From Burkholderiales bacterium (lineage in GTDB: Bacteria > Pseudomonadota > Gammaproteobacteria > Burkholderiales > Casimicrobiaceae): a DNA stretch of 64,000 nt. Position 1 is the stretch's first letter. The number at the start of each line of letters is the position of its first letter. The stretch spans positions 124,001-188,000 of the forward strand of contig JADZDD010000004.1 of NCBI GenBank assembly GCA_020851235.1, in the 5' to 3' direction. Under the pieces are notes generated by a model. The model did not search any database and was not told the origin of the DNA. It saw nothing but the letters and a program-made list of their open reading frames with translations. The translations under genes were made by a program, and so were the position numbers. Shown one piece after another: positions 1 to 64,000 of the stretch.

Positions 1-821
1 GGCTGGGCCGCGAGGTGCGCCATGAGCGGTGCGCCGATGTGGCTGTAGCGCGCCGGAAGCAGCACGTTACGCACATGGCTCGTACCGGTGGCGAGGTACG
101 GCTCGTCCTCCGCGAGCGTGCCGGCGATGGGGTCCCAGGCAATGGCAAAGCCCGTGAACTCGAGCGCCGTGTCCGGCACCTTGCGCAGCAGCGGGAGCAT
201 CGTCCATTGCCCGAGGAGCACGCGCGCGAGCTTGCCGGTGGCGATCGCCGCGGCGAAGGCGAGCGTCAGCCCGACGACCGGCCGCTCGATGCCCGTCACG
301 GGATCGCGAATGACGGTGCGCGGCAGCGTCTCCCCCGTGGCCGGATCCACGAGTGCGATCGCCGGATCGAAGGCGCCGGCCAGCGTGTGCAGCGTGCGAA
401 CGACGAGCATGCCGCCCTGGCTATGCCCGATGAGCATCGGGCGCAACCTGTCGTGCTCGTAATGCCAGGCGAGCATCCCGGCCACGTGGGCGCTGTCGCC
501 GAAACTCGAGCGCGTGAGGCTGCCGTCCAGCGGGTCGCGCAACGACGACTCCGGATAGCCCATCGCGATGAGGAACCGTGCGAAGGGCTCCATCGTCACC
601 ACGGGGATGCTGCCGTGCAGGAGCACGATGCGCGGTGCCGGCATTCCGGCGAGCACGACCGTCGCCTCGCCGTTGCCGAGCCGGTCGCAGTCGAGCGCGA
701 GCAGCGCTGCGCGATGCGACGGTGCCGGAACTTGCGCACCGATCGCCGGGCCCGCGATCAGCGCCGCGACGGAGACGACAGCGACAACGAGCGCGCAGGC
801 GGGGCAGGACAGGCGCGACAC
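1..821 (-). CDS. Secreted alpha/beta hydrolase, partial (3' end outside the window)
   Basis: The minus-strand frame opens with a GTG at 821 and runs off the left edge. The first ~30 residues look like a signal peptide: a short basic start, a hydrophobic Leu/Val/Ala stretch, then an Ala-Gln cleavage region. A nucleophile elbow GHSQGG is centred on Ser134, and the preceding IVLLHGS segment fits the oxyanion-hole strand of the alpha/beta hydrolase fold. A second region (about residues 145-200) spaces the core before a later His in a YSHIG context that could complete the triad. The substrate cannot be named. The start is chosen because GTG is the only plausible one after the in-frame stop at 867-869; no strong Shine-Dalgarno precedes it. 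The next gene upstream (ICMT-like) is co-directional and ends 45 bp away. Confidence 0.7.
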   Translation of the reverse strand, partial: MSRLSCPACALVVAVVSVAALIAGPAIGAQVPAPSHRAALLALDCDRLGNGEATVVLAGMPAPRIVLLHGSIPVVTMEPFARFLIAMGYPESSLRDPLDGSLTRSSFGDSAHVAGMLAWHYEHDRLRPMLIGHSQGGMLVVRTLHTLAGAFDPAIALVDPATGETLPRTVIRDPVTGIERPVVGLTLAFAAAIATGKLARVLLGQWTMLPLLRKVPDTALEFTGFAIAWDPIAGTLAEDEPYLATGTSHVRNVLLPARYSHIGAPLMAHLAAQ

Positions 822-866
822 GGCGACAACAGGAGCGGGCGCGAAGCTCGTGACGGAAAGGTCGAA

Positions 867-1514
867 TTATCGCAGGTGCCCCGTTTCGCCACCCGGTCGC
901 GGCGAACGCGGGATGAAGCGCCCGGTATGCCGCATGTACGTCGCATAGCGCGCGCCGTGCCGGGCCAACAGGTGTCGCTCCTCGTTGTGCGCCTTGATCA
1001 CCATCATCGTGATGTGCGTGACGCCGATCGCCACCATGAGCCCCGTGGGTACGACGACCATCGTGCAGCCCATGAGCAGGATCGACAGCGCGTAGATCGG
1101 ATGGCGCACGCGCGAGAACATCCCTTCGGTGATGAGCATCTGCTCCTCGTCGGTGACGGCCATGCGCCAATGCCGGCCCATGCGCCGCCAGGACTGGATC
1201 GTCAGCACGAGGCAGGCGAGCGCCGTCACCATCGCGACGTGGCGCAGGGCGGCGTACGGCATGGCGCTCGCAAACGCCGGCAAGCCCAAAGGCGGCGTCG
1301 AACGGGACAAGGCGAGCCAGGGCAGCGCGACCCACGCGGCGACGACCGGCAGCCAGACGAGTCCCAGCACGCGTTCGAGCGGCTGGCGGGGCAACACGCG
1401 CGCCGGGCGGGCCCCGTGCTTGCGCGACCGGCGGCGGACGCGAACGATCATCGCGCCAACGCCGAACCAGTAGGCAGAAACGGTGATCGCGACGAGGGTG
1501 CCGGGAATGTCCAT
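867..1514 (-). CDS. Isoprenylcysteine carboxyl methyltransferase (ICMT)-family membrane protein
   Basis: This 215-residue protein has hydrophobic segments near residues 5-22, 50-70, 85-108 and 138-168. The C-terminal half carries the hallmarks of the bacterial ICMT/PEMT-like methyltransferases: an RHPIYA motif at about 137-142, and a terminal EERHLL...YATYMRHTGRFIP signature. The family transfers a methyl group from S-adenosylmethionine to membrane-associated substrates. Bacterial members rarely have a known substrate, so none is assigned. The ATG at 1514 is used; an in-frame ATG at 1532 would add six residues. The gene is divergent from the lipoprotein at 1566 and shares a roughly 50-bp promoter region with it. 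Confidence 0.8.
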   Translation of the reverse strand: MDIPGTLVAITVSAYWFGVGAMIVRVRRRSRKHGARPARVLPRQPLERVLGLVWLPVVAAWVALPWLALSRSTPPLGLPAFASAMPYAALRHVAMVTALACLVLTIQSWRRMGRHWRMAVTDEEQMLITEGMFSRVRHPIYALSILLMGCTMVVVPTGLMVAIGVTHITMMVIKAHNEERHLLARHGARYATYMRHTGRFIPRSPRPGGETGHLR

Positions 1515-1531
1515 GACGAGTCGAGGCGCCA

Positions 1532-1559
1532 TTGTACGGACCGCCCCCCGCGCTATCCT
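1532..1559 (+). promoter_or_regulatory. Putative sigma70-type promoter placing transcription start at the ATG
   Basis: A TTGTAC hexamer (1532-1537) lies 16 bp from TATCCT (1554-1559). The -10 hexamer ends only 6 nt before the ATG at 1566, so the transcript would be leaderless or nearly so. No Shine-Dalgarno is present. The -35 match is weak, so this is an inference from position. Confidence 0.35.
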
Positions 1560-1565
1560 TGACCG

Positions 1566-2324
1566 ATGCGCGCACCTCCCCCCTCGGCTGCGCTGTTCAT
1601 CCTGTACCTCACCGTCGCCACCAGCGGCTGCGACGGCGACGGTGCACGCGAGCGCACCGCGCAGGTGGCCCGCGTGACCTCGGGTCCGCAGGACTTTGCG
1701 GCGCGCTGCGCCGGGCTGCCGGACGCGGCGCCCAGCGTCACCGCTCAGCCGATCGACGTGCGCTTCGACGAGACGCGGTCGCTCGCCGAACTGACCGCGC
1801 TCTACGCGCGCGCCGCGCCGCACCATGCGACCCTCGGCCTCACGCACGCGCAACTCGCCTACGCGACCTCGCTCGTGGCCAACGGGTTGCGCCAGGGGCG
1901 CGAGGTCTGCATGCGCGTGCGCGTCCAGGTCGAGGTATCGCTCGCGCCAATGATCGTCTACATCGCCCGCGAGATCGCGACCGATCCCTGCCGGCGCGAG
2001 GCGGTGCGGGAGCACGAGTTGCGTCACGTCGAGGAGCACGCCGCCTTCCTCCGCGAGGCGCCCGAGCGATTGCACTCGGTGCTTGCGGCCGCGCATGTCG
2101 ATCGCGTGCGCACGGCAAGCGACGCCGAAACGATCCAGGCGGACGCCGCGCGCGAGGTGCGCGCGATCGTTGCGGCGGCGGAGGCCACCGACCGGTCGCT
2201 CCTCGCGGCGCGCCAGGCCGCCGTCGACACCCCCGAGGCGTACGCCGGGGTCGGCAGCGGCTGTGCCTCGACGCCACTCGACCCGCGCGCCGACGGCGGG
2301 CGCGATTCACCCGATCGCCGTTGA
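1566..2324 (+). CDS. Exported HExxH protein, putative zinc metalloprotease, possible lipoprotein
   Basis: The 252-residue protein starts with a hydrophobic export signal followed by Cys22 in a weak lipobox context (TSGC), so lipidation is possible but not certain. Residues 150-154 read HELRH, an HExxH zinc-binding and catalytic motif, with nearby Glu156/Glu157 as candidate further ligands. Around it lies a helical, Arg/Glu/Ala-rich region. Four cysteines (48, 115, 142 and one near the C-terminus) could form disulfides in the periplasm. The motif resembles those of DUF922-like putative proteases, but no family is assigned with confidence. Translation probably starts on a leaderless mRNA. The gene is followed 37 bp later by the DUF1631 gene. 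Confidence 0.65.
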   Translation: MRAPPPSAALFILYLTVATSGCDGDGARERTAQVARVTSGPQDFAARCAGLPDAAPSVTAQPIDVRFDETRSLAELTALYARAAPHHATLGLTHAQLAYATSLVANGLRQGREVCMRVRVQVEVSLAPMIVYIAREIATDPCRREAVREHELRHVEEHAAFLREAPERLHSVLAAAHVDRVRTASDAETIQADAAREVRAIVAAAEATDRSLLAARQAAVDTPEAYAGVGSGCASTPLDPRADGGRDSPDRR

Positions 2325-2347
2325 GCGCGCAGGCGGACCCAACCAAG

Positions 2348-2353
2348 TAGAAT
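2348..2353 (+). promoter_or_regulatory. -10-like element TAGAAT immediately before the DUF1631 start codon
   Basis: TAGAAT at 2348-2353 ends 8 nt before the ATG at 2362, and there is no Shine-Dalgarno between them. This spacing would put the transcription start at or next to the A of the ATG. No convincing -35 element was seen. Confidence 0.35.
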
Positions 2354-2361
2354 TCTTCCCC

Positions 2362-4710
2362 ATGCTCGGTTCCACCTACGGCCTGCGCCCTGGCGCCCCG
2401 GACGCTGCCAAGGCGCTCTCCCCCGCGGCCCAGGAAGAGGGCCGCGCCCTCCTGCGGGCGTGCTTCGCCCAGTACCGGCTGCGGTTGCTCGATCTCGTTC
2501 GCGCCTCCCTCGCCGAGATGCAGGATCTGTTCGATACGGGGAGCCCCATCCCCGATGGCGAGATCGAGACGTTTCGCAAGGAGCACCCGGCATGGGTCGA
2601 GCAGTTCGACCGCATGCTGTGCGAGCGCTTCGAGCGACGGGTGATCGACGGGGCGAAGCGCAAGGGGCGTCGCCCCGATCCGGATGCCTCGCTTGCCACC
2701 TTGCGCGTGCTGACGGCGTTCGATCACGATCGGCAGGAAGCGCTGAAGGACGCGACACGCTTCCTCGACCGCTTCACGCAGCGGGAGATCGCGGCGCTCG
2801 ACCTGCGCGTCGAGACGCTCCTGGGCGAGGGTGGCAGCGACAGCGACAATCCCTTCGCGGTCTCGTACATCCTCGATGCCGTCGGCGCGTCGGCGCGCAA
2901 GATCTACCCGAATCCGCGCGTGTGGCGGCCGTTCATGGAGCGCGTGCTCGCCGACCTCACGCCGGAGATCAACAAGCTCTACGTTTCGCTCAACCGCTTC
3001 CTCGCCGATCGCGGCGTCCTGCCGGAGATCAAGGCCGCGCTGCGGGCACGCAGCGCCTGGCGCCCGCACGACGACCGCGAGCTCCTGTCGACCTTCGGCA
3101 AGATGATCGAGGGCGTGGCGCCCGGTGTCCCGCAGGACGTCGTGGTCCCGGAACTCGCCAACCCGAACGCGGCGCCCGCGTTCGTGTTTGCGGAGAAAAC
3201 GCCGGTGCGCTCGGTCGCGCCCGTCGCCGTCGACAAGGCGCAGGAGATGTCGGCGGCCAGGATCCTCGCCGGTCTTGCGGCGCTGGCCCAGGCGGCCCCC
3301 GGTGCGATGCCCGGGAGCAATCCGTCCGGCGCGGAATCGATCGCCGCCGAGCCGGTACCTGCAGCGCCGATGCCCGACGGCGCCTTCCCCTCGCTCGACC
3401 CCCTGCTCGCGCTGGGCGTCGCGACCCCGCTCTTCGCCACGCTCGCACGCTGGCAGCGCGCCGACCTGCCCGCGGCGCTCGCCCGCCTGGCGGCGCCTCC
3501 CGAGCCCGGATCCGGCGAGGGAATGGCGGTACCGGTCAATCTCATCCCGCACATCCGGGCCGCGATCGCCGACCAGATCCATTCCGACACGGACCGCATC
3601 ACGATGGACGTGGTCGCGCTCCTGTTCGACTACATCTTTCGCGACCCGTCGATCCCCGCCGCCCAGCGCAGCCTCTTCGGGCGGCTGCAGGTGCCGATCG
3701 TCAAGGCCGCGCTCCTCGATCGGCTGTTCTTCTCCGACAAGGCGCACCCCGCGCGGGCGCTCCTCGACAACCTCGCCGAGGCGGCGGTGGGTGCCACCGC
3801 CGACGATGCCTATCAGCAAGCCTTCGGCGAACTCGCGGCCGAGATCGTCGAGGACATCTGCCAGAACTTCGACGTCGACATCGGCGTCTTCCGCACCGCC
3901 AATGCCCGGCTCGCCGCCTTCATCGATGCCGAGCGACGCAAGGTCGCGCAGGCATCGTCGATCGACGTCGAGGCGGCACTCGACGCCGAGCGCAGCGAGG
4001 AGGACCGCTCGCAGGTGCGTGCCTTCCTGCGCGATCGCCTGACCGGGACCGAGCTGCCCTTCGAGGTGCGCGGGTTCCTCGAGACGACCTGGGCCGACTA
4101 CCTCACGCAGTTGCGCCGGGACGGCGGCGCCGATGACGAGACCAGCGTGGCCGCGGTGAAGACGCTCGACGACCTGCTGTGGAGCATCGTCGCCAAGGAG
4201 CGCTCGGCGCAAAAGGCGCGCCTCACCAAGATGATTCCGTCGCTCATCGGCGCATTGCGCAAGGGCGCCACCGCCGTGGGCACCGCGCCGGAGCGCAGCC
4301 GGCCGTTCTTCGAGACCCTGTACGAACTGCACATCGCGGCGATCAAGGCGGTGAAGGACGCGCTGCCCACGTCGGAGGCCGGCGCCGCCCGGCTGGCGGC
4401 GCCGTTGCCGAAGGTGAACGTCCACGATTACGTGAACGAGATGCCGGTGGGCACGTGGCTCGCCTTCACGAAAGAGGGTCAGACCGTCAATGCGCGTTTG
4501 ACCTGGGTGAGCCCGCTGCGCACCAAGTACCTGTTCACCAGCCGGTCGCGTGCGCGGGCCTTCGTCTATTCCCCGGAAGAGCTCACCTACGAGATCGGCG
4601 CCGGCCTCGTCGCGCTGGTGGTCGAGCCGGTGCCGCTGTTCGATCGCGCCGTGAGTGCGGCGCTCGACTCGCTCGGCGCCCGCCAGCCGCCCGCCGCCGT
4701 CCCGGCCTAG
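2362..4710 (+). CDS. DUF1631 family protein
   Basis: The 782-residue protein has the length and layout of DUF1631 proteins, found mainly in Beta- and Gammaproteobacteria. These have a long helical, acidic N-terminal part and a compact C-terminal beta-rich module at roughly residues 690-760 (around EMPVGTWLAF and TKYLFTSR). That module is reminiscent of a PilZ-like fold, but this is inferred from its strand pattern only. No signal peptide or membrane span is seen, so it is probably cytoplasmic. The function of the family is not established. The ATG at 2362 is chosen over in-frame upstream codons because those lie inside the preceding gene and their translation is Arg-rich and non-conserved in appearance. 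The adjacent protease gene starts 7 bp after the stop, so the two may be cotranscribed. Confidence 0.85.
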   Translation: MLGSTYGLRPGAPDAAKALSPAAQEEGRALLRACFAQYRLRLLDLVRASLAEMQDLFDTGSPIPDGEIETFRKEHPAWVEQFDRMLCERFERRVIDGAKRKGRRPDPDASLATLRVLTAFDHDRQEALKDATRFLDRFTQREIAALDLRVETLLGEGGSDSDNPFAVSYILDAVGASARKIYPNPRVWRPFMERVLADLTPEINKLYVSLNRFLADRGVLPEIKAALRARSAWRPHDDRELLSTFGKMIEGVAPGVPQDVVVPELANPNAAPAFVFAEKTPVRSVAPVAVDKAQEMSAARILAGLAALAQAAPGAMPGSNPSGAESIAAEPVPAAPMPDGAFPSLDPLLALGVATPLFATLARWQRADLPAALARLAAPPEPGSGEGMAVPVNLIPHIRAAIADQIHSDTDRITMDVVALLFDYIFRDPSIPAAQRSLFGRLQVPIVKAALLDRLFFSDKAHPARALLDNLAEAAVGATADDAYQQAFGELAAEIVEDICQNFDVDIGVFRTANARLAAFIDAERRKVAQASSIDVEAALDAERSEEDRSQVRAFLRDRLTGTELPFEVRGFLETTWADYLTQLRRDGGADDETSVAAVKTLDDLLWSIVAKERSAQKARLTKMIPSLIGALRKGATAVGTAPERSRPFFETLYELHIAAIKAVKDALPTSEAGAARLAAPLPKVNVHDYVNEMPVGTWLAFTKEGQTVNARLTWVSPLRTKYLFTSRSRARAFVYSPEELTYEIGAGLVALVVEPVPLFDRAVSAALDSLGARQPPAAVPA

Positions 4711-4716
4711 GCACCC

Positions 4717-6594
4717 GTGCGGCAAGGCGCAGCCGGCGGGTCGCGAGCGTGGTGGCCCTCGGCGGTCAGACGGCGCGGCGGCGTGTTCGCGCTGCTCGCC
4801 CTGCTCGCCGCGGCGCCGCACGCCGCCGCCCAGCTCGGCGGTCCACCGCTTCCTGATCCGCATGTCGTGCTCGCCCAGGCCAAGGCCGCGAGCGGCGGCG
4901 CGGCGTGGGATGCCCTGCGCACGCAGCACAGCAAGGTGACGCTCATGGTGGGGCCGCTGACCGGCCACGCCGAACGCTGGAGCGACATCGTTTCGGGGCA
5001 CTTCGCCGTCGTGTTCACGCTCGGCCCGGCCCGCGGCGCCGCGGGCTACGATGCGCAGGGGCCCTGGGTCCAGGATGCCGCGGGCGAGACCCAGGATGAA
5101 CCCGACACCGCGGCACGCGAACTCGCGGTCAACGCCTCGTACCGCGATCGCCTCGCCTTCTGGTATCCGGAGCGCGCCCGCGCCCGCATCACGTACAAGG
5201 AACGCGCCGAGGCCGACGGCGCCGTCTTCGACGTGATCCGGATCACGCCCGAGGGCGGGCGTCCCTTCGAACTCTGGATCAACACCGAAACGCACCTCGT
5301 CGAGCGGCTCGTCGAACGCGAGGCGATCGCGGTGCGCACCGAGCGGTACATGGACCTGCGTGAAGTCCAGGGCGTGCTCGTTCCATTCCGCATGCGTGCA
5401 TCGCGCGACCGCGGGCAGCACGATGAACTCGTCACCGTCGACAGCATGACCTTCGACGCGCCGCTGCCGCCGGGGCGGCTGACACGGCCCCCGCCGCCCG
5501 CCCCCGACTTCACGTTCCCCCCAGGCCGCGACAGCGTCGAAGTGCCGTTCGACTTCGTCGACGGTCACGTGTTCGTGCACGCGCTCGTCGATGGCCGTCG
5601 CGTGCGCCTCCTGGTCGACAGCGGCGGCAGCAACGTGCTCTTGCCCGACGTCGCCGCCGCGGTCGGGGCGCGGACCGCGGCGGGCGCGGCCGGCGACACG
5701 ACCCCAGCCCGAGTCACGCGCCTCAATCTGGGTGGCGTCGTCTTCGAGCGGCAGGCGTTCACCACGCTCGATCTCGCCGCCTTCCTGCAGCGTGCCGAAG
5801 GCGCCGACGACATCGGTGGCGTCCTGGGCGCCGAGATCTTCCGGCGGGTCGTCGTGAGCCTCGATTACACGCGCCTGCGCGCCACGCTCCACGACCCCGA
5901 CCGCTACCGGCCGAAGAGCGGCGCTGCCACGCTGCCGCTCGTGGCGCCCTTCAAGACGCCGCGCGTCGAAGGCCGCATCGACGGCACCCCTGGCGTGTTC
6001 CGCGTCGACACCGGCAGTCGCGGCTCGCTCACGTTGAGCCCGTCGTTCGCGGCGGCGAGCGGAATCGCCGATCGCCCGCACGGCATCACGGCCGTCATCG
6101 GCGCGCGGGTGACGGGCCCGGTGCACGCGAGCGTGTGGCGCGCCGCGGCGCTCACGCTGGGCGACATTGACGTCGCCGGACCGATCACCGCCGTCCTCAC
6201 CCGCGACAGCGCCGTGCTCGGCGACGGCGACGCCGCGGGCAGCATTGGCAACGGCATCCTGCGCCGCTTCAACGTCGTCTTCGACCTGCCGCACCGTTCG
6301 CTGCACCTCGAGCGCAACGCGGCCTTTGCCGCGCCCGACGTGTACGACCGTGCCGGCCTGTGGATCGAGCGCAGCGAGCACGGCCTTGCGATCGTCGATG
6401 TCGTCCAGGACGGCCCCGCGGCCGTGGCGGGCCTCGCCGCCGGCGACGTCATCGTCGCAATCGACGGCGTGCGTGTCGCGGCGACCTCGCTCGCCGCCGC
6501 GCGCGACAAGCTGCGTGGGGCCCCCGGGCGCACGATCCGGCTCACGCTCGAGTCCGGTGCGAGCAAGATCCTCACCCTGCGCGATCTCCTGTAA
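4717..6594 (+). CDS. Exported tandem retropepsin-like aspartic protease with C-terminal PDZ domain
   Basis: The 625-residue protein begins with a basic leader and a hydrophobic stretch ending AHAAA near residue 38, a Sec signal peptide. Residues ~45-255 form an N-terminal region with beta-strand character that resembles outer-membrane lipoprotein-sorting folds. Two aspartic-protease units follow. The first has Asp301-Ser-Gly in the context LLVDSGGSNVLLP; the second has Asp431-Thr-Gly in the context FRVDTGSRGS. Retroviral-type proteases need two such loops, and here both sit in one chain. Residues ~545-620 form a PDZ domain (VVQDGPAAVAGLAAGDVIVAIDG). It probably acts in the periplasm on peptides or misfolded proteins; the substrate is unknown. 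The GTG start at 4717 follows the DUF1631 stop by 6 bp. Confidence 0.85.
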   Translation: MRQGAAGGSRAWWPSAVRRRGGVFALLALLAAAPHAAAQLGGPPLPDPHVVLAQAKAASGGAAWDALRTQHSKVTLMVGPLTGHAERWSDIVSGHFAVVFTLGPARGAAGYDAQGPWVQDAAGETQDEPDTAARELAVNASYRDRLAFWYPERARARITYKERAEADGAVFDVIRITPEGGRPFELWINTETHLVERLVEREAIAVRTERYMDLREVQGVLVPFRMRASRDRGQHDELVTVDSMTFDAPLPPGRLTRPPPPAPDFTFPPGRDSVEVPFDFVDGHVFVHALVDGRRVRLLVDSGGSNVLLPDVAAAVGARTAAGAAGDTTPARVTRLNLGGVVFERQAFTTLDLAAFLQRAEGADDIGGVLGAEIFRRVVVSLDYTRLRATLHDPDRYRPKSGAATLPLVAPFKTPRVEGRIDGTPGVFRVDTGSRGSLTLSPSFAAASGIADRPHGITAVIGARVTGPVHASVWRAAALTLGDIDVAGPITAVLTRDSAVLGDGDAAGSIGNGILRRFNVVFDLPHRSLHLERNAAFAAPDVYDRAGLWIERSEHGLAIVDVVQDGPAAVAGLAAGDVIVAIDGVRVAATSLAAARDKLRGAPGRTIRLTLESGASKILTLRDLL

Positions 6595-6624
6595 GGCGAC
6601 CGACGCCGCCGCCCATCGCGCCTC

Positions 6625-7575
6625 ATGCCGGTCGATACCCTGCGCTCGTTCGCGAGCATTGCCGCGCTCACGGCGCCGCTCTTCCTCCTGGTCGGCGTCG
6701 GCTACGTCCTGTCGCGCTTCGGCCACTGGCCGAAGGTGGTCTCCGATGCGCTGACGCGCTTCGTGTTCGCCGTCGCGGTTCCGGCGCTGCTCTTCCGCCT
6801 CATGAGCGATTTCTCGCGGCTGCCGGCGGTCGATTCGCGATTGCTCATCGCGTACTTCGGCGGCTGCACGATCACCTATGTCGTGGCGCGCCGCTTCGCC
6901 GCACAGGTCTTCGCGATGGATGGTGTCGGGCGATCGGTCTTCGGCATGGGGACGATCTTCAGCAACAACGTGCTGCTCGGCATCCCGATCGCCAAGGTCG
7001 CGCTCGGCGAGTCGTCGCTGTCGATCGTCTCGCTCATTCTCATCTTCAACTCATTCCTGCTGTGGACCGTGGTCACGATATCGATCGAGTGGGCGCGCCA
7101 TCGCGACCTGTCGCTGCGCGGCGTGCTGCGCACCGCGCGCGACGTGGTCGCCAATCCGATCGTGGCCGCGATTCTCCTCGGCACCAGCTTCGGCTTCACC
7201 GGGCTGCCGCTGCCGGCCACGGCCGATGCCACGCTCGCGCTCATCGCGCAGGCCGCGGTGCCGATGTCGCTCATCGTCCTGGGCATGGGGCTTGCCGAGT
7301 TCGGCGTGCGCAAGGCGTGGCGCGAGAGCGTCGCCATCGCCGTGCTCAAGATGACGCTGTTCCCGGGCGCGGTCTTTGGCGTGGCGTGGGGGTTGGGCCT
7401 CCCCGCACGCGAGACGCAGGTCGTCGTGACGATGGCCGCGCTGCCGGTCGGCGCGAACGTGTATCTCATGGCGCGGCAGTTCGACGCGCTCGAAGGCCCG
7501 GTGGCGGCGAGCCTCGTTCTCACCACCGTCGTCGCCGCCGTCACGACCCCTCTCGTGATCGCACTCCTCGCCTGA
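6625..7575 (+). CDS. AEC-family permease (auxin efflux carrier superfamily)
   Basis: The 316-residue protein is almost entirely hydrophobic, with about ten predicted membrane spans in two halves, as in the AEC family. Typical features are the N-terminal half ending near an SNNVLLGIPI segment (roughly residues 113-122) and the C-terminal half with AALPVGANVYLMA near 270-282. Both resemble the family's conserved crossover regions containing Asn/Pro. Bacterial AEC proteins export or import small carboxylates such as malate or malonate; the substrate here is not predictable. It follows the protease gene by 30 bp on the same strand. The ATG at 6625 is the first start in a suitable position. Confidence 0.85.
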   Translation: MPVDTLRSFASIAALTAPLFLLVGVGYVLSRFGHWPKVVSDALTRFVFAVAVPALLFRLMSDFSRLPAVDSRLLIAYFGGCTITYVVARRFAAQVFAMDGVGRSVFGMGTIFSNNVLLGIPIAKVALGESSLSIVSLILIFNSFLLWTVVTISIEWARHRDLSLRGVLRTARDVVANPIVAAILLGTSFGFTGLPLPATADATLALIAQAAVPMSLIVLGMGLAEFGVRKAWRESVAIAVLKMTLFPGAVFGVAWGLGLPARETQVVVTMAALPVGANVYLMARQFDALEGPVAASLVLTTVVAAVTTPLVIALLA

Positions 7576-7605
7576 CGCCCGACGGCGTGGAGCGAACACG
7601 CACCA

Positions 7606-7623
7606 CGCGTGGGGCGCCACGCG
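7606..7623. terminator. GC-rich hairpin between the permease and SET genes
   Basis: CGCGTGG at 7606-7612 pairs with CCACGCG at 7617-7623 around a 4-nt loop. No T-tract follows, so it is a candidate transcript-end or RNA-stability hairpin rather than a standard intrinsic terminator. Confidence 0.3.
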
Positions 7624-7680
7624 GCGCATGCGAGAATCGCACCTGCCCCTCGTCTCGATCCCCAGGATCCCGCTCGCGCC

Positions 7681-8208
7681 ATGCCCGCTGCCGCCCGCAA
7701 GCCGTACGTCGTCCGTCGCTCCGCCATTCACGGCCGGGGTGTATTCGCTGTGGCACCGATCGCCCGCGGCGAGACGATCATCGAGTACAAGGGCGAGCGC
7801 ACGACGTGGGACGAGGCGATGGAGCGTCCGGACAGCGACCCGGACGATCCGTCGCACACGTTCCTGTTCGAACTCGACGACGGTCGCGTGATCGATGCTC
7901 GGGTGAAAGGCAATGCGGCGCGCTGGATCAATCACTCCTGCGCTCCGAACTGCGAGACCTACGAGGACGAGAACGGCCGCGTCTTCATCCAGGCGCGCAA
8001 GCGCATCGAGCCTGGAAGCGAGCTGAGTTACGACTATCGCCTGTCGGTCGACGGCAAGCTCACCAAGGAGGAGCGCGCCCGCTTCGCCTGCTGCTGCGGC
8101 TCACCGAAGTGCCGCGGGAGCCTGCTCGCAAAGACGAAGAAGAAAAAGAAGAAGAAGGACAGGAAGAAGAGCAAGAAGGACCACAAGGCGAAGCGCAAGG
8201 GGAAGTAG
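7681..8208 (+). CDS. SET-domain protein lysine methyltransferase with post-SET cysteines and a polylysine tail
   Basis: The 175-residue protein is a compact SET domain of the eukaryotic histone-methyltransferase type. Visible motifs are GRGVFA (18-23), the cofactor/active-site NHSCAPNC (84-91) and the catalytic-tyrosine segment ELSYDY (114-119). A post-SET-like cysteine cluster follows (Cys137-Cys138-Cys139 and Cys144), which normally binds zinc together with the NHSC region cysteine. Residues 151-175 form a tail that is mostly Lys, resembling histone H1-like nucleic-acid-binding tails. The expected reaction is SAM-dependent methylation of a protein lysine, and the tail suggests a DNA- or RNA-associated target. 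Substrate and role are unknown. The ATG at 7681 is used because the SET motif GRGVFA normally lies close to the N-terminus. Confidence 0.9.
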   Translation: MPAAARKPYVVRRSAIHGRGVFAVAPIARGETIIEYKGERTTWDEAMERPDSDPDDPSHTFLFELDDGRVIDARVKGNAARWINHSCAPNCETYEDENGRVFIQARKRIEPGSELSYDYRLSVDGKLTKEERARFACCCGSPKCRGSLLAKTKKKKKKKDRKKSKKDHKAKRKGK

Positions 8209-8231
8209 CGCGCCCACCCTGCGTCCACCCC

Positions 8232-8295
8232 CGCGCCGGGGCAACGCGACGCCGGGGCAACGCGACGCCGGGACAACCCGACGCCGGGACGAGCG
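8232..8295. repeat. Four-copy 16-bp tandem repeat downstream of the SET gene
   Basis: Four head-to-tail units occupy 8232-8247, 8248-8263, 8264-8279 and 8280-8295. The second unit reads GACGCCGGGGCAACGC; the first differs at its 5' end, and the third and fourth carry a G-to-A change plus 3' differences. The block lies between the SET stop (8208) and the ahpC promoter. Confidence 0.8.
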
Positions 8296-8373
8296 TGCCG
8301 GCTTGCGCCGCGGCGGCCGCGCCGCCGTTGCCATCGATAGCCTGCGGTTAAGGCCCCGATAACCATAAACAAA

Positions 8374-8402
8374 TTGCATTATTATCTATTTGGCAATAAC
8401 AT
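8374..8402 (+). promoter_or_regulatory. ahpCD promoter
   Basis: TTGCAT (8374-8379) and TAACAT (8397-8402) are separated by exactly 17 bp inside an AT-rich island (about 8357-8430) that stands out from the GC-rich surroundings. The transcription start is expected near 8409, giving a leader of about 70 nt before ahpC. Confidence 0.7.
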
Positions 8403-8403
8403 A

Positions 8404-8420
8404 CGAATCGTTCTCATTCG
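8404..8420. promoter_or_regulatory. Inverted repeat over the ahpCD transcription start, possible Fur-type or redox-regulator operator
   Basis: CGAAT (8404-8408) and ATTCG (8416-8420) form a 5-7-5 inverted repeat overlapping the expected start of transcription. On the opposite strand it reads GAATGAGAACGATTCG, similar in look to Fur boxes. No OxyR-spaced ATAG/CTAT array was recognised. The regulator is therefore inferred only. Confidence 0.4.
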
Positions 8421-8479
8421 CAATCAACACCGGGGTTACGCAGTGCGGCCCGGATGCTCACTCCAAGGAGAATCGATTC

Positions 8480-9028
8480 ATGAAGACCGTAGGCCAAAAA
8501 CTCGAATCCTTCCACGTCGTCGGCGTCAAGCCCGGCTTCAACCAGCACGAGGAGAACGGCCAGTCGGCGTTCGAGCCGATCACGGAAGCCTCGTTCCCCG
8601 GCAAGTGGAAGATCATCTACTTCTACCCCAAGGATTTCACCTTCGTGTGCCCGACCGAGATCGTCGGCTTTGCCAAGCTCGCTTCCGACTTCGCCGATCG
8701 CGACGCCGTGCTCATGGGCGGGTCGACCGACAACGAGTTCTGCAAGCTCGGCTGGCGGCGCGACCACAAGGATCTCTCGGGGCTCAATCACTACCAGTTC
8801 GCCGACGTCACCGGTTCGCTCGTCGACCAGCTCGGCGTTCGCGATGCCGCCGAAGGCGTCGCGCTGCGGGCGACGTTCATCGTCGACCCGGACAACGTGA
8901 TCCAGCACGTATCGGTCAACAACCTCAACGTCGGCCGCAATCCCGAGGAGATCCTGCGCGTGCTCGACGGCCTGCAGACCGACGAGCTTTGCCCCTGCAA
9001 TCGCGCCGTCGGCGGCACGACGCTGTAA
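8480..9028 (+). CDS. ahpC: Peroxiredoxin AhpC (three-cysteine, AhpD-coupled type)
   Basis: This 182-residue peroxiredoxin reduces hydrogen peroxide, alkyl hydroperoxides and peroxynitrite in the cytoplasm. The peroxidatic Cys57 lies in DFTFVCPTE. The C-terminus carries two cysteines in a CPC motif (171 and 173). This three-cysteine arrangement is that of Mycobacterium tuberculosis AhpC, which is recycled by AhpD rather than by AhpF, and ahpD follows 23 bp downstream. The ATG at 8480 is chosen because AAGGAG (8465-8470) sits 9 nt upstream; the longer in-frame reading from 8390 would begin inside the promoter. Regulation is probably through the promoter and inverted repeat at 8374-8420. Confidence 0.95.
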   Translation: MKTVGQKLESFHVVGVKPGFNQHEENGQSAFEPITEASFPGKWKIIYFYPKDFTFVCPTEIVGFAKLASDFADRDAVLMGGSTDNEFCKLGWRRDHKDLSGLNHYQFADVTGSLVDQLGVRDAAEGVALRATFIVDPDNVIQHVSVNNLNVGRNPEEILRVLDGLQTDELCPCNRAVGGTTL

Positions 9029-9051
9029 CGCCGGCAGGAGAGGAGATCGTC

Positions 9052-9603
9052 ATGGAATTCGTCACTGCGCTCAAAGCGCGGCTACCCGAGTACGCGAAGG
9101 ACATCCGGCTCAATCTCGACGCCGTGATCAGCCGATCGAGCCTCACCCCGCAACACGCCGTCGGCGCCGCACTCGCGGCGGCGGTGGCGGCCGGAAGGGG
9201 CGATATCGTCGACGCCATCATGCGCGAAGCGCTGCTCGAACCGGCGCACCAGCAGGCGGCGCTGACCGCGGCGGCACTCATGGGCATGAACAACGTGTGG
9301 TATCCGTTCGTGGAGATGGCAGGCGATGCCGATCTCAAGTCGATGCGCGCGGAGCTTCGCATGAATGCCTACGCCAACCATGGCGGCGTCGACCGGTCGA
9401 GCTTCGAACTCTACGCGCTCGCGGCATCGATCGTCGGCAAGTGCGAGTTCTGCGTGCAGTCGCACTATCGGCTGCTGAAGGAGAACGGCTTCACCGTGCA
9501 GCAATTGCGCGACGTCGGCCGGATCGCGGCGGTGATCCAGGCCACCGCGAATATCCTCGCCCTCGACACGAGCCGCACCGCGAGCGCAGCCGTTGCCGCC
9601 TGA
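9052..9603 (+). CDS. ahpD: Alkyl hydroperoxide reductase AhpD
   Basis: This 183-residue all-helical protein reduces oxidised AhpC, and is itself recharged through lipoyl-carrying proteins in the characterised mycobacterial system. The catalytic relay is visible: Glu119, the Cys131-x-x-Cys134 pair (CEFC) and His138. It matches M. tuberculosis Glu118/Cys130/Cys133/His137 with a one-residue offset. The start codon has a strong Shine-Dalgarno (AGGAG at about 9041-9045). It is cotranscribed with ahpC. A perfect 9-bp GC hairpin begins 10 nt after the stop codon. No ahpF is present in the window, consistent with AhpD being the reductant. Confidence 0.95.
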   Translation: MEFVTALKARLPEYAKDIRLNLDAVISRSSLTPQHAVGAALAAAVAAGRGDIVDAIMREALLEPAHQQAALTAAALMGMNNVWYPFVEMAGDADLKSMRAELRMNAYANHGGVDRSSFELYALAASIVGKCEFCVQSHYRLLKENGFTVQQLRDVGRIAAVIQATANILALDTSRTASAAVAA

Positions 9604-9613
9604 TCGCGTCCGA

Positions 9614-9634
9614 CCGCCGCGGCGCCCGCGGCGG
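9614..9634 (+). terminator. Perfect 9-bp GC hairpin after ahpD
   Basis: CCGCCGCGG (9614-9622), loop CGC, CCGCGGCGG (9626-9634). It follows the ahpD stop by 10 nt. It lacks the T-tract of an intrinsic terminator. Confidence 0.45.
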
Positions 9635-9717
9635 CGACCCCGCGGGCGCGGGCGCGCTTCGTCGGCCGCGGCGCGCCGTCCGCGCAGCGTGCCCCGGGGT
9701 CGCGGGTGCCGCATCGG

Positions 9718-9723
9718 TAGAAT
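9718..9723 (+). promoter_or_regulatory. -10-like element TAGAAT just before a GTG start
   Basis: TAGAAT (9718-9723) ends 7 nt before the GTG at 9731, with no Shine-Dalgarno in between. This is the same arrangement as before the DUF1631 gene and suggests a leaderless transcript. Confidence 0.35.
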
Positions 9724-9730
9724 CGGTCGC

Positions 9731-10666
9731 GTGAATCCGCGTGCCTCGCTGTTGCGCCTCGGCCGTGCCGTGCTGGCCACGGGGCTCGTCGTGCCGGTGC
9801 TGGCCCTGGGCCAGTTCAACCTTCCCCAACCGTCGACGGCGCTGCCCGGCAGCCTGCGCGCGCCGCCGCCCGAGGTTCGTCCCGGACCTCCACCCGCCGC
9901 CGCGCTGCCCGCCCCACCGCGACTGCCGGCCCCGGGCGATACCACGCTCCCCGGCGTGGATCCGCGCCAGTGCGGCCCAACACCGTACTCGGCGCTCTGC
10001 GCGCAGGGACGCTGGACGCTCTTCTCCACGATCGACGTGACGCTGACCGCACCGGACTTCCGCGCCCGGTATACGCTGGAAGTGGCGCAGAACAACGAGG
10101 TCCACGCCACGTACCGCGAGACGTCCCGCGGCAAGACCCGCAGTGGCGAGATCGTGCTGGTCGGCCTCGACGGGGTGGCCTTTCGCACCCGGGAAACGTT
10201 TCCGGCCGACGCGCCGGTCATCGACGTCATGCTGTCGATGCCGATCATGACGGCGCAACTGGCGGCGCTCCTCCTCGACCAGGGTGTGATCGGCCCGCCG
10301 TCGGACGTCACCGCGCCGCGCACGATCAAGGCGGGCAACGGCACGCAGTACATCCGCACGGCAGCGCCCAACGCCGCGCTGCTCTACGGGCCGCCGTGGC
10401 GCATGACCGGCACCGCGCGGCCGGGGGCCGCAGCCGACGCGGTGGCCTTCGCCCTCAAGCTCGACTACCGACCCGTCGACAGCCACGGCACACCCCGCGC
10501 CGGACGCACCGACACGCTGTCCCTCGACGGCGCGATGAGCTTCGCGGCGCGGCGGGCCACCTTGCCCGACGACTTCGCGCTGGGCGAGTTCACCCTGCTG
10601 CGCGACGAGAAGAAGATGGACAAGCAGCCGACGCTGGGCGCCGCGCGCCGCGCGCTCACGCCGTAG
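9731..10666 (+). CDS. Exported protein of unknown function, proline-rich N-terminal linker
   Basis: The 311-residue product has a Sec signal (RASLLRLGRAVLATGLV then a Leu-Gly-Gln region at about residues 24-28) and a Pro/Ala-rich linker to about residue 80. The rest is a soluble domain with alternating strands, containing a CGPTPYSALCAQGRW segment whose two cysteines could form a disulfide. It ends in a basic, Lys-rich tail. I do not recognise a family. The GTG at 9731 gives a clean signal peptide; a longer in-frame reading would overlap ahpD and be Arg-rich. No strong Shine-Dalgarno is present (see the -10-like element at 9718). Confidence 0.7.
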   Translation: MNPRASLLRLGRAVLATGLVVPVLALGQFNLPQPSTALPGSLRAPPPEVRPGPPPAAALPAPPRLPAPGDTTLPGVDPRQCGPTPYSALCAQGRWTLFSTIDVTLTAPDFRARYTLEVAQNNEVHATYRETSRGKTRSGEIVLVGLDGVAFRTRETFPADAPVIDVMLSMPIMTAQLAALLLDQGVIGPPSDVTAPRTIKAGNGTQYIRTAAPNAALLYGPPWRMTGTARPGAAADAVAFALKLDYRPVDSHGTPRAGRTDTLSLDGAMSFAARRATLPDDFALGEFTLLRDEKKMDKQPTLGAARRALTP

Positions 10667-10667
10667 C

Positions 10668-10699
10668 CGGGCGCGGACGCGCCGTCGCCGGCGCGCCCG
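10668..10699 (+). terminator. GC hairpin after the exported unknown protein
   Basis: CGGGCGCG (10668-10675) pairs with CGCGCCCG (10692-10699) around a 16-nt loop. No T-tract follows. It separates the upstream gene from metY. Confidence 0.3.
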
Positions 10700-10795
10700 C
10701 CAGCCGCACGCGCGCTCCGGAGTCGCCCGGGCGTGCCGTACTACACTTGTGGGTTTTCGATCCACAGCGCCCGAACGACCTCTCCAGGAGACAGG

Positions 10796-12067
<1,272 letters not shown>

Positions 12068-12092
12068 ACCGCCGGTCCGCGGGGTGGCACGG

Positions 12093-12113
12093 CACCGGCG
12101 CGACGCGCCGGTG
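12093..12113 (+). terminator. Perfect 9-bp GC hairpin after metY
   Basis: CACCGGCGC (12093-12101), loop GAC, GCGCCGGTG (12105-12113), 25 nt after the metY stop. No T-tract follows. Confidence 0.45.
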
Positions 12114-12210
12114 GCGTGCGTCGTCCGGTCACGCCTTGCCGTCGGCGATCACCAGCACGCGGCGCGGTTGAGGCACAATCGCTGCCGGCTCCTTCCGACG
12201 AAAGGCCCCG

Positions 12211-13326
12211 ATGGCCCGCAAGCGCAGCACCCACGACCCCGGCACCGTGGTCGTGGTCGAGCACACGTCGCGCGTCCTCGCCGACAATCCCCTCGGCGAT
12301 CCCGCAACCCGGCGGCTCGCCGTCTGGCTGCCGCCGGGTTACGACACAGGCGCGATCCGCGGCAAGCGCAGCGGACAGGGACGACGTTACCCGGTCCTCG
12401 TCGATCTCGTCGGCTTCACGGGCTCGGGACTCGCGCACGTCAACTGGCGGCCGTTCGACGAGAACGTCCCCGAACGCCTCGCCCGGCTGGTTGGCGAGCG
12501 CCGGATGGGTCCGTGCATCGTCGTGTTCCCCGATTGCTTCACGAGCCTGGGCGGCAACCAGTACGTGAACAGCAAGGCGATCGGCCGTTACGCGGACTAC
12601 CTCACGCGCGAGATCGTTCCCTTCGTCGACCGCGAGTTCCGCACGCTCGCCACGCGCGAGCACCGCGCCTGCTTCGGCAAGTCGTCGGGCGGTTACGGCG
12701 CGCTGATCCACGGCATGCGCCACACCGACACCTGGGGCGCCATCGCCTGCCACTCGGGAGACGCGTACTTCGAGTTCTGCTACCTCCCGGACTTCCCGCG
12801 CCTGTTGAACGAACTCGCCCGCTATCGGCGCCCGCCGCTGCGCGCCGGGCGCCAGCGCGCGCCCCTGCGCGCGACCGCGGACGGCCGCGACGACGGCCGC
12901 GTGCGGCGCTTCCTCGACGCGATGTGGAGCAAGGAGAAGTTGACCGAGGGCGAGGTGCACGCGCTCATGGAACTCGCCATGGCCGCCACCTACGACCCCG
13001 ACCCGCGCACGCCGCTGGGATTCCGGCTGCCGGTCGACCTCGACACCGGCGAACTCATCGTCGAGCGCTGGGCGAAGTGGCGCGAGCACGACCCCATCCA
13101 CCTCGTGGCCCGCCACGCCCGTGATCTCGCACGCCTGTCCGGGATCTACCTCGACTGCGGCTGGCGCGACCAGTACCACCTGCATTTCGGGGCGCGCATC
13201 GTCGCGCGCGAACTCGCGGCCCACGGCATCGCGCACACCTACGAGGAATTCGACGACACGCACTCGTCGATCGACTACCGCATGAACGTGAGCCTGCCGT
13301 TCCTCTACCGCAGCATCAAGGCGTAG
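12211..13326 (+). CDS. Putative esterase, enterochelin-esterase/esterase D-like alpha/beta hydrolase
   Basis: The 371-residue protein has the PF00756-type esterase pattern. It has an opening strand region with LAVWLPPGY (36-44), then a nucleophile elbow GKSSGG with Ser158, preceded by VDREFRT. A late aspartate lies in the DCGWRDQYH region (about 320-328), and a catalytic-type His351 in DDTHSSIDYR. Between about residues 190 and 300 it carries an insertion rich in Arg, unusual for small esterases, which may form a lid. No signal peptide is visible, so it is probably cytoplasmic. The substrate is unknown. Upstream, CACAAT about 30 nt before the start may be a -10 element, and GAAAGG serves as a Shine-Dalgarno. 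Confidence 0.8.
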   Translation: MARKRSTHDPGTVVVVEHTSRVLADNPLGDPATRRLAVWLPPGYDTGAIRGKRSGQGRRYPVLVDLVGFTGSGLAHVNWRPFDENVPERLARLVGERRMGPCIVVFPDCFTSLGGNQYVNSKAIGRYADYLTREIVPFVDREFRTLATREHRACFGKSSGGYGALIHGMRHTDTWGAIACHSGDAYFEFCYLPDFPRLLNELARYRRPPLRAGRQRAPLRATADGRDDGRVRRFLDAMWSKEKLTEGEVHALMELAMAATYDPDPRTPLGFRLPVDLDTGELIVERWAKWREHDPIHLVARHARDLARLSGIYLDCGWRDQYHLHFGARIVARELAAHGIAHTYEEFDDTHSSIDYRMNVSLPFLYRSIKA

Positions 13327-13433
13327 CGTCGTGGCGCGCCCGGCGCTCGATCGGGGGGCCGCGCGCCGCGATGACGCCGTACGCTGCCGGTGCCGGTACA
13401 CTGTACGTCCGACGAAGAACCAGGGGGCAAGCG

Positions 13434-14315
13434 ATGCGTTGGGGTGACATGCGACCGAGCGACAACGTCGAGGACCGCCGTGGCGAAGGTGGCGGTGGCC
13501 GCGGCTTTCCCATCGGCGGCGGCGGCATGCGCCTGGGCGGGGGCGCCCTCATCCTCATCGTCGTGGTGAGCCTGCTCTTCGGCGTCAACCCGATGTCGTT
13601 CCTCGGCATGGTCGACACCGGCGCCCCGGGATCTTCCGTCCCGGCCCCACCCACGCGTCCCGCCGCACCGGCCAATGCCAAGGACGATGCGTCGCTCGCA
13701 TTCGTCCAGCGCACGCTGGGCGACACCGAGGACGTGTGGTCCGCGCTCTTCAAGAACATGGGCTCGCGCTACGACGCGCCACGCCTCGTCCTCTTCGCCG
13801 GCTCGTATCCGTCCGCGTGCGGCATGGCCGACACCGCGGCCGGCCCGTTCTATTGCCCGGGCGATCGCAAGGTCTACCTCGACACCGCGTTCTTCGGCGA
13901 ACTCGCCCGCCGCTTCGGGGCCCCTGGCGACTTCGCGCAGGCCTACGTCATCGCGCACGAGATCGGGCATCACGTGCAAAACGAACTCGGGACGATGCGC
14001 GAGTACGACCAGGCCGCCGGACGCATGGACGCCCGGCAGCGCAATGCGCTGTCGGTGCGACTCGAACTCCAGGCCGATTGTTACGCCGGTGTCTGGGGCT
14101 ATTACGCGGCAAGGCGCAACCTCCTCGATCCCAATGACGTCGACGAGGGTCTGCGCGCCGCCGCCGCGGTGGGCGACGACATGATCACGAAGGGGCGCGT
14201 CGCACCCGACGCCTTCACGCACGGCACGGCGGCGCAGCGCACGCGCTGGTTCAAGCAGGGGCTGGCCACCGGCGACCCCCGCTCGTGCAACACCTTCGCC
14301 GCACGCGACGTCTAG
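13434..14315 (+). CDS. Neutral zinc metallopeptidase, YpfJ family
   Basis: This 293-residue protein matches the YpfJ (putative neutral zinc metallopeptidase) family. It has a short Gly/Arg-rich cytoplasmic head, one membrane span at about 37-52 (an inner-membrane anchor), a Pro/Ala linker and a catalytic domain. The zinc site is HEIGHH, His175-Glu176-His179, and the downstream ELQADCYAG segment (about 206-214) supplies the third ligand in the family. The paired cysteines around SACG and FYCPG are typical. The physiological substrate is unknown. The ATG at 13434 is chosen because the head MRWGDMRPSDNVEDRRG is the characteristic family start; CAGGGGG lies just upstream and TACACT near 13395 may be its -10. 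Confidence 0.9.
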   Translation: MRWGDMRPSDNVEDRRGEGGGGRGFPIGGGGMRLGGGALILIVVVSLLFGVNPMSFLGMVDTGAPGSSVPAPPTRPAAPANAKDDASLAFVQRTLGDTEDVWSALFKNMGSRYDAPRLVLFAGSYPSACGMADTAAGPFYCPGDRKVYLDTAFFGELARRFGAPGDFAQAYVIAHEIGHHVQNELGTMREYDQAAGRMDARQRNALSVRLELQADCYAGVWGYYAARRNLLDPNDVDEGLRAAAAVGDDMITKGRVAPDAFTHGTAAQRTRWFKQGLATGDPRSCNTFAARDV

Positions 14316-14391
14316 CTGCACCGCGGTCCACCGCGACGAGGACCGTCCTCCGACCGCGTCGTGCGCCGCGGGCGTTCCGCCCCCTGCGAGG

Positions 14392-14925
14392 CTAACGTGC
14401 AGGCGGGTGCGCCGGCGCCGTCCCGGCGCCCTTGCTCGCCGCCTTCGGCGCGGCCTTGGCCGCCGACGCGCCGCCGCCGTCGGCGCGAAAGCGCACCCGG
14501 CGTACGACCCGGTCGTACTCATCCTCCACCGCGCGCGTGACTTCCTCGCCCCTTTGCGTGAACACGCGCCCCCCGGCGAGCCGGCACTGGTCGCGCGCGT
14601 ATTGACACGGGCCCATCTCGGGATGCCGCCGGCAAAGGCGAGCGACGTTGGCCGCATAGTCGATGGGCGTCTTCTGCCCGGCCACGTCGCACAGGTACAG
14701 CGGCCCCGGAGGGAAATCGAGCGACGGCAACGACACCCGGGGTGATGCCATGTCCGATGCCGCAGCGGGCGGCGAAGACGGTGGCGACGGTGGCGACGGT
14801 GCCGCCGGCACGGCGTCGCCGGCAGGTGCCGGCGCCACCGTCGGGGGCGCGGCCTGCTGGCACGCGGCCAGCACCGCGACGAGCGCGAGCCCCCACGCGA
14901 CTCGCCATCGAAGCACACTCCGCAC
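14392..14925 (-). CDS. Lipoprotein of unknown function
   Basis: The product is about 177 residues long. It begins with a basic start, a hydrophobic stretch and the lipobox VLAAC, so it should be lipid-anchored in the outer or inner membrane. A Pro/Ala/Ser-rich linker follows, encoded by short GGTGGCGAC-type repeats on the plus strand. The folded part (about residues 75-140) contains four cysteines in LYLCDV, ARLCRRH, GPCQYA and DQCRLA, a likely disulfide-bonded module. The C-terminus is an Ala/Lys tail. GTG at 14925 is preferred because AGGGGA lies about 9 nt upstream; GTG at 14916 is the alternative. It is divergent from the small secreted protein at 14995. Confidence 0.7.
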   Translation of the reverse strand: MRSVLRWRVAWGLALVAVLAACQQAAPPTVAPAPAGDAVPAAPSPPSPPSSPPAAASDMASPRVSLPSLDFPPGPLYLCDVAGQKTPIDYAANVARLCRRHPEMGPCQYARDQCRLAGGRVFTQRGEEVTRAVEDEYDRVVRRVRFRADGGGASAAKAAPKAASKGAGTAPAHPPAR

Positions 14926-14994
14926 GGACCGGTCCCCTACCACACGAATCGGTAAAATGGCGCGCTCAACCGTCGCACTCGGAGGATCGAACCC

Positions 14995-15378
14995 ATGCTG
15001 TTCCCTCGTCTCGTTGCTGCCTTCGCCCTGGCAGCCCTGGCCACAGCGTCCACCGCACAGACCGCCGCGCCCGCCCCCGCACCGGCTGCCACCCCCGCCC
15101 CCGCCGCTGCATCGACCGCACCGGCCGCCGCCGAGAAGCAATGCGGCAAGCCGGACCCGCATCCTGGCCGGCTCGCATCGAACGAGAAGATGCGCGGCTG
15201 GAACAAGGAGATCAACACCTGGCAGACGTGCATGCGCGCATTCATCGGCGAGTTGGAGGCCAAGGCCGATGCCGCGGTCAAGATCGCGAACGCGGCGGTG
15301 GCCGATTCGAATGCGACGATCGCGGCGTACAACAGTGTCGTCAAGGATTTGCAGGCACAAGCCGAAGCCGCGAAGTGA
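14995..15378 (+). CDS. Small secreted protein of unknown function
   Basis: The 127-residue product has a Sec signal ending near TASTAQ (about residue 21) and an Ala/Pro-rich linker to about residue 46. The mature helical domain has two cysteines (CGKPDPHPG and WQTCMRAF), followed by an Ala-rich helix with regular charge spacing that could form a coiled coil. A Shine-Dalgarno GGAGG precedes the ATG, and TAAAAT at 14953-14958 is a good -10 candidate. Similar short Cys-x-Cys helical proteins occur in Betaproteobacteria without known function. It is divergent from the lipoprotein at 14392. Confidence 0.75.
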   Translation: MLFPRLVAAFALAALATASTAQTAAPAPAPAATPAPAAASTAPAAAEKQCGKPDPHPGRLASNEKMRGWNKEINTWQTCMRAFIGELEAKADAAVKIANAAVADSNATIAAYNSVVKDLQAQAEAAK

Positions 15379-15387
15379 GGCGCACGC

Positions 15388-16137
15388 TCAGCGCACCAGC
15401 GTCCGCTCGACGTCCGCGACGCGGCCGTCCACGCAACTGAACACGGTGCGCATCGACGGGTCCCCCGGCGCCGGCTCGTAGATGTAGCGCCGGCCCGCGG
15501 GCGCGCTGCCGTTCGCGGGGAGGGGCTCGTCGCGATCGGCGGGGCCGATCTCGGCGAACACGTGCTCGCAATAGCGGCCGGCAATGACGAAGCGGCGGTT
15601 CTGCGGGCCTCGCGTGGCGCTGCCACCGGCGGCTGCCGTGGTGCTGCCCGAGGCGGGGCCCGCGCCCGGCGGCGCGCTCGCGCTTGCCGCCCCTGCGCTG
15701 CCCGCGGGCGAACGTGCCTCATCGCGCATCCACGCGACCTGCTCACCCTGGAAGCCGACGAGCCACGAGGCGCCGTCGGCGCCGCGATAACGCCAGATCT
15801 CGGTCGCCGCGTCGCGAGGAACTGCGGGACGGATCTCGGCCGGCGCACCGCGGGCGCGCAGTACCCAGCGCTTGGGCATCCCGGGCACGACCTTGCCCTC
15901 GTGCGCCGCGAGTTCCCAGGCCGACGTGTCGTCGCGGTTCTCGGCCTTGGGCATCTCGATGGGGCGCACCACCTGCCCCTTTTCGCACGGTGCGTTCTGG
16001 TAGGTCACGTTGCCGGCGGCGTCGATGCACTTGACGACGGGCTGCGCGGCGGGCGCCGTCGCACCGACCACCGCGGCGAGCAGGAGCGCGCTGGGCGACA
16101 CGAACCAGGACCGGCGAGACGGGACGAAATGCAGCAC
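15388..16137 (-). CDS. Exported DUF4124-domain protein
   Basis: The N-terminal mature part has the DUF4124 pattern, VVKCIDAAGNVTYQNAPC, common in betaproteobacterial periplasmic proteins, preceded by a hydrophobic export signal. A middle region (WRYRGADGASWLVGFQGEQV) follows, then an Ala/Gly/Ser-rich linker. The C-terminal domain has two cysteines (RYCEHV and FSCVDG) that may bridge. The function is unknown. The start is uncertain. GTG at 16137 (about 249 residues) gives the shortest leader that keeps the signal; an in-frame start at 16212 would overlap aceK by 43 bp. The gene is divergent from aceK with very little space between them. Confidence 0.7.
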   Translation of the reverse strand: MLHFVPSRRSWFVSPSALLLAAVVGATAPAAQPVVKCIDAAGNVTYQNAPCEKGQVVRPIEMPKAENRDDTSAWELAAHEGKVVPGMPKRWVLRARGAPAEIRPAVPRDAATEIWRYRGADGASWLVGFQGEQVAWMRDEARSPAGSAGAASASAPPGAGPASGSTTAAAGGSATRGPQNRRFVIAGRYCEHVFAEIGPADRDEPLPANGSAPAGRRYIYEPAPGDPSMRTVFSCVDGRVADVERTLVR

Positions 16138-16169
16138 TCCGCTATCATGCCCTATCGCCCCGGCATGCA

Positions 16170-17978
16170 GTGCATCGCCCCTTGACCCTGTCCGCTGCCA
16201 CGACTCCGCCATCCGCCCCGGGCCGTGTCGCGCCGGCCGTGCTCGACAGCGCGGCGCGGGCGATCGCGCTCGCGCTGCGCGATGGCTTCGACCGTCACTA
16301 CGCGCTCTTCCGCGAATGCGCGCGGGCGGCGAAGCGGCATTTCGAGGCCGGCGAATGGCGCGCGATCCGCCACCTCGGCCACGATCGCATCGACTACTAC
16401 GATCGCCGGGTGCGCGAGACCGTCGATCGCATCGAGCGCGAATTCCGCGCGGTCGGCCTCGACGGCAGCGGCGCCGACGCGCTGTGGGAGCGCGTCAAGG
16501 TCCACTTCATCGGGCTGCTCATCGACCACAAGCAGCCCGAGTGCGCCGAGACGTTCTTCAATTCGGTGTCGTGCAAGATCCTGCAGCGCACGTACTTCCA
16601 TAACCGCTTCATCTTCGTGCGCCCCGCGATCTCGACCGAGCACATCGACGCCGATCCGCCGACGTACCGCAGCTACTATCCGCAGGCGGCGGAGTTGCGC
16701 CACGCCATCGTCGACATCGTGCTCGACATGGCACTGGCCACCCGCTTCGCCGACTTCCGGCGCGACGTGCGCAACATCGTCCACGCCTTGCGCACGCGCC
16801 TGCCGCGGCCCTGGCGACTCGAGGTCAATCACCAGATCCAGGTGCTCTCGTCGCTGTTCTACCGCGACGAGACCGCCTACGCGGTCGGTCGCATCGTCAA
16901 CGGCACGCGCACGCATCCCTTTGCCGTCGCGATCAAGCACAACGCGCAGGGCCGGCTGTACGTCGACGCGCTCCTGACCGACGAGGGCGACCTCGCGCTG
17001 CTCTTCTCGGCGAATCGCTCGTACTTTCTGGTCGACATGGAGGTGCCGTCGGCCTACATCCGCTTCCTGCGCGCGATGCTGCCCGACAAGACCGCCGCCG
17101 AGCTGTACACGATGGTGGGGCTGCAAAAGGCCGGCAAGAACCTCTTCTATCGCGACTTCCTGCACCATCTCGCCCACTCGCGCGACCGCTTCGTGGTGGC
17201 ACCCGGGATCCGCGGGCTCGTGATGTGCGTGTTCACGCTGCCGTCGTATCCGTACGTGTTCAAGATCATCAAGGATCGGATCGCCGTGACGAAGGAGACC
17301 GACGCGATGCGGGTGCGGCAGAAGTACGCCCTCGTCAAGCATCACGACCGTGCCGGTCGGATGAGCGACATCCTCGAATACTCCGATGTCGCGTTCCCAC
17401 GCGAGCGTTTCTCGCCCGAGCTCATCGCGGAACTGCACGCGGTCGCGCCGTCGCAGATCGAGGAGGAAGGCAACCGCATCATCGTGCGTCACGTGTACAT
17501 CGAGCGGCGGATGCGACCGCTCAACATGTTCCTCGAGCAGGGCAACGCCGCGCAACGCGAACGCGCGATCCGGGACTACGGTGACGCGCTGCGCGAACTC
17601 GCGAGCGTGAACATCTTCGCCGGTGACCTGCTGTTCAAGAACTTCGGCATCACGCGCTACGGGCGCGTCGTGTTCTACGACTACGACGAGATCGAGTACC
17701 TCACCGATTGCCGGTTTCGCCGCATCCCGCCACCGCCGCCGGGCTTCGACGACACCTCGGCGGAGGTGTGGTATCCGGTCGGGCCGCACGACATCTTCCC
17801 CGAGGAGTTCGCGACGTTCATCCTCACCGACTCCACCCTGCGCGACGCCTTCCTGCGCTGGCACGCTGCGCTGCTCGACGCCGACTGGTGGCAGGCGCGG
17901 CAGCGCGCGCTTGCAACACATGGCCTCGCCGAAGTGCTCTCGTACCCGCCGGCGCTGCGCTTCGGCCCACCGCCGTGA
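16170..17978 (+). CDS. aceK: Isocitrate dehydrogenase kinase/phosphatase AceK
   Basis: AceK reversibly phosphorylates isocitrate dehydrogenase and so controls carbon flow between the TCA cycle and the glyoxylate bypass. The 602-residue product is collinear with enterobacterial AceK. It has the N-terminal regulatory half (HYALFRE, FFNSVSCKILQRTYFHN), then a protein-kinase-like half with the ATP-site lysine Lys365 in YVFKIIKDR and the metal-binding segment FYDYDEIEY near residues 503-511. It is about 24 residues longer than E. coli AceK at the N-terminus, so translation may start later, for example at the GTG near 16239. No aceA or aceB adjoins it, unlike the enterobacterial aceBAK operon. Confidence 0.95.
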   Translation: MHRPLTLSAATTPPSAPGRVAPAVLDSAARAIALALRDGFDRHYALFRECARAAKRHFEAGEWRAIRHLGHDRIDYYDRRVRETVDRIEREFRAVGLDGSGADALWERVKVHFIGLLIDHKQPECAETFFNSVSCKILQRTYFHNRFIFVRPAISTEHIDADPPTYRSYYPQAAELRHAIVDIVLDMALATRFADFRRDVRNIVHALRTRLPRPWRLEVNHQIQVLSSLFYRDETAYAVGRIVNGTRTHPFAVAIKHNAQGRLYVDALLTDEGDLALLFSANRSYFLVDMEVPSAYIRFLRAMLPDKTAAELYTMVGLQKAGKNLFYRDFLHHLAHSRDRFVVAPGIRGLVMCVFTLPSYPYVFKIIKDRIAVTKETDAMRVRQKYALVKHHDRAGRMSDILEYSDVAFPRERFSPELIAELHAVAPSQIEEEGNRIIVRHVYIERRMRPLNMFLEQGNAAQRERAIRDYGDALRELASVNIFAGDLLFKNFGITRYGRVVFYDYDEIEYLTDCRFRRIPPPPPGFDDTSAEVWYPVGPHDIFPEEFATFILTDSTLRDAFLRWHAALLDADWWQARQRALATHGLAEVLSYPPALRFGPPP

Positions 17979-18070
17979 GTGCGCACCCGGATCCCCCGGC
18001 AACCTGTGCAAGGCGGTGCCCCAAGGCGCGGTGCTATCCTGCGCGCTGGTCGAATGCGAGGCACGCCCGG

Positions 18071-18451
18071 ATGTCGTCTTCCCCCCCGCACCGCATCGCT
18101 CGCGGTCTGCTCGTGGCCGTCGCCGCGCTTGGCCTGTGCGCGTGTGACAGCCTCAATCCACAGAAGAAGCGGGAGGAAGAACTCGCGAAGACCACCTTCG
18201 CCTGCGAGTTGAACGGCGAGCGCTTCGTCGTCCGCTTCACGGAGGGCGAGGCGCGCATCCTGCTGCCGGGAGCGCAGCGGGTCACGCTCTACCAGATCCC
18301 GACTGCCGCAACGGGCTCGGTCGTGCGCTACAGCAACGGCAATCTCGAATTGCGCGGCCGGGGCTCGGAGCTCACGCTGCATGCGGACGGCGCCGTGGCG
18401 GCGCTACGCAACTGCGCGCCGTACGCGGTGCTGCCGCCGGTCGAGAAGTGA
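18071..18451 (+). CDS. MliC-like membrane-bound lysozyme inhibitor lipoprotein
   Basis: The 126-residue protein has a short lipoprotein signal with lipobox GLCAC and a charged linker. Its mature domain fits the MliC/PliC fold: FACELNGERFVVRF, then SVVRYSNGNLELRGRG, and a final Cys in LRNC. The YxC...SGxxY...GxGxx...C arrangement and the disulfide pair are the family pattern. Family members protect against c-type lysozyme at the cell surface. The G-S-V-V-R-Y segment replaces the usual S-G-x-R-Y, a small divergence at the inhibitory loop. TATCCT near 18035 may be the -10. The ATG at 18071 is the first start giving an intact signal. Confidence 0.75.
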   Translation: MSSSPPHRIARGLLVAVAALGLCACDSLNPQKKREEELAKTTFACELNGERFVVRFTEGEARILLPGAQRVTLYQIPTAATGSVVRYSNGNLELRGRGSELTLHADGAVAALRNCAPYAVLPPVEK

Positions 18452-18506
18452 ACGCACCGACGCCCGCGCGTGGCGCCCAACGCGAGCATCGGGCAAGGAG
18501 GCGGCG

Positions 18507-18716
18507 ATGGAAATGAAGCGCATGAGCGGCGGCAGCTTGCGCGCCGCCGGGTATGACGAGCGCGAGCGCAAGCTCGTGGTCGAACTGACCGCCGGGACGT
18601 TTGCCTACTCCGGTGTCACGCCGGAAACGTGGCGCCGCTTTTCCACCGCGTCGTCGCCGTGGAGTTTTTTCCGCGACAACATCGAAGAGGAATACGCGGC
18701 CAAGCGCGTGCGCTAG
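18507..18716 (+). CDS. KTSC-domain small protein
   Basis: The 69-residue protein matches the KTSC domain layout: SGGSLRAAGYDERERKL, then LVVELTAGTFAYSGVTPE, and a final WSFFRDNIEEEY. The family is of unknown function and is found alone or fused to other domains; a role in nucleic-acid or protein contacts has been suggested only by context. A strong Shine-Dalgarno, AAGGAGG (18495-18501), fixes the ATG at 18507. It converges with the hsp20 gene, with a long hairpin between the two. Confidence 0.8.
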   Translation: MEMKRMSGGSLRAAGYDERERKLVVELTAGTFAYSGVTPETWRRFSTASSPWSFFRDNIEEEYAAKRVR

Positions 18717-18751
18717 GGCCGCGGCCTCCCATCCACGCGATGCGCGCACCA

Positions 18752-18776
18752 CCGGCGACGGTCGACCCGTCGCCGG
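18752..18776. terminator. 10-bp hairpin between convergent genes
   Basis: CCGGCGACGG (18752-18761), 5-nt loop, CCGTCGCCGG (18767-18776). It sits between the KTSC stop and the hsp20 stop and could serve both strands. No T-tract on either side. Confidence 0.45.
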
Positions 18777-18797
18777 CGCTCGCGTGCGGTGGACGCG

Positions 18798-19229
18798 TTA
18801 CTTGATCGCGAGCTTGCGTCCCGCGACCGCTGGACGCTTCGGAAGCGTGAGCTCGAGCACGCCGTTCTCGTACTTCGCCTGGCTCCCCTCCTGGTCGATC
18901 TCGACCGGGAGAACGAAGCTGCGATACACCGAACCGTAGTAGCGCTCGCTGCGCAACACCCGCTCGCCTTCCTTCTGCTCGGACTCGCGCTTCACCTCGG
19001 CGGTGATCGTCACCTGGTTGCCGTCGATGGTCACGTGGATGTCGTCCTTGCTCACGCCAGGAACCTCGGCGCGCACGACGAACGTGCCGTTCTTGTCGAC
19101 GACGTCGAGCTTGATCGGTGCCGTGGCAACGCCCCCGGCCCGCGGCTCGCGTACCGGACGGAAGAAGTTGCGGAAGATGTCCTCGAAGCCGGCATCTGCG
19201 AAGGGGTCGTACACTTGCAGGGCAGTCAT
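18798..19229 (-). CDS. Small heat-shock protein, Hsp20/alpha-crystallin family
   Basis: The 143-residue protein has a short N-terminal arm (MTALQVYDPFADAGFEDIF) and an alpha-crystallin domain at about 38-130. The domain includes DKNGTFVVRAEVPGVSKDD and the conserved VLELTLPKRP near the end. Such proteins hold unfolding clients as oligomeric chaperones. The ATG at 19229 is fixed by GAGGAAACC just upstream. A sigma32-type promoter at 19308-19335 supports heat-shock control. Confidence 0.92.
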   Translation of the reverse strand: MTALQVYDPFADAGFEDIFRNFFRPVREPRAGGVATAPIKLDVVDKNGTFVVRAEVPGVSKDDIHVTIDGNQVTITAEVKRESEQKEGERVLRSERYYGSVYRSFVLPVEIDQEGSQAKYENGVLELTLPKRPAVAGRKLAIK

Positions 19230-19307
19230 GGTTTCCTCACAGGTCGTTGAACGTTGATGTCCGCGGTGCACCGCCCTTCCTGCCGACGGCACCCGCCGTT
19301 GCGTCGA

Positions 19308-19335
19308 ATCTAGGGTCGGGAACGTGGCTTTCAAG
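19308..19335 (-). promoter_or_regulatory. Sigma32 heat-shock promoter for hsp20
   Basis: Read on the minus strand, CTTGAAA (19335-19329) and CCCTAGAT (19315-19308) are separated by 13 bp. This is close to the sigma32 consensus CTTGAAA-N(11-16)-CCCCATNT. The leader would be about 70 nt. The rest of the 340-bp space between hsp20 and the DksA-like gene (19230-19569) shows no other clear element. Confidence 0.65.
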
Positions 19336-19569
19336 ACCTGCCACGCCGTGTCGTTCGATGCGCGCGCGAGCCTGCGACCCCGATGCAGGAGCCAGGCTTG
19401 CGCCGCGTCAAGAGCACGCGTGACGCCAGCGCAGCGTGTCGCGCCGGCGGTGCGACAATGACCGCAGGGCGCCAACGGTGCGAGAATGATCACCATGGCG
19501 CAATGCCTTGGATCGCGGCGACCATGCGGCGCGCGATCCTGTCACCGACGCCACCACCGAGGAGACGCC

Positions 19570-19968
19570 ATGACGGCACGATTGACCGACGCCGAGCGTC
19601 GCGAGCTCACCGCGACGCTGCGCAAACGGCGCCAGACGCTGGGCGCCGAGATCGCCCACAAGGTCGAAGCCCAGGACAATCCGGCGCTCCTGACGCTGCG
19701 CAACCGGATGGAAGAGACCGATGACTGGGCCGTCGCCGACCTCGAAACCGCCCTCGATATCGCCGAGGTCTCGCGCGACACCGTCGAGTTGCGCGAGGTG
19801 GACGCGGCGCTGACGCGGATGCGTGACGGCACCTACGGCGACTGCGTCGAGTGCGGCCAGGCGATTCCGTATGCCAGGCTCGCTGCCAATCCCTCGGCAG
19901 CCCGCTGCATCGCGTGCCAGGAGCGCGCCGAAGCCGCGCTGCGCCGCGGCCCGCCCGCGAGTCTTTGA
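19570..19968 (+). CDS. TraR/DksA-family zinc-finger protein
   Basis: The 132-residue protein has a coiled-coil-type helical N-terminus (residues 5-85, rich in Glu/Arg/Leu). A C4 zinc finger follows, Cys92-x2-Cys95-x17-Cys113-x2-Cys116 (CVECG...CIACQ). This is the DksA/TraR layout, whose members bind RNA polymerase through the secondary channel. It is shorter than housekeeping DksA and resembles the accessory DksA-like proteins of Betaproteobacteria. The coiled-coil tip lacks an obvious DxxDxA motif, so the response to ppGpp may differ. GAGGAG (19559-19564) fixes the ATG at 19570. The aldo/keto reductase starts 14 bp downstream and is probably cotranscribed. Confidence 0.85.
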
Positions 19969-19981
19969 GAAGGAGCGGCGC

Positions 19982-20941
19982 ATGCTCTATCGTCGTCTCG
20001 GCCGTTCCGGACTCAAGGTCAGCGCGCTGTCCTTCGGCTCGTGGGTCACGTACGGCAACCAGATCGGCATCGACGCGGCGCTCGAGTGCATGCAGGCCGC
20101 GCACGACGCCGGCGTCAATTTCTTCGACAACGCCGAGGTCTACGCGAAGGGCGAGTCGGAGCGCATCATGGGCGAGGCCCTCCGGCGTGCCGGCTGGCGT
20201 CGCAGCTCGTACATCGTCTCGACCAAGCTCTACTGGGGCCTCCACGACGGCCCCAACGAGAAGAACACGCTCAACCGCAAGTACCTGCACCAGGCGATCG
20301 ACGGTTCGCTCGCCCGCTTCGGCCTCGAACACGTCGATCTCGTCTTCTGCCATCGCGCCGATCCGGACACGCCGATCGAGGAGACGGTCTTCGCCATGTC
20401 GGACATGGTGACGGCGGGCAAGGCGCTGTACTGGGGCACGTCGGAATGGTCCGCCGGCGACATTGCCGCGGCCTGGCACATCGCCGAGCGGCACCACCTG
20501 CACAAGCCGGTGATGGAGCAGCCGCAGTACAACCTCCTGCATCGGGAGCGGGTCGAGCGCGAATACGCGCGCCTGTACTCCGAACTGGGCCTGGGCACGA
20601 CCACATGGAGCCCGCTTGCCTCGGGCCTGCTCACCGGCAAGTACAACGATGGCGTTCCGGCCGACTCGCGCGCCACATTGAAAGGTTACGAGTGGATCGG
20701 CGAACGCGTCCGCGATGCCACGAAGATCGCCAAGGTGCGCAAGCTCGCTCCGATCGCCGACGAGTTGGGCTGCACGCTCGCGCAACTCGCGCTCGCCTGG
20801 TGCCTCGTCAATCCGCACGTGTCGACGGTGATCACCGGGGCGAGTCGCGTCGCCCAGGTGCGCGAGAACATGGCCGCGCTCGACGTCGTCGGCAGGCTCG
20901 ATGCCGCGGTGCTCGCCCGGATCGACGAGGCGACCGCCTGA
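19982..20941 (+). CDS. Aldo/keto reductase, YghZ / potassium-channel beta-subunit-like
   Basis: This 319-residue (beta/alpha)8 enzyme has the complete aldo/keto reductase tetrad: Asp49 (NFFDNAEVY), Tyr54, Lys82 (STKLYWG) and His124 (FCHRADPD). The N-terminal [19 protein letters not shown] and the segment YWGTSEWSA are characteristic of the AKR6/AKR14 groups, which include Kv-beta and E. coli YghZ. NADPH-dependent reduction of small aldehydes such as methylglyoxal is the likely chemistry. AAGGAG (about 19970) precedes the ATG at 19982. Its closeness to the DksA-like gene suggests a stress-linked operon. Confidence 0.9.
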
Positions 20942-20996
20942 CGCCTGTCGGTGCGGGCGCCGACCGCCGCCGTGACAATGCCATGATCCGGGTTCG

Positions 20997-22040
20997 ATGA
21001 GCGCCACGGCGAACCACACGCACGAGCAGCGAGCCGCGTACCTGTACGCCGCCTGCGCACGCGCCGAGGCTGGGACCGTGCGCGCCGAGCTCTTCGCGCG
21101 CCTTGCCGGTGAGGCCCAGGCGCAGGCCGCGATCTGGCGCGCGCGCATCACGTCGCGGGGCCTGCCCCCGCCGCCGCCGTTCGTCCCGGACCTGCGCACG
21201 CGTCTCGTCGCGCGCCTCGTCGGCGTGCTCGGACCGCGGCGCCTGCGCACGGTCCTGGCAGCGATGAAGGTGCGCGGCATGGCCATCTACACCGTGCCCG
21301 CCGGGCAGCTTCCGGCCCGTGGGGTTCCCGTCCTGCCCGAAGCGGATGCGCCCGAACCCAGGGTCGGGGTGAACGCAGGCCATCTGCGCGCCACCGTGCG
21401 CGGCGTGAACGATGGACTCGTTTCCAATGCGAGCCTCATCCTGGGGGTCGCGGGCGCCGGCACCGACGCGAAGCTCGTTCTCGTCTCGGGCATCGCCGGG
21501 CTTGCCGCCGGTGCCTTCGCGGTGGCAGCGGGTGAGTACGCGTCAGTCCGGGCGCAGCGCGAACTCCTCGACCATCAGGTGGACCACCGGCGCGAGGAAC
21601 TCGCACACTCGCCGGAATCGGAGGTGCAGGAGCTTGCCCTCATCTACGCCGCCAAGGGCTTGCCGCAGCGTGAGGCGGCGCGGCTTGCCAAGCGCATCGT
21701 GGCCGATCCGGAGCGTGCGCTCGACGCGTTCGCCCGGGAGGAACTCGACCTCGACCCGCACGACCTCGGCTCGCCGACACGGGTGGCGCTCGGCGCGCTC
21801 GCCGCCTTTGCCGCCGGAGCCGCGCTTCCGCTCGTCCCCTTGTTGTTCGCCCCGGCCGCGTGGGCGCTGCCGGCCGCCATCGGTGTCGCCGCAATCGGCT
21901 GCATGGCGGTCGGGGCCTGCCTGTCGCTATTCACCGGCCGCAGTGCGGCGCAAACCGCGGGCCGGATGCTCGCGATCGGGATCGTGGCGGGAAGCTTGAG
22001 TTTCGGTCTCGGCCGGGTCGTCGGCGCCCTGATCGGTTGA
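20997..22040 (+). CDS. VIT1/CCC1-family transporter with a degenerate ferritin-like N-terminal domain
   Basis: The C-terminal part (about residues 125-347) is a VIT1/CCC1 Fe/Mn transporter: GVNDGLVSNASLILGVAGA, then GLAAGAFAVAAGEYASVRAQ, a cytosolic metal-binding-type helical region, and two or three terminal spans. The first ~70 residues look like a rubrerythrin/ferritin-like helix pair (HEQRAAYLYAACARAEAGTVRAE then LAGEAQAQAAIW), as in the membrane-bound ferritin (MbfA-like) fusions. However, the Glu-x-x-His ligands expected there are not evident, since Gln/Ala replace the His position. It probably exports or sequesters iron or manganese. The ATG at 20997 follows the reductase stop by 55 bp. 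Confidence 0.85.
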   Translation: MSATANHTHEQRAAYLYAACARAEAGTVRAELFARLAGEAQAQAAIWRARITSRGLPPPPPFVPDLRTRLVARLVGVLGPRRLRTVLAAMKVRGMAIYTVPAGQLPARGVPVLPEADAPEPRVGVNAGHLRATVRGVNDGLVSNASLILGVAGAGTDAKLVLVSGIAGLAAGAFAVAAGEYASVRAQRELLDHQVDHRREELAHSPESEVQELALIYAAKGLPQREAARLAKRIVADPERALDAFAREELDLDPHDLGSPTRVALGALAAFAAGAALPLVPLLFAPAAWALPAAIGVAAIGCMAVGACLSLFTGRSAAQTAGRMLAIGIVAGSLSFGLGRVVGALIG

Positions 22041-22085
22041 GCGCCTCCGCGGCGCAGCCGGCGGCACGTGGCCTTCGGCGTGCGG

Positions 22086-22126
22086 CCAAAAACAAGGCCG
22101 CGAAGAGGATGCCCCTTGCGGCCTTG
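22086..22126 (-). terminator. Intrinsic terminator of psiF
   Basis: On the minus strand, CAAGGCCGC (22126-22118) pairs with GCGGCCTTG (22101-22093), followed by a TTTTT run (22092-22088). This is the only canonical Rho-independent terminator recognised in the window. Confidence 0.8.
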
Positions 22127-22183
22127 CCAGCCTCGGTCGGGCGGACAGGAGATCGCCCGACCGTGTTCGGGATCGCTACGCGA

Positions 22184-22489
22184 TCAGGCGCCCTTCATGC
22201 ATTCGCTTTGCGCCTTCTTGCGCTCGTCGCCCTTGAGCCCCGCGGTCTTCTTGTTGCAGATGCTGATCCTGCTCTCGGGCTTGGCTTGCGCGACGGGCTT
22301 GTTCGACAGGCAAGACGACATGAACGCCTTGCGCTCGTCGCCCTTCTTGTCGCCCGCCTTCGCATTGCAGTCGCTCATCCGCTGGTTCTGCGCGTTCGCG
22401 GGCTTTGCTTCGGTCTTGGTGTCGGCAGCGAATGTCGGGGCCGCGCACGCGAATGCAACTGCCGCGACCATGGCCATCAACGATTTCAT
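22184..22489 (-). CDS. psiF: PsiF-repeat periplasmic protein
   Basis: The 101-residue product has a Sec signal ending at about residue 21 (PTFAAD) and two PsiF repeats: RMSDCNAKAGDKKGDERKAF (residues 37-56) and ISICNKKTAGLKGDERKKAQ (75-94). Each is followed by a second cysteine. PsiF is a phosphate-starvation-inducible protein of unknown biochemical role. AAGGGG upstream of the ATG at 22489 serves as the Shine-Dalgarno. No convincing PhoB box was seen in the 275 bp upstream, so phosphate control is not supported by sequence here. A canonical terminator follows the gene. Confidence 0.85.
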   Translation of the reverse strand: MKSLMAMVAAVAFACAAPTFAADTKTEAKPANAQNQRMSDCNAKAGDKKGDERKAFMSSCLSNKPVAQAKPESRISICNKKTAGLKGDERKKAQSECMKGA

Positions 22490-22765
22490 CGGATCCCCTT
22501 CGCGAGTGTTAAGTGTGGCAGTGCTGCACTGTCCGGACCGCCCGAGGCGCCACGACGCGGAGGCGGAGGTTGCGCGGTCAGGCGCGCAGGGCAGTCTACG
22601 GTAAGCCCAACCTGGGAGGCAACGATTTCACCCGCGGCGCCCCCCGAAGTGTTGCACGAACGTCATGCGGCGACGCACAATGGCGGATCCGGCATCGGTG
22701 AGCGCGCCGGATCGTAACCGTAACCCATTGATTCATGGCATGTTCATGCCTGAAGGAGCGACGCC

Positions 22766-23890
22766 GTGAGCACGACCGCAGCCTCCCGCCGACCCCTCGG
22801 ATCCGCCGCACCGACCGAGGCGCCGCCGCGGATCGACGACACCCGGATCACCGAGATCACCGAACTCGCGCCGCCGGCACACCTGCTGCGCGAGTTTCCG
22901 TCGACGGCGCGCCCGACCGCGACGACGTTCGACGCGCGGCAGGCGATCCATCGTGTGCTGCACGGCGCCGACGACCGGCTCGTGGTCGTCGTCGGCCCCT
23001 GCTCGATCCACGATTACGACGCGGCCATCGATTACGCGACGCGGCTTGCCGCGGTCCGGCGTGAATTCGCCGATCGCCTTCTCGTCGTCATGCGCGTGTA
23101 CTTCGAGAAGCCGCGCACGACCGTGGGCTGGAAGGGACTCATCAACGACCCCCGCCTCGACGACAGCTACCGCATCAACGAGGGTCTGCGGCTCGCCCGC
23201 CGCATCCTGCTCGAGGTGAACGAGCTCGACTTGCCGGCAGGCACCGAGTACCTCGACATGATCACGCCGCAGTACATCGCCGACCTCATTGCCTGGGGTG
23301 CGATCGGCGCACGCACCACCGAGAGCCAGGTGCACCGGCAGCTCGCCTCCGGCCTGTCGTGCCCGGTGGGGTTCAAGAACGGCACCCAGGGCGACCTGCG
23401 GATCGCGGTCGACGCCGTGAAGGCCGCGTCGGCCCCGCACCATTTCCTGTCGGTGACCAAAGGCGGGCATTCGGCGATCGTCCACACCGCGGGCAACGAG
23501 GATTGCCACGTCATCCTGCGCGGCGGCAAGACCCCGAACTACGATGCCGCGAGCGTGGATGCCGCGAGCAAGGAACTCGCCAACAACGGCCTCGCCGCAC
23601 GCGTGATGATCGATTGCTCGCACGCCAACAGCAGCAAGCAGCACGAAAGGCAGGTGACGGTCGCCCGTGACGTCGCCGCGCAGATCGCTGGTGGCGAGTC
23701 GCGCATCTGTGGTGTGATGGTGGAGAGTCACATCAATCCCGGGCGGCAGGATCTCGTCGTCGGACAGCCGCTGCAATACGGCGTCTCGATCACCGATGCC
23801 TGCCTCGGCTGGGACGCGACCGTGGATGTGCTGCGCGAGCTCGCCGACGCGGTGAGCCAGCGCCGGGTCCGGCTCTCCGAGGACGCCTAG
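22766..23890 (+). CDS. aroG: 3-deoxy-7-phosphoheptulonate (DAHP) synthase, class I
   Basis: This 374-residue enzyme condenses phosphoenolpyruvate and erythrose 4-phosphate, the first step of the shikimate pathway. Class I (AroFGH) landmarks are present: VVVVGPCSIHDYDAAIDYA (about 72-90), MRVYFEKPRTTVGWKGL (about 109-125), GFKNGTQGD (about 208-216), and the metal-site His and Asp in ILRGGKTPNYD and DCSHANSSKQ. The N-terminal ~45 residues carry the region that determines feedback inhibition; which amino acid inhibits cannot be read with confidence, so the symbol is by similarity. GAAGGAG (22752-22758) fixes the GTG start. The 275 bp before the gene contain no other recognisable feature. Confidence 0.92.
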   Translation: MSTTAASRRPLGSAAPTEAPPRIDDTRITEITELAPPAHLLREFPSTARPTATTFDARQAIHRVLHGADDRLVVVVGPCSIHDYDAAIDYATRLAAVRREFADRLLVVMRVYFEKPRTTVGWKGLINDPRLDDSYRINEGLRLARRILLEVNELDLPAGTEYLDMITPQYIADLIAWGAIGARTTESQVHRQLASGLSCPVGFKNGTQGDLRIAVDAVKAASAPHHFLSVTKGGHSAIVHTAGNEDCHVILRGGKTPNYDAASVDAASKELANNGLAARVMIDCSHANSSKQHERQVTVARDVAAQIAGGESRICGVMVESHINPGRQDLVVGQPLQYGVSITDACLGWDATVDVLRELADAVSQRRVRLSEDA

Positions 23891-23926
23891 GGAAGCTCTG
23901 CCGATGCTCGCGCCCGGCGCAAGCGG

Positions 23927-25498
23927 GTGACCGCCGTGGCGATCGAGACCGAGCTCAAGCTTCGCATCGCGCCCGCCGCGGCGCGAACGCTCGCGCGGCA
24001 CGCCGCGTTACGCCCGCTCAAGCGCGGGCGCGCCCGCACCCGGCGCGTCGTCACCACGTACTTCGACACCGGCGACGACATGCTGGCGACGGCTGGCGTC
24101 GCCTTGCGCCTGCGTCACGACGGTCGCGGCTGGCTGCAATCGATCAAGGGGTCGGCGACCGCGGCCGGCGGCGGGCTTACCGCCCGCCCCGAGTTCGAGT
24201 GGCCGGTCGCCGGAGCGCACCTCGACCCGCTGCGTTTTGCGGCCACGCCGTTCCGGCGTGTGCTCGCCCGGGCCGAGCGCGCGGGCCTCGTCCGGCGCTT
24301 TGCGACCGACATCACCCGCACCACGATTCCGCTGGCCTTCCCCGACGGCACGCTCGCCCAGCTCTGCATCGACGTCGGGCGCATCCGCGGCGCCGACCCC
24401 GACTCCCCGCGCAGCGTCGCGGTGCACGAGATCGAGTTCGAGCTCGAGGCCGGCGACCCCGGGGCGCTCTTTGCGCTCGCCCGGGACCTCGCCGCCGACG
24501 TGCCGCTTGGCATCGAGCCGGCGAGCAAGGCGAGCCGCGGCTACGCACTGCTTCGCGCCGCAGTTCCCATGCCGGTCACCGCGGAGGTCGTCGCCCTGCC
24601 ACGGCGAGCGAGCGCAGGCGCCGCATTGGCGGCGATCGTGCGCTCGTGCACGGGCCAGATCGAAGGCAATGCGCACGGCATCGTCGACGGTGACGGCACC
24701 GACCCGGAGTGGATTCACCAGATGCGCGTCGGCGTGCGCCGCCTGCGCGCGTGCCTGTCGCTCGCCCGACGCGGCGTGACGGCGGCGCATGTCGATCCGC
24801 TGCGCGTCGAACTGCGCTGGCTCGCCATGGCGCTGGGACCCGCGCGCGACCTGGACGTGTTCGTCCTGACCACGTTGCCCGACCTGCGAGCCGCGGCGCA
24901 GGCGAGCCAGGTGGGAAGGCTCGCCCCCGCGCTCGCCGCCTTGACGCGACGTGCCGGGAAGGCACGCCGTGCCGCGCACGCAGCGGCGAAGGCTGCGGTC
25001 GGATCACGCCGCTTCGTGTCCGCCGTGCTCGCGGCGGGCGCGCTCGCTGCCGCACTCGCACGCGACGTCGACGGACTCGGTGGCGGCAAACTCGCCCGTC
25101 CCGCGCGCGACTTCGCGCGTCCCCTGCTGCGCCGCCGCCACGCGGCCCTGTGTTCGTTGGGCCACGACCTCGCGCACGTCGCCCCGCAGGAGCGACATGC
25201 GGCACGGCTGGCAGCGAAGAAGCTGCGCTACGCCACCGAGTTCTTCGCCCCGCTGTTCCGCGAGAAGCGCGCGCGACGCTACCGGCAGGCGTTGGCGGCC
25301 TTGCAAGACGAACTCGGCGCCTGGAACGACGTTGCCGTGGCGACCGAGCTCGCAGGCAGGCTTGCCGGCGCGCACTCGGCAGCCGCGGCGGCCTTCGCCG
25401 GCTGGGCCGCAGCCCGGCGGATCGAACGCAGCGAAGCGCTCGCCCAGGCCTGGGCGGACTTTGCCGGCGCGCGCCCGTTCTGGACGCACCGGCGTTGA
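23927..25498 (+). CDS. CYTH and CHAD domain protein
   Basis: Residues 6-205 form a CYTH (triphosphate tunnel metalloenzyme) domain with the signature ExExK in IETELKLRI. Basic and acidic residues lie along the strands (FDTGDDMLATAGVALRLR, EFEWPV, HEIEFELEAG). Residues ~230-515 form a CHAD domain: repeated His/Lys/Arg-rich helices such as WIHQMRVGVRRLRACLSL and ERHAARLAAKKLRYATEFF. CYTH domains hydrolyse triphosphates, often inorganic tripolyphosphate, and CHAD binds polyphosphate, so a role in polyphosphate metabolism or granules is expected. GTG at 23927 lies 36 bp after the DAHP synthase stop. The downstream YheT gene overlaps by 4 bp, indicating translational coupling. Confidence 0.88.
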   Translation: MTAVAIETELKLRIAPAAARTLARHAALRPLKRGRARTRRVVTTYFDTGDDMLATAGVALRLRHDGRGWLQSIKGSATAAGGGLTARPEFEWPVAGAHLDPLRFAATPFRRVLARAERAGLVRRFATDITRTTIPLAFPDGTLAQLCIDVGRIRGADPDSPRSVAVHEIEFELEAGDPGALFALARDLAADVPLGIEPASKASRGYALLRAAVPMPVTAEVVALPRRASAGAALAAIVRSCTGQIEGNAHGIVDGDGTDPEWIHQMRVGVRRLRACLSLARRGVTAAHVDPLRVELRWLAMALGPARDLDVFVLTTLPDLRAAAQASQVGRLAPALAALTRRAGKARRAAHAAAKAAVGSRRFVSAVLAAGALAAALARDVDGLGGGKLARPARDFARPLLRRRHAALCSLGHDLAHVAPQERHAARLAAKKLRYATEFFAPLFREKRARRYRQALAALQDELGAWNDVAVATELAGRLAGAHSAAAAAFAGWAAARRIERSEALAQAWADFAGARPFWTHRR

Positions 25499-26514
25499 AC
25501 GCACTGCCGCCGGACGACGCCTCGTCCCGGCATGTTGCAGCGACCCCGTACCGCAGTCCGCGCTGGCTCCCGGGCGGCCACGCCCAGACGATCGGTGCGT
25601 ATCTCCTGCCGCGCCCGCCGGTGGTGTACCGCCACGAACGCGTCACGACGCCCGATGGCGACTTCTGGGACTTCGCCTGGCTTGCCGCACCGGCTCGCCA
25701 CGACGCGCCGATCGTCGTCCTCTTTCACGGACTCGAAGGGAGCGCGCAGTCGCATTACGCCCGCCGTCTCATGGCCGCGCTCGCCGCCCGCGGCTGGTGC
25801 GGGGTCGTCGCGCAGTTTCGCGGTTGCGGCGGCACGCCGAACCTGTTGCCCCGCGCCTACCACTCGGGCGACCACGACGAGATCGACGGCATGCTGCGCG
25901 CGGTGCGCTCGCGCGTCGAACCCGCGGCCGACGTCCACGCCGTGGGGGTCTCGGTGGGCGGCAGCGCGCTCCTCCACTGGCTGGGTCGCGCCGGCGCCAC
26001 CGGCACCGCCACGCTGCGCGCTGCCGCCGCGATCGCGGTGCCCCTGGACCTCCCGGCCGCCGGTCGCGCGATCGACCAGGGTTTCAATCGCGTCTACGCG
26101 GCGCACTTCCTGCATACGCTGAAGCCCAAGGCGCTCGCCATGGCGGCGCGCTTTCCCGGACGACTCGATCCCGGGCGCATCCGCGCGGTGCATTCGATGT
26201 GGCAGTTCGACGAGGCGGTGACCGCGCCGCTGCACGGCTTCGCCGGGGCCGACGACTACTGGGCGCGCGCCTCGGCCAAGCCGTGGCTGCACGGTGTCGG
26301 CGTGCCCACCCTCGTGCTCAATGCGCGCAACGACCCCTTCGTCCCGGCCGCATCGCTTCCCGGACCCCGTGAGGTCGCGTCCTGCGTCACGCTCGAGCAA
26401 CCCGACGCCGGCGGTCACGCGGGTTTCTTCGGCGGCTTCGGCCCGGGCCGTCACGATTGGCTCGCGCAACGCATCATCGAATTCCTCGACCGCGCGTCGC
26501 ACCCGACGCCGTGA
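25495..26514 (+). CDS. YheT-family alpha/beta hydrolase
   Basis: The 339-residue protein begins with the YheT family opening (TPYRSPRWLPGGHAQTIGAYL). It continues with the oxyanion strand VVLFHGLEGSAQSHYARRLM, a nucleophile elbow in GVSVGGSAL, and a late His in DAGGHAGFFGG. E. coli YheT is an uncharacterised hydrolase of the same group, and the substrate is unknown. The start is taken as TTG at 25495, whose last bases overlap the preceding TGA (TTGA). No ATG or GTG exists before the conserved start, which makes TTG the best supported. Confidence 0.8.
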   Translation: MNALPPDDASSRHVAATPYRSPRWLPGGHAQTIGAYLLPRPPVVYRHERVTTPDGDFWDFAWLAAPARHDAPIVVLFHGLEGSAQSHYARRLMAALAARGWCGVVAQFRGCGGTPNLLPRAYHSGDHDEIDGMLRAVRSRVEPAADVHAVGVSVGGSALLHWLGRAGATGTATLRAAAAIAVPLDLPAAGRAIDQGFNRVYAAHFLHTLKPKALAMAARFPGRLDPGRIRAVHSMWQFDEAVTAPLHGFAGADDYWARASAKPWLHGVGVPTLVLNARNDPFVPAASLPGPREVASCVTLEQPDAGGHAGFFGGFGPGRHDWLAQRIIEFLDRASHPTP

Positions 26515-26574
26515 TGGCAGCCGTGCCGCCGCAATCGTGAGAAACTAACCGTCCCCACCCTGGACGCCGTGCGC

Positions 26575-27951
26575 ATGCCCGCCCTTCCCCGCGAGATCTT
26601 CAAGGCCTACGACATTCGTGGCGTCGTCGGCAAGACATTGACCCCCGAGATCGTGCGTGCGGTCGGCCAGGGGCTGGGCACGCTCGCGCTCGAAGCCGGG
26701 CGCACGCAGGTCGTCATCGGACGCGATGGCCGCCTGTCCGGGCCGTCGCTCGCGAGCGCGCTCGCCGACGGCCTGCGTGCCACGGGCACCGACGTCGTCG
26801 ACCTCGGCATGGTCGCGACACCGATGGCGTACTTCGCCGCGCAGCATCTCGACACCGGGTGTTGCGTGATGGTGACCGGCAGCCACAACCCGCCCGACTA
26901 CAACGGTCTCAAGATGGTGATCGACGGGGCGACGCTGTCCGGGGACGACATCCAGGCGCTGCGCACGCGCGTCGTGGAAGGCCGCGTGGTCACCGGCTCC
27001 GGCGGCTATTCGCAGCACGACATCGCGCCCGCGTATCTCGACCGGATCACGCGCGACGTCAAGCTCACACGCACGATGCGCATCGCGGTCGACTGCGGCA
27101 ATGGCGTGGCCGGCGCGTACGCGCCCACGCTTTTCCGCAAGATGGGCTGCAACGTCGTCGAGCTCTTCTGCGAGGTCGACGGCACGTTCCCCAATCATCA
27201 TCCCGACCCGTCGCAGCCGAAGAACCTCGTCGACCTCGTCAACCGGTTGCAGCGCGGCGACTGCGAACTGGGTCTCGCCTTCGACGGCGACGGCGACCGG
27301 CTGGGCGTCGTCACTCGCGCCGGGCACGTCATCTACCCGGACCGGCAGCTGATGCTGTTTGCCGCCGACGTGCTGCGCCGGGTTCCGGGGGCGACGGTCA
27401 TCTACGACGTCAAGTCGACGCGCAACCTGAAGCCGTGGATCACGCGCCACGGCGGCGTGCCGCTGCTGTGGAAGACGGGGCACTCGCTCATCAAGGCCAA
27501 GATGAAGGAGGTCGGGGCCGCGCTCGCGGGCGAGATGAGCGGGCACACGTTCTTCGGCGAGCGCTGGTACGGCTTCGACGACGGCCTGTACGCGGGCGCG
27601 CGCCTGCTCGAGATCGTCTCGCGCGAGAAGGACCCGTCGGCGGTCCTCGAGGCGCTGCCCGATGCGGTATCCACACCCGAACTCAACATCCAGTGCGCCG
27701 AGGGTGAGCCGCACGCACTGGTGCAAAGGATCGGCGAGACGGCGACGTTTCCCGGCGCGACCGAGGTCATCCGCATCGACGGACTGCGGGTCGAGTATCC
27801 CGACGGTTTCGGCCTCGCCCGCGCGTCGAACACCACGCCCGTCGTCGTGCTGCGCTTCGAGGCGAACGACGCCAATGCGCTCGCGCGCATCCAGAACGAG
27901 TTCCGCAAGGTTCTCGCCCGCGCCAAGCCCGGCGCGGCGCTGCCGTTTTGA
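26575..27951 (+). CDS. Phosphomannomutase/phosphoglucomutase
   Basis: This 458-residue alpha-D-phosphohexomutase interconverts mannose (or glucose) 6- and 1-phosphates for nucleotide-sugar, exopolysaccharide and LPS synthesis. All four domain signatures are visible. The catalytic phosphoserine is Ser103 in TGSHNPPDYNG, the Mg site is Asp237-Asp239-Asp241 in FDGDGDRLG, and the sugar-binding loop is GEMSGHTFF. The C-terminal phosphate loop is in the RASNTTPVVVLRFE segment. It is close to Pseudomonas AlgC in length and motifs. The ATG at 26575 is preferred to the GTG two codons upstream. The gap from yheT is 60 bp. Confidence 0.92.
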   Translation: MPALPREIFKAYDIRGVVGKTLTPEIVRAVGQGLGTLALEAGRTQVVIGRDGRLSGPSLASALADGLRATGTDVVDLGMVATPMAYFAAQHLDTGCCVMVTGSHNPPDYNGLKMVIDGATLSGDDIQALRTRVVEGRVVTGSGGYSQHDIAPAYLDRITRDVKLTRTMRIAVDCGNGVAGAYAPTLFRKMGCNVVELFCEVDGTFPNHHPDPSQPKNLVDLVNRLQRGDCELGLAFDGDGDRLGVVTRAGHVIYPDRQLMLFAADVLRRVPGATVIYDVKSTRNLKPWITRHGGVPLLWKTGHSLIKAKMKEVGAALAGEMSGHTFFGERWYGFDDGLYAGARLLEIVSREKDPSAVLEALPDAVSTPELNIQCAEGEPHALVQRIGETATFPGATEVIRIDGLRVEYPDGFGLARASNTTPVVVLRFEANDANALARIQNEFRKVLARAKPGAALPF

Positions 27952-27978
27952 CCGCTCACGCCGCGTCGCGCCCCTGCC

Positions 27979-29184
27979 GTGCTGACCCTCGCCGACATCG
28001 TCGCTGCGCGCGCGCGCATCGCCGGTGGCATCTACGCCTCACCCTGCGTGGAGTCGATCCCGCTGTCGCAACTCACCGGCGCGCACATCTATTGCAAGCT
28101 CGACTACCTGCAGCGCACTGGTAGCTTCAAGGAGCGCGGTGCGCGCAACGCCCTCCTGCAGCTGACCCCCGAGCAGCGGGCGCGAGGCGTCATTGCGGCT
28201 TCCGCCGGCAATCACGCGCAGGGCGTCGCCTACCACGGCAGCCTCCTGGGCATTCCCGTCACCGTGGTGATGCCGCAGTTCGCGGCACTCATCAAGGTCA
28301 CGAATTGCCGTCACTTCGGCGCCCACGTCGTGCTGCACGGTGCCGATCTCGGTGCGGCCCGCGCCCACGCCGAAATGCTGGCCGCGCGCGACGGTCTCAC
28401 GTTCATCCACCCGTACGACAATCTCGACGTGATGGCGGGCCAGGGCACGATGGGCCTGGAGATCGTCGAGCAGGTTCCCGATCTCGACGCGGTGGTGGTT
28501 CCGGTCGGCGGCGGCGGCCTGCTCGCCGGGATCGGCACCGTCATCAAGGCGATGAAGCCCAAGGTGCGCGTGGTCGGCGTCGAGCCCGAGCATGCGGCGT
28601 CGCTCACCGCGGCGCTGGCCCGCGGTGCGCCCGTCGCGGTGCCGCTCGCGCCCACGCTCGCCGATGGCCTTGCCGTGGCGCTCCTCGGCACGCACCCTTT
28701 CGAGCGGCTGCGCGAGGTGGTCGACGACGTCGTGACCGTCGATGAAACGGCAATTGCACTGGCCGTCTTGCGCCTCATCGAACTCGAGAAGAGCGTCGTC
28801 GAGGGCGCCGGCGCCGCGCCGCTCGCGGCGTTCCTGGCCGGCAAGCTCGCGGCACTGCGCGACAGGAAGGTCGTGCTCGCGCTGTGCGGCGGCAACATCG
28901 ACCTCACGATGCTAGACCGGGTGATCGAGGTCGGCCTCGTCGCCGACGGCCGGCTCACGCGCTTCGCGGTGTCGATCAGCGACCGCCCCGGCGGCCTTGC
29001 CGGACTCGCGCAGGTGATCGCTGCCACCGGCGCCTCGATCAAGGAGATCGCGCACGATCGCGCCTTCGCCGGCCCCGACCTGACCGCCGTGCGCGTCGTG
29101 TGCGTGGTGGAGACGACCGGGCACGAACACGTGCGCGCGCTGCACGCCGCACTCGACAAGGCCGGCATCAGCGTCGTCGGCTGA
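27979..29184 (+). CDS. ilvA: Threonine ammonia-lyase (threonine dehydratase) with one ACT domain
   Basis: This 401-residue PLP enzyme deaminates threonine to 2-oxobutanoate, the entry to isoleucine synthesis. The PLP lysine is Lys51 in GSFKERGA. The phosphate-binding loop is VVPVGGGGLLAG, and the Ser-Gly-Asn loop is ASAGNHAQG. The C-terminal ~75 residues form a single ACT-like domain (FAVSISDRPGGLAGLAQVIA). This is the short, about 400-residue form, which differs from the long two-ACT biosynthetic IlvA of E. coli. A catabolic role, or regulation different from classic isoleucine feedback, is possible. The GTG start at 27979 lies 27 bp after the preceding stop. Confidence 0.88.
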   Translation: MLTLADIVAARARIAGGIYASPCVESIPLSQLTGAHIYCKLDYLQRTGSFKERGARNALLQLTPEQRARGVIAASAGNHAQGVAYHGSLLGIPVTVVMPQFAALIKVTNCRHFGAHVVLHGADLGAARAHAEMLAARDGLTFIHPYDNLDVMAGQGTMGLEIVEQVPDLDAVVVPVGGGGLLAGIGTVIKAMKPKVRVVGVEPEHAASLTAALARGAPVAVPLAPTLADGLAVALLGTHPFERLREVVDDVVTVDETAIALAVLRLIELEKSVVEGAGAAPLAAFLAGKLAALRDRKVVLALCGGNIDLTMLDRVIEVGLVADGRLTRFAVSISDRPGGLAGLAQVIAATGASIKEIAHDRAFAGPDLTAVRVVCVVETTGHEHVRALHAALDKAGISVVG

Positions 29185-29206
29185 CGCACCGGCCGGCGGC
29201 AGCGGC

Positions 29207-30709
29207 CTACTTCGCGACGGGATACACCCGCGCCAGCTCCTCGATCAGCGCACGGCGCACGTCGCGCAACTCGACCACGTCGTGCACCTGCGCATTCTTG
29301 CGCGTGAGAAACCCCAGGTTCGTCTCGTTGCCAGTGAGCAGGAAGTCGTTGAGCGCGACCGTGTAGCGACGGGCAGGGTCGATGGGCTCGCCCTGCACCC
29401 GCCACGTCTGGCCCGCGCGCTGCACCCCCCACGCGTGCAGGAATCCGCCATTGCCCTCGTTGTTGACACCGGTATCGAGCACGCGGCCGAGCAGCGCGCC
29501 GTCGAGACTCGCGCGCACGACCTTGCCGCCGAAGGGCAGGATGCGGATGACGTCGTATTCGGTCAGCGGGCCGGCCGGCACGACGTCGTCGATGCGCACC
29601 GATCCCCCGTTGAAGATCGCCGCGTCCACGGCTCCGGCTTCACGCGCCATCGACGCGGCGATGAGGTCGGTGAGGCGCCCGGCGCGGTGGCGCACCGTGG
29701 CTTCCCTGCCGTCGAGCGGCTCGGTGAGTCGCGCCACCGTCGCTTCGGGGGCGAATCCGTCTCGACGAAAGCCGGCGAAGGCCTTGTCGACCCAGCCTTG
29801 CACGACGCGATCGACGTCCGGATCGCTCGCGATCGAGGCGTCGATGGGCAACAGGCGGGCCGCGAACTCCGGACGCGTACCGGGCGCGCCAAACGTCAGC
29901 GTGACGATCGCGAGCGAGCGCACGTTGGCGTCGGCCTTGACGATCGGCACGAAGCGCGGCCCGCGATAGGCGAGCCAGTTCTCGTGCTCGTGTCCGCCGA
30001 GCACGAGATCGACCTCCGGCACCGCTTCGACGAATTCGCCGTCCTGCTCGAGCGAAAGATGCGTGAGCGCGACGATGGCATCGACCTTGCCGCGCAGCGC
30101 CGCGACCTCGGCGCGGGCGGCGACGATGCCGTCGCGCACCGTGGCCCAGTCCTTGCGATTGGCATCGACGGTGACGCCGAGAAGACCGAGCCGCACGGTG
30201 CGTCCGCCGACGGTGACCGGCACGATCGCCGACGTCGCCACCCGTGGAAACGGTTGCCCGTCGGCGGCCCGCACGTTGGTCGAGACGAGGCGGAACTTCG
30301 CCTGCTCGAGGTGCGCGCGAAACGCGGCTTCGGACACGTCGAACTCGTGATTGCCGAAGGTCACCCAGTCCACACCCGCGGCGTTCAGGACGTCGACCAT
30401 CTGCCGTCCCGCGAGCGCCTTGCCGTCGACCTTCGCCGTGCCGAGCGCCGAGGGTGAGAGGTAGTCACCGCCAAGCGTCGTCAGGACCGGAGCGTGCTTC
30501 GCCTTGAGGTCGCGGATCACCGTCGCCACCCGCGCGAGCCCACCCGACCTGCCACCTTCCACCGGCACGATCTCGTAGACATCGTTCAGATGCACGAAGG
30601 TCACGGTGAGCGGTGTGGCGACCGGCGCCGTGGGCTGCGCCATGGCCCACGGCATGACGCCGAGGGTCACCAGCATCCACGCAAGCCGCCACCTGTCGCC
30701 GTGTCGCAT
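29207..30709 (-). CDS. Periplasmic 5'-nucleotidase/UDP-sugar hydrolase-like metallophosphatase
   Basis: The 500-residue product has a Sec signal (cleaved near AMAQ, residue 25). An N-terminal metallophosphoesterase domain has GGDYLSPS (Asp82), FGNHEFD (Asn120-His121), LTHLS and GGHEHE. A C-terminal 5'-nucleotidase substrate domain has FNGGSVRIDD and LPFGGKVV, with a late aromatic segment RYTVALNDFL. It should dephosphorylate nucleotides or sugar nucleotides in the periplasm. The first metal motif reads LNDVYE: Asp43 is kept, but the usual His of Asp-x-His is Tyr45. AGGAGG precedes the ATG at 30709. The gene is divergent from the ferric-type ABC operon. Confidence 0.85.
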   Translation of the reverse strand: MRHGDRWRLAWMLVTLGVMPWAMAQPTAPVATPLTVTFVHLNDVYEIVPVEGGRSGGLARVATVIRDLKAKHAPVLTTLGGDYLSPSALGTAKVDGKALAGRQMVDVLNAAGVDWVTFGNHEFDVSEAAFRAHLEQAKFRLVSTNVRAADGQPFPRVATSAIVPVTVGGRTVRLGLLGVTVDANRKDWATVRDGIVAARAEVAALRGKVDAIVALTHLSLEQDGEFVEAVPEVDLVLGGHEHENWLAYRGPRFVPIVKADANVRSLAIVTLTFGAPGTRPEFAARLLPIDASIASDPDVDRVVQGWVDKAFAGFRRDGFAPEATVARLTEPLDGREATVRHRAGRLTDLIAASMAREAGAVDAAIFNGGSVRIDDVVPAGPLTEYDVIRILPFGGKVVRASLDGALLGRVLDTGVNNEGNGGFLHAWGVQRAGQTWRVQGEPIDPARRYTVALNDFLLTGNETNLGFLTRKNAQVHDVVELRDVRRALIEELARVYPVAK

Positions 30710-30980
30710 CGTCGCCTCCTCATCCTCGTGTGCCGCCTGGCCGGCGCGCGTGACTGTGCCGCGTAGGCGGGCACGACGCAAGACCCGGGCGATGGCGGAC
30801 GGCGAGGAGCGCAGGTCGCGCCGTGCAGGCCGCGCCTTGTTGGCCGCGCCGTTGACGAATCGACCGCGCTCGCCTATGGTCACTGCTCGCTGCGCCGCCG
30901 CCTTCGGCCTTGCATCCGAGTGCACCGGCGCGCGATCCTTCCGCCGCTTGCGTCCACCCCACCCCCGAAAGGCCGTCGCC

Positions 30981-32003
30981 ATGCCCCCGCTCGATCGCCG
31001 CACGTTCCTCCACCTGGCCGGCGGTGCCGGACTCGCTGCCGCATTGCCGTCCGCATTGGCTGCGGAAGGCGGCGATCTCGCCAAGGCCAAGGCCGAAGGC
31101 CGCGCGGTGTTCTACGCCAACATCACCGCCGTCGAGCCGGTCGTTGCGGCCTTCACCGCCGAGACCGGCGTCAAGGGCGAATACACGCGCATCTCGAGTT
31201 CCAAGTTCGTCTCCACCGTGGTCACGGAAGCGCAGGCGGGCAAGCTCCTGGCCGACGTCGTGCAAGCACCGCTGCCGGTGCTCGAACTGCTGCGCGAGAA
31301 GGGGATCCTCGCCCCGTATCGCTCGCCCGCGGCGGCGGGCTTTCCGGACTGGTCGCGGCCGGACGACAGCATCCAGATGTTCGGCATCGAATACGTCTCC
31401 TACCTGTACAACAAGACGCAGGTCAAGGACGCGGATGCCCCGAAGCGTTACGAGGATCTCGCCGATGCCAAGTGGAAGAACCGCATCGTGATGGCGGATC
31501 CGGCGAGCCACGCGTCGACGATCTCGTGGCTCGTCGGCCTGAAGGAGAAGGTCTTCGCGAGCGAGAACGACTGGATGACCTTCGTCAAGGGGCTCGCCGC
31601 CAACCGGCCGATGTTCGTCGCCTCCTTCGGGCCGACGCCGGCGCCGATCGAAAGTGGCGAGAAGGCGATCGGCATCTCGATGCCCAAGTACATCGTCACC
31701 AAGGCGCCCGCACCGCTCGCGTGGGGGCCACGCGGCGGCCAGCCGCTCCTGGGGACCCCCCGCGCGATGGCGATCACCGCCAAGGCCCCGCACCCTGCTG
31801 CCGCGCGCGTCTTCATGGATTTCTGGCTCTCGCCGAAGGCGGCCGGCATGCTCGCCAAGGACGTCGGCGAGTACGTGCTGACGCCGGGCGTGTTTCCACC
31901 GATCGACGGCATCCATGCGGCGAAGGTGCTGCCGATCCGCGATCTCGACGACGCCGAGATCCAGAAATGGGGCGCGCAGTTCAAGCAGATCTTCAAGGGC
32001 TGA
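30981..32003 (+). CDS. ABC importer substrate-binding protein, ferric-iron type, Tat-exported
   Basis: The 340-residue protein is an extracellular solute-binding protein of the iron(III)/Fbp-like group. The N-terminus carries a twin-arginine signal (DRRTFLHLAGGAG, then LPSALAAE), unusual for the family but seen in Proteobacteria. The mature part contains the family pattern FYANITAVEPVVAAF near residues 50-64 and the cleft segment YVSYLYNKTQVKD. Tyrosines in IEYVSYLYN could contribute to metal or ligand coordination. The ligand is not proven; iron is inferred from the transporter type. CGAAAGG is the Shine-Dalgarno. ATPase and permease genes follow in order. Confidence 0.85.
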   Translation: MPPLDRRTFLHLAGGAGLAAALPSALAAEGGDLAKAKAEGRAVFYANITAVEPVVAAFTAETGVKGEYTRISSSKFVSTVVTEAQAGKLLADVVQAPLPVLELLREKGILAPYRSPAAAGFPDWSRPDDSIQMFGIEYVSYLYNKTQVKDADAPKRYEDLADAKWKNRIVMADPASHASTISWLVGLKEKVFASENDWMTFVKGLAANRPMFVASFGPTPAPIESGEKAIGISMPKYIVTKAPAPLAWGPRGGQPLLGTPRAMAITAKAPHPAAARVFMDFWLSPKAAGMLAKDVGEYVLTPGVFPPIDGIHAAKVLPIRDLDDAEIQKWGAQFKQIFKG

Positions 32004-32010
32004 CGCACCG

Positions 32011-33096
32011 ATGGAGATCCGCGTCGAGGGTCTCACCAAGCATTACGTCGCGGAGGGTCGAACGGTCAAGGCGCTCGATCGCGTCGACCTGACGATTCCC
32101 GCCAACCGCATCTTCACGTTGCTCGGCCCCAGCGGTTGCGGCAAGACGACGCTCTTGCGCTGCATCGTCGGCCTCGAGACACCCGACGATGGCGAGATCC
32201 GGATCGGGAACGAGGTCGTCTGGTCGCGCGCGCGCGGCGTCGCGGTGCCGACCGAGAAGCGTGGCCTGGGCATGGTGTTCCAGACCTACGCGATCTGGCC
32301 GCACATGAGCGTGTTCGACAACGTCGCGTATCCGTTGCAGGTGCGCGGGGTCGATCGCGCGACGATCGCGAAGAAGGTCGCCGCCGCCTTGCAGTTCGTG
32401 CAGCTCGTCGGGCTCGATCGCCGCTCGGCGACGCGGCTGTCGGGCGGGCAGCAGCAGCGCGTCGCGCTCGCCCGCGCGCTCGTCGCCGAGCCCAAGGTCA
32501 TCCTCTTCGACGAGCCGCTGTCGAACCTCGACGCCAAGCTCCGCGAGGAGACCCGCAAGGAGCTCAAGCGCTTCCTGGGCGAACTGGACATCACCGCGGT
32601 TTACGTCACGCACGACCGTGTCGAGGCCCTCGCCCTGTCCGACTCGATCGCGGTGATGCGCGCCGGGAGCATCGTCGAGATCGGCTCGCCGCAGAAGATC
32701 TACTTCCACGCCGACCACCGCTTCGTCGCCGACTTCATCGGTCGCGCCAACCTGATCCCCGCGACGGTGCGCGGGCAGGCCGATGGCCTGACGATGATCG
32801 ACTGCGCGCTGGGCGCCTTTGCCTGCGCGCCGCGCGAGCTGCCCCCGGGAAGCGAGGCGACGCTGTGCCTGCGTCCCGAGTTCTTGCACCTGCACGAAGG
32901 CGCCACGCGGCCCGGCCACAACGTCGTGACCGGGCGCATCGAGTCGCTCGCCTTCGTCGGTGAGGTCTACGAGGCCGAGATCCGCGCCGCCGACCTCCTG
33001 CTCCTCGCGCGCACCGGGCCCGACACTGCGCTGCGTGAGGGTGATACGGTGAGTCTTGCCGTCGAGCCCGAGCACTGCCTGCTGGTGTCGGCCTGA
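32011..33096 (+). CDS. ABC importer ATP-binding protein (FbpC/PotA-like)
   Basis: This 361-residue ATPase powers the importer. It has Walker A GPSGCGKTT (39-47), Q-loop FQTYAIWPH (90-98), signature LSGGQQQR (143-150), Walker B VILFDEP (163-169) and the switch His in YVTHDRVEA. The C-terminal ~110 residues form a TOBE/OB-type regulatory domain (LCLRPEFLHL onward), as in FbpC, PotA and CysA-like subunits. The gene starts 7 bp after the binding-protein stop, so the two are cotranscribed. The substrate is inherited from the system: probably ferric iron, alternatively a polyamine, thiamine or phosphonate-like compound. Confidence 0.92.
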   Translation: MEIRVEGLTKHYVAEGRTVKALDRVDLTIPANRIFTLLGPSGCGKTTLLRCIVGLETPDDGEIRIGNEVVWSRARGVAVPTEKRGLGMVFQTYAIWPHMSVFDNVAYPLQVRGVDRATIAKKVAAALQFVQLVGLDRRSATRLSGGQQQRVALARALVAEPKVILFDEPLSNLDAKLREETRKELKRFLGELDITAVYVTHDRVEALALSDSIAVMRAGSIVEIGSPQKIYFHADHRFVADFIGRANLIPATVRGQADGLTMIDCALGAFACAPRELPPGSEATLCLRPEFLHLHEGATRPGHNVVTGRIESLAFVGEVYEAEIRAADLLLLARTGPDTALREGDTVSLAVEPEHCLLVSA

Positions 33097-33171
33097 CGTG
33101 CGCGCCCCGCCCCGGCGCCGCTTTCGCAACGGGCCGCGCGACCGCGCCCGGGACGCGCGCACGGAGCAGCG

Positions 33172-34872
33172 ATGAACGATCGCTCGGCGCGCCTGACCTA
33201 CGGCCTCATCGCCATCGTCGGCGCGCTCACGGTCGCGCCGGTCGCGATGCTCGCCTTCGGCAGCTTCACCGCCGGGCTCGACGCGTTCGGCCATTTCACG
33301 CTCGCCAAATACGTCGCCGCCTACACCGACCCGGCGCTCCTGAAGGTCCTGGGCAACACCGTCATCTTCGTCGTCGGATCGACGCTGCTCGCGACGGTCC
33401 TGGCGCTCGTCCTCGCGTATCTCAACACGCGCACCGACATCCCCGGCAAGTTCCTCTTCGGCGTGCTCGCGATCGTGCCGATGATGATCCCGCACGTGCT
33501 CTTCTCGGTCGCCTGGGCGCTCCTCGCCAATCCTTCGAACGGCCTCATCAACCGCGCGCTGATGGACGCCTTCGCGCTCGACAGCGCGCCGTTCGACATC
33601 TACTCGCTGTCCGGCATGATCCTGGTCGAGGGCCTGCTCAACATGCCCATCGCCTACCTCATCATCGCGCCGGCGATGGCGTCGTTCGACGTCTCGCTCG
33701 AGGAATCCTCGCGCGTCTTCGGCGCCGGCACCTGGCGCACGCTCCTGCGCATCACGCTGCCGGTGCTGCGCCCGGCGATCCTCGCCGCGTTCGTCCTCGG
33801 CATCGTGCGCAGCCTCGCCTCGTACGCGGTGCCCCGCGTCCTCGGCATGCCCGGACGCGTCGAGGTGCTCGCGACCTACCTCTTCGAGATGATCTCGGTG
33901 GGCTTCGCGCCCGACTACGGCAAGGCGGCGGCGCTCGGAATGAGCGCGCTCGCCACGTCGATCGTGCTGATCTGGGTGTACCGCTCGCTCACGAGCGAGG
34001 GCGGCCGCTTCGTCACCATCTCGAGTCGCGGCTGGCGGCCGACCGTCGTGCCGCTGGGCCGCATGCGCATGCCGCTCTTCGCGCTCGTGACCCTGCTGAG
34101 CTTCATCGTCATCGTGCTGCCGGTCGCGGTCCTCGCCTACACGTCGTTCGTGCCGTACTCGATGGTGCCCAGCATGCAGGCGTTCGCGCAGATGAGTTGG
34201 CGGCACTGGACCGAGGTGTTCGCCGACGCCACCTCGCTCCTCGCGCTGCGCAACAGCGTCTTCCTCGCGGTCGTCGGGGCAACCGTCGGTGTCGTCCTCT
34301 CGATCTTCGTCGCCTACGTCATCGTCAAGCTGCGCACGCGCGGCGCGGCACTGCTCGAGTCGCTGACCTACCTGTCGTTCTCGTTTCCCGGCATCGTCAT
34401 CGGCGTCGGCTTCATGTGGTTCTTCGTGCACACTCCGCTGTACGCGACGCTGACCGCACTGCTCGTCGGCTACATCGCCACGTACCTGCCGTACGGCGTG
34501 CGCCCGCTCGCCAGCGCCTTCGTCCAGGTCCACGCGCACCTCGAAGAGTCGTCACTCGTGTGCGGTGCGAGCCGGATGACGACGATGCGGCGGATCATCG
34601 TTCCGCTGCTCATTCCCGGCGTCGTCGCCGCGTGGATCCTGATGGCGACGATGTTCCTGCGCGAGCTCACGCTGTCGGTCGTGCTCTCACGACCAGGAAG
34701 CGAGGTCCTCGCCGTACAGATCTTGGGTTTCGCCGACGACGGGCTGTGGGGCAAGCTCTCGGCGCTGGGGATCGTGATGATCGCCATCTCCACCGCGCTG
34801 GTGCTGCTCGCAAGCCTCGTCGGCCGCTGGTTCGCCTCCGGGGCCAAGGCAAGGCTCGAAGCCAACGCGTGA
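33172..34872 (+). CDS. ABC importer permease with two fused membrane domains (FbpB-like)
   Basis: The 566-residue protein is a tandem permease: two six-span halves in one chain, as in FbpB/SfuB of ferric transporters. Each half carries an EAA-type coupling loop: EESSRVFGAGTWRTLLRITL from Glu177, and EESSLVCGASRMTTMRRIIV from Glu458. The fusion distinguishes iron(III) importers from most polyamine and spermidine systems, which use separate permeases, and supports the iron assignment. It lies 75 bp after the ATPase stop. The ATG at 33172 is preceded by GGAGC. Confidence 0.9.
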   Translation: MNDRSARLTYGLIAIVGALTVAPVAMLAFGSFTAGLDAFGHFTLAKYVAAYTDPALLKVLGNTVIFVVGSTLLATVLALVLAYLNTRTDIPGKFLFGVLAIVPMMIPHVLFSVAWALLANPSNGLINRALMDAFALDSAPFDIYSLSGMILVEGLLNMPIAYLIIAPAMASFDVSLEESSRVFGAGTWRTLLRITLPVLRPAILAAFVLGIVRSLASYAVPRVLGMPGRVEVLATYLFEMISVGFAPDYGKAAALGMSALATSIVLIWVYRSLTSEGGRFVTISSRGWRPTVVPLGRMRMPLFALVTLLSFIVIVLPVAVLAYTSFVPYSMVPSMQAFAQMSWRHWTEVFADATSLLALRNSVFLAVVGATVGVVLSIFVAYVIVKLRTRGAALLESLTYLSFSFPGIVIGVGFMWFFVHTPLYATLTALLVGYIATYLPYGVRPLASAFVQVHAHLEESSLVCGASRMTTMRRIIVPLLIPGVVAAWILMATMFLRELTLSVVLSRPGSEVLAVQILGFADDGLWGKLSALGIVMIAISTALVLLASLVGRWFASGAKARLEANA

Positions 34873-34921
34873 GCGCGCGCGCATCGATGCCGCGGCCGGC
34901 GCGGCGCGCGCGGTCCTCGCG

Positions 34922-35360
34922 CTACGCGCTGAACCGACGCACCATCGATCGGTGCGGAATGCCGGCCTCGAGGTACTCCGCGCCCTCGGCGACGAAGCCG
35001 AACCGCGCATAGAAGGGAACGGCGTGCGTCTGCGCGTGCAGGTACACGCGCGTGTCGCCACGATCCCGGGCAACCCGGATCAGTGCGGCGAGGATCGCCG
35101 CGCCGACGCCCTGCCCCCGCCAGCCGGAGAGGACGGCCATGCGACCGATGCGCCCGTCCGGGAGGAGTCGCCCGCAGGCGATGGGCACGCCGTCGCGATC
35201 ACGCGCCAGCGCGTGCGCGCACGTGGCATCGTCGGCGTCCCATTCGAGCTCCTCGGGAACGTTCTGCTCGACGACGAACACGGCGTGCCGCACCGCGCGC
35301 AGCGATTCGGCAGCCGCGGCCCACGACACGATGTCGAGCGTGAAGCCTTCGGCCGATTCG

Positions 35361-35371
<11 letters not shown>
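34922..35371 (-). CDS. GNAT-family N-acetyltransferase (ElaA-like)
   Basis: This 149-residue acyltransferase has the acetyl-CoA binding A-motif VLSGWRGQGVGAAILAALI (Q/RxxGxG/A) near residues 84-102 and a C-terminal AVPFYARFGFVAEG segment, both typical of the ElaA/PhnO-like GNATs. The entry WAAAAESLRAVRHAVFVVEQ matches the family opening. The substrate is unknown. The ATG at 35371 is selected because it overlaps the end of the ldcA-like gene by 11 bp, the usual arrangement in this operon; upstream starts lie deep inside that gene. Confidence 0.85.
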
Positions 35372-37173
<1,802 letters not shown>

Positions 37174-37404
37174 GACGCGGCGATTCTACGCCACGGGGCG
37201 CGCCGGCCCCGCTGACACTCGCCGGGCGCTCACCCCCCGCCCGCACCGTGATCGCCGCGCGGCGAGTCCATCTTCGAGCCCGCCTGCGATCGCGCCGATG
37301 GTGCCGTCGCGACGCACGTCGCGACGATCGATGCCCGCGAGCCACCGCTTCTGGCCGTCGACATCGCGAGCAGGCAGCGACGTCGAACGAGGCCAAGGCT
37401 CGCG

Positions 37405-38157
37405 TCACAGCTGGGTTCCGACGAGCAGGCCGATGCCGTAGGTGACCGCCATCGCGAGACCGCCCCCGATCACGTTGCGCACGATCGCCGGCACGCGTGG
37501 CGCACCGCCCAGATACGCCGCGAGCGAGCCGGTGACGGTCAGCGCCACGAACACCGCGCCGACCGTCATCGGCACCGCCATGTCCAGCGGCGAGAACAAG
37601 GCGGCGATCAGGGGTACGAGCGCGCCGATCGCAAAGGCCAGCGCCGACGCCATCGCGGCGTGCAGCGGATCGCTGTACTTGCCGAGCTCGATGCCGAGTT
37701 CCATGTGGGCGTGCGCGGCGAGCGCGTTGTGGTGCGTCAGCTCGCGCGCGGCATCACGTGCGGTTTCGGCACTCAGTCCGCGCGCCTGCAGCAGCGCGGT
37801 CAACTCCGCGAGTTCGGCTTCCGGGAATTCGCTCAACGTCGTCCGCTCGCTGTGCACGGCCGCCTTCTCGGTATCGCGCTGGGCGCTCACCGAGACGTAC
37901 TCGCCCGCTGCCATCGACAGTGCGCCGGCGGCGAGTCCGGCGACCCCGGCGGTCAGCAACGCATCGAAGCTGAGGCTCGCCCCCGCCACGCCGAGGATCA
38001 AGGCGGCGGTCGAGACGATCCCGTCGTTGGCGCCGAGCACGCCGGCGCGCAGCCAGTTGAGCCGATCGGAGACGACCGCACGCTCGGCGGTGAGGTCGAT
38101 TCCCGCGGCCTCCGCCCGCGCCGCAGGGGTGGCCTGCGCCCGGTCAGTGAGCCGCAT
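37405..38157 (-). CDS. VIT1/CCC1-family iron/manganese transporter
   Basis: The 250-residue protein is a standard VIT1/CCC1 transporter: WLRAGVLGANDGIVSTAALI (first span), then GLAAGALSMAAGEYVSVSAQ (second). A cytosolic helical metal-binding region follows with a series of Glu (SEFPEAELAELTALLQARG and HAHMELGIELGKY). Three more spans end in VTYGIGLLVGTQL. It moves Fe(II) or Mn(II) out of the cytoplasm or into storage. It differs from the VIT protein at 20997 by lacking the ferritin-like head. The ATG at 38157 is preferred; TTG at 38166 is in frame. It follows the cytochrome b561 gene by 48 bp and may share its operon. Confidence 0.9.
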   Translation of the reverse strand: MRLTDRAQATPAARAEAAGIDLTAERAVVSDRLNWLRAGVLGANDGIVSTAALILGVAGASLSFDALLTAGVAGLAAGALSMAAGEYVSVSAQRDTEKAAVHSERTTLSEFPEAELAELTALLQARGLSAETARDAARELTHHNALAAHAHMELGIELGKYSDPLHAAMASALAFAIGALVPLIAALFSPLDMAVPMTVGAVFVALTVTGSLAAYLGGAPRVPAIVRNVIGGGLAMAVTYGIGLLVGTQL

Positions 38158-38205
38158 CCTGGTCAACGGGCGCCGACGAAGGCGGCAAGCCGAGCGGTGG
38201 CGGAC

Positions 38206-38691
38206 TCACTGCGCACGCAGCATGCGTGCGAGGACGCCGTCCTTGTGCACGTAGTGATGCACGAGCGCCATCGCCGCGTGACCCCCCACCACGAGCAAGA
38301 GGACGTTGGCGGCGATCTCGTGGGCATCACCCAGGGCGCTGATCTCACCGAACCAGGTGAGCGCGCCCAGGACGGGGACTGCGACCAGGAGCGCGTAGAG
38401 AAGGCGATGACCCCAGATCGCGGCGCTGCGCGCGAGTCCTTCGCCGGGGGCCTCCGGGACCCCACGACTGGCACGCAGCGCGAGCCGAATCGCGACGAGG
38501 ACGAGGACGCTGACACCGACCAGGACGTGGATCCGCGGATTGATCGTGAGCGGCTTGTCGGTGAGCCCCATCTTCACCGCGAGCGCGCGACCCATGCCGT
38601 CGCTGTAGAAGTAGTTGAAGACGACGAGCACCGCCACGATCCAGTGCAGCGCGATCTGCGCGCTGCTGTATCCCTTCCTCGCCTCGTTCAC
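38206..38691 (-). CDS. Cytochrome b561-family membrane protein
   Basis: The 161-residue protein has four membrane spans and the histidines of prokaryotic cytochrome b561: ALHWIVAVLVVFNYF in span 1, RIHVLVGVSVLVLVAIRLAL in span 2, GHRLLYALLVAVPVLGAL in span 3, and GGHAAMALVHHYVHKDGV in span 4. These bind two b-type hemes and pass electrons across the membrane. Its position downstream of the sulfide:quinone oxidoreductase suggests it may move quinol electrons in that system. GTG at 38691 is preceded by AGGGGGAT, an excellent Shine-Dalgarno. Confidence 0.88.
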   Translation of the reverse strand: MNEARKGYSSAQIALHWIVAVLVVFNYFYSDGMGRALAVKMGLTDKPLTINPRIHVLVGVSVLVLVAIRLALRASRGVPEAPGEGLARSAAIWGHRLLYALLVAVPVLGALTWFGEISALGDAHEIAANVLLLVVGGHAAMALVHHYVHKDGVLARMLRAQ

Positions 38692-38749
38692 GCGATCCCC
38701 CTCGTTCGGATGCACCCGATGCCCAGCGCGTGTGGTGCCGCGTCGCAAC

Positions 38750-39112
38750 TCAGCCCGGCCCCACGGACCCCCGCCATGCCCGCCACCATCCTGCCAGCGT
38801 ATACACGAGAATCGTCGAACCGACGAGGCCGGCACCGAAAACCGCGGCAATGAGGAACCAGTCGGCCGGCCCACCGGCGTCGGTGAAGCCCGAGGAGGAG
38901 ACCTTGGCCATCACGACCAGCGCCACGACGCCGCCGAGGACCCCGAGGGCCTCCGCACCCACGAGTCGACGCGACACCACACGCCGCTCGCGCGCCAGCA
39001 GCACCACGAAGGCGACGAGACCCAGCACGACGACCGCGACGAGCGGCCACAGGAACGCGCCCAGCATCTCCTCGAAGACGGCGAGCACGACGATGGGGTC
39101 GAGTTCCTTCAT
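38750..39112 (-). CDS. Small three-span membrane protein of unknown function
   Basis: The 120-residue protein has three hydrophobic segments (about 18-40, 53-71 and 83-108), separated by an Arg-rich loop (ARERRVVSRRLVG). It ends with a short WWRAWRG tail. I do not recognise a family with confidence. It starts 13 bp after the SQR stop and is followed by the cytochrome b561 gene, so it is probably part of the sulfide operon. A role as a subunit or anchor for electron transfer is plausible but unproven. Confidence 0.75.
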   Translation of the reverse strand: MKELDPIVVLAVFEEMLGAFLWPLVAVVVLGLVAFVVLLARERRVVSRRLVGAEALGVLGGVVALVVMAKVSSSGFTDAGGPADWFLIAAVFGAGLVGSTILVYTLAGWWRAWRGSVGPG

Positions 39113-39124
39113 GGTCCAGCCTCC

Positions 39125-40474
39125 TCACGCGCGTCCGCGCAACATGCTGAGATACGTGGGCTTGAGCGCCATCGTCTTCATCACCCACGTGACCCAAAGC
39201 TCCTCGAGCGGCGCGATCACGCCGGGGAACGACGGCACGAGGTTGTTCCGGTAGTCGAACTCGACGAGCATCGCGCGACCCAGACGGGTGATGAGCGGGC
39301 ACGACGTGTAGCCGGTGTAGCGCGCTGCGGACGTCGTGCCGCCAAGCTGGGCGACCAGATGGTCCACCGCGACGGGCACCTGCCACTTCACGCTGGCCGC
39401 GGTCTTGCCCTTGGGCACTCCGGCGATGTCGCCGACTCCGAAGACATTCGGATAGCGGACGTGGCGCAGCGTCCCCTTGTCGACCTCGAGCCAGCCCTCG
39501 GCGGCCCACGCGCCCGACTGCCAGGGCAGCGGGCTCTGGCGAATCGCCGCGGGGGCCCGCATCGGCGGAATGACGTGGATGAAGTCGTACCCCTGCTCTT
39601 CGGTCCCGTCGGCCGTGGCAAACGTCGCAATTCGCCGGCCCGGGTCGATCGCCTTCAATACGCGATCGTAGTTGACCTCGATGCCGCGCTCCTCGAACAG
39701 CATGCGCACTTTTTCCGACACGATGGGCACGCTGAACAGCACCTTGTTGTTCGCGTTGTAGACGATCTTCGCCTTGCTGCGCTGGCCGCGCCGCGTGAGG
39801 TAGTCGTCGGTGATGAACGTGTACTTGAGCGGCGCGCCGGCGCACTTCATTTCGGTGGCCGGACGCAAGAAGACGCCGCGACCGCCGCGGTCGGCAAACG
39901 CGGACATCGCCTGCCAGGTCGCATGCGCGGCGGCCGGTCCGTGGTAGATGCTGCCGATGCCGTGCTGACCGATCAGGCGCGCGTCCATGCCCTCGATCAT
40001 GGTGTACTCGAGTTGCATGCCGGTGGCGACGATGAGGAAGTCGTAGGCGTACGCCTTCCCGCTGCTCGTCACGACTCGATTGCCCTGCGGGTCGAACTCG
40101 GCGACCGACTCGGTGACGAGTTCGACACCGGCCGGCACGTACTGCGCGGTGGTCGACACCACGTATCCGACGGGTTTGATCCCGGCGCCGATCAGGGTGA
40201 AGCCGGGCTGATAGAAGTGCTCCTTGCGCGCGTCGAGCAACGTGATCCGCGCGCCGTCGAGCGCCTGCGCGAGGCGCGACGCGGCCGTCAACCCCGCGGC
40301 GCCGGCACCGGCGATGACGATCCGCGCCTTGGTCTTGACCTTGTCGGCGGCGATCGCGGCACCCGGTGCCAGTGTTGCGCCGGCCGCCATCCCCCCCAGG
40401 ATCTGCACGAAGCGCCGCCGCTCGCGGGACAGCGGCGCGGCGGCGTGGATGATGCGTTGGCGATCGGGCGTCAT
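39125..40474 (-). CDS. sqr: Sulfide:quinone oxidoreductase (Tat-exported flavoprotein)
   Basis: The 449-residue flavoprotein oxidises sulfide to polysulfide or persulfide and reduces membrane quinone. A twin-arginine signal (RERRRFVQILGGMAAG) precedes the FAD Rossmann loop VIAGAGAAGLTAA (53-65). Two redox cysteines are placed as in the SQR family: Cys211 (TEMKCAGAPLKYT) and Cys392 (GYTSCPLITRLG). The C-terminal amphipathic segment (LEELWVTWVMKTMALKPTYL) fits membrane attachment. Only two active-site cysteines are evident, as in the SQOR-like type. The ATG at 40474 has AGGAG 9 nt upstream; an ATG at 40483 overlaps the repressor stop (ATGA) and is an alternative. Confidence 0.9.
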   Translation of the reverse strand: MTPDRQRIIHAAAPLSRERRRFVQILGGMAAGATLAPGAAIAADKVKTKARIVIAGAGAAGLTAASRLAQALDGARITLLDARKEHFYQPGFTLIGAGIKPVGYVVSTTAQYVPAGVELVTESVAEFDPQGNRVVTSSGKAYAYDFLIVATGMQLEYTMIEGMDARLIGQHGIGSIYHGPAAAHATWQAMSAFADRGGRGVFLRPATEMKCAGAPLKYTFITDDYLTRRGQRSKAKIVYNANNKVLFSVPIVSEKVRMLFEERGIEVNYDRVLKAIDPGRRIATFATADGTEEQGYDFIHVIPPMRAPAAIRQSPLPWQSGAWAAEGWLEVDKGTLRHVRYPNVFGVGDIAGVPKGKTAASVKWQVPVAVDHLVAQLGGTTSAARYTGYTSCPLITRLGRAMLVEFDYRNNLVPSFPGVIAPLEELWVTWVMKTMALKPTYLSMLRGRA

Positions 40475-40479
40475 GGTCG

Positions 40480-40818
40480 TCATCTCCTGGCCATCGTTGG
40501 ACTGCAGTAGATCTCCCAGAGCATGCGAATGACCCGCGCGACGTTGTCGTTGGCGAGGCGGTAGTAGACGTGCTTCCCTTCCTTCTCCGTGGCAACGAGG
40601 CGCCGCTGTCGCAGTACTGCGAGCTGCTGCGAGAGCGTGGGTTGGCGAATGTGCGTGATCGTCTCGAGTTCGCCGACGTTGCGACGCGCCGAGCCGATCT
40701 GGCACAGGAGCAGCAGGCGGTCCTCGTTGGCAAGCGCCTTCAGCAGCGCACACGCCTCGTCGGCGTGCTCGCGCAATCGCGCCACCCGTTCGACATCACC
40801 CTTCCGGAACGCCGTCAT
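40480..40818 (-). CDS. ArsR/SmtB-family repressor, BigR/SqrR-like persulfide sensor
   Basis: The 112-residue winged-helix protein has the ArsR pattern: ALLKALANEDRLLLLCQI for the first helices, then the recognition helix HIRQPTLSQQLAVLRQR, and the wing VATEKEGKHVYYRL. Two cysteines are kept, Cys39 and Cys105, 66 residues apart. This is the spacing of the dithiol that senses reactive sulfur in BigR (42/108) and SqrR (41/107). Metal-binding ELCV-type motifs of metal-sensing ArsR proteins are absent. It directly precedes sqr and should repress it until persulfides form. The ATG at 40818 is the natural start. Confidence 0.88.
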   Translation of the reverse strand: MTAFRKGDVERVARLREHADEACALLKALANEDRLLLLCQIGSARRNVGELETITHIRQPTLSQQLAVLRQRRLVATEKEGKHVYYRLANDNVARVIRMLWEIYCSPTMARR

Positions 40819-40848
40819 CACCTCTCGCCATGCGGAATGCTTGAGAGA

Positions 40849-40877
40849 ATTATATCTTATATTTTCATAGATTGAAA
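40849..40877 (-). promoter_or_regulatory. Promoter of the sulfide operon
   Basis: Read on the minus strand, a perfect TATAAT (40854-40849) lies 17 bp from TTTCAA (40877-40872), in an AT-rich island before the repressor gene. The repressor's operator probably overlaps it. No perfect ATTC-N8-GAAT SqrR site was found. Confidence 0.6.
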
Positions 40878-41206
40878 CCGGGCAGCGAGGATCCGCACGC
40901 CGACATCGGAGCCGACGGAGGCCCCGGCGCTGCGCGTTGGTTGCGATCGAGGTAGGCAGCACCCCCGCCGTGCAGTAGCATACGGGCCGACCTTATCGCA
41001 TCCCGGCAATCCCCACCGACCCGCCGCCGACCCGATCGCCCCGCGCCCCGTAGCCGAACGGTCAGGCGACGCGAACGTGCCCGCCGACCGCTGGCGCCCG
41101 CGACGCCGCGGCCGACACGACGGCCCTCGTGCCGTATGCAGGGGCACGCCGCTCTCGCCGGCGCGTCGACATCGACACCCGTATCCGACCACGAGAGGTA
41201 ATCCGC
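40878..41206. other. Intergenic region between the sulfide operon and gdhA
   Basis: About 330 bp with no supported gene. The side next to the sulfide operon adjoins its promoter. The side next to gdhA ends in GAGAGG (41193-41198), the gdhA Shine-Dalgarno. Long open frames that cross it have random-looking Arg/Ala/Gly-rich translations. Confidence 0.6.
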
Positions 41207-42553
41207 ATGAGCGCACCCGGTTCCAAGGACGAATTCCTTGCGCGCGTCCACCATCGCGATCCGCACCAGCCCGAGTTCCTGCAGGCGGTGCACGAGGTCG
41301 CCACCAGCCTGTGGCCGTTCCTCGAGCGCCATCCCGAGTACGCCCGTGACGGGCTCATCGAGCGCCTGGTCGAACCCGAGCGAGTGATCCAGTTTCGCGT
41401 GACCTGGACCGATGATCACGGTCAGGTGCAGATCAATCGGGGCTGGCGCGTGCAGCACAGCTCGGCGATCGGTCCGTTCAAGGGCGGGATGCGGCTGCAT
41501 CCCTCCGTGAACCTGTCGATCCTCAAGTTCCTCGCCTTCGAGCAGACGTTCAAGAACGCGCTCACCACGCTGCCCATGGGCGGCGGCAAGGGAGGATCGG
41601 ACTTCGATCCCAAAGGCAAGAGCGACGGCGAGGTGATGCGCTTCTGCCAGGCGATGATGCTCGAGCTGTTCCGCCATCTCGGCCCCGATACCGACGTTCC
41701 GGCGGGCGACATCGGCGTCGGTGCGCGCGAGGTCGGCTTCATGGCCGGGATGATGAAGAAGCTGTCCAACGAGTCGAGCTGTGTCTTCACCGGCAAGGGC
41801 ATCGCCTTCGGCGGCAGTCAGATGCGGCCCGAGGCCACCGGGTATGGCGTCGTCTACTTCATCGAGCAGATGCTCCAGCACGCCAATCGCATGACGCACG
41901 GCGCACGCGTGCTCATCTCCGGCTCCGGCAACGTCGCGCAGTACGCCGCAATCAAGGCCGCCGAGCTGGGCGGCAAGGTCCTCACCTTCAGCGACTCCGA
42001 CGGGACGCTGTACGCCGCCAACGGCTTCGATACGGCGGCGATCGAGCGCGTGATCGAGCTCAAGAACGTTCGCCGCGGCCGCCTCGCCGAACTCAGCGAG
42101 GATGCCCGCTTCGACTATCTTCCCGGACGTCGACCCTGGCACATCCCGGCCGAGATCGCGCTGCCTTGCGCCACGCAGAACGAGCTCGACGACGACGATG
42201 CGCGAACGCTCGTGAAGAACGGCGCCGTGTGCGTCGCCGAAGGCGCGAACATGCCGTCGACGCTCGGTGCGGTCGACGTCTTCCACGCGTCGGGCGTGCT
42301 CTACGCGCCCGGAAAGGCCTCGAATGCCGGGGGTGTCGCCACGTCGGGGCTCGAGATGTCGCAGAACGCGATGCGCCTGTCGTGGACGCACGCCGAAGTC
42401 GATGAACGCGTGCGCGCCATCATGAAGGACATCCACGGCAACTGCGTGCGCCACGGCAAGCGCAAGGACGGAACCGTCAACTACGTCGACGGCGCGAACA
42501 TCAGCAGCTTCGTGAAGATCGCCGACGCGATGCTCGCGCAGGGCGTGTACTGA
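41207..42553 (+). CDS. gdhA: NADP-type glutamate dehydrogenase
   Basis: This 448-residue enzyme interconverts 2-oxoglutarate plus ammonium and glutamate, and is of the usual length for hexameric bacterial GDH. The active-site lysine lies in LPMGGGKGGSDFDPKGKSDG, the glutamate-binding segments include KGGMRLHPSVNLSILKFLAF, and the dinucleotide loop is ISGSGNVAQYAA. The SDSDGT pattern after the second strand is consistent with NADP preference. The start at 41207 follows GAGAGG with an 8-nt gap. An imperfect hairpin, GTCCGCGCCCA / TGGGCGGAC (42555-42589), lies just after the stop. The next gene is convergent. Confidence 0.93.
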   Translation: MSAPGSKDEFLARVHHRDPHQPEFLQAVHEVATSLWPFLERHPEYARDGLIERLVEPERVIQFRVTWTDDHGQVQINRGWRVQHSSAIGPFKGGMRLHPSVNLSILKFLAFEQTFKNALTTLPMGGGKGGSDFDPKGKSDGEVMRFCQAMMLELFRHLGPDTDVPAGDIGVGAREVGFMAGMMKKLSNESSCVFTGKGIAFGGSQMRPEATGYGVVYFIEQMLQHANRMTHGARVLISGSGNVAQYAAIKAAELGGKVLTFSDSDGTLYAANGFDTAAIERVIELKNVRRGRLAELSEDARFDYLPGRRPWHIPAEIALPCATQNELDDDDARTLVKNGAVCVAEGANMPSTLGAVDVFHASGVLYAPGKASNAGGVATSGLEMSQNAMRLSWTHAEVDERVRAIMKDIHGNCVRHGKRKDGTVNYVDGANISSFVKIADAMLAQGVY

Positions 42554-42634
42554 AGTCCGCGCCCAACGCTCGCGCGCATCTGGGCGGACCGCCGGCGCGA
42601 CCGCACCGGCGCCACCGACGATGTGACGCGGGCG

Positions 42635-42892
42635 TCAGGACGACGCGTGATCCTGATGGGCGCCCGCCGCCTTGCGGGCGAGCCGGTGCAACAGGACGTT
42701 GAAGCGATTCCACGCTGGAACGTCCGTCGTGCGGTACACGGCGCAAACCCTTCCGGCAAGGCGACAGGCCTCCTCGACCTCGCCGGCCGCGGCGAGTGCC
42801 GTCAGGCTTGCGAGCAGGATCTCGTTGAGTGGCGCCGTGATCGCGGAGGCTGCATTGGGCGCATCGGTCGTGCCCGGCGCGGGATCAGTCAT
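42635..42892 (-). CDS. Small protein of unknown function, last gene of the DUF2249 operon
   Basis: The 85-residue, Ala-rich protein is predicted to be mainly helical (LNEILLASLTALAAAGEVEEACRLAGR). Two cysteines (EEACR and RVCAV) and a His/Lys-rich tail (HRLARKAAGAHQDH) are visible. No family is recognised. Its start overlaps the end of the DUF59 gene by 8 bp, so it is clearly cotranscribed and translationally linked. Small helical His/Cys proteins next to Fe-S assembly genes often act as metal carriers or adaptors, but that is speculation here. Confidence 0.6.
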   Translation of the reverse strand: MTDPAPGTTDAPNAASAITAPLNEILLASLTALAAAGEVEEACRLAGRVCAVYRTTDVPAWNRFNVLLHRLARKAAGAHQDHASS

Positions 42893-43211
42893 CGTCGATT
42901 CCGAAGTGCGCCTTGGCCGCGGGCGACATCATCTTCGGCGTCCAGGGCGGGTCGTAGCTCAAGCTGACCTCGACCGAGTCGACCCCGTCGACCGACGACG
43001 CGGCGTCGCGCGCCCCGCTTTGAAGATAGTTGGTCGCCGGGCAGCCACGCGTGGTGGTCGTCATCGTGATGCGCGCATCGCAGCCGTTGTCGATCGCCAC
43101 GTCGTAGATGAGCCCGAGATCGACGATGTTGTAGCCCAACTCCGGATCGATCACGAGGTGCAGTGCCTCGCCGATCTGCTCGACGAGCGCTTCCTCCGGG
43201 GTGGCGCTCAT
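42885..43211 (-). CDS. DUF59 / MIP18-type Fe-S assembly protein (SufT/PaaD-like)
   Basis: The 108-residue protein has the DUF59 pattern: VEQIGEALHLVIDPELGYNI (DPE), VDLGLIYDV, then TMTTTTRGCPATN with the conserved Cys. It ends with SVEVSLSYDPPWTPKMMSP. The DPE, the Cys and the PPW stretch are the signature residues of SufT/PaaD/CIA2-like proteins that help load Fe-S clusters. The start at 43211 overlaps the preceding gene (ATGA). Its presence in an operon with DUF2249 proteins and an oxidase-like membrane protein suggests maturation of a redox metal centre. Confidence 0.88.
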   Translation of the reverse strand: MSATPEEALVEQIGEALHLVIDPELGYNIVDLGLIYDVAIDNGCDARITMTTTTRGCPATNYLQSGARDAASSVDGVDSVEVSLSYDPPWTPKMMSPAAKAHFGIDDD

Positions 43212-43738
43212 GCCGCGGCCCCTGCGCCCGCGCCGATGCGCACGAGCACGCGATACGTCTTGCCGTCGGGCTCGAAGCCGCCGCGCCATCCATGGCCGCG
43301 CTTGGCGAGTTCCGGGAAGAGGAAGATCGGCTCCCGGCACAGCAGCGCCGCCAGCACCTCACCCTTTGCCATCGACTCGGTCGCGGCGAGGATGCGCACC
43401 ATCGGCTCGGGGGGATCGAGATCACGGTTGTCCATCTCGCGCACCGGCGTGGGCCACGTGTCGCTCGCGGGCGTGGTGGCGCGCGCGCCCGGCGCTGCGC
43501 TCGCCGCACCGGCCGTCGGAGTGAACTCGACCTGCCAATCACCGCCTCCGATCTCCTTGGCCTCGTGCGTGAATCCCTGCGAGCCCAGCACGTGGAGCAG
43601 CGGCGTCGGCTTGAACGTGGCAAGAAGGCGCAGTCCCTGACCAGGAGCGAGGCCCTGCACCGCCTCCATGATCTTGGCGAACGGCTCACCGCCGCTACGC
43701 AGGATGGGGCGCACATCGAGGTCGACGAAATCGGTCAT
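43208..43738 (-). CDS. Double DUF2249 protein
   Basis: The 176-residue protein contains two DUF2249-like units. The first (about 4-72) reads FVDLDVRPILRSGG, LRLLATFKPTPLLHVLG and WQVEFTP. The second (about 100-170) reads MDNRDLDPPEPMVRILAATE, IFLFPELAKRGHGW and TYRVLVRIGAG. They are joined by an Ala/Pro linker. The LDxR opening, a PxPL turn and a terminal WxV strand are typical of the domain, which is found with hemerythrin and denitrification-linked genes and has no settled function. It lies 13 bp after the membrane protein stop and overlaps the DUF59 gene. Confidence 0.85.
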   Translation of the reverse strand: MTDFVDLDVRPILRSGGEPFAKIMEAVQGLAPGQGLRLLATFKPTPLLHVLGSQGFTHEAKEIGGGDWQVEFTPTAGAASAAPGARATTPASDTWPTPVREMDNRDLDPPEPMVRILAATESMAKGEVLAALLCREPIFLFPELAKRGHGWRGGFEPDGKTYRVLVRIGAGAGAAA

Positions 43739-43750
43739 GACGGATTCCTT

Positions 43751-45103
43751 TCAGCTGGCGACGAAAGTGAAGAGCAGCCGCGGCAGCCGCGTGCCGGTCG
43801 GCAAGCGCAACGCGGCCTTGACGTTGCTAAGGCGCCGGGTGCGAATGAATTCGAGTGCGATCGCTGCGGTCGCGAGCAGCATCGCCGCCGCCGCCACACG
43901 GAAAATGAGGGTCGCTTCCAGGGCGAGGCACAGCGTCGCCGCGTCGACCGCCGCGAAGTACAGCCAGAACCAGCGCCGAGCACGCGGCTCGACGACGAGA
44001 TCCTGCACGCGAGGCGTGGGTGTCTTGCCGAGTACCGGGCCATAGCACTCGAGCCAGGTCACGAAGGCGATGATCTTGTAGAGCTTGGCGAGGCCAAGCC
44101 CCGATAGCCAGCCGAAGGCGACGAGGAACACGAGTGCCCCGCCGAAGCGATCGACGACACCGAGTGCGGCTGCCGCGCTCGTGAGCAACGCCGCCGCGGC
44201 AAGCTGTCCGAGCGCGACGCCTGCCATGCGGCTGTTGAGCTCGATCACCGGACGGACACGTTTGCGGTACAACTGGACGACGTCGCGCGCGTACAGGGCG
44301 AGGCAGGCGAGTCCGACCAACCCGGCGCCAAGAAGCACCACGTCGAGACGCCCTCCCACCGCGATCGCGACGACGCCACCGATGACGACGATCGCGAGCG
44401 CGAGCGTGCCGAGGTAGAAGGTCCAGCGGGTCGAGGCGCCTTCGAGTTCGGGCGAGAGCATGAACATCGCGAGCAACCGGTGACTGACGCCGATCGCCGT
44501 GAACGTGAGCCAGCCGCCGAGCCCGGCGATGAAGTGCAGCGGCAGTCCGCGCGCGCGCAATTCGAGCAGGAACGGCCCTTGGGCCTCGCCGGCGAAACCC
44601 AGCGTGAAGAGGACGCCGAAGGTGACCGTGGCCGCAACGCTTGCGAGACCGATGGTCACGAAGCGGGCGGGCAGGTTGAGCGGCCACGCTGCTGCCAGCG
44701 TGCGCCCGAGATTCCATAGCACGAGCAGGAATCCGGCACCCAGGAGGACGCTCGCCGCCATGAAAACCGATGCGTTCGGCGGCAGGTATCCTGCGAGTTG
44801 CAGGAAACCCGCGATGAGCGCGCCCAAGCCGGTCAGGATCAGCAGCAGTGCCGGCAAGGGCAGCGTGTTGCTGTGGATCGGCTTCGCCACCAGCACGGGC
44901 ACGAACTGGAAGAGCGCGCCGCACATGAGCAGGCTCAGCCAGCCAATCGCAACGCAGTGCACGAGGACGAGCGTTTCCGGCGAACGCAGCGCGCTCCCGG
45001 GATAGCCAAAACCCAGGACCATGAGCGCTTCCGCCGCGAGGAGGAAGGCGACGGCGCTTGCGAAATAGGACAGCGTCCAGCGCGAGAGCGTGGCCCCGAT
45101 CAT
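43751..45103 (-). CDS. Polytopic membrane protein related to heme-copper oxidase subunit I / NnrS-like proteins
   Basis: The 450-residue protein has about 12 membrane spans. Span 2 reads VLVHCVAIGWLSLLMCGALF, and the middle span reads LPLHFIAGLGGWLTFTAIGV followed by SHRLLAMFMLSPELEG. Both place histidines as candidate heme ligands in H-x-x-x-G-W contexts, like distant relatives of cytochrome oxidase subunit I and the NnrS-type nitric-oxide-stress proteins. The full set of copper-site histidines of a true oxidase is not evident. It is flanked in the operon by DUF2249 and DUF59 genes, so it may be a heme membrane protein in nitrogen-oxide or respiratory metabolism. The ATG at 45103 is the natural start. 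Confidence 0.7.
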   Translation of the reverse strand: MIGATLSRWTLSYFASAVAFLLAAEALMVLGFGYPGSALRSPETLVLVHCVAIGWLSLLMCGALFQFVPVLVAKPIHSNTLPLPALLLILTGLGALIAGFLQLAGYLPPNASVFMAASVLLGAGFLLVLWNLGRTLAAAWPLNLPARFVTIGLASVAATVTFGVLFTLGFAGEAQGPFLLELRARGLPLHFIAGLGGWLTFTAIGVSHRLLAMFMLSPELEGASTRWTFYLGTLALAIVVIGGVVAIAVGGRLDVVLLGAGLVGLACLALYARDVVQLYRKRVRPVIELNSRMAGVALGQLAAAALLTSAAAALGVVDRFGGALVFLVAFGWLSGLGLAKLYKIIAFVTWLECYGPVLGKTPTPRVQDLVVEPRARRWFWLYFAAVDAATLCLALEATLIFRVAAAAMLLATAAIALEFIRTRRLSNVKAALRLPTGTRLPRLLFTFVAS

Positions 45104-45170
45104 GTTCGAATCTCGTGTCGGCGGGTGTGGTGCGCAGCACGCGCACCACCCGCCGTGCCGCGCTCTGCTG

Positions 45171-45419
45171 CTACGCGGGCTTGCCGATCTTCACGCGCCA
45201 GGCCACGGGGCCCGACTCGAGGTACGTCCACGTGAACTGCTTCGGATGCTCGGCCTCGATCTGGTAGTACAGCGGCTTCGGATCGTGATCGTTCACGAAG
45301 ATGAAGGCGCCACCGGGCTTCAGGTTCCCGATCATCTCGAAGATCTTGGCATGCCGCTGCATCGGAATGAGGCTGCGGATATCGATTTCCTGGATCGCTG
45401 CTGCTTGGCTATCGGACAT
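45171..45419 (-). CDS. DUF2249 protein, single domain
   Basis: The 82-residue protein is one DUF2249 domain: IQEIDIRSLIPMQRHAKIFE, FIFVNDHDPKPLYYQIEAEH and FTWTYLESGPVAWRVKIGKP. The DxR, NDHDPKPL and WxV elements are all present. The His residues in RHAKIF and NDHDP could bind a metal. It is the first gene of the 45.4 to 42.6 kb operon and is preceded by the regulated promoter at 45513-45542. The ATG at 45419 is chosen as the first one within the conserved domain boundary. Confidence 0.88.
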   Translation of the reverse strand: MSDSQAAAIQEIDIRSLIPMQRHAKIFEMIGNLKPGGAFIFVNDHDPKPLYYQIEAEHPKQFTWTYLESGPVAWRVKIGKPA

Positions 45420-45523
45420 TGACGGTTTCCTTGGTCGATCGTTGGGTCGAAACGCGGCCGCGCCGCCCAACCCGGGCATCGAGAAATCGTGCGGCGCGGA
45501 CAGGTACAAGGATCCGCGCTTAA

Positions 45524-45542
45524 AGGTATATTGTCAATACCT
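45524..45542. promoter_or_regulatory. Inverted repeat over the -35 box of the DUF2249 operon
   Basis: AGGTAT (45524-45529) and ATACCT (45537-45542) form a perfect 6-7-6 inverted repeat. On the minus strand the right arm runs into a perfect -35, TTGACA (45537-45532), with a weak -10 (GATCCT) 17 bp further on. A dimeric repressor could sit here. The shape recalls Rrf2/NsrR-type sites, but the regulator is not identified. Confidence 0.6.
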
Positions 45543-45564
45543 CTTTTGGCGCGCAGCCTGCTTT

Positions 45565-46041
45565 CTAACGTGCGCCCGCCTTCCCGTGCGGGCTCACGTA
45601 GTCGCCCACCTTCGTGCGAAACGCCACGTTCATCCGATTCCAGCCATTGATCGCGACGATCGCGAGCGTGAGATCGACCAGCGCCTTTTCGTCGAAGTGG
45701 CGCCGCGCTTCGTCGTACACCGCGTCGGACACGTCATGCGTGACACCGATCTGCGTGACCGCCTCGGTCCACGCCAGCGCGGCGCGCTCGCGCGCGCTGT
45801 AGCACGGCGCGTCGCGCCACACCGGCAGGAGGTAGAGCCGCTGCTCGGTCTCGCCGCGCGCACGCGCGTCCTTGCTGTGCATGTCGAGGCACCAGGCACA
45901 GCCGTTGATCTGTGAGGCGCGGGACTTGACGAGTTCGAGCAGCGATTCCTCGAGCCCACTCTTGTGGACTTGCTGCTCGGTTCGAATCATCGCGTTGAAT
46001 GCCTCGGGTGAGGCCGACTTGTAATCGAGGCGCTGTTGCAT
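45565..46041 (-). CDS. Carboxymuconolactone-decarboxylase/AhpD-like protein
   Basis: This 158-residue helical protein of the CMD family has a CxxC redox pair in INGCAWCLDMHSKDARARG (Cys48 and Cys51) with the adjacent His55, the AhpD-like peroxidase/thiol arrangement. The LLPVWRDAPCYSARERAAL and ALVDLTLAIVAINGWNRMNV segments are standard. Members act as peroxidases or thiol-disulfide partners, so a role in oxidative or nitrosative stress fits its neighbourhood. It is separated from the DUF2249 operon by its own stop and the regulated promoter, so it is a distinct unit. GGAGG precedes the ATG at 46041. Confidence 0.88.
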   Translation of the reverse strand: MQQRLDYKSASPEAFNAMIRTEQQVHKSGLEESLLELVKSRASQINGCAWCLDMHSKDARARGETEQRLYLLPVWRDAPCYSARERAALAWTEAVTQIGVTHDVSDAVYDEARRHFDEKALVDLTLAIVAINGWNRMNVAFRTKVGDYVSPHGKAGAR

Positions 46042-46118
46042 CGCGAACCTCCACGTATCGATCGAACGGATGGCTCGCATTGTATGCCCGCGTCTGACGG
46101 GCGCTCGCTTGCGGCGGG

Positions 46119-46796
46119 TCAACGCCGCTCGCCATGATCGAGGGCCACTGCCGCCGCGACGAAGCGGCCATCGTGCGCAAGGCTCACGTCGATGCCGGAA
46201 AGCAGCGTCGACCCGACGACCACGCGCGGTGGCGTGCGGTGCGCCTCGCCTGCCACCGGCGTCCGCACGATCTCGACGTCGCCGATGCCGTGCCGCCGCA
46301 GGAGATCGCGCGCGAGGTTTCGCACCGCACGCGACTCGGCGCGCATCGCGCCGTGCTCGCGCTCGCGCGCGCCGTCGGCGCGGTCCCACGCGATCACGGT
46401 GCCCACGTCCAGCGCGACGACGTCGGGCGGCTCGCCGGCGATCGCCACGCAATGGACCCACTCGCTCGTCTCGTGCCAGCGAACGATGACCGCCTGATCG
46501 GCGGCCATGGCAACGACCCCCGGCGACGCCGGCGCGTTTGTGCCCGGCGCGGCCCATTCGACCTGCCAGCGCCGGGGGGCGAAGACCAGCCCCGGATCGC
46601 GCTTGCGCGCCGCCTTGTACGCCGCTTCCTTCGCCGACCAGAGGCGCGCGAACTCGCAGTCGCCATCGGCCGAGCGCGCGAAACGCTCGCGCTCGGCGGC
46701 AGTCGCGATGCGCGCGAGGAAGCGCGCCTGCCCGGCGCGGCCCCGGTTGTGCGCCGCGGCCCGATCGACGAGATCGTTGCCGAGGAAGGCTTTCAC
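46119..46796 (-). CDS. 4'-phosphopantetheinyl transferase superfamily protein
   Basis: The 225-residue protein carries the two motifs of holo-ACP synthases: GNDLVD (Asp8) and WSAKEAAYK (Lys56-Glu57). These residues bind Mg and coenzyme A in AcpS-type enzymes. The C-terminal half adds a region (IDVSLAHDGRFVAAAVAL) that ends in the typical strand. It is longer than AcpS (about 126) and nearer to Sfp-type length, but has the AcpS-like motif spacing. It should attach the phosphopantetheine arm to the cluster's ACP (47700). It is the last gene of the fatty-acid-like run and overlaps the acyltransferase by 4 bp. Confidence 0.82.
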   Translation of the reverse strand: MKAFLGNDLVDRAAAHNRGRAGQARFLARIATAAERERFARSADGDCEFARLWSAKEAAYKAARKRDPGLVFAPRRWQVEWAAPGTNAPASPGVVAMAADQAVIVRWHETSEWVHCVAIAGEPPDVVALDVGTVIAWDRADGAREREHGAMRAESRAVRNLARDLLRRHGIGDVEIVRTPVAGEAHRTPPRVVVGSTLLSGIDVSLAHDGRFVAAAVALDHGERR

Positions 46797-47596
46797 GACG
46801 TCGGCGATGGCGCCGCCGGCGGTGCCGCGTGCGTCGCGAAGTAGGCCTCTTCCATCCGCTTCAGGCAGGCGACCACCTGCGCCGAGAGATCACGCGCGCG
46901 GCGCAGTCCCTGGTTCGAGGATTGCGGCTCCAGCATCTGCAACTGCACGTGGAAGCACTCGCCGGCCGCGGGAAAGTCTCCGAAGCCGCCAGAGTGCATT
47001 CCGCGCAGGTACACGCACAGCACCTTGGCGTCCGGGGTCTGGTTCAGGAGCTGCCCCACCCCATACGAGAAGTCACGGTCGTCCACGCGCCCGTCGCGGC
47101 TGCGCTTTCCCTCGGGGAAGATCGCGATGGCGTCGCCGCGTCCCAGCACGTAGTGCATGCGCGCCTGCGCGAGCGCCGCGTGCTCGCGTGACGCGCCACG
47201 CTGGACCGGGATGCAGCGGCCGAGATAGCACACGAGGCGCCACAGCCAGTTGTGATAGTAGTTCGTTGCCTCGGGCAGGTTCCATGGCAAGGCGGAGGGA
47301 TGCCGCAGGTATCCCCACAGCGACGTGAGCAGCACCGCCTGGATGATCGAGTCGATGAGCGTCAGGTGATTGCTGCAGATGAGCAGCGGACCCGGATTGG
47401 CCGCACGCAACTCCCGGTAGCGGGCGCGAACCGCACGCAGATCGTGGGTCGAGAAACGGAACCAATAGCGATGGATGGCGATCACCACGGGCCCGAAGAC
47501 GACGAGCCCGACGTAACTCAGCGATCGTTGCACGTGCAACGCCACGCGCTGGCGTAACGTCAGCACCACAGGACGATCCCTGACGCGCGAGCCCAT
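46793..47596 (-). CDS. PlsC-like 1-acylglycerol-3-phosphate acyltransferase family protein
   Basis: The 267-residue membrane acyltransferase has the two PlsC motifs: NHLTLID (His77...Asp82) and FPEGKRSRDG (160-169). An N-terminal hydrophobic stretch (VGLVVFGPVVIAI) anchors it. Compared with typical PlsC, the first motif is NHxTLID rather than NHQSxxD, so the acceptor may differ from lysophosphatidate. Within the cluster it is the only enzyme that could transfer the finished acyl chain to an acceptor. Its start follows the ACP stop by 103 bp, and it overlaps the transferase gene by 4 bp. Confidence 0.82.
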   Translation of the reverse strand: MGSRVRDRPVVLTLRQRVALHVQRSLSYVGLVVFGPVVIAIHRYWFRFSTHDLRAVRARYRELRAANPGPLLICSNHLTLIDSIIQAVLLTSLWGYLRHPSALPWNLPEATNYYHNWLWRLVCYLGRCIPVQRGASREHAALAQARMHYVLGRGDAIAIFPEGKRSRDGRVDDRDFSYGVGQLLNQTPDAKVLCVYLRGMHSGGFGDFPAAGECFHVQLQMLEPQSSNQGLRRARDLSAQVVACLKRMEEAYFATHAAPPAAPSPTS

Positions 47597-47699
47597 GCCG
47601 GCACGGCGACCCCTCCGCGCTCGCGCACACCCTGTCCAGGCAGGGCGGCGACGACGATGAACGGCGCCTGCGGCGCCGTTGCAATCGCCGACGTCCGCG

Positions 47700-47948
47700 C
47701 TAGGCCGTGAGCTTCCCGATGAGCGTGACCGCGTCGCCGACGGTGGCGATCGAGTCGGCGGCGTCGTCGCTCACCTCGATGCCGAACTCGTCCTCGAACG
47801 CGAGCACGATGTCGACGAGGCGTGCGGAGTTGATGCCGAGATCACCGAGAAACGTGGTGTCCTTGGTGACGTTGGCAAGCGCCTCGCGATTCTTGACGTA
47901 GGGCGTGACGAGGGCGATGACTTTCTCGGTGATCTGGGCTTCGGTCAT
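47700..47948 (-). CDS. Acyl carrier protein, divergent
   Basis: The 82-residue acidic protein has the four-helix ACP layout. The phosphopantetheine serine is Ser41 in DLGINSARLVDI; most ACPs have DSL, whereas here Asn replaces the Asp before Ser and Ala follows it. The surrounding acidic helix (VLAFEDEFGIEVSDDAADS) is present. Such divergence usually marks carriers reserved for specialised pathways. AGGAAG precedes the ATG at 47948. It lies 35 bp downstream of the KSII gene. Confidence 0.88.
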   Translation of the reverse strand: MTEAQITEKVIALVTPYVKNREALANVTKDTTFLGDLGINSARLVDIVLAFEDEFGIEVSDDAADSIATVGDAVTLIGKLTA

Positions 47949-47983
47949 GGGGCTTCCTGGCAGGTTGAAGGCAATGCAGCGTG

Positions 47984-49270
47984 TCAGTGCGACCACTGAC
48001 GGAAGAGGACGCAGCCGTTGACATCGCCGAAGCCAAAACTGCTCTTGGCGATGATGCGGCCCGTGAAGGCGCGCGTGCGATCGACGACCGACGCGCGAAA
48101 CGGCTCGATCTTCGGGTGCAGGTCCTCGCAGTTGATCGAGCCGTGGAGAAAGCCGCGATGCAGCTGCAGCACCGTCGCGACGGCCTCCAGCGCGCCGGCC
48201 GCACCCAGCGCGTGGCCGATCATGCTCTTGGTCGCATTGATCGGCGGCAGATGCGCGGCGTCGACGTCCAGCGCACGCCGCCAGTTCTCGAGTTCGTACG
48301 GGTCGGCAAACGTCGCGGTGAGGTGGCCGTTGATCGCGTCGACCTCGCCCGGACCGATGCCGGCCACCGCCAGCGCGGTTCGGATGCAGCGAACGACGCC
48401 ATCCGGATTGGGTGCGGTCATCGATCCGCCGTCGCGCTGGCCGCCGCTGTTGACATGGCCGCCGAGGACTTCGGCGTAGATGCGCGCGCCGCGATGCTGC
48501 GCGCTCGAAAGACTCTCCAGCATGAGCATGCCGGCCCCGGACCCCGGAACGAAGCCGGCGGCACTCGCGCTCATCGGGCGCGACGCGCGCTCGGGGGCGT
48601 CGTTGCTCTGGCTGTTCAACACCTTCATGCCGTCGAATCCCGACCACGTGTAATGCGACGCACCTTCGGCGCCGCCCGCGATCATGCGCGCGATCTGTCC
48701 CGTCCGGATCTTGTGGTAGGCGTCGATCACCGCCTCGGTGCCGGTGGTGCACGCCGAACTGTTGGTCGTCGTCTGGCCGCCGAGCGCGAGCAGGCCGCCG
48801 AGCTTGGCGGAGACGGCGCTGCACATCACCTGCTCGACCATCGTCGATCCCAGCCGGCGCACGCGTCCCTTGTCGACGGTGGGAATGAGGCGCTCGCCGA
48901 TCGTCTGCATGCCGCCGATGCCGGTGCCGACGATGGCCCCCGTATCCCAGTCGACCGGCGCCTCCGGACTGATTTCCCGCAGGCCCGCATCGCGCCAGCA
49001 ATCGATGCCGGCAATCGCGGCGTAGATCATGGCGTCGTTCATGGCGAGCAGATCGTCGGCCGCAAGGTACCCGTGCTGGAGTGCATCGACACCCTGCGGG
49101 ACCCCGCCGACCTGGCAGGCAAAATTCTGCTCGGCGAGTTTCGGGATGAAGCGAATGCCGGACACCCCACCGCGCAGCGCCGCTTCGTAGGCATCGAGGC
49201 CGTGTCCATTCGGTGCCAGCACGCCGAGACCGGTGACGACCACCCGCTGGTTCGTATCGCTATTGGCCAC
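47984..49270 (-). CDS. Beta-ketoacyl-ACP synthase II-like (KASI/II family)
   Basis: The 428-residue thiolase-fold enzyme elongates acyl chains by decarboxylative condensation. The catalytic triad is Cys174 (TTTNSSACTTGTEAV), His316 (DAINGHLTAT) and His353 in NATKSMIGHALG, with Lys348. The first His motif departs from the usual NAHGTSTP (here NGHLTAT), so the acyl pocket entrance is modified. GTG at 49270 is preferred because GGGGG lies just upstream and it overlaps fabZ by only 11 bp; GTG at 49285 is an alternative. It is coupled to the FabZ-like gene upstream. Confidence 0.9.
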   Translation of the reverse strand: MANSDTNQRVVVTGLGVLAPNGHGLDAYEAALRGGVSGIRFIPKLAEQNFACQVGGVPQGVDALQHGYLAADDLLAMNDAMIYAAIAGIDCWRDAGLREISPEAPVDWDTGAIVGTGIGGMQTIGERLIPTVDKGRVRRLGSTMVEQVMCSAVSAKLGGLLALGGQTTTNSSACTTGTEAVIDAYHKIRTGQIARMIAGGAEGASHYTWSGFDGMKVLNSQSNDAPERASRPMSASAAGFVPGSGAGMLMLESLSSAQHRGARIYAEVLGGHVNSGGQRDGGSMTAPNPDGVVRCIRTALAVAGIGPGEVDAINGHLTATFADPYELENWRRALDVDAAHLPPINATKSMIGHALGAAGALEAVATVLQLHRGFLHGSINCEDLHPKIEPFRASVVDRTRAFTGRIIAKSSFGFGDVNGCVLFRQWSH

Positions 49271-49712
49271 GTTTGACCCCCACACCCGCCAGCGTACCTT
49301 CGGCTGCCACGCGGCCGTCCGGCAGCAGCAACTCGACGCGGCTCTTGATCTTCATGCGACGAAAGAACAGCTTGTCACCACGCACCGTGACGCGGTCGCC
49401 CGGCATGACCGGCAAGTGGAACTCGACCTCGCACTCGGTGAAGAAGGTGACCCACTGCGACAGCTCATTGGCGGGCAGGTTCTGTGCCGCGAGATAGATG
49501 CCGAGCGCGACCACGCCAGTCTGCGCCATCGTCTCGGCGAGGATTGCCCCGGGCGTCACGGGGTCGCCCGGAAAGTGGCCACGGTAGAAGAACTCGTCGG
49601 CCTTGAACGTGTAACCGCCGACGATGTGCTCGCCGTCGATCGCGTCGATGCGATCGATGAAGCGAAACGGCGCCTGCTGCGGCACGGCGGCCAGGACTTC
49701 CTGCGGCGTCAT
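49260..49712 (-). CDS. 3-hydroxyacyl-ACP dehydratase, FabZ-like hotdog protein
   Basis: The 150-residue hotdog enzyme has the FabZ catalytic pair His46 (GHFPGDPVTPG) and Glu60 (LAETMAQTG). It should dehydrate 3-hydroxyacyl-ACP to trans-2-enoyl-ACP. The first strands (PFRFIDRIDAID) are typical of the family. It lies beside a FabA homologue, so the cluster has two dehydratases: one broad (FabZ-like) and one able to isomerise (FabA-like). The start is fixed by a 4-bp overlap with fabA. Confidence 0.92.
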   Translation of the reverse strand: MTPQEVLAAVPQQAPFRFIDRIDAIDGEHIVGGYTFKADEFFYRGHFPGDPVTPGAILAETMAQTGVVALGIYLAAQNLPANELSQWVTFFTECEVEFHLPVMPGDRVTVRGDKLFFRRMKIKSRVELLLPDGRVAAEGTLAGVGVKRGQ

Positions 49713-50347
49713 CGGTTGAGCACTCCGCCCTTGCTGTTCGCCGACCGCGCGGGGTAGTCGGCATACTGGATCCCCGAGTAGATGCCGACCTTCGCCTCGC
49801 GCACCGTGTAGATCGCTTCGCCATCGACGCTGACCGAGCCGTCGCCGATGACCACCGACGCCCCTTGCATCTGCGAATAGCGCCGAACCTCGACATCGTA
49901 GGTCACGATGGCGTCATGCGGCCTGATCTGGCCGAAGAAGTCGACTTCCTTGCAGCCCAGCGCGCGACCGGTGCCGAGCGCGCCGCGCAGCGCGCAGTAC
50001 ATCCCGAGCAGTTGCCAGATGGCGTCCACGCCGAGACAGCCCGGCTGCACCGGGTCGTTGTCGAAATGGCAGAAGAAGTACCACGCATCGAGATGGATGT
50101 CCTGTTCGGCCACGATGCGCCCGCGGCGCCCGTTGTGTTCGATCGCCACGATGCGATCGAACATGAGCATTGGCGGCAACGGCAGCGAGGGGATCGTTCC
50201 CGGCGCATCCGCGACGAGCGTCTGCTTGCCCCACGCGAGCAGGTCGTCCTTGGTGAGCGTCTTCGCTGCCATGAACGCGGCGTACGTCATGAGTCCCGCA
50301 CCGCCCGCCGGCAGCGGCGCGCGTTCGGGGTGCCCGGTCCGACTCAT
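49709..50347 (-). CDS. FabA-like 3-hydroxydecanoyl-ACP dehydratase/isomerase
   Basis: The 212-residue protein is a FabA-type hotdog enzyme with catalytic His94 and Asp108 in FFCHFDNDPVQPGCLGVDAI, the 14-residue spacing of E. coli FabA. Such enzymes both dehydrate and isomerise to cis-3-enoyl products, which starts unsaturated fatty acids. The first ~20 residues are Pro/Gly-rich and weakly supported; an in-frame ATG at 50290 would give 193 residues. It overlaps the KSIII gene by 4 bp. Its presence suggests that the pathway can introduce a cis double bond. Confidence 0.9.
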   Translation of the reverse strand: MSRTGHPERAPLPAGGAGLMTYAAFMAAKTLTKDDLLAWGKQTLVADAPGTIPSLPLPPMLMFDRIVAIEHNGRRGRIVAEQDIHLDAWYFFCHFDNDPVQPGCLGVDAIWQLLGMYCALRGALGTGRALGCKEVDFFGQIRPHDAIVTYDVEVRRYSQMQGASVVIGDGSVSVDGEAIYTVREAKVGIYSGIQYADYPARSANSKGGVLNR

Positions 50348-51333
50348 GCGGCCACCTCGAGGAGCGCCCCGCCCCAGCTCAAGCCGCCCCCCACCACGAC
50401 GAGCGCGATGAGATCGCCCTCGCGCAGCCGCTGCTGGTTCTGCGTGAGGACGCTCGGTGCGCCAGCCGCGCCGCAGTTGCCGAAACGATCGACGTTGAAC
50501 CAGTGATCGTCGGGCGCGATCCCCGCGCTGCGGATGATGTGGTCGAGCATGCTGCGATTGGCCTGGTGACCGATGAATTTCATTCCCGCGGCACGTCCGG
50601 CGCCGATTCTCTCCCGCAACTGCCCCAGCACCGCGAGCGTACGCTTGATGGCGAAGGTCTGCACGGTGCGCCCGTCCTGCGTGAAGTGACCCGCCTGCAC
50701 GAAGCGGACCCGCCCACAGCTCTTGGGATCGGACGCGAACAGGGAATGGACGACGCGCAGGCGCGCGGGCACCCGCAGCGACACCACCTGCGCGGCCGAC
50801 CCATCACCCCAAAGCACGCAGGTGTTGCGATCGTTGTAGTCGATCGACCGCGTGCTGTTCTCGACTTGCAGCAGCAGGATGAAGTCGGGCAGCGCGTCGG
50901 GGCGCATGCCGCGCAACAGGTGCAGCTGCGCGCCGAACGTCGAGCACGCGGAGTTGACGTCGAGCCCCGGCGCGTCGATCCCCAGCGCGGCCGCGATCGT
51001 GCACGCCTCCGCGGGACAGCTCGATTGCGGCGAGCAACTTCCCGAGATCACCATGCCGATGTCGGCGGGGGTGAGGCCCGCTGCCGCGATCGCCTCGCGC
51101 GCTGCGAGCGCGCCCGTCTGTGCGTTGCTGTACTCCGACGCCTCGATCGCCTGCCGCGGATCGGCGTTGCGTGTGGTCCGGATGTAGTCGAGCGGCAGCA
51201 CCGTTCGCCGCGATTCGATGCCCACCCGCTCCATGATCCACTGCGGATCGGTGCCGATGTCGAGATCGCGCAAGAATGCGTTGTCGATCTCGTTGGGCGG
51301 ATGGAACTCCCCCAGGCCGTGGACGTGGACCAT
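50344..51333 (-). CDS. Beta-ketoacyl-ACP synthase III-like (FabH family)
   Basis: This 329-residue initiating condensing enzyme has the FabH triad Cys130 (NSACSTFGAQLH), His256 (GHQANRSMLD) and Asn286 (FGNCGAAGAPS). It should start chains by joining an acyl-CoA primer to malonyl-ACP. The N-terminal ~60 residues (PPNEIDNAFLRDLDIGTDPQ) are not those of E. coli FabH and suggest a different primer-binding cap, as in FabH-like proteins of secondary metabolism. The ATG at 51333 gives the family length. It lies 17 bp downstream of the reductase gene. Confidence 0.9.
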   Translation of the reverse strand: MVHVHGLGEFHPPNEIDNAFLRDLDIGTDPQWIMERVGIESRRTVLPLDYIRTTRNADPRQAIEASEYSNAQTGALAAREAIAAAGLTPADIGMVISGSCSPQSSCPAEACTIAAALGIDAPGLDVNSACSTFGAQLHLLRGMRPDALPDFILLLQVENSTRSIDYNDRNTCVLWGDGSAAQVVSLRVPARLRVVHSLFASDPKSCGRVRFVQAGHFTQDGRTVQTFAIKRTLAVLGQLRERIGAGRAAGMKFIGHQANRSMLDHIIRSAGIAPDDHWFNVDRFGNCGAAGAPSVLTQNQQRLREGDLIALVVVGGGLSWGGALLEVAA

Positions 51334-51350
51334 GACTTCGGGTTCGCGCG

Positions 51351-52289
51351 TCAAAGTGCCGCGATGTGCTCGCCGCCGTCGACGCGAATCAATGCACCGT
51401 TGACCCAGGCCGCCTCGTCGAGGCACATGAGCGCGATGAAATCGGCGACCGCCTCGGGCGTGGTCGTGCGCCGGAACGGGTTGCGCTGCTCGGCCACCGC
51501 CTGCATCCGCGCGCTGCCTGGAATGAGCTTCAACGCCGGCGTGGGCGTGACCCCGGCCTGGATGATGTTCGAGCGAATCCCGTAGGGTGCGAACTCCACC
51601 GCGATCGCCCGCGACACCGATTCCAGTGCGGACTTCGCCGCGGCGACCGCGGCGTAACCCTTCCACGCGGTCGTGTTGCCTTCGCTCGTGAGACCGAGAA
51701 CGCGCGCGTCCGCGGCGAAGAGCCCGCCGCGATGCAGGTCCTGGACCCACGACAGTAGGCTCGTGCCCATCGCGTAGATCGTGCGCGCCATGTCTTCCTC
51801 GTCGAGCAGCGTGTCACCGTAGCTCGACGCTTGCAGCGTGCGCAGGAGTCCGACGCCACGCTCGAGCAGGCGGTCGATTGCCGCCTGGACGGCCGCGGCC
51901 GGCACGGCGAGCTCGCTCGCGAGCCCCGCCACTGCAGCGGCGGACCGCGCATCGGGTTCGGTCGGTGCGATCGGCTTGAGGTTGCCGAACGCGATCGAAT
52001 GCAGCAGCAGGCGCAGCCTGCCGTGCGCACCCATCGCCGTCGCGAGCTCGCCCAGCGCCTGCGCGCGTCCTTCGGCGGCAAGCGCATCGAGGTTGAGCGC
52101 CCGGAAGCCCACACCCGTCGCGCGGATGACGTCGAACTGCGGTTCGATGCGCGCCATCGCGCCGCGCCGGTCGCGATGCACGACCATGACGTTCATGCCA
52201 TGCCGTGCGAGCTTCTGCGCGGCGGCCAAACCGAAGCCGCTCGACCCGCCCAGGATCAGCGCCCAATGGGTTCTGTCGAATTCGATCAC
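51351..52289 (-). CDS. FabI-type enoyl-ACP reductase (SDR superfamily)
   Basis: The 312-residue SDR enzyme reduces trans-2-enoyl-ACP to acyl-ACP. It has the nucleotide loop GGSSGFG (14-20) and the FabI-like LHSIAFG strand. The catalytic pair is Tyr212 and Lys219 in the FabI arrangement Tyr-x6-Lys, rather than the Tyr-x3-Lys of ordinary ketoreductases. It also has a substrate-loop insertion (about 112-165) longer than in E. coli FabI. GTG at 52289 is the only plausible start in this region. It is the first gene of the cluster and has about 400 bp of non-genic DNA upstream. Confidence 0.85.
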   Translation of the reverse strand: MIEFDRTHWALILGGSSGFGLAAAQKLARHGMNVMVVHRDRRGAMARIEPQFDVIRATGVGFRALNLDALAAEGRAQALGELATAMGAHGRLRLLLHSIAFGNLKPIAPTEPDARSAAAVAGLASELAVPAAAVQAAIDRLLERGVGLLRTLQASSYGDTLLDEEDMARTIYAMGTSLLSWVQDLHRGGLFAADARVLGLTSEGNTTAWKGYAAVAAAKSALESVSRAIAVEFAPYGIRSNIIQAGVTPTPALKLIPGSARMQAVAEQRNPFRRTTTPEAVADFIALMCLDEAAWVNGALIRVDGGEHIAAL

Positions 52290-52481
52290 TGCGTGCGTCC
52301 AGCGAAGCGCTTGCGCGCGGCGTGCTCCACGTCCCGGTGACCCGAGCTCGCCGGCGCCCGCCGCCGGAGCCCAGGGTCGAACCCGCCCGGACGCACTCCG
52401 CCGTCGTCTGCGCCCGCCGCTTCGCGCACCGAATGAGGTGCGTATTGTAGTCGAAGGGCTGGTGGGCGCTGCGGCGGGGGG

Positions 52482-52655
52482 CTGATCTTCGAAGTCGATC
52501 GCGTGTCGTACGACACGGTCGGCAAGCCGATCGAGTATTTCGTCTCCGCGCTCGACGTGACTCGCTTCGAGTTCCACACGCGCATGGACGCTCCCGCCGA
52601 TGACGAAGCTGCGCACGGCACACCCGCGTCCCCTGGTTGCCGCGGCGCTGAGTGA
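52482..52655 (+). pseudogene. Relic of a GntR-family regulator (C-terminal UTRA domain only)
   Basis: A 57-codon plus-strand fragment reads LIFEVDRVSYDTVGKPIEYF followed by VSALDVTRFEFHTRM and ends at a TGA (52653-52655). This is the C-terminal end of a UTRA ligand-binding domain of a GntR/HutC-type regulator. No helix-turn-helix or start codon lies upstream in any frame, and the upstream reading frame changes at a run of G (52476-52481). It therefore appears to be the remnant of a decayed gene. It lies in the 400-bp space (52290-52689) between the FAS-like cluster and the exporter; no other feature is seen there. Confidence 0.7.
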
Positions 52656-52689
52656 CGCGAACCACGCGCGCCACGTGTGCCAGGCAAGG

Positions 52690-54261
52690 CTATCGCACGG
52701 CGTCCGCCGCGGCGCGCGCCTCCTCCGGGGCAAGTGTCGTCTCGTGCGGTTCGGGCAGCGTCGGGAAGCGGCGGGGGATCACCAGCAGGACGACGACGAT
52801 CGCCACGGCGGGAACGAGCATGGCGGCGAACGCGTGCCGGGTCGCGAGATCGATCGACTCGCGCAGCCACGACTGCACGACGGGGTCGGTTCCCGGCGCT
52901 CGCAGTGCCTCGAGGACGGTGTCGAAGCGTGGCGCCGGGGCGCCGCCAGCCTGCGCCGGAGCCGTGGCAAGGCGCGTGGCGAGCGTCGCATTGAAGATCG
53001 CGCCGACGACGGCGGCGCCAACACTCTGGCCCAGGTAACGCGAGAACATGTTGGCGCCGGTCACCACACCCCGGCGATCCCAGCCGACGACCGACTGCTC
53101 GCCGACCAGAAGGGGCGTGGACAGGAGCCCGAAACCCGCGCCGAGCGCAATTTGCGTCAGCACGGTCGCCGACACGGAGGCGGGCGACGCCAACATGCCG
53201 AAGGCGAGGATCGCGCCGACGATGAGGAGTGCACCGGCCAGCGCGGTATCGCGAAAGCCGATGCGCATGTAGGCCCGCGGCGACAGCGCCGACGCGACCG
53301 GCCAGCCGATGCTCATGCACGCGAGCACGAGGCCCGCACCGATCGCGTCGAGTCCCTGCACCGCCTGCGAGAACGTGGGCAGGAACGTGAGCGGCGCCAT
53401 CATCGTAAGGCCCATGCCGATCATGGCGACGTTGCAGCCACCCAACAACCGATCGCGCCACACCCAGCCTGGCATCACCGGCTCGGCGGCACGCCGCTCG
53501 GCGCGCACGGTGAGCCCGAGCGCGAGCGCGGCCGCCCCGAAGACCGTGAGGCTCGCCCACGACCGCCACGGCCAGCTCTGCCCGCCTTCGAGCAGGCCGA
53601 CGATCACGAGGCCGACGGCGAGCAGGAGCAGGCCCGACCCGGCATAGTCGATCTGCGGCTGCCGTCGCTCGAAGCGTTCGTGCAGGAAGACGCCGATGAG
53701 GAGCAAGGCGACGAGTCCGATCGGCAGGTTGATGAGAAAGATCCAGCGCCACGACGCGTAGTCGGCGAAGGCGCCCCCCAGGACCGGGCCGGCGATCGCG
53801 GCGATGCCCCACACGCTCGACAGCCAGCCCTGGATCACACCCCGCTCGCGTACCGGGTACAGGTCACCGGCGAGGGTCGTCACGGTCGCCATGATCGAAC
53901 CGGCGCCGATGCCTTGCAGGCCACGAAACGCGATCAGCGAGACCATGTTCCACGACGCGGCGGAGGCCGCCGAGCCGACGAGGAAGACGAGCGTGCCGGC
54001 GACGAGGACCGGTTTGCGGCCGATGAGGTCGGCGAGCTTGCCGTACAGCGGAATGGTGACGGTCTGCGCGAGCAGGTAGATCGAGAAGACCCAGCTGAAA
54101 TAGGCAAAACCGCCGAGGTCGCCGACGATCTGTGGAATCGCCGTCGACACGATCGTCGTGTCCATCGCCGCCAGGAGCATCGTGCACATCAACGCCGCGA
54201 GGATGAAGCGGCGCGGCTGCGACGGCGCAGGGTCGGGCAGCGGTTCCTCGCGCCCCGTCAT
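52690..54261 (-). CDS. MFS drug/metabolite exporter, DHA2 (14-span) family
   Basis: The 523-residue protein has about 14 membrane spans. DHA2 marks include motif [17 protein letters not shown] near residues 73-88, motif [15 protein letters not shown] near 150-163, and the first-span pattern [20 protein letters not shown]. Members export drugs, lipids or peptides using the proton motive force. It is translationally linked to the FtsH gene (ATGA overlap at 54258-54261). Its closeness to the FAS-like cluster makes it a candidate exporter for the product, though a relic gene separates them. Confidence 0.9.
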
Positions 54262-56315
54262 CGCCCGAGCGGCTTCGTCGCGAGCGCAGGTGCGGATGGC
54301 AGACCCGTCACCTCGTGGATCGCGCGCTCGTCGAGTGTCTCGTGCGCGAGGAGCGCGGCGACCAGCGCGTCGAGTTCGCTCCGGTGCTCGTGCAGCCGTT
54401 GCGTCGCCTCGGCGTGGCTCTCGCTGATGATGCGCATCACCTCCTCGTCGATCGCCTTCGCCGTCGCTTCGCTGAACGCCCGCTCGCCCCCCGTGCCGCC
54501 CCACGCCGGCGCGCCGAGATACGCATTGTGCCGCGGCGCGAGCTGCACCGCGCCGAGGCGCTCGCTCATGCCCCAGCGGGTGACCATGCTGCGCGCGAGC
54601 TGGGTCGCCTGTTCGATGTCGTTTTCCGCCCCGGTCGTGCGCGTGCCGTACACGATCTCCTCGGCCACCCGCCCGCCGAGCATCCCGACGATCTTGGCGC
54701 GCAGATACGCCTCCGGATAGTTGTAGCGGTCATCGTCGGGACGCTGGTACGTCACGCCGAGCGCACGCCCGTGCGGCACGATCGTGACGCGATGCACCGG
54801 GTCGGCGCCGGGGACGACGAGACCGAGGATCGCGTGTCCGCTCTCGTGATACGCGATGCGCTCGCGGTCGGCATCGCTCAAGAGGAGCGGACGCTCGGGA
54901 CCGAGGATGATCTTTTCGAGCGCATCGGCGAAGTCCTTCGCCCGTACCGCATCGACCTCGCGGCGCGCCGCAAGCAGCGCTGCCTCGTTCACGAGATTCT
55001 TGAGGTCCGCCCCGGACAACCCGGGAGTGGCTGCCGCGATCTCGGCCAGCACGACGTCGGCGGCAAGCGGCACCGTGCGGGTGTGCACCTTGAGGATCGC
55101 CTCGCGGCCCTTGCGATCGGGCAGGTTGACGACGACGTGCCGGTCGAAGCGGCCCGGTCGCAACAGCGCCTTGTCGAGCACGTCGGGCTGGTTGGTCGCC
55201 GCGAGCACGATGATGCCTTCGCGACCCGAGAAGCCATCCATCTCGGTCAGGATCTGGTTGAGCGTTTGCTCCTGCTCGCTCGCACCGCCGATCGCCACCT
55301 GACCGCGCGCCCGGCCGATCGCGTCGAGCTCGTCGATGAAGATGATCGCCGGAGCATTCTCCCGCGCCTGCTTGAAAAGGTCGCGCACGCGCGCCGCGCC
55401 GACGCCGACGATCATCTCGACGAACTCGGCCGCGCTCATCGAAAAGAACGGCACCCCCGCCTCGCCGGCGACGGCGCGCGCCAGAAGCGTCTTGCCCGTA
55501 CCCGGCGCGCCGACGAGCAACACGCCCTTCGGCGCGGTGCCACCCAGGCGTTGGTACTTCGCGGGATCCTTCAGGAAGTCGACGATCTCGACGAGTTCAT
55601 TCTCCGCCTCGTCGATCCCGGCGACATCGTCGAAGCTCACCTTCTGCGCGCCCTCCTGATCGTAGCGACGGGCGCGGCTTTGACCGATGCCCATGATCCC
55701 GCCCAGGCTGCCCATGCCGCCCATGCCCTGCTGCGCGCGACGGAAGAGCCACACGTAGAACGCGATGAAGAGGATCGCCGGACCGAAGCCGAAGAGCAGC
55801 GTCGCAAGTGGGCTGCTGCCCGTCTGGATCGACACCGCGCTGATCTCGACCTTGTGATCGATCAGGAACGCTTCGAGTCCGCTGCCAACGAAGGTCGGCA
55901 GGACCGTCGTGAAGGTATCCGAGGTGCGCGGCTGCTCGCGCAGGCGCTGCTCGGCACGACTCGCTCCGGGCGGCGCCGGCACCGTCTCGCCGGGGATCGG
56001 CCAGGTGATGGCCTTGCGCAAGCGCCCCTCGATCGACTGGCCCTGGTTGTAGATCGCCTCGACATTGCCCTTCGCGACCTCGTCGCGAAACGCCGTGTAC
56101 GGCAGCGCGATTGCCTCGCCTGCCGGCGGGAACAGCGTGCGCATGACGAGATAGTTGGCCAGCAGCACGAGTGCGAAGAAGAGCCACGTCCGGCTGGGTG
56201 GCATGTGGCCGAAGCGGCCCGCTGGCGGCACATCGCCCGGACGCGGCGGCCCCGTTCCACGCGCGGAGGCCGGGGGTGCGGGATCGTTCGCTCTCGTCTT
56301 GCTCGCTTGTGGCAC
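54258..56315 (-). CDS. ftsH: ATP-dependent zinc metalloprotease FtsH, with extended N-terminus
   Basis: This 685-residue membrane AAA protease has two spans (about 42-60 and about 150-170), Walker A GAPGTGKT (Lys275), Walker [12 protein letters not shown] and an SRH region. The zinc site is HESGH (His490-Glu491-His494). It degrades misfolded membrane proteins and regulators and forms hexamers. Differences from E. coli FtsH are a 38-residue Pro/Arg-rich cytosolic head before the first span and a longer periplasmic loop. GTG at 56315 has GGAGGG 7 nt upstream, which supports the extension; an internal ATG at 56204 would remove it. It may be a second FtsH paralogue, because the usual rlmE neighbour is absent. 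It is followed by the MFS gene. Confidence 0.9.
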
Positions 56316-56373
56316 TGCGCATCCCTCCGGAACCGTGGTGCGGCGCACCGCGCGGCACCCTCCTTCGTCGCGC

Positions 56374-56931
56374 CTACCTCGCCGCGAAGCGCTCGACCCA
56401 CGCGGCGTACGCGTCGACGAAACGCTGCAGGAAGCCGCGCGTCGCGTCGTTGGTAACGGTGCCGTCGGGTGCGATGATCTCGTCGTGAAAGTGCAGATAC
56501 ACCTCGGGCTGTCCGAGCGTCGGAACGTCGAGGAAGTGCAGCGAACTGCGCAGGTGGTGCTGTGCGATCGCCGTGCCAATCGCGCCGATCGATGCACCGA
56601 TCACCGCGGCCGGCTTGCCCTTGAACGAGTTCGTTCCCCACGGCCGCGATGCGATGTCGATCGCGTTTTTCAGCACGCCGGGAATCGAGCGGTTGTATTC
56701 GGGCGTCACGAACAGGAGCGCCTGCGCTGCCTCGATCTCGGTCTTGAGGCGCCGCGCATTCGGTGGATAGTCGGCGTCGAAATCCTGCGTGTAGAGCGGC
56801 AAGTCATCGATGCGAATGGACTCGAAGCGAAGGTGCGGCGGGGCGAGCTTCTCCACCGCCCGCAGCAAGCGCTTGTTGTACGAGTCCTTGCGCAGGCTGC
56901 CGAGCAGCACTGCCACCTTGCAGTCGTTCAT
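56374..56931 (-). CDS. NAD(P)H-dependent FMN reductase, ChrR/YieF-like
   Basis: This 185-residue flavodoxin-like quinone and chromate reductase has the FMN phosphate loop [14 protein letters not shown] (10-23) and the flavin-contact segment [19 protein letters not shown] (74-92). The [10 protein letters not shown] strand (104-113) is also typical. Such enzymes reduce quinones in two-electron steps, protecting from redox cycling. It is separated from the FtsH gene by 58 bp on the same strand. A Shine-Dalgarno (GGAGG) precedes the ATG at 56931. Confidence 0.9.
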
Positions 56932-57012
56932 GGCAAAACCTCCGTGGGCGGCCGATCACCGGCCGAAAGACAGCATTCGAGGCGACACCTCCGCGTTGGC
57001 GCGCGCATGACA

Positions 57013-57843
57013 TCAGCGGAAGAGGCGCTGCATGTCGGGGTAGCCGAAGGCGGCATCGAGGCCGTCGAATCGGCCGCCCGCCTTGAGCGCGCGCGCGGTC
57101 TCGCGCGCCGTCGCGTAGGCGAGCGTGGCAAGACGCGTCGCGGTGCTCACCCGCGCAACCCCGAGGCGGCCGAGCTCGGCAACGTCGGGCAATCCCGCAC
57201 GCGCGCCGACGTTGACGGGAGCATCGATCTGCGCGCACAGCGTCGTGATCGTGTCGACGTTCGCCACGGCAATGGGATAGACACCGTCGGCGCCGGCCGC
57301 GAGATACGCGCGGGCGCGCCGCAGCGTGTCGGCGACGCGGTCGGCCTCGGTGGCGGGTCCACCGACGATCCAGGCATCGATCCGCGCATTGATGAAGATC
57401 GGAACGTTCGCGGTACGCGCGGCGGCACGCGCCGCGGCGATGCGCCGCGCGCCATCGTCGACGTCGCGCAACGCCTCGTGGCGAATGCCGTCTTCGAGGT
57501 TGATGCCGACCGCGCCGGCGTCGATCACCGCCCGCACGCTCGTTGCCACCGCGTCGGGGGTCGCCCCGTAGCCCGCCTCGAAATCGACGCTGACCGGCAG
57601 CGGTGTGGCGCGAACGATGCGCCGGACCGCGGCAACGACCTCGTCGAGCGGCGCCACCTCGCCGTCGGCGTAGCCCAGCGACCAGGCGATGCCGCCGCTC
57701 GTCGTTGCAATCGCCGAATAGCCGAGGTCGGTGAAGATTGCCGCGCTGCCGGCGTCCCAGGCATTGGGCAGGAGCAGGACGTGGCGACGATCGTGCAGCG
57801 CGCGAAACGCCTGCGCACGTTCGACCTCGACCTGCCTGTCCAT
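57013..57843 (-). CDS. Isocitrate lyase/PEP-mutase superfamily protein
   Basis: The 276-residue TIM-barrel protein has the PEP-mutase family pattern: LLLPNAWDAGSAAIFTDLGY (24-43), SVDFEAGYG (85-93, metal-binding Asp), GINLEDG (about 113-119) and FINARIDAW. It lacks the catalytic cysteine loop (KKCGH) of isocitrate lyase. It therefore belongs to the phosphoenolpyruvate mutase/oxaloacetate-decarboxylase-like branch and does not explain AceK in the window. The reaction is not identified; C-C or P-C bond cleavage of a 2-oxo acid is likely. It is upstream of the FMN reductase with an 81-bp gap. Confidence 0.85.
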   Translation of the reverse strand: MDRQVEVERAQAFRALHDRRHVLLLPNAWDAGSAAIFTDLGYSAIATTSGGIAWSLGYADGEVAPLDEVVAAVRRIVRATPLPVSVDFEAGYGATPDAVATSVRAVIDAGAVGINLEDGIRHEALRDVDDGARRIAAARAAARTANVPIFINARIDAWIVGGPATEADRVADTLRRARAYLAAGADGVYPIAVANVDTITTLCAQIDAPVNVGARAGLPDVAELGRLGVARVSTATRLATLAYATARETARALKAGGRFDGLDAAFGYPDMQRLFR

Positions 57844-58063
57844 GCCTGCCCTCCCGCGCGGGACGCCTCCGAAGCGCCTACTCTACCTCCGATTCGACGC
57901 GCACCGGCGTAGCTTGGGTCCGAGCGCATGCGGCGCGGCGGCAAGCGGTGTCGTACACTGTCGACTCTCCCGCATCACCGGCATCGCGCCGATGCGATCG
58001 ATCGCGAGCGCAGCGGCGCGAGGTGCATCCATCCTCGCACGTCACGAACAAGGAAATCCGGCC

Positions 58064-58546
58064 ATGACACCATCGACGCGTCACCTCGATCGAAAGCGAC
58101 GGACGTTGCTCGCAGGGGCGCTCCTCCTGGGAGCAAGCCCCTGGGTCGGCGCCGCCGGAACTGCAGCGATCGGCATCGACGTGTGGAAAGACCCCAACTG
58201 CGGCTGCTGCAAGGATTGGATCGCGCACGTCGAGAAGCATGGTTTTGCGGTCAAGGTGCTCGATCAGGGCAACACGGCGGCACGGGCGCGGCTCGGGATG
58301 CCACAGCAGTATGCGTCTTGCCATACGGCGCTCGTGCAGCGCTACGTGATCGAGGGACACGTGCCCGCGGCCGATATCCGGCGCTTGCTGCGCGAGGCTC
58401 CCGACGCGCTCGGGCTCGCGGTACCGGGGATGCCGATCGGCTCGCCCGGAATGGATGGCCCGGCGTATCGCAACCGGCGCGATCCGTATCAGGTGCTCCT
58501 GGTGCGCAAGGACGGCTCGGCCACCGTTTTCAATTCGTACGCGTAG
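58064..58546 (+). CDS. DUF411-domain metal-binding protein, exported
   Basis: The 160-residue product has a twin-arginine-like signal (KRRTLLAGALLLGAS, then a VGAAG cleavage region near residue 31) and a DUF411 domain. The Cys-rich start NCGCCKDW (Cys46, Cys48, Cys49) and the later Cys86-His87 in YASCHTAL are the expected soft-metal ligands. DUF411 proteins are usually periplasmic and are linked to copper or other metal resistance. The domain ends with a Pro/Gly-rich GMPIGSPGMDGP stretch. The next gene begins 51 bp downstream with an unusual start region. AAGGAAAT before the ATG at 58064 is a weak Shine-Dalgarno. Confidence 0.85.
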   Translation: MTPSTRHLDRKRRTLLAGALLLGASPWVGAAGTAAIGIDVWKDPNCGCCKDWIAHVEKHGFAVKVLDQGNTAARARLGMPQQYASCHTALVQRYVIEGHVPAADIRRLLREAPDALGLAVPGMPIGSPGMDGPAYRNRRDPYQVLLVRKDGSATVFNSYA

Positions 58547-58568
58547 GTCCGCGTCGTACCGCTCCTGA

Positions 58569-58598
58569 TTCACGGGCTCACGGTTCACAGGCTCACGA
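58569..58598 (+). repeat. 15-bp direct repeat abutting the start codon of the FmdE-like gene
   Basis: TTCACGGGCTCACGG (58569-58583) is repeated with two changes as TTCACAGGCTCACGA (58584-58598); its last base is the A of the ATG at 58598. The block takes the place where a Shine-Dalgarno would be, and none is visible. Confidence 0.6.
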
Positions 58599-59203
58599 TG
58601 CAAACACCCCCATTCTTCGCCGACGTCGCACCGATCGTGGTCGACGATCCGTTGGCGGCCATGCTGGGCGCCGCCGATGGCGGACGCCTCGAGTATCACT
58701 ACATCGACGCGGTGAAGCTCGCCGGCCACTCGTGTCCGACCGTCGCGGGCGCCTGGCTCATGACGCGCAAGGCGCTTGCCACGTTGTACCCCGACAGCGT
58801 GCCGCAACGTGGTGGCGTGCGGGTCGAGATGCGGCAGGCGATCGGTGACGGCGTCACCGGCGTCATCGCCAACGTGATCGGCCTGGTCACCGGCGCCGCG
58901 GCGGAAGGCGGCTTCAAGGGGCTTGCCGGTCGCTACGGCCGGCAGAACCTCTTGCGCTTCGGTGTCACGATGACCGGCGAAGTGCGCTTCACGCGTCTTG
59001 ACACCGGTGCGGCGATCGAGCTCGTGCACCAGCCGCAGGTCGTGCCGCGTCCTTCCGGGCTCACCGAACTCCTGCGTGACGCGCTCGGTCCGGGCGCGGA
59101 TCCTTCTGCCGCCGTGCCCTTCGGCAAGGCGTGGCAGGCGTGGGTGCGCACGCTCCTGGTGGACCACGCCGACGACCCCGCGCTGATCGTGGCCGTCGCC
59201 TGA
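58598..59203 (+). CDS. FmdE-like domain protein
   Basis: The 201-residue protein resembles the FmdE family (formylmethanofuran dehydrogenase subunit E-like domain). The segment KLAGHSCPTVAGAWLMTRKA has a GHxCPxxAG pattern, with His44 and Cys46 as potential metal ligands. A later Gly-rich region (GDGVTGVIANVIGLVTGAAA) is present, but the C-terminal zinc cluster of some members is not evident. The function of bacterial stand-alone FmdE-like proteins is unknown. It follows the DUF411 metal-binding gene by 51 bp and is likely cotranscribed with it. Confidence 0.65.
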   Translation: MQTPPFFADVAPIVVDDPLAAMLGAADGGRLEYHYIDAVKLAGHSCPTVAGAWLMTRKALATLYPDSVPQRGGVRVEMRQAIGDGVTGVIANVIGLVTGAAAEGGFKGLAGRYGRQNLLRFGVTMTGEVRFTRLDTGAAIELVHQPQVVPRPSGLTELLRDALGPGADPSAAVPFGKAWQAWVRTLLVDHADDPALIVAVA

Positions 59204-59233
59204 CAGGTCGTGCCGCGCGGCCCCGCGCCGCGC

Positions 59234-62200
59234 TCACAAGCGGTGCATCGTCACCGCCGCCGCGAGCGGCGAGCGCGTCACGAGGTCGACGAGGTGCTCG
59301 TGATGCGTGAAGAACAGCACCTGCGTCTTGCGGCCGAGTTCGCACAGCACGCCGAGGGCGGCGAGCGCGCGCGCGTCGTCGAACTGGACGAGGAGGTCGT
59401 CGACGATGACCGGAAACGGCCCGCGACCGACAATGTGCTCCTCGACGGCTGCCAGGCGCAACGACAGGAAGAGCTGATCGCGGGTGCCCTGGCTCATCCC
59501 CGCGACGGGCACGTGCGTGGTGTCGGGACGCACCCCGAGGAGGACCTGCCGGTCGTCGAGGTGATCGATCACGAGCCCCGAGAAGCTCCCGAGGGTCACC
59601 TGGGCGAAGATCTCCGCGGCGCGCGCGAGAAGCGGTCCCTGGTGCCGATCGCGATAGGCCTGCACCACGCGGCCCAGCACCGCGCTCGCGAGCCGCGCCC
59701 GCGCGTAGCAGCGTGCCTCGTGCGCGACGCGCGCCGCGGTTTCGCGTAGCGCCTGCTGCGCAGCGGCAGCCGCGATCCCGCCGTCGATCGCGGCCAGGGC
59801 GGCCTCGGTCCCGTGCGCCGCGGCCTGCGCCGCCGCGATGTCGGCATCGAGCCCGACGATCGCGGTCTCGTTGTCGGCAAGCGCGCGTTCGACGGACTCC
59901 AGGGTGACGCCGCCACACTCGTGCACGACCTCGGCGACGGGCCGCGCATTCTGCCGCAGCAGCGCTTCGTCGATTTCGTCGAGTCGCTCGTCGAGGGTTC
60001 GCTTGCGCGCCGCCTGCGCTTCGATGTCGGGCAGTTCTTCCGGTCGCGCGCAACCGGCCGCCCGGACGAGCGCTGCAAGCGTCTCGTTCGCCGCGGCGAC
60101 GGCGCCCGCTTCGTCGTCGATCGCCCGCCTCTCCTGCACGATCGCAGCGTCGAGGTGTTGCTGCCGGGTCCGCGCGGCGCGCGCCGCCTCGAGCGCCTCG
60201 TGCAACGCCTCGGCGAGCGTATCGGCGCCCTGCCCGTGCGTCTTCCAGGCGGTCGCGTCGGTCACGCGCGCCACACCCGCCTCGAAATCGAGGACGACCG
60301 CGTCGTGCGTGGCGATCTGCGTCGTGCATGCGCGCCATGCCGAGAGTGCGCGAGACAGGCGGGCGAGCTCGTCGAGTCGGACACGAACCTCGTCGGGAAG
60401 TGCATCGGCCGTCAAGTGCAGGCTCGCGGTGAGCGCACGCCAGTCTTGCTGCCACGCGCGCAGTTCTTCGGCGAGAACCGCGCTCGCCCGCTGCAGCCGA
60501 GCGAGATCGTCGCTCTTGGCCTTGAGTTCCGTGCTGCGCGCGTCGTGCATGGCCCACGTCCGCTGCGCCGCCCGAATCGCCTCTTGCGCCCGGTCGAGAA
60601 GCGCGACACCGGAAGCATCGGGTGCCGGATGCACAAGCCCGCAAGCGCGCAACGCTGCGGCGAGGCGAGCGCGAGCGCCTGCCGCGTCGGCGGCTGCGAC
60701 CGAGCGCTCCGCACGCACTCGCTCGACGTCCGCGCACTTGTCGACGACGCGCTGGTGGCGATTGAGCCATTCGCGCAGCGCCGCGGGCGTGAGGTCGCTG
60801 CGCCGCAGGGGTGACACCACGATCTCCCACCGCTGCTCGAGCTCGCGTCGCCGCAGGACAAGCGTCGCCGCGTCGTGATCGTGGCGCGCGATCTCCGTTT
60901 CCATGGCGGCGATGCGTTCGCGAATCGCCGCCGCATGCGTTGCGCGCGCCGTATCGGCGTGCAGGAGGTCGGCGCGGCGATCGGCCTCCTGGATCGCGGC
61001 CTCGAACCTCGTGATGCTGCCGCGCGCCGCGTTCGCATCGGCCGCTGGAGGCGTCGCGCGCGCCTCGCGTTCGATCCACGCACGCCGCAGGTCGTCCCAC
61101 CGGCGATCGCGTTCGGCGCGCGCGGCCACCACGTCGGCGTGCGTGATCACCTCGCCCGCGGCGGCGAGTGTCTCGAGTTCGCGCCGGCGCGCGTCGCAAT
61201 CGCGCGCGAGGTCGGCCTTCGCCGCTTCGACGCGTTGCTCGTCGGCGGCCTGCGCCGCGAATTCGCGTTCGAAGTGCGCCGCGGTCTCGGGCAGCGGCAC
61301 GGTGAGCGCGAGAAGTTCGGATAACGAACGCGACCACAATGCCGCCACCTCGGTGGCGAGTCGTGCTTCCTCGACTCCGAGCAACGCGTCGAGCTCGCGA
61401 GCGCGCGCCTCCCAGACTCCGACGTGCGCCGCGGAATCGACCGCTGCCTCCAGCGCATCGAGCGCAGCCGGCACCGACCCCTCGGCGAGTTCTGCCCGTC
61501 GGCGCTCCACTTCGATCTCAACAGCGCGAAGCTGCGCTGCAAGTTGCGCCTCGCGCTCGGTCAGGCGGCTGTGCTCTTCCAGCCGTGCCTGCACGCGGGC
61601 GACGAGCGTTTCCCGCGGCAGCAGTTCGAACGCATGATCGATCGACTGCGTCGATCCCATCCCGCGCAGCAAGGCCGCGATCTCGGTCGCGAGGCTGTCC
61701 GCCTCGCGCCGCAATCCAGGCAAGGCGTCGCGCGCGGCGCGATAACCCTCGACGGTGCGCACCAGTTGCGCGATGCCGCTCGCCTGCGCCAGGACGTCGT
61801 CGCGCACCACGAGCGCAGCGGCCTCGCTCTCGTGCTGCGCAAGGCGCGCCTGCGCATTGCCGCGCGCGGCTTCGGCGCCGCGCACCTTCGTCATCGCCGC
61901 GGCCCGCAGCGCACCCGCATCGGAGTCGAGACGCGGGACGTGCGCGAGGCGCTCGACCTCGTTGCGCTTGGCCGCCCGTTCGGTGACGAGTGGCAGGTTG
62001 CCGCGGATGCGCTGCAGCCGGCGCTCTTCGGCGCGGCGCTCCTGCAGCGTGGAACGCAACCGGGCGAGCCGGTCCGACGCCTGGCGGGCGTTGCGCTCCG
62101 CCGCCTTCCAGGCCGACGTGGGCGTCGTCGCCTCCTTCAGCGTGCGCCGTTCGTCGTCGAACTGTGCGAGCGCGCGATTGAGCCGGCCGGTCGAGCCGCG

Positions 62201-62752
62201 GGCCTTGAACACGGCCGCAGCCTCGTCGTCGAAGCCCGCCATGACCGCGCGCAGGTTCGCAAGTCCGGCGGCGGCCTGGAAGAGGCTGCGCCCGACGTCG
62301 CCTTCGCCCCGCAAGAGCTCGTCGCTTCCGCGAACCAGTCCGTCGAGATCGAGTCCGAAAAGGCTCTGGTAGAGCGCGACGTCGAGTCCGCCGAGTCCAT
62401 CGGCCACGGCCGCTTCGGGCAGGGGCCGATCGGTGATCTCGGTGTCCGTGGCCTCGTCGATGCGAAACAGCGTCGCCTTGCGCGCCTTGCGCCGCATGGC
62501 GGAAAGTCGCGTCCCGTCCGCGTGCAAGAGCGTCGCGCCGACGCGCAGCGCGGCGTAGTCGTGGCGAAAGGCGTCGCCCGTGCGTTCCGGAAAGCCGAAC
62601 AGGAATGCCGTGACCGCGCGCAGCACCGTCGATTTTCCCGCCTCGTTGCGGCCGAAGACGAGATGGAAGTCGCCTTCGGCGGTCGACGGGAAGTCGAGTC
62701 GACGCTGGGTGAACGCCCCGAAGGCCGTGAGGTAGAGCCGGGCAAACTTCAC
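59234..62752 (-). CDS. YhaN-like SMC/RecN-type ATPase (SbcC-like)
   Basis: The 1172-residue protein is an SbcC-like coiled-coil ATPase. The N-terminal P-loop FGRNEAGKST (33-42) and the C-terminal signature GMSQGTRDQLFLSLRL with Walker B VIVDDLLVQFDD form the ABC-type head. Between them are two long coiled-coil arms of Ala/Arg/Glu-rich heptads. No zinc-hook CxxC was recognised, unlike SbcC/Rad50, which fits YhaN. It probably works with the adjacent phosphoesterase (overlap of 4 bp) in DNA end processing or repair. The ATG at 62752 is the natural start. Confidence 0.88.
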   Translation of the reverse strand: MKFARLYLTAFGAFTQRRLDFPSTAEGDFHLVFGRNEAGKSTVLRAVTAFLFGFPERTGDAFRHDYAALRVGATLLHADGTRLSAMRRKARKATLFRIDEATDTEITDRPLPEAAVADGLGGLDVALYQSLFGLDLDGLVRGSDELLRGEGDVGRSLFQAAAGLANLRAVMAGFDDEAAAVFKARGSTGRLNRALAQFDDERRTLKEATTPTSAWKAAERNARQASDRLARLRSTLQERRAEERRLQRIRGNLPLVTERAAKRNEVERLAHVPRLDSDAGALRAAAMTKVRGAEAARGNAQARLAQHESEAAALVVRDDVLAQASGIAQLVRTVEGYRAARDALPGLRREADSLATEIAALLRGMGSTQSIDHAFELLPRETLVARVQARLEEHSRLTEREAQLAAQLRAVEIEVERRRAELAEGSVPAALDALEAAVDSAAHVGVWEARARELDALLGVEEARLATEVAALWSRSLSELLALTVPLPETAAHFEREFAAQAADEQRVEAAKADLARDCDARRRELETLAAAGEVITHADVVAARAERDRRWDDLRRAWIEREARATPPAADANAARGSITRFEAAIQEADRRADLLHADTARATHAAAIRERIAAMETEIARHDHDAATLVLRRRELEQRWEIVVSPLRRSDLTPAALREWLNRHQRVVDKCADVERVRAERSVAAADAAGARARLAAALRACGLVHPAPDASGVALLDRAQEAIRAAQRTWAMHDARSTELKAKSDDLARLQRASAVLAEELRAWQQDWRALTASLHLTADALPDEVRVRLDELARLSRALSAWRACTTQIATHDAVVLDFEAGVARVTDATAWKTHGQGADTLAEALHEALEAARAARTRQQHLDAAIVQERRAIDDEAGAVAAANETLAALVRAAGCARPEELPDIEAQAARKRTLDERLDEIDEALLRQNARPVAEVVHECGGVTLESVERALADNETAIVGLDADIAAAQAAAHGTEAALAAIDGGIAAAAAQQALRETAARVAHEARCYARARLASAVLGRVVQAYRDRHQGPLLARAAEIFAQVTLGSFSGLVIDHLDDRQVLLGVRPDTTHVPVAGMSQGTRDQLFLSLRLAAVEEHIVGRGPFPVIVDDLLVQFDDARALAALGVLCELGRKTQVLFFTHHEHLVDLVTRSPLAAAVTMHRL

Positions 62753-64000
62753 GGCGTCGCCCCGCCCGCGGCGAGACGCGCCAGCAGTTCGTCCTGCGCC
62801 TCGCGCAGGACATCGGCGAGGACATCGGGGGCGTCGAGCCGCAGGGCCTCGTCTTCGCCAAGGGCCGGCGGCAGCTTGTGCCGCAGGTCGCGCAAGACGT
62901 CGGCGGCGATCGCGGCGAGCCCGTCGCGATCGTGCTGGAGCGCGTTCAACTCGCGCACGAGAAGCCCGACCGGATCGTCACCCAGGGCCAGGCGCTCGAG
63001 GTCGACCGGCGGGCGCATGCGCAGGTCGACCTTTTCCACCCACGCGCGGCCACCCGAGACGTCGAGCGCTACGGCACGCACCTGCTCCACGATGTGCTCC
63101 GGCCGGTGCGCGAGCATCGGTTGCAACGCGCCCGCGCCGCCGATGCGCACCCGCAGCGCAGCGATGCGCTCGTCGCCTTCGGCGAGCGTTCGTCGCACCG
63201 CGTCGCCGACGCCATCGAACAGCGCATCGAGGTCGGGCATGCCGGTCGCATCGAGCGCGAGCTCGCCCCAACGCACCACGTCGAGCGGAACGAATTCGGC
63301 GCTGATGCGATCGGCGGCGACGGTGACGAGCTCGCAGCCTTTCGCACCCTGCTCGCGGATGTGCCGACCCTGCAGGTTTCCCGGATACACGATCCAAGGC
63401 TCGCGGGCCACGATCTCGCGCGCATGGACGTGGCCCAACGCCCAGTAGTCGTACCCCTTGGCGCGCAGGACATCCGGCGTCGTCGGTGCGTAGTTGTCGT
63501 GACCCGGCCTGCCGGTGAGCGAAGTGTGCACGACACCGACGTTGAAATGGTCGCGCACCGGCGGCGGATAGCTCGCGGCGAGGTCGTCGACGACGGCGGC
63601 GGTCGCGAAGCTTTGGCCGTGCACGGCGACACCCAGCGCGTCGTCGACGAAGGTCCCTGGCGCATGATCGGAAAAGAGCCGCACGTTGCCCGGCAGCGGC
63701 AAGTCGCGCGTGAGCTTGCTTGCGGCGTCGTGGTTGCCGCGCAGCAGGTAGACGCCGATACCGGACTCGCCGAGTTGCGCCATGCCCTTGGCGAAGAACA
63801 ATCCGGTGTTGAAGTCGGGCCAGTCGCCGTCGTAGAGGTCACCGGCAATGACGACGAAGGCCACGCGCTCGCGCAGCGCGAACTCGATCATGTTCTCGAA
63901 GGCGCGCCGCGTCGCACCCCGCACCGCCTCGACCGGGGCGCCTTCGTAACGCTCGAGCCCACGCAAGGGACTGTCGAGATGGACGTCGGCACAGTGCAGG
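62749..64000 (-). CDS. YhaO-like metallophosphoesterase, partial (5' end outside the window)
   Basis: The gene enters from the right edge; about 417 codons are present. The metallophosphoesterase motifs of SbcD/Mre11-type nucleases are visible: HCADVHLDSPL, VIAGDLYDGDW and LRGNHDAAS, then ALGHVHARE, which binds the second metal. The C-terminal part is the variable cap domain. It should be the nuclease partner of the YhaN-like ATPase. No SbcCD proper is in the window. The first residues are missing, so neither start nor regulation can be seen. Confidence 0.88.
   Translation of the reverse strand, partial: LHCADVHLDSPLRGLERYEGAPVEAVRGATRRAFENMIEFALRERVAFVVIAGDLYDGDWPDFNTGLFFAKGMAQLGESGIGVYLLRGNHDAASKLTRDLPLPGNVRLFSDHAPGTFVDDALGVAVHGQSFATAAVVDDLAASYPPPVRDHFNVGVVHTSLTGRPGHDNYAPTTPDVLRAKGYDYWALGHVHAREIVAREPWIVYPGNLQGRHIREQGAKGCELVTVAADRISAEFVPLDVVRWGELALDATGMPDLDALFDGVGDAVRRTLAEGDERIAALRVRIGGAGALQPMLAHRPEHIVEQVRAVALDVSGGRAWVEKVDLRMRPPVDLERLALGDDPVGLLVRELNALQHDRDGLAAIAADVLRDLRHKLPPALGEDEALRLDAPDVLADVLREAQDELLARLAAGGATP

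Follow-up and report, generated by a model that had tools for sequence, protein, structure and literature searches.

Eight tightly packed genes occupy positions 52289 to 46119 of the window (the whole 64,000-nucleotide stretch of a Burkholderiales genome analysed here), all on the minus strand. In transcription order, the ORF calls and Pfam matches give an enoyl-reductase-like SDR, a KSIII, a FabA, a FabZ, a KSII, a divergent ACP, a PF01553 acyltransferase and an AcpS-type 4'-phosphopantetheinyl transferase (PPTase), as an earlier sequence-only reading of this DNA had described. The intergenic gaps are 17, -4, -4, -11, 35, 103 and -4 bases; i.e. the genes overlap at four of the seven junctions. 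Scans for promoters (0 found, 0.5 in shuffled sequences) and terminators (3 found, 3.0 in shuffles) did not rise above chance.

The SDR gene (51351..52289) has a GTG start and encodes 312 aa with YX6K spacing (PF13561, E 7.1e-37). It is followed by the KSIII (50344..51333; 329 aa; C130/H256/N286; PF08541, E 5.5e-19, and PF08545) and by two dehydratases matching PF07977: the FabA-type dehydratase/isomerase (49709..50347; 212 aa; H94/D108; E 4.9e-40) and a FabZ-like protein (49260..49712; 150 aa; H46/E60; E 1.2e-17). The true start of the FabA-type gene may be an internal ATG. The KSII (47984..49270; 428 aa; C174/H316/K348/H353) matches PF00109 (E 3e-29) and PF02801, and the ACP (47700..47948; 82 aa; S41) matches PF00550 (E 2e-8). 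The acyltransferase (46793..47596; 267 aa; PF01553, E 2.4e-12) carries H77/D82 in an HX4D motif together with FPEG, and the PPTase (46119..46796; 225 aa) matches PF01648 (E 3.1e-11). The residues that we take to be catalytic in the SDR, both KS enzymes, both dehydratases, the ACP and the acyltransferase are intact in alignments, in agreement with the sequence-only reading.

Separation from the housekeeping pathway

The same genome carries a FabH-FabD-FabG-AcpP-FabF run on a separate contig (C6). The sequence-only reading held that the block would be just the housekeeping locus if its KS, FabA and FabI fell inside the primary FAS clades and the genome had no other copies, and it called for trees of both KS enzymes. 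In the trees that we built, the block KSIII sequences form one clade of their own outside FabH (SH-aLRT 100), and the block KSII sequences form one outside FabF (support 100/100 in two trees). The KSII trees started from 41 KS domains, with 5 partial or PKS rows removed before the first tree and 11 in total before the second. A tree with the KSII forced to FabF was rejected (p-AU 0.0139). In alignments, the KSIII is 27% identical to E. coli FabH and the KSII 35% identical to E. coli FabB, and in the KSII motifs GHLTAT replaces AHGTST and FGFGDVN replaces FGFGGTN. ApeR fell outside the 8-row cluster KSII clade in both trees, whilst the KS from the ApeO region was a very long branch in the first and was omitted from the second.

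With its own KS clades, and with a separate FabF and FabH in the genome, the block is separate from the housekeeping FAS, and the condition set by the sequence-only reading does not apply. It does hold most FAS activities, as a housekeeping fatty-acid locus would, but the run on C6, the rejection of the KSII-FabF grouping and the absence of the KSIII from 18 of the 22 genus members searched leave that explanation with scarcely any probability.

Family tests on the remaining enzymes

The assignment of the first gene as a FabI-type reductase stood in part. Its YX6K spacing is that of E. coli FabI, as opposed to YX3K in FabG, but the protein falls outside the equivalog models for FabI and FabL: the best NCBIfam model was FabL at 102.5 bits, far under the cut-off of 328. 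The closest PDB match was also a FabL (3oic). The block reductase is thus predicted to be ENR-like by motif only.

The FabA-type enzyme shares 46% identity with E. coli FabA across 167 residues and scored 199.5 bits with NF003509 (cut-off 124) but 161.1 bits with TIGR01749 fabA, below the cut-off of 238.15; E. coli FabA, as a control, exceeded both cut-offs. It is the sole FabA-type dehydratase found in the genome. Homology alone does not prove the predicted isomerase activity. The real similarity to FabA, and its being the only such enzyme, would suit an auxiliary anaerobic route to unsaturated fatty acids for bulk phospholipid, in which FabA and a FabB-like KSII make cis chains that a PlsC-like enzyme puts on lysophosphatidic acid. 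The first KS tree also placed the KSII as sister of FabB (89/73), but support fell to 53/6 without six long-branch rows and we dropped the grouping. Such a route would not need a private ACP and PPTase, and with the KSIII in only 4 of the 22 genus members searched it is not a genus-wide way to unsaturated lipids. We consider this explanation unlikely.

The FabZ-like dehydratase reached 70 bits with the NCBIfam FabZ model (cut-off 113), and the block ACP is 31% identical to the host's own AcpP, with N-S41-A replacing D-S-L in the alignment. The acyltransferase is 18% identical to E. coli PlsC (1-acylglycerol-3-phosphate acyltransferase), whose HX4D and FPEG motifs it shares, and at 28.6 bits it fell below the PlsC subfamily score of TIGR00530 AGP_acyltrn (102.95). 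The PPTase scored 26 bits with TIGR00556 (cut-off 45.35); its motifs align across five genomes, whilst overall it is weakly kept (25-29% identity between lineages) and it is non-adjacent in one genome of the set below (G1251). PF01553 enzymes acylate various acceptors, which would allow the chain to be destined for something other than a lipid, for instance a protein, a cofactor or a peptide. However, peptide synthetases, ligases and modifying enzymes do not recur as neighbours of the block at the loci that we read, and we regard such a target as very improbable.

Occurrence and context in other genomes

Seven other genomes also carry the block; they are three congeners, an Omnitrophota MAG and three genomes of the window's class. 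The core (KSIII-FabA-FabZ-KSII-ACP-acyltransferase-PPTase) is present in full, with its gene order unchanged, in four of these seven (G995, G1007, G672 and G1326) and is cut or partial in the other three. Chance clustering is excluded, because the core order persists at 25-62% protein identity in the Omnitrophota MAG and in G1326. The sequence-only reading had proposed searches across the Betaproteobacteria; the block does not characterise that group as a whole: it occurs in 1 of 300 genomes of the window's order, where it is rare, yet is present in another phylum. Four of the five matches in the phylum sample were ordinary KSIII proteins at 31-34% identity, outside the cluster clade. Among the 11 genome contig loci, three carry the block (L023, L024 and L025), and the other eight (L026-L033) gave no acyltransferase or PPTase match at E <= 1e-3.

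The gene next to the core varies by lineage: an ENR in four Burkholderiales-type genomes, a malonyl transferase in two (G1251 and G1326) and a ketoreductase in one (G1046). The last gave no KSIII match; its contig begins with the ketoreductase gene, and genome completeness is 81%. Each accessory gene corresponds to an FAS step missing from the core, although this may be chance adjacency in each lineage. The SDR itself is 85-92% identical in three congeners and absent at the other four loci. That no ENR adjoins the core in G672, G1251, G1326 and G1046 could point to a conjugated-polyene lipid of aryl-polyene type, primed by KSIII from acyl-CoA, with both dehydratases acting in each cycle and little enoyl reduction; aryl-polyene clusters, as outlined in the available part of PMC8253772, likewise contain a pair of dehydratases plus an acyltransferase. 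Against this, the first gene is ENR-like in four congeners, and the block has neither a KS-chain-length-factor pair nor an aryl starter ligase. A polyene product is, in our judgement, quite improbable.

DNA similarity with the congeners (blastn against L023, L024, L056, L057 and L058) extends over positions 46151..52317, without strand, which we take as the edges of the unit. Among four congeners it ends at the block edges, in three different contexts. The block KSII is 93, 90 and 88% identical to those of the congeners and the housekeeping FabF 94, 85 and 80%; given these values, we do not claim a recent transfer into the genus. Old presence followed by loss and rearrangement fits them as well as exchange does. 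A search of phage DNA gave no match, and viral contigs scanned with the KSII gave no relative. Plasmid searches returned 941 (KSII), 207 (KSIII) and 237 (SDR) records, all below 60% identity, and none of the five plasmid neighbourhoods opened was the same block (one, unannotated there, was checked by tblastn).

Predicted pathway and known systems

We think it probable, judging from sequence, that the block is a second type II fatty-acid line, complete and serving a single lipid. The reactions, the cis bond and the acceptor are all predictions. The PPTase would charge the private ACP, onto which the housekeeping FabD would load malonyl. KSIII would start the chain and KSII elongate it, with keto reduction by the housekeeping FabG and dehydration by FabZ, plus FabA at one chain length. 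The ENR-like SDR would reduce enoyl intermediates, except where FabA had shifted the double bond to cis-3, a bond that KSII would then retain; the chain is possibly cis-unsaturated. Finally, the membrane acyltransferase would take the chain off the private ACP and pass it to a glycerolipid-like acceptor, presumably a membrane lipid. That ketoreduction and malonyl transfer are borrowed, as the sequence-only reading proposed, gains support because relatives carry either gene beside the core. Since the acyltransferase resembles PlsC, the product might be an ordinary phospholipid.

A bolder and distinctly more tentative proposal is that the seven-gene core is a module that has moved between phyla, using its own ACP to build a cis-unsaturated chain of FabA type and its own acyltransferase to deliver it to an unseen lipid class, with each host adding whichever FAS step it cannot lend, be it that of an ENR, a malonyl transferase or a ketoreductase. 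The recurrence of much the same block in distantly related bacteria points to a lipid that is apparently undescribed, and our literature search found no account of such a block. As a rule, a bacterium runs a single FAS, the products of which are sorted further downstream. In the present case every stage from priming to transfer of the chain is apparently kept together with a private carrier as one unit, which occurs in a Burkholderiales genus, in Omnitrophota and in small-genome bacteria. A product that proved to be a distinct lipid would provide a marker and a membrane chemistry not known at present; if the chain is cis-unsaturated, the block would be a compact part set with which to study acyl routing by carrier identity. 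Were the portable module real, the carrier protein would be the point at which an anaerobic unsaturated-chain pathway parts from the synthesis of bulk lipids.

By analogy, the block would work like two known kinds of cluster, but it is neither. The rhizobial acpXL cluster (acpXL-fabZXL-fabF1XL-fabF2XL-lpxXL), which serves to acylate lipid A with very long chains, likewise has a dedicated ACP, dehydratase, KSII and acyltransferase in a short block and borrows other FAS steps; compared by description, the published list in the accessible portion of PMC5613085 has two KSII, no FabA, KSIII or PPTase, and LpxXL as acyltransferase. The single KSII and the PF01553 acyltransferase of our block rule out identity. 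LpxXL presumably belongs to PF03279. The 18-gene aryl-polyene cluster of E. coli CFT073, with a lipid-linked product, shares FAS-like KS, two dehydratases, an ACP and an acyltransferase, but the part of PMC8253772 at hand lists an acyl-ACP synthetase, chain length factor, ketoreductase, methyltransferase and RND and Lol-type transport, and no ENR, FabA or KSIII. The sequence-only reading had seen no match to this layout, and the gene lists bear it out: the synthetase, chain length factor, ketoreductase and RND/Lol transport are all absent from the eight genes, which rules out identity.

The Kuenenia/Desulfotalea FAS clusters proposed for ladderanes are also non-housekeeping FAS II clusters common to distant phyla; we considered and rejected identity with them, as they carry SAM-radical and phytoene-dehydrogenase-like genes and that of Kuenenia is without FabA, according to the excerpt of PMC2649909. 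Pfa-type secondary lipid synthases likewise provide accessory lipid synthesis across lineages but, in the portion of PMC3098273 available, are iterative multidomain type I enzymes, whereas the proteins of the block are all separate. The E. coli FabA/FabB anaerobic branch is similar in its FabA-type enzyme, which in the block adjoins a condensing enzyme; the block adds the private ACP, acyltransferase and PPTase, and E. coli fabA and fabB are unlinked.

Gene layout and the housekeeping FAS locus

The block comprises eight minus-strand ORFs running from 52289 to 46119, and ORF reading and Pfam bore out the order and types proposed in the sequence-only reading: ENR-like SDR, KSIII, FabA, FabZ, KSII, ACP, a PF01553 acyltransferase (AT) and an AcpS-type PPTase (PPT). 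In transcription order the junctions measure 17, -4, -4, -11, 35, 103 and -4 bases. Alignments place catalytic residues in both ketosynthases and both dehydratases, the serine in the ACP, HX4D and FPEG motifs in the acyltransferase and YX6K in the reductase; we take these residues and motifs to have their usual roles. By its motif the first gene resembles an ENR, yet its score falls below the FabL cut-off (102.5 of 328). G+C is 0.684 in the block versus 0.692 in the flanks. Directly after the block lie carboxymuconolactone decarboxylase family and DUF2249 genes (45171-46041), which do not accompany the congeners' blocks. Upstream, on the same strand and ~400 bases off, is an MFS transporter (PF07690; 52693-54504), whose DNA gave no blastn match beside the congeners' blocks.

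The alternative that the block is simply the housekeeping FAS locus, which the sequence-only reading had itself raised, was rejected. The genome (3.93 Mb, 41 contigs, 98.84% complete) carries a FabH-FabD-FabG-AcpP-FabF run apart from the block, on contig C6 (FabD and FabG were identified by reading translations, not by family scan). In ketosynthase trees, whose reference sets are small, the eight cluster KSII rows form a single clade (100/100) with either 36 or 30 rows, and in the 30-row tree their union with seven FabF rows as one group was rejected (p-AU 0.0139). A possible KSII-FabB link had support of 89/73 in the 36-row tree but 53/6 in the 30-row tree; the second FabB row (L014) bears our own label, since the A. 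baumannii record that supplied it has no annotation there. The seven cluster KSIII rows likewise group as a single clade (SH-aLRT 100) in a 25-row tree built by a quick method, and the genome's own FabH falls among the FabH rows.

Searches of the same genome found seven KS places (PF02801) and five dehydratase places (PF07977), two of the latter within the block. Only the block FabA is a good match to E. coli FabA (46% over 167 residues, E 6.7e-42); the dehydratase place at C4:118584 reaches only E 0.82, and two on contig C11 match E. coli FabZ, with no FabA match at E <= 1. Outside the window, some 51 kb before the block on contig C4 (~114.6-120 kb; 9593-15600 of locus L059), lies a second FAS/PKS-like cluster. 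Its genes encode two KS proteins, one ACP and one dehydratase, and a single further ORF fuses an AcpS-type PPTase domain to a lipid A-type acyltransferase domain (PF01648 + PF03279). A related KS is present in each of the four other congeners searched. Near this cluster, a Condensation/PapA-like acyltransferase-type protein (L059:17535-18905) scores slightly below Pfam cut-offs. Contig C26 (9305-14619) probably encodes a type I polyketide synthase: two KS domains there lie in open frames as long as 1663 and 2294 residues.

Distribution and anatomy across genomes

Among 300 genomes of the order, only that of the window had a KSIII match at E <= 1e-30; in the phylum 5/398 did, four of these being ordinary KSIII at 31-34%. 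With a KSIII profile, 4/64 family genomes matched at E <= 1e-45, all within the 22 genomes of the window's genus; matches also came from 1/285 genomes of the phylum of an Omnitrophota MAG (G672) at E <= 1e-60 and 2/11 of the order of G1251, a member of the window's class. A KSII profile (E <= 1e-110) found 3/321 genomes of the class, the window's own counted. An exact short peptide pattern scan of genome contigs gave 11 KSIII loci, three with the block; it detects only relatives with a common pattern, and these counts do not measure true breadth.

Congeners G995 (taken as the source of locus L024) and G1007 have all eight genes, and G1000 (taken as that of L023) follows the window's order until its contig ends inside AT. 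The Omnitrophota MAG (locus L025) carries the seven-gene core, KSIII to PPT, without ENR, its genome giving one weak SDR match (4.8e-7). Within the window's class, G1326 has a malonyl transferase and then the seven-gene core; G1251 has a malonyl transferase and then KSIII to AT, its PPTase being non-adjacent; and in G1046 the contig starts with a ketoreductase, followed by FabZ-KSII-ACP-AT-PPT, with no KSIII match in a search of that genome (81% complete). Pfam confirmed both malonyl transferase assignments and that of the G1046 gene to a ketoreductase-type SDR. No recurring neighbour of the block was seen among the loci read. In G1046 alone, genes for an MMPL exporter and a DUF1329 protein adjoin the block on the other strand (L055:4546-7899) and may form a pair for lipid export.

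Predicted pathway and known systems

The block would supply a full FAS cycle apart from ketoreductase and malonyl transferase. Both of these adjoin the core in other lineages, as ENR does in the window's genome; this pattern favours a complete cycle over a partial pathway and accounts for the earlier description of the block as incomplete. The housekeeping run of G1251 (C23 2746-7384), read by eye as rpmF-plsX-fabH-fabG-acpP-fabF, has no fabD between fabH and fabG, the malonyl transferase gene sitting in the special block, which would fit malonyl transfer shared by the two systems. If FabA also catalyses isomerisation, its place next to a competent KSII would allow a cis double bond.

The block ACP shares 31% with housekeeping AcpP, and its attachment serine motif is N-S-A versus D-S-L in AcpP. 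N-S-A recurs in all seven cluster ACPs read (window, L023, L024, L025, L054, L055 and L096; that of G1007 is known from a tblastn match alone). Together with the PPTase in the block, this divergence suggests a private carrier. The PF01553 assignment and a hydrophobic N-terminal stretch, by our reading, make a membrane acceptor likely for the acyltransferase.

In its proposed way of working the block resembles acpXL and aryl-polyene clusters, which likewise combine a private carrier with a condensing enzyme and an acyltransferase of their own. However, the block does not contain the defining set of either, as given in passages of PMC5613085 and PMC8253772, in agreement with the earlier view that the layout is not that of an aryl polyene. 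Ladderane-type clusters differ in the enzymes they encode, and FabA is absent from Kuenenia (parts of PMC2649909). No description of the block was found in the literature searched, including parts of PMC2649909, PMC3098273, PMC8253772 and PMC5613085; most subscription papers lay outside this scope, and the block may be described elsewhere.

The block as a unit among congeners

When window positions 36000-64000 were compared with four congener loci by blastn, similarity extended from ~46151 to 52317; outside the block there was a single 165-182-base match near 37.9-38.05 kb, to L024 (taken as the G995 locus) and L056. The flanks of G995 and G1007 are alike, while the window's genome and G1000 (upstream side only) each have others, giving three contexts among four congeners. 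Congener identities are 93, 90 and 88% for the block KSII versus 94, 85 and 80% for FabF; as KSII has diverged no more than FabF, these values argue against a very recent transfer of the block.
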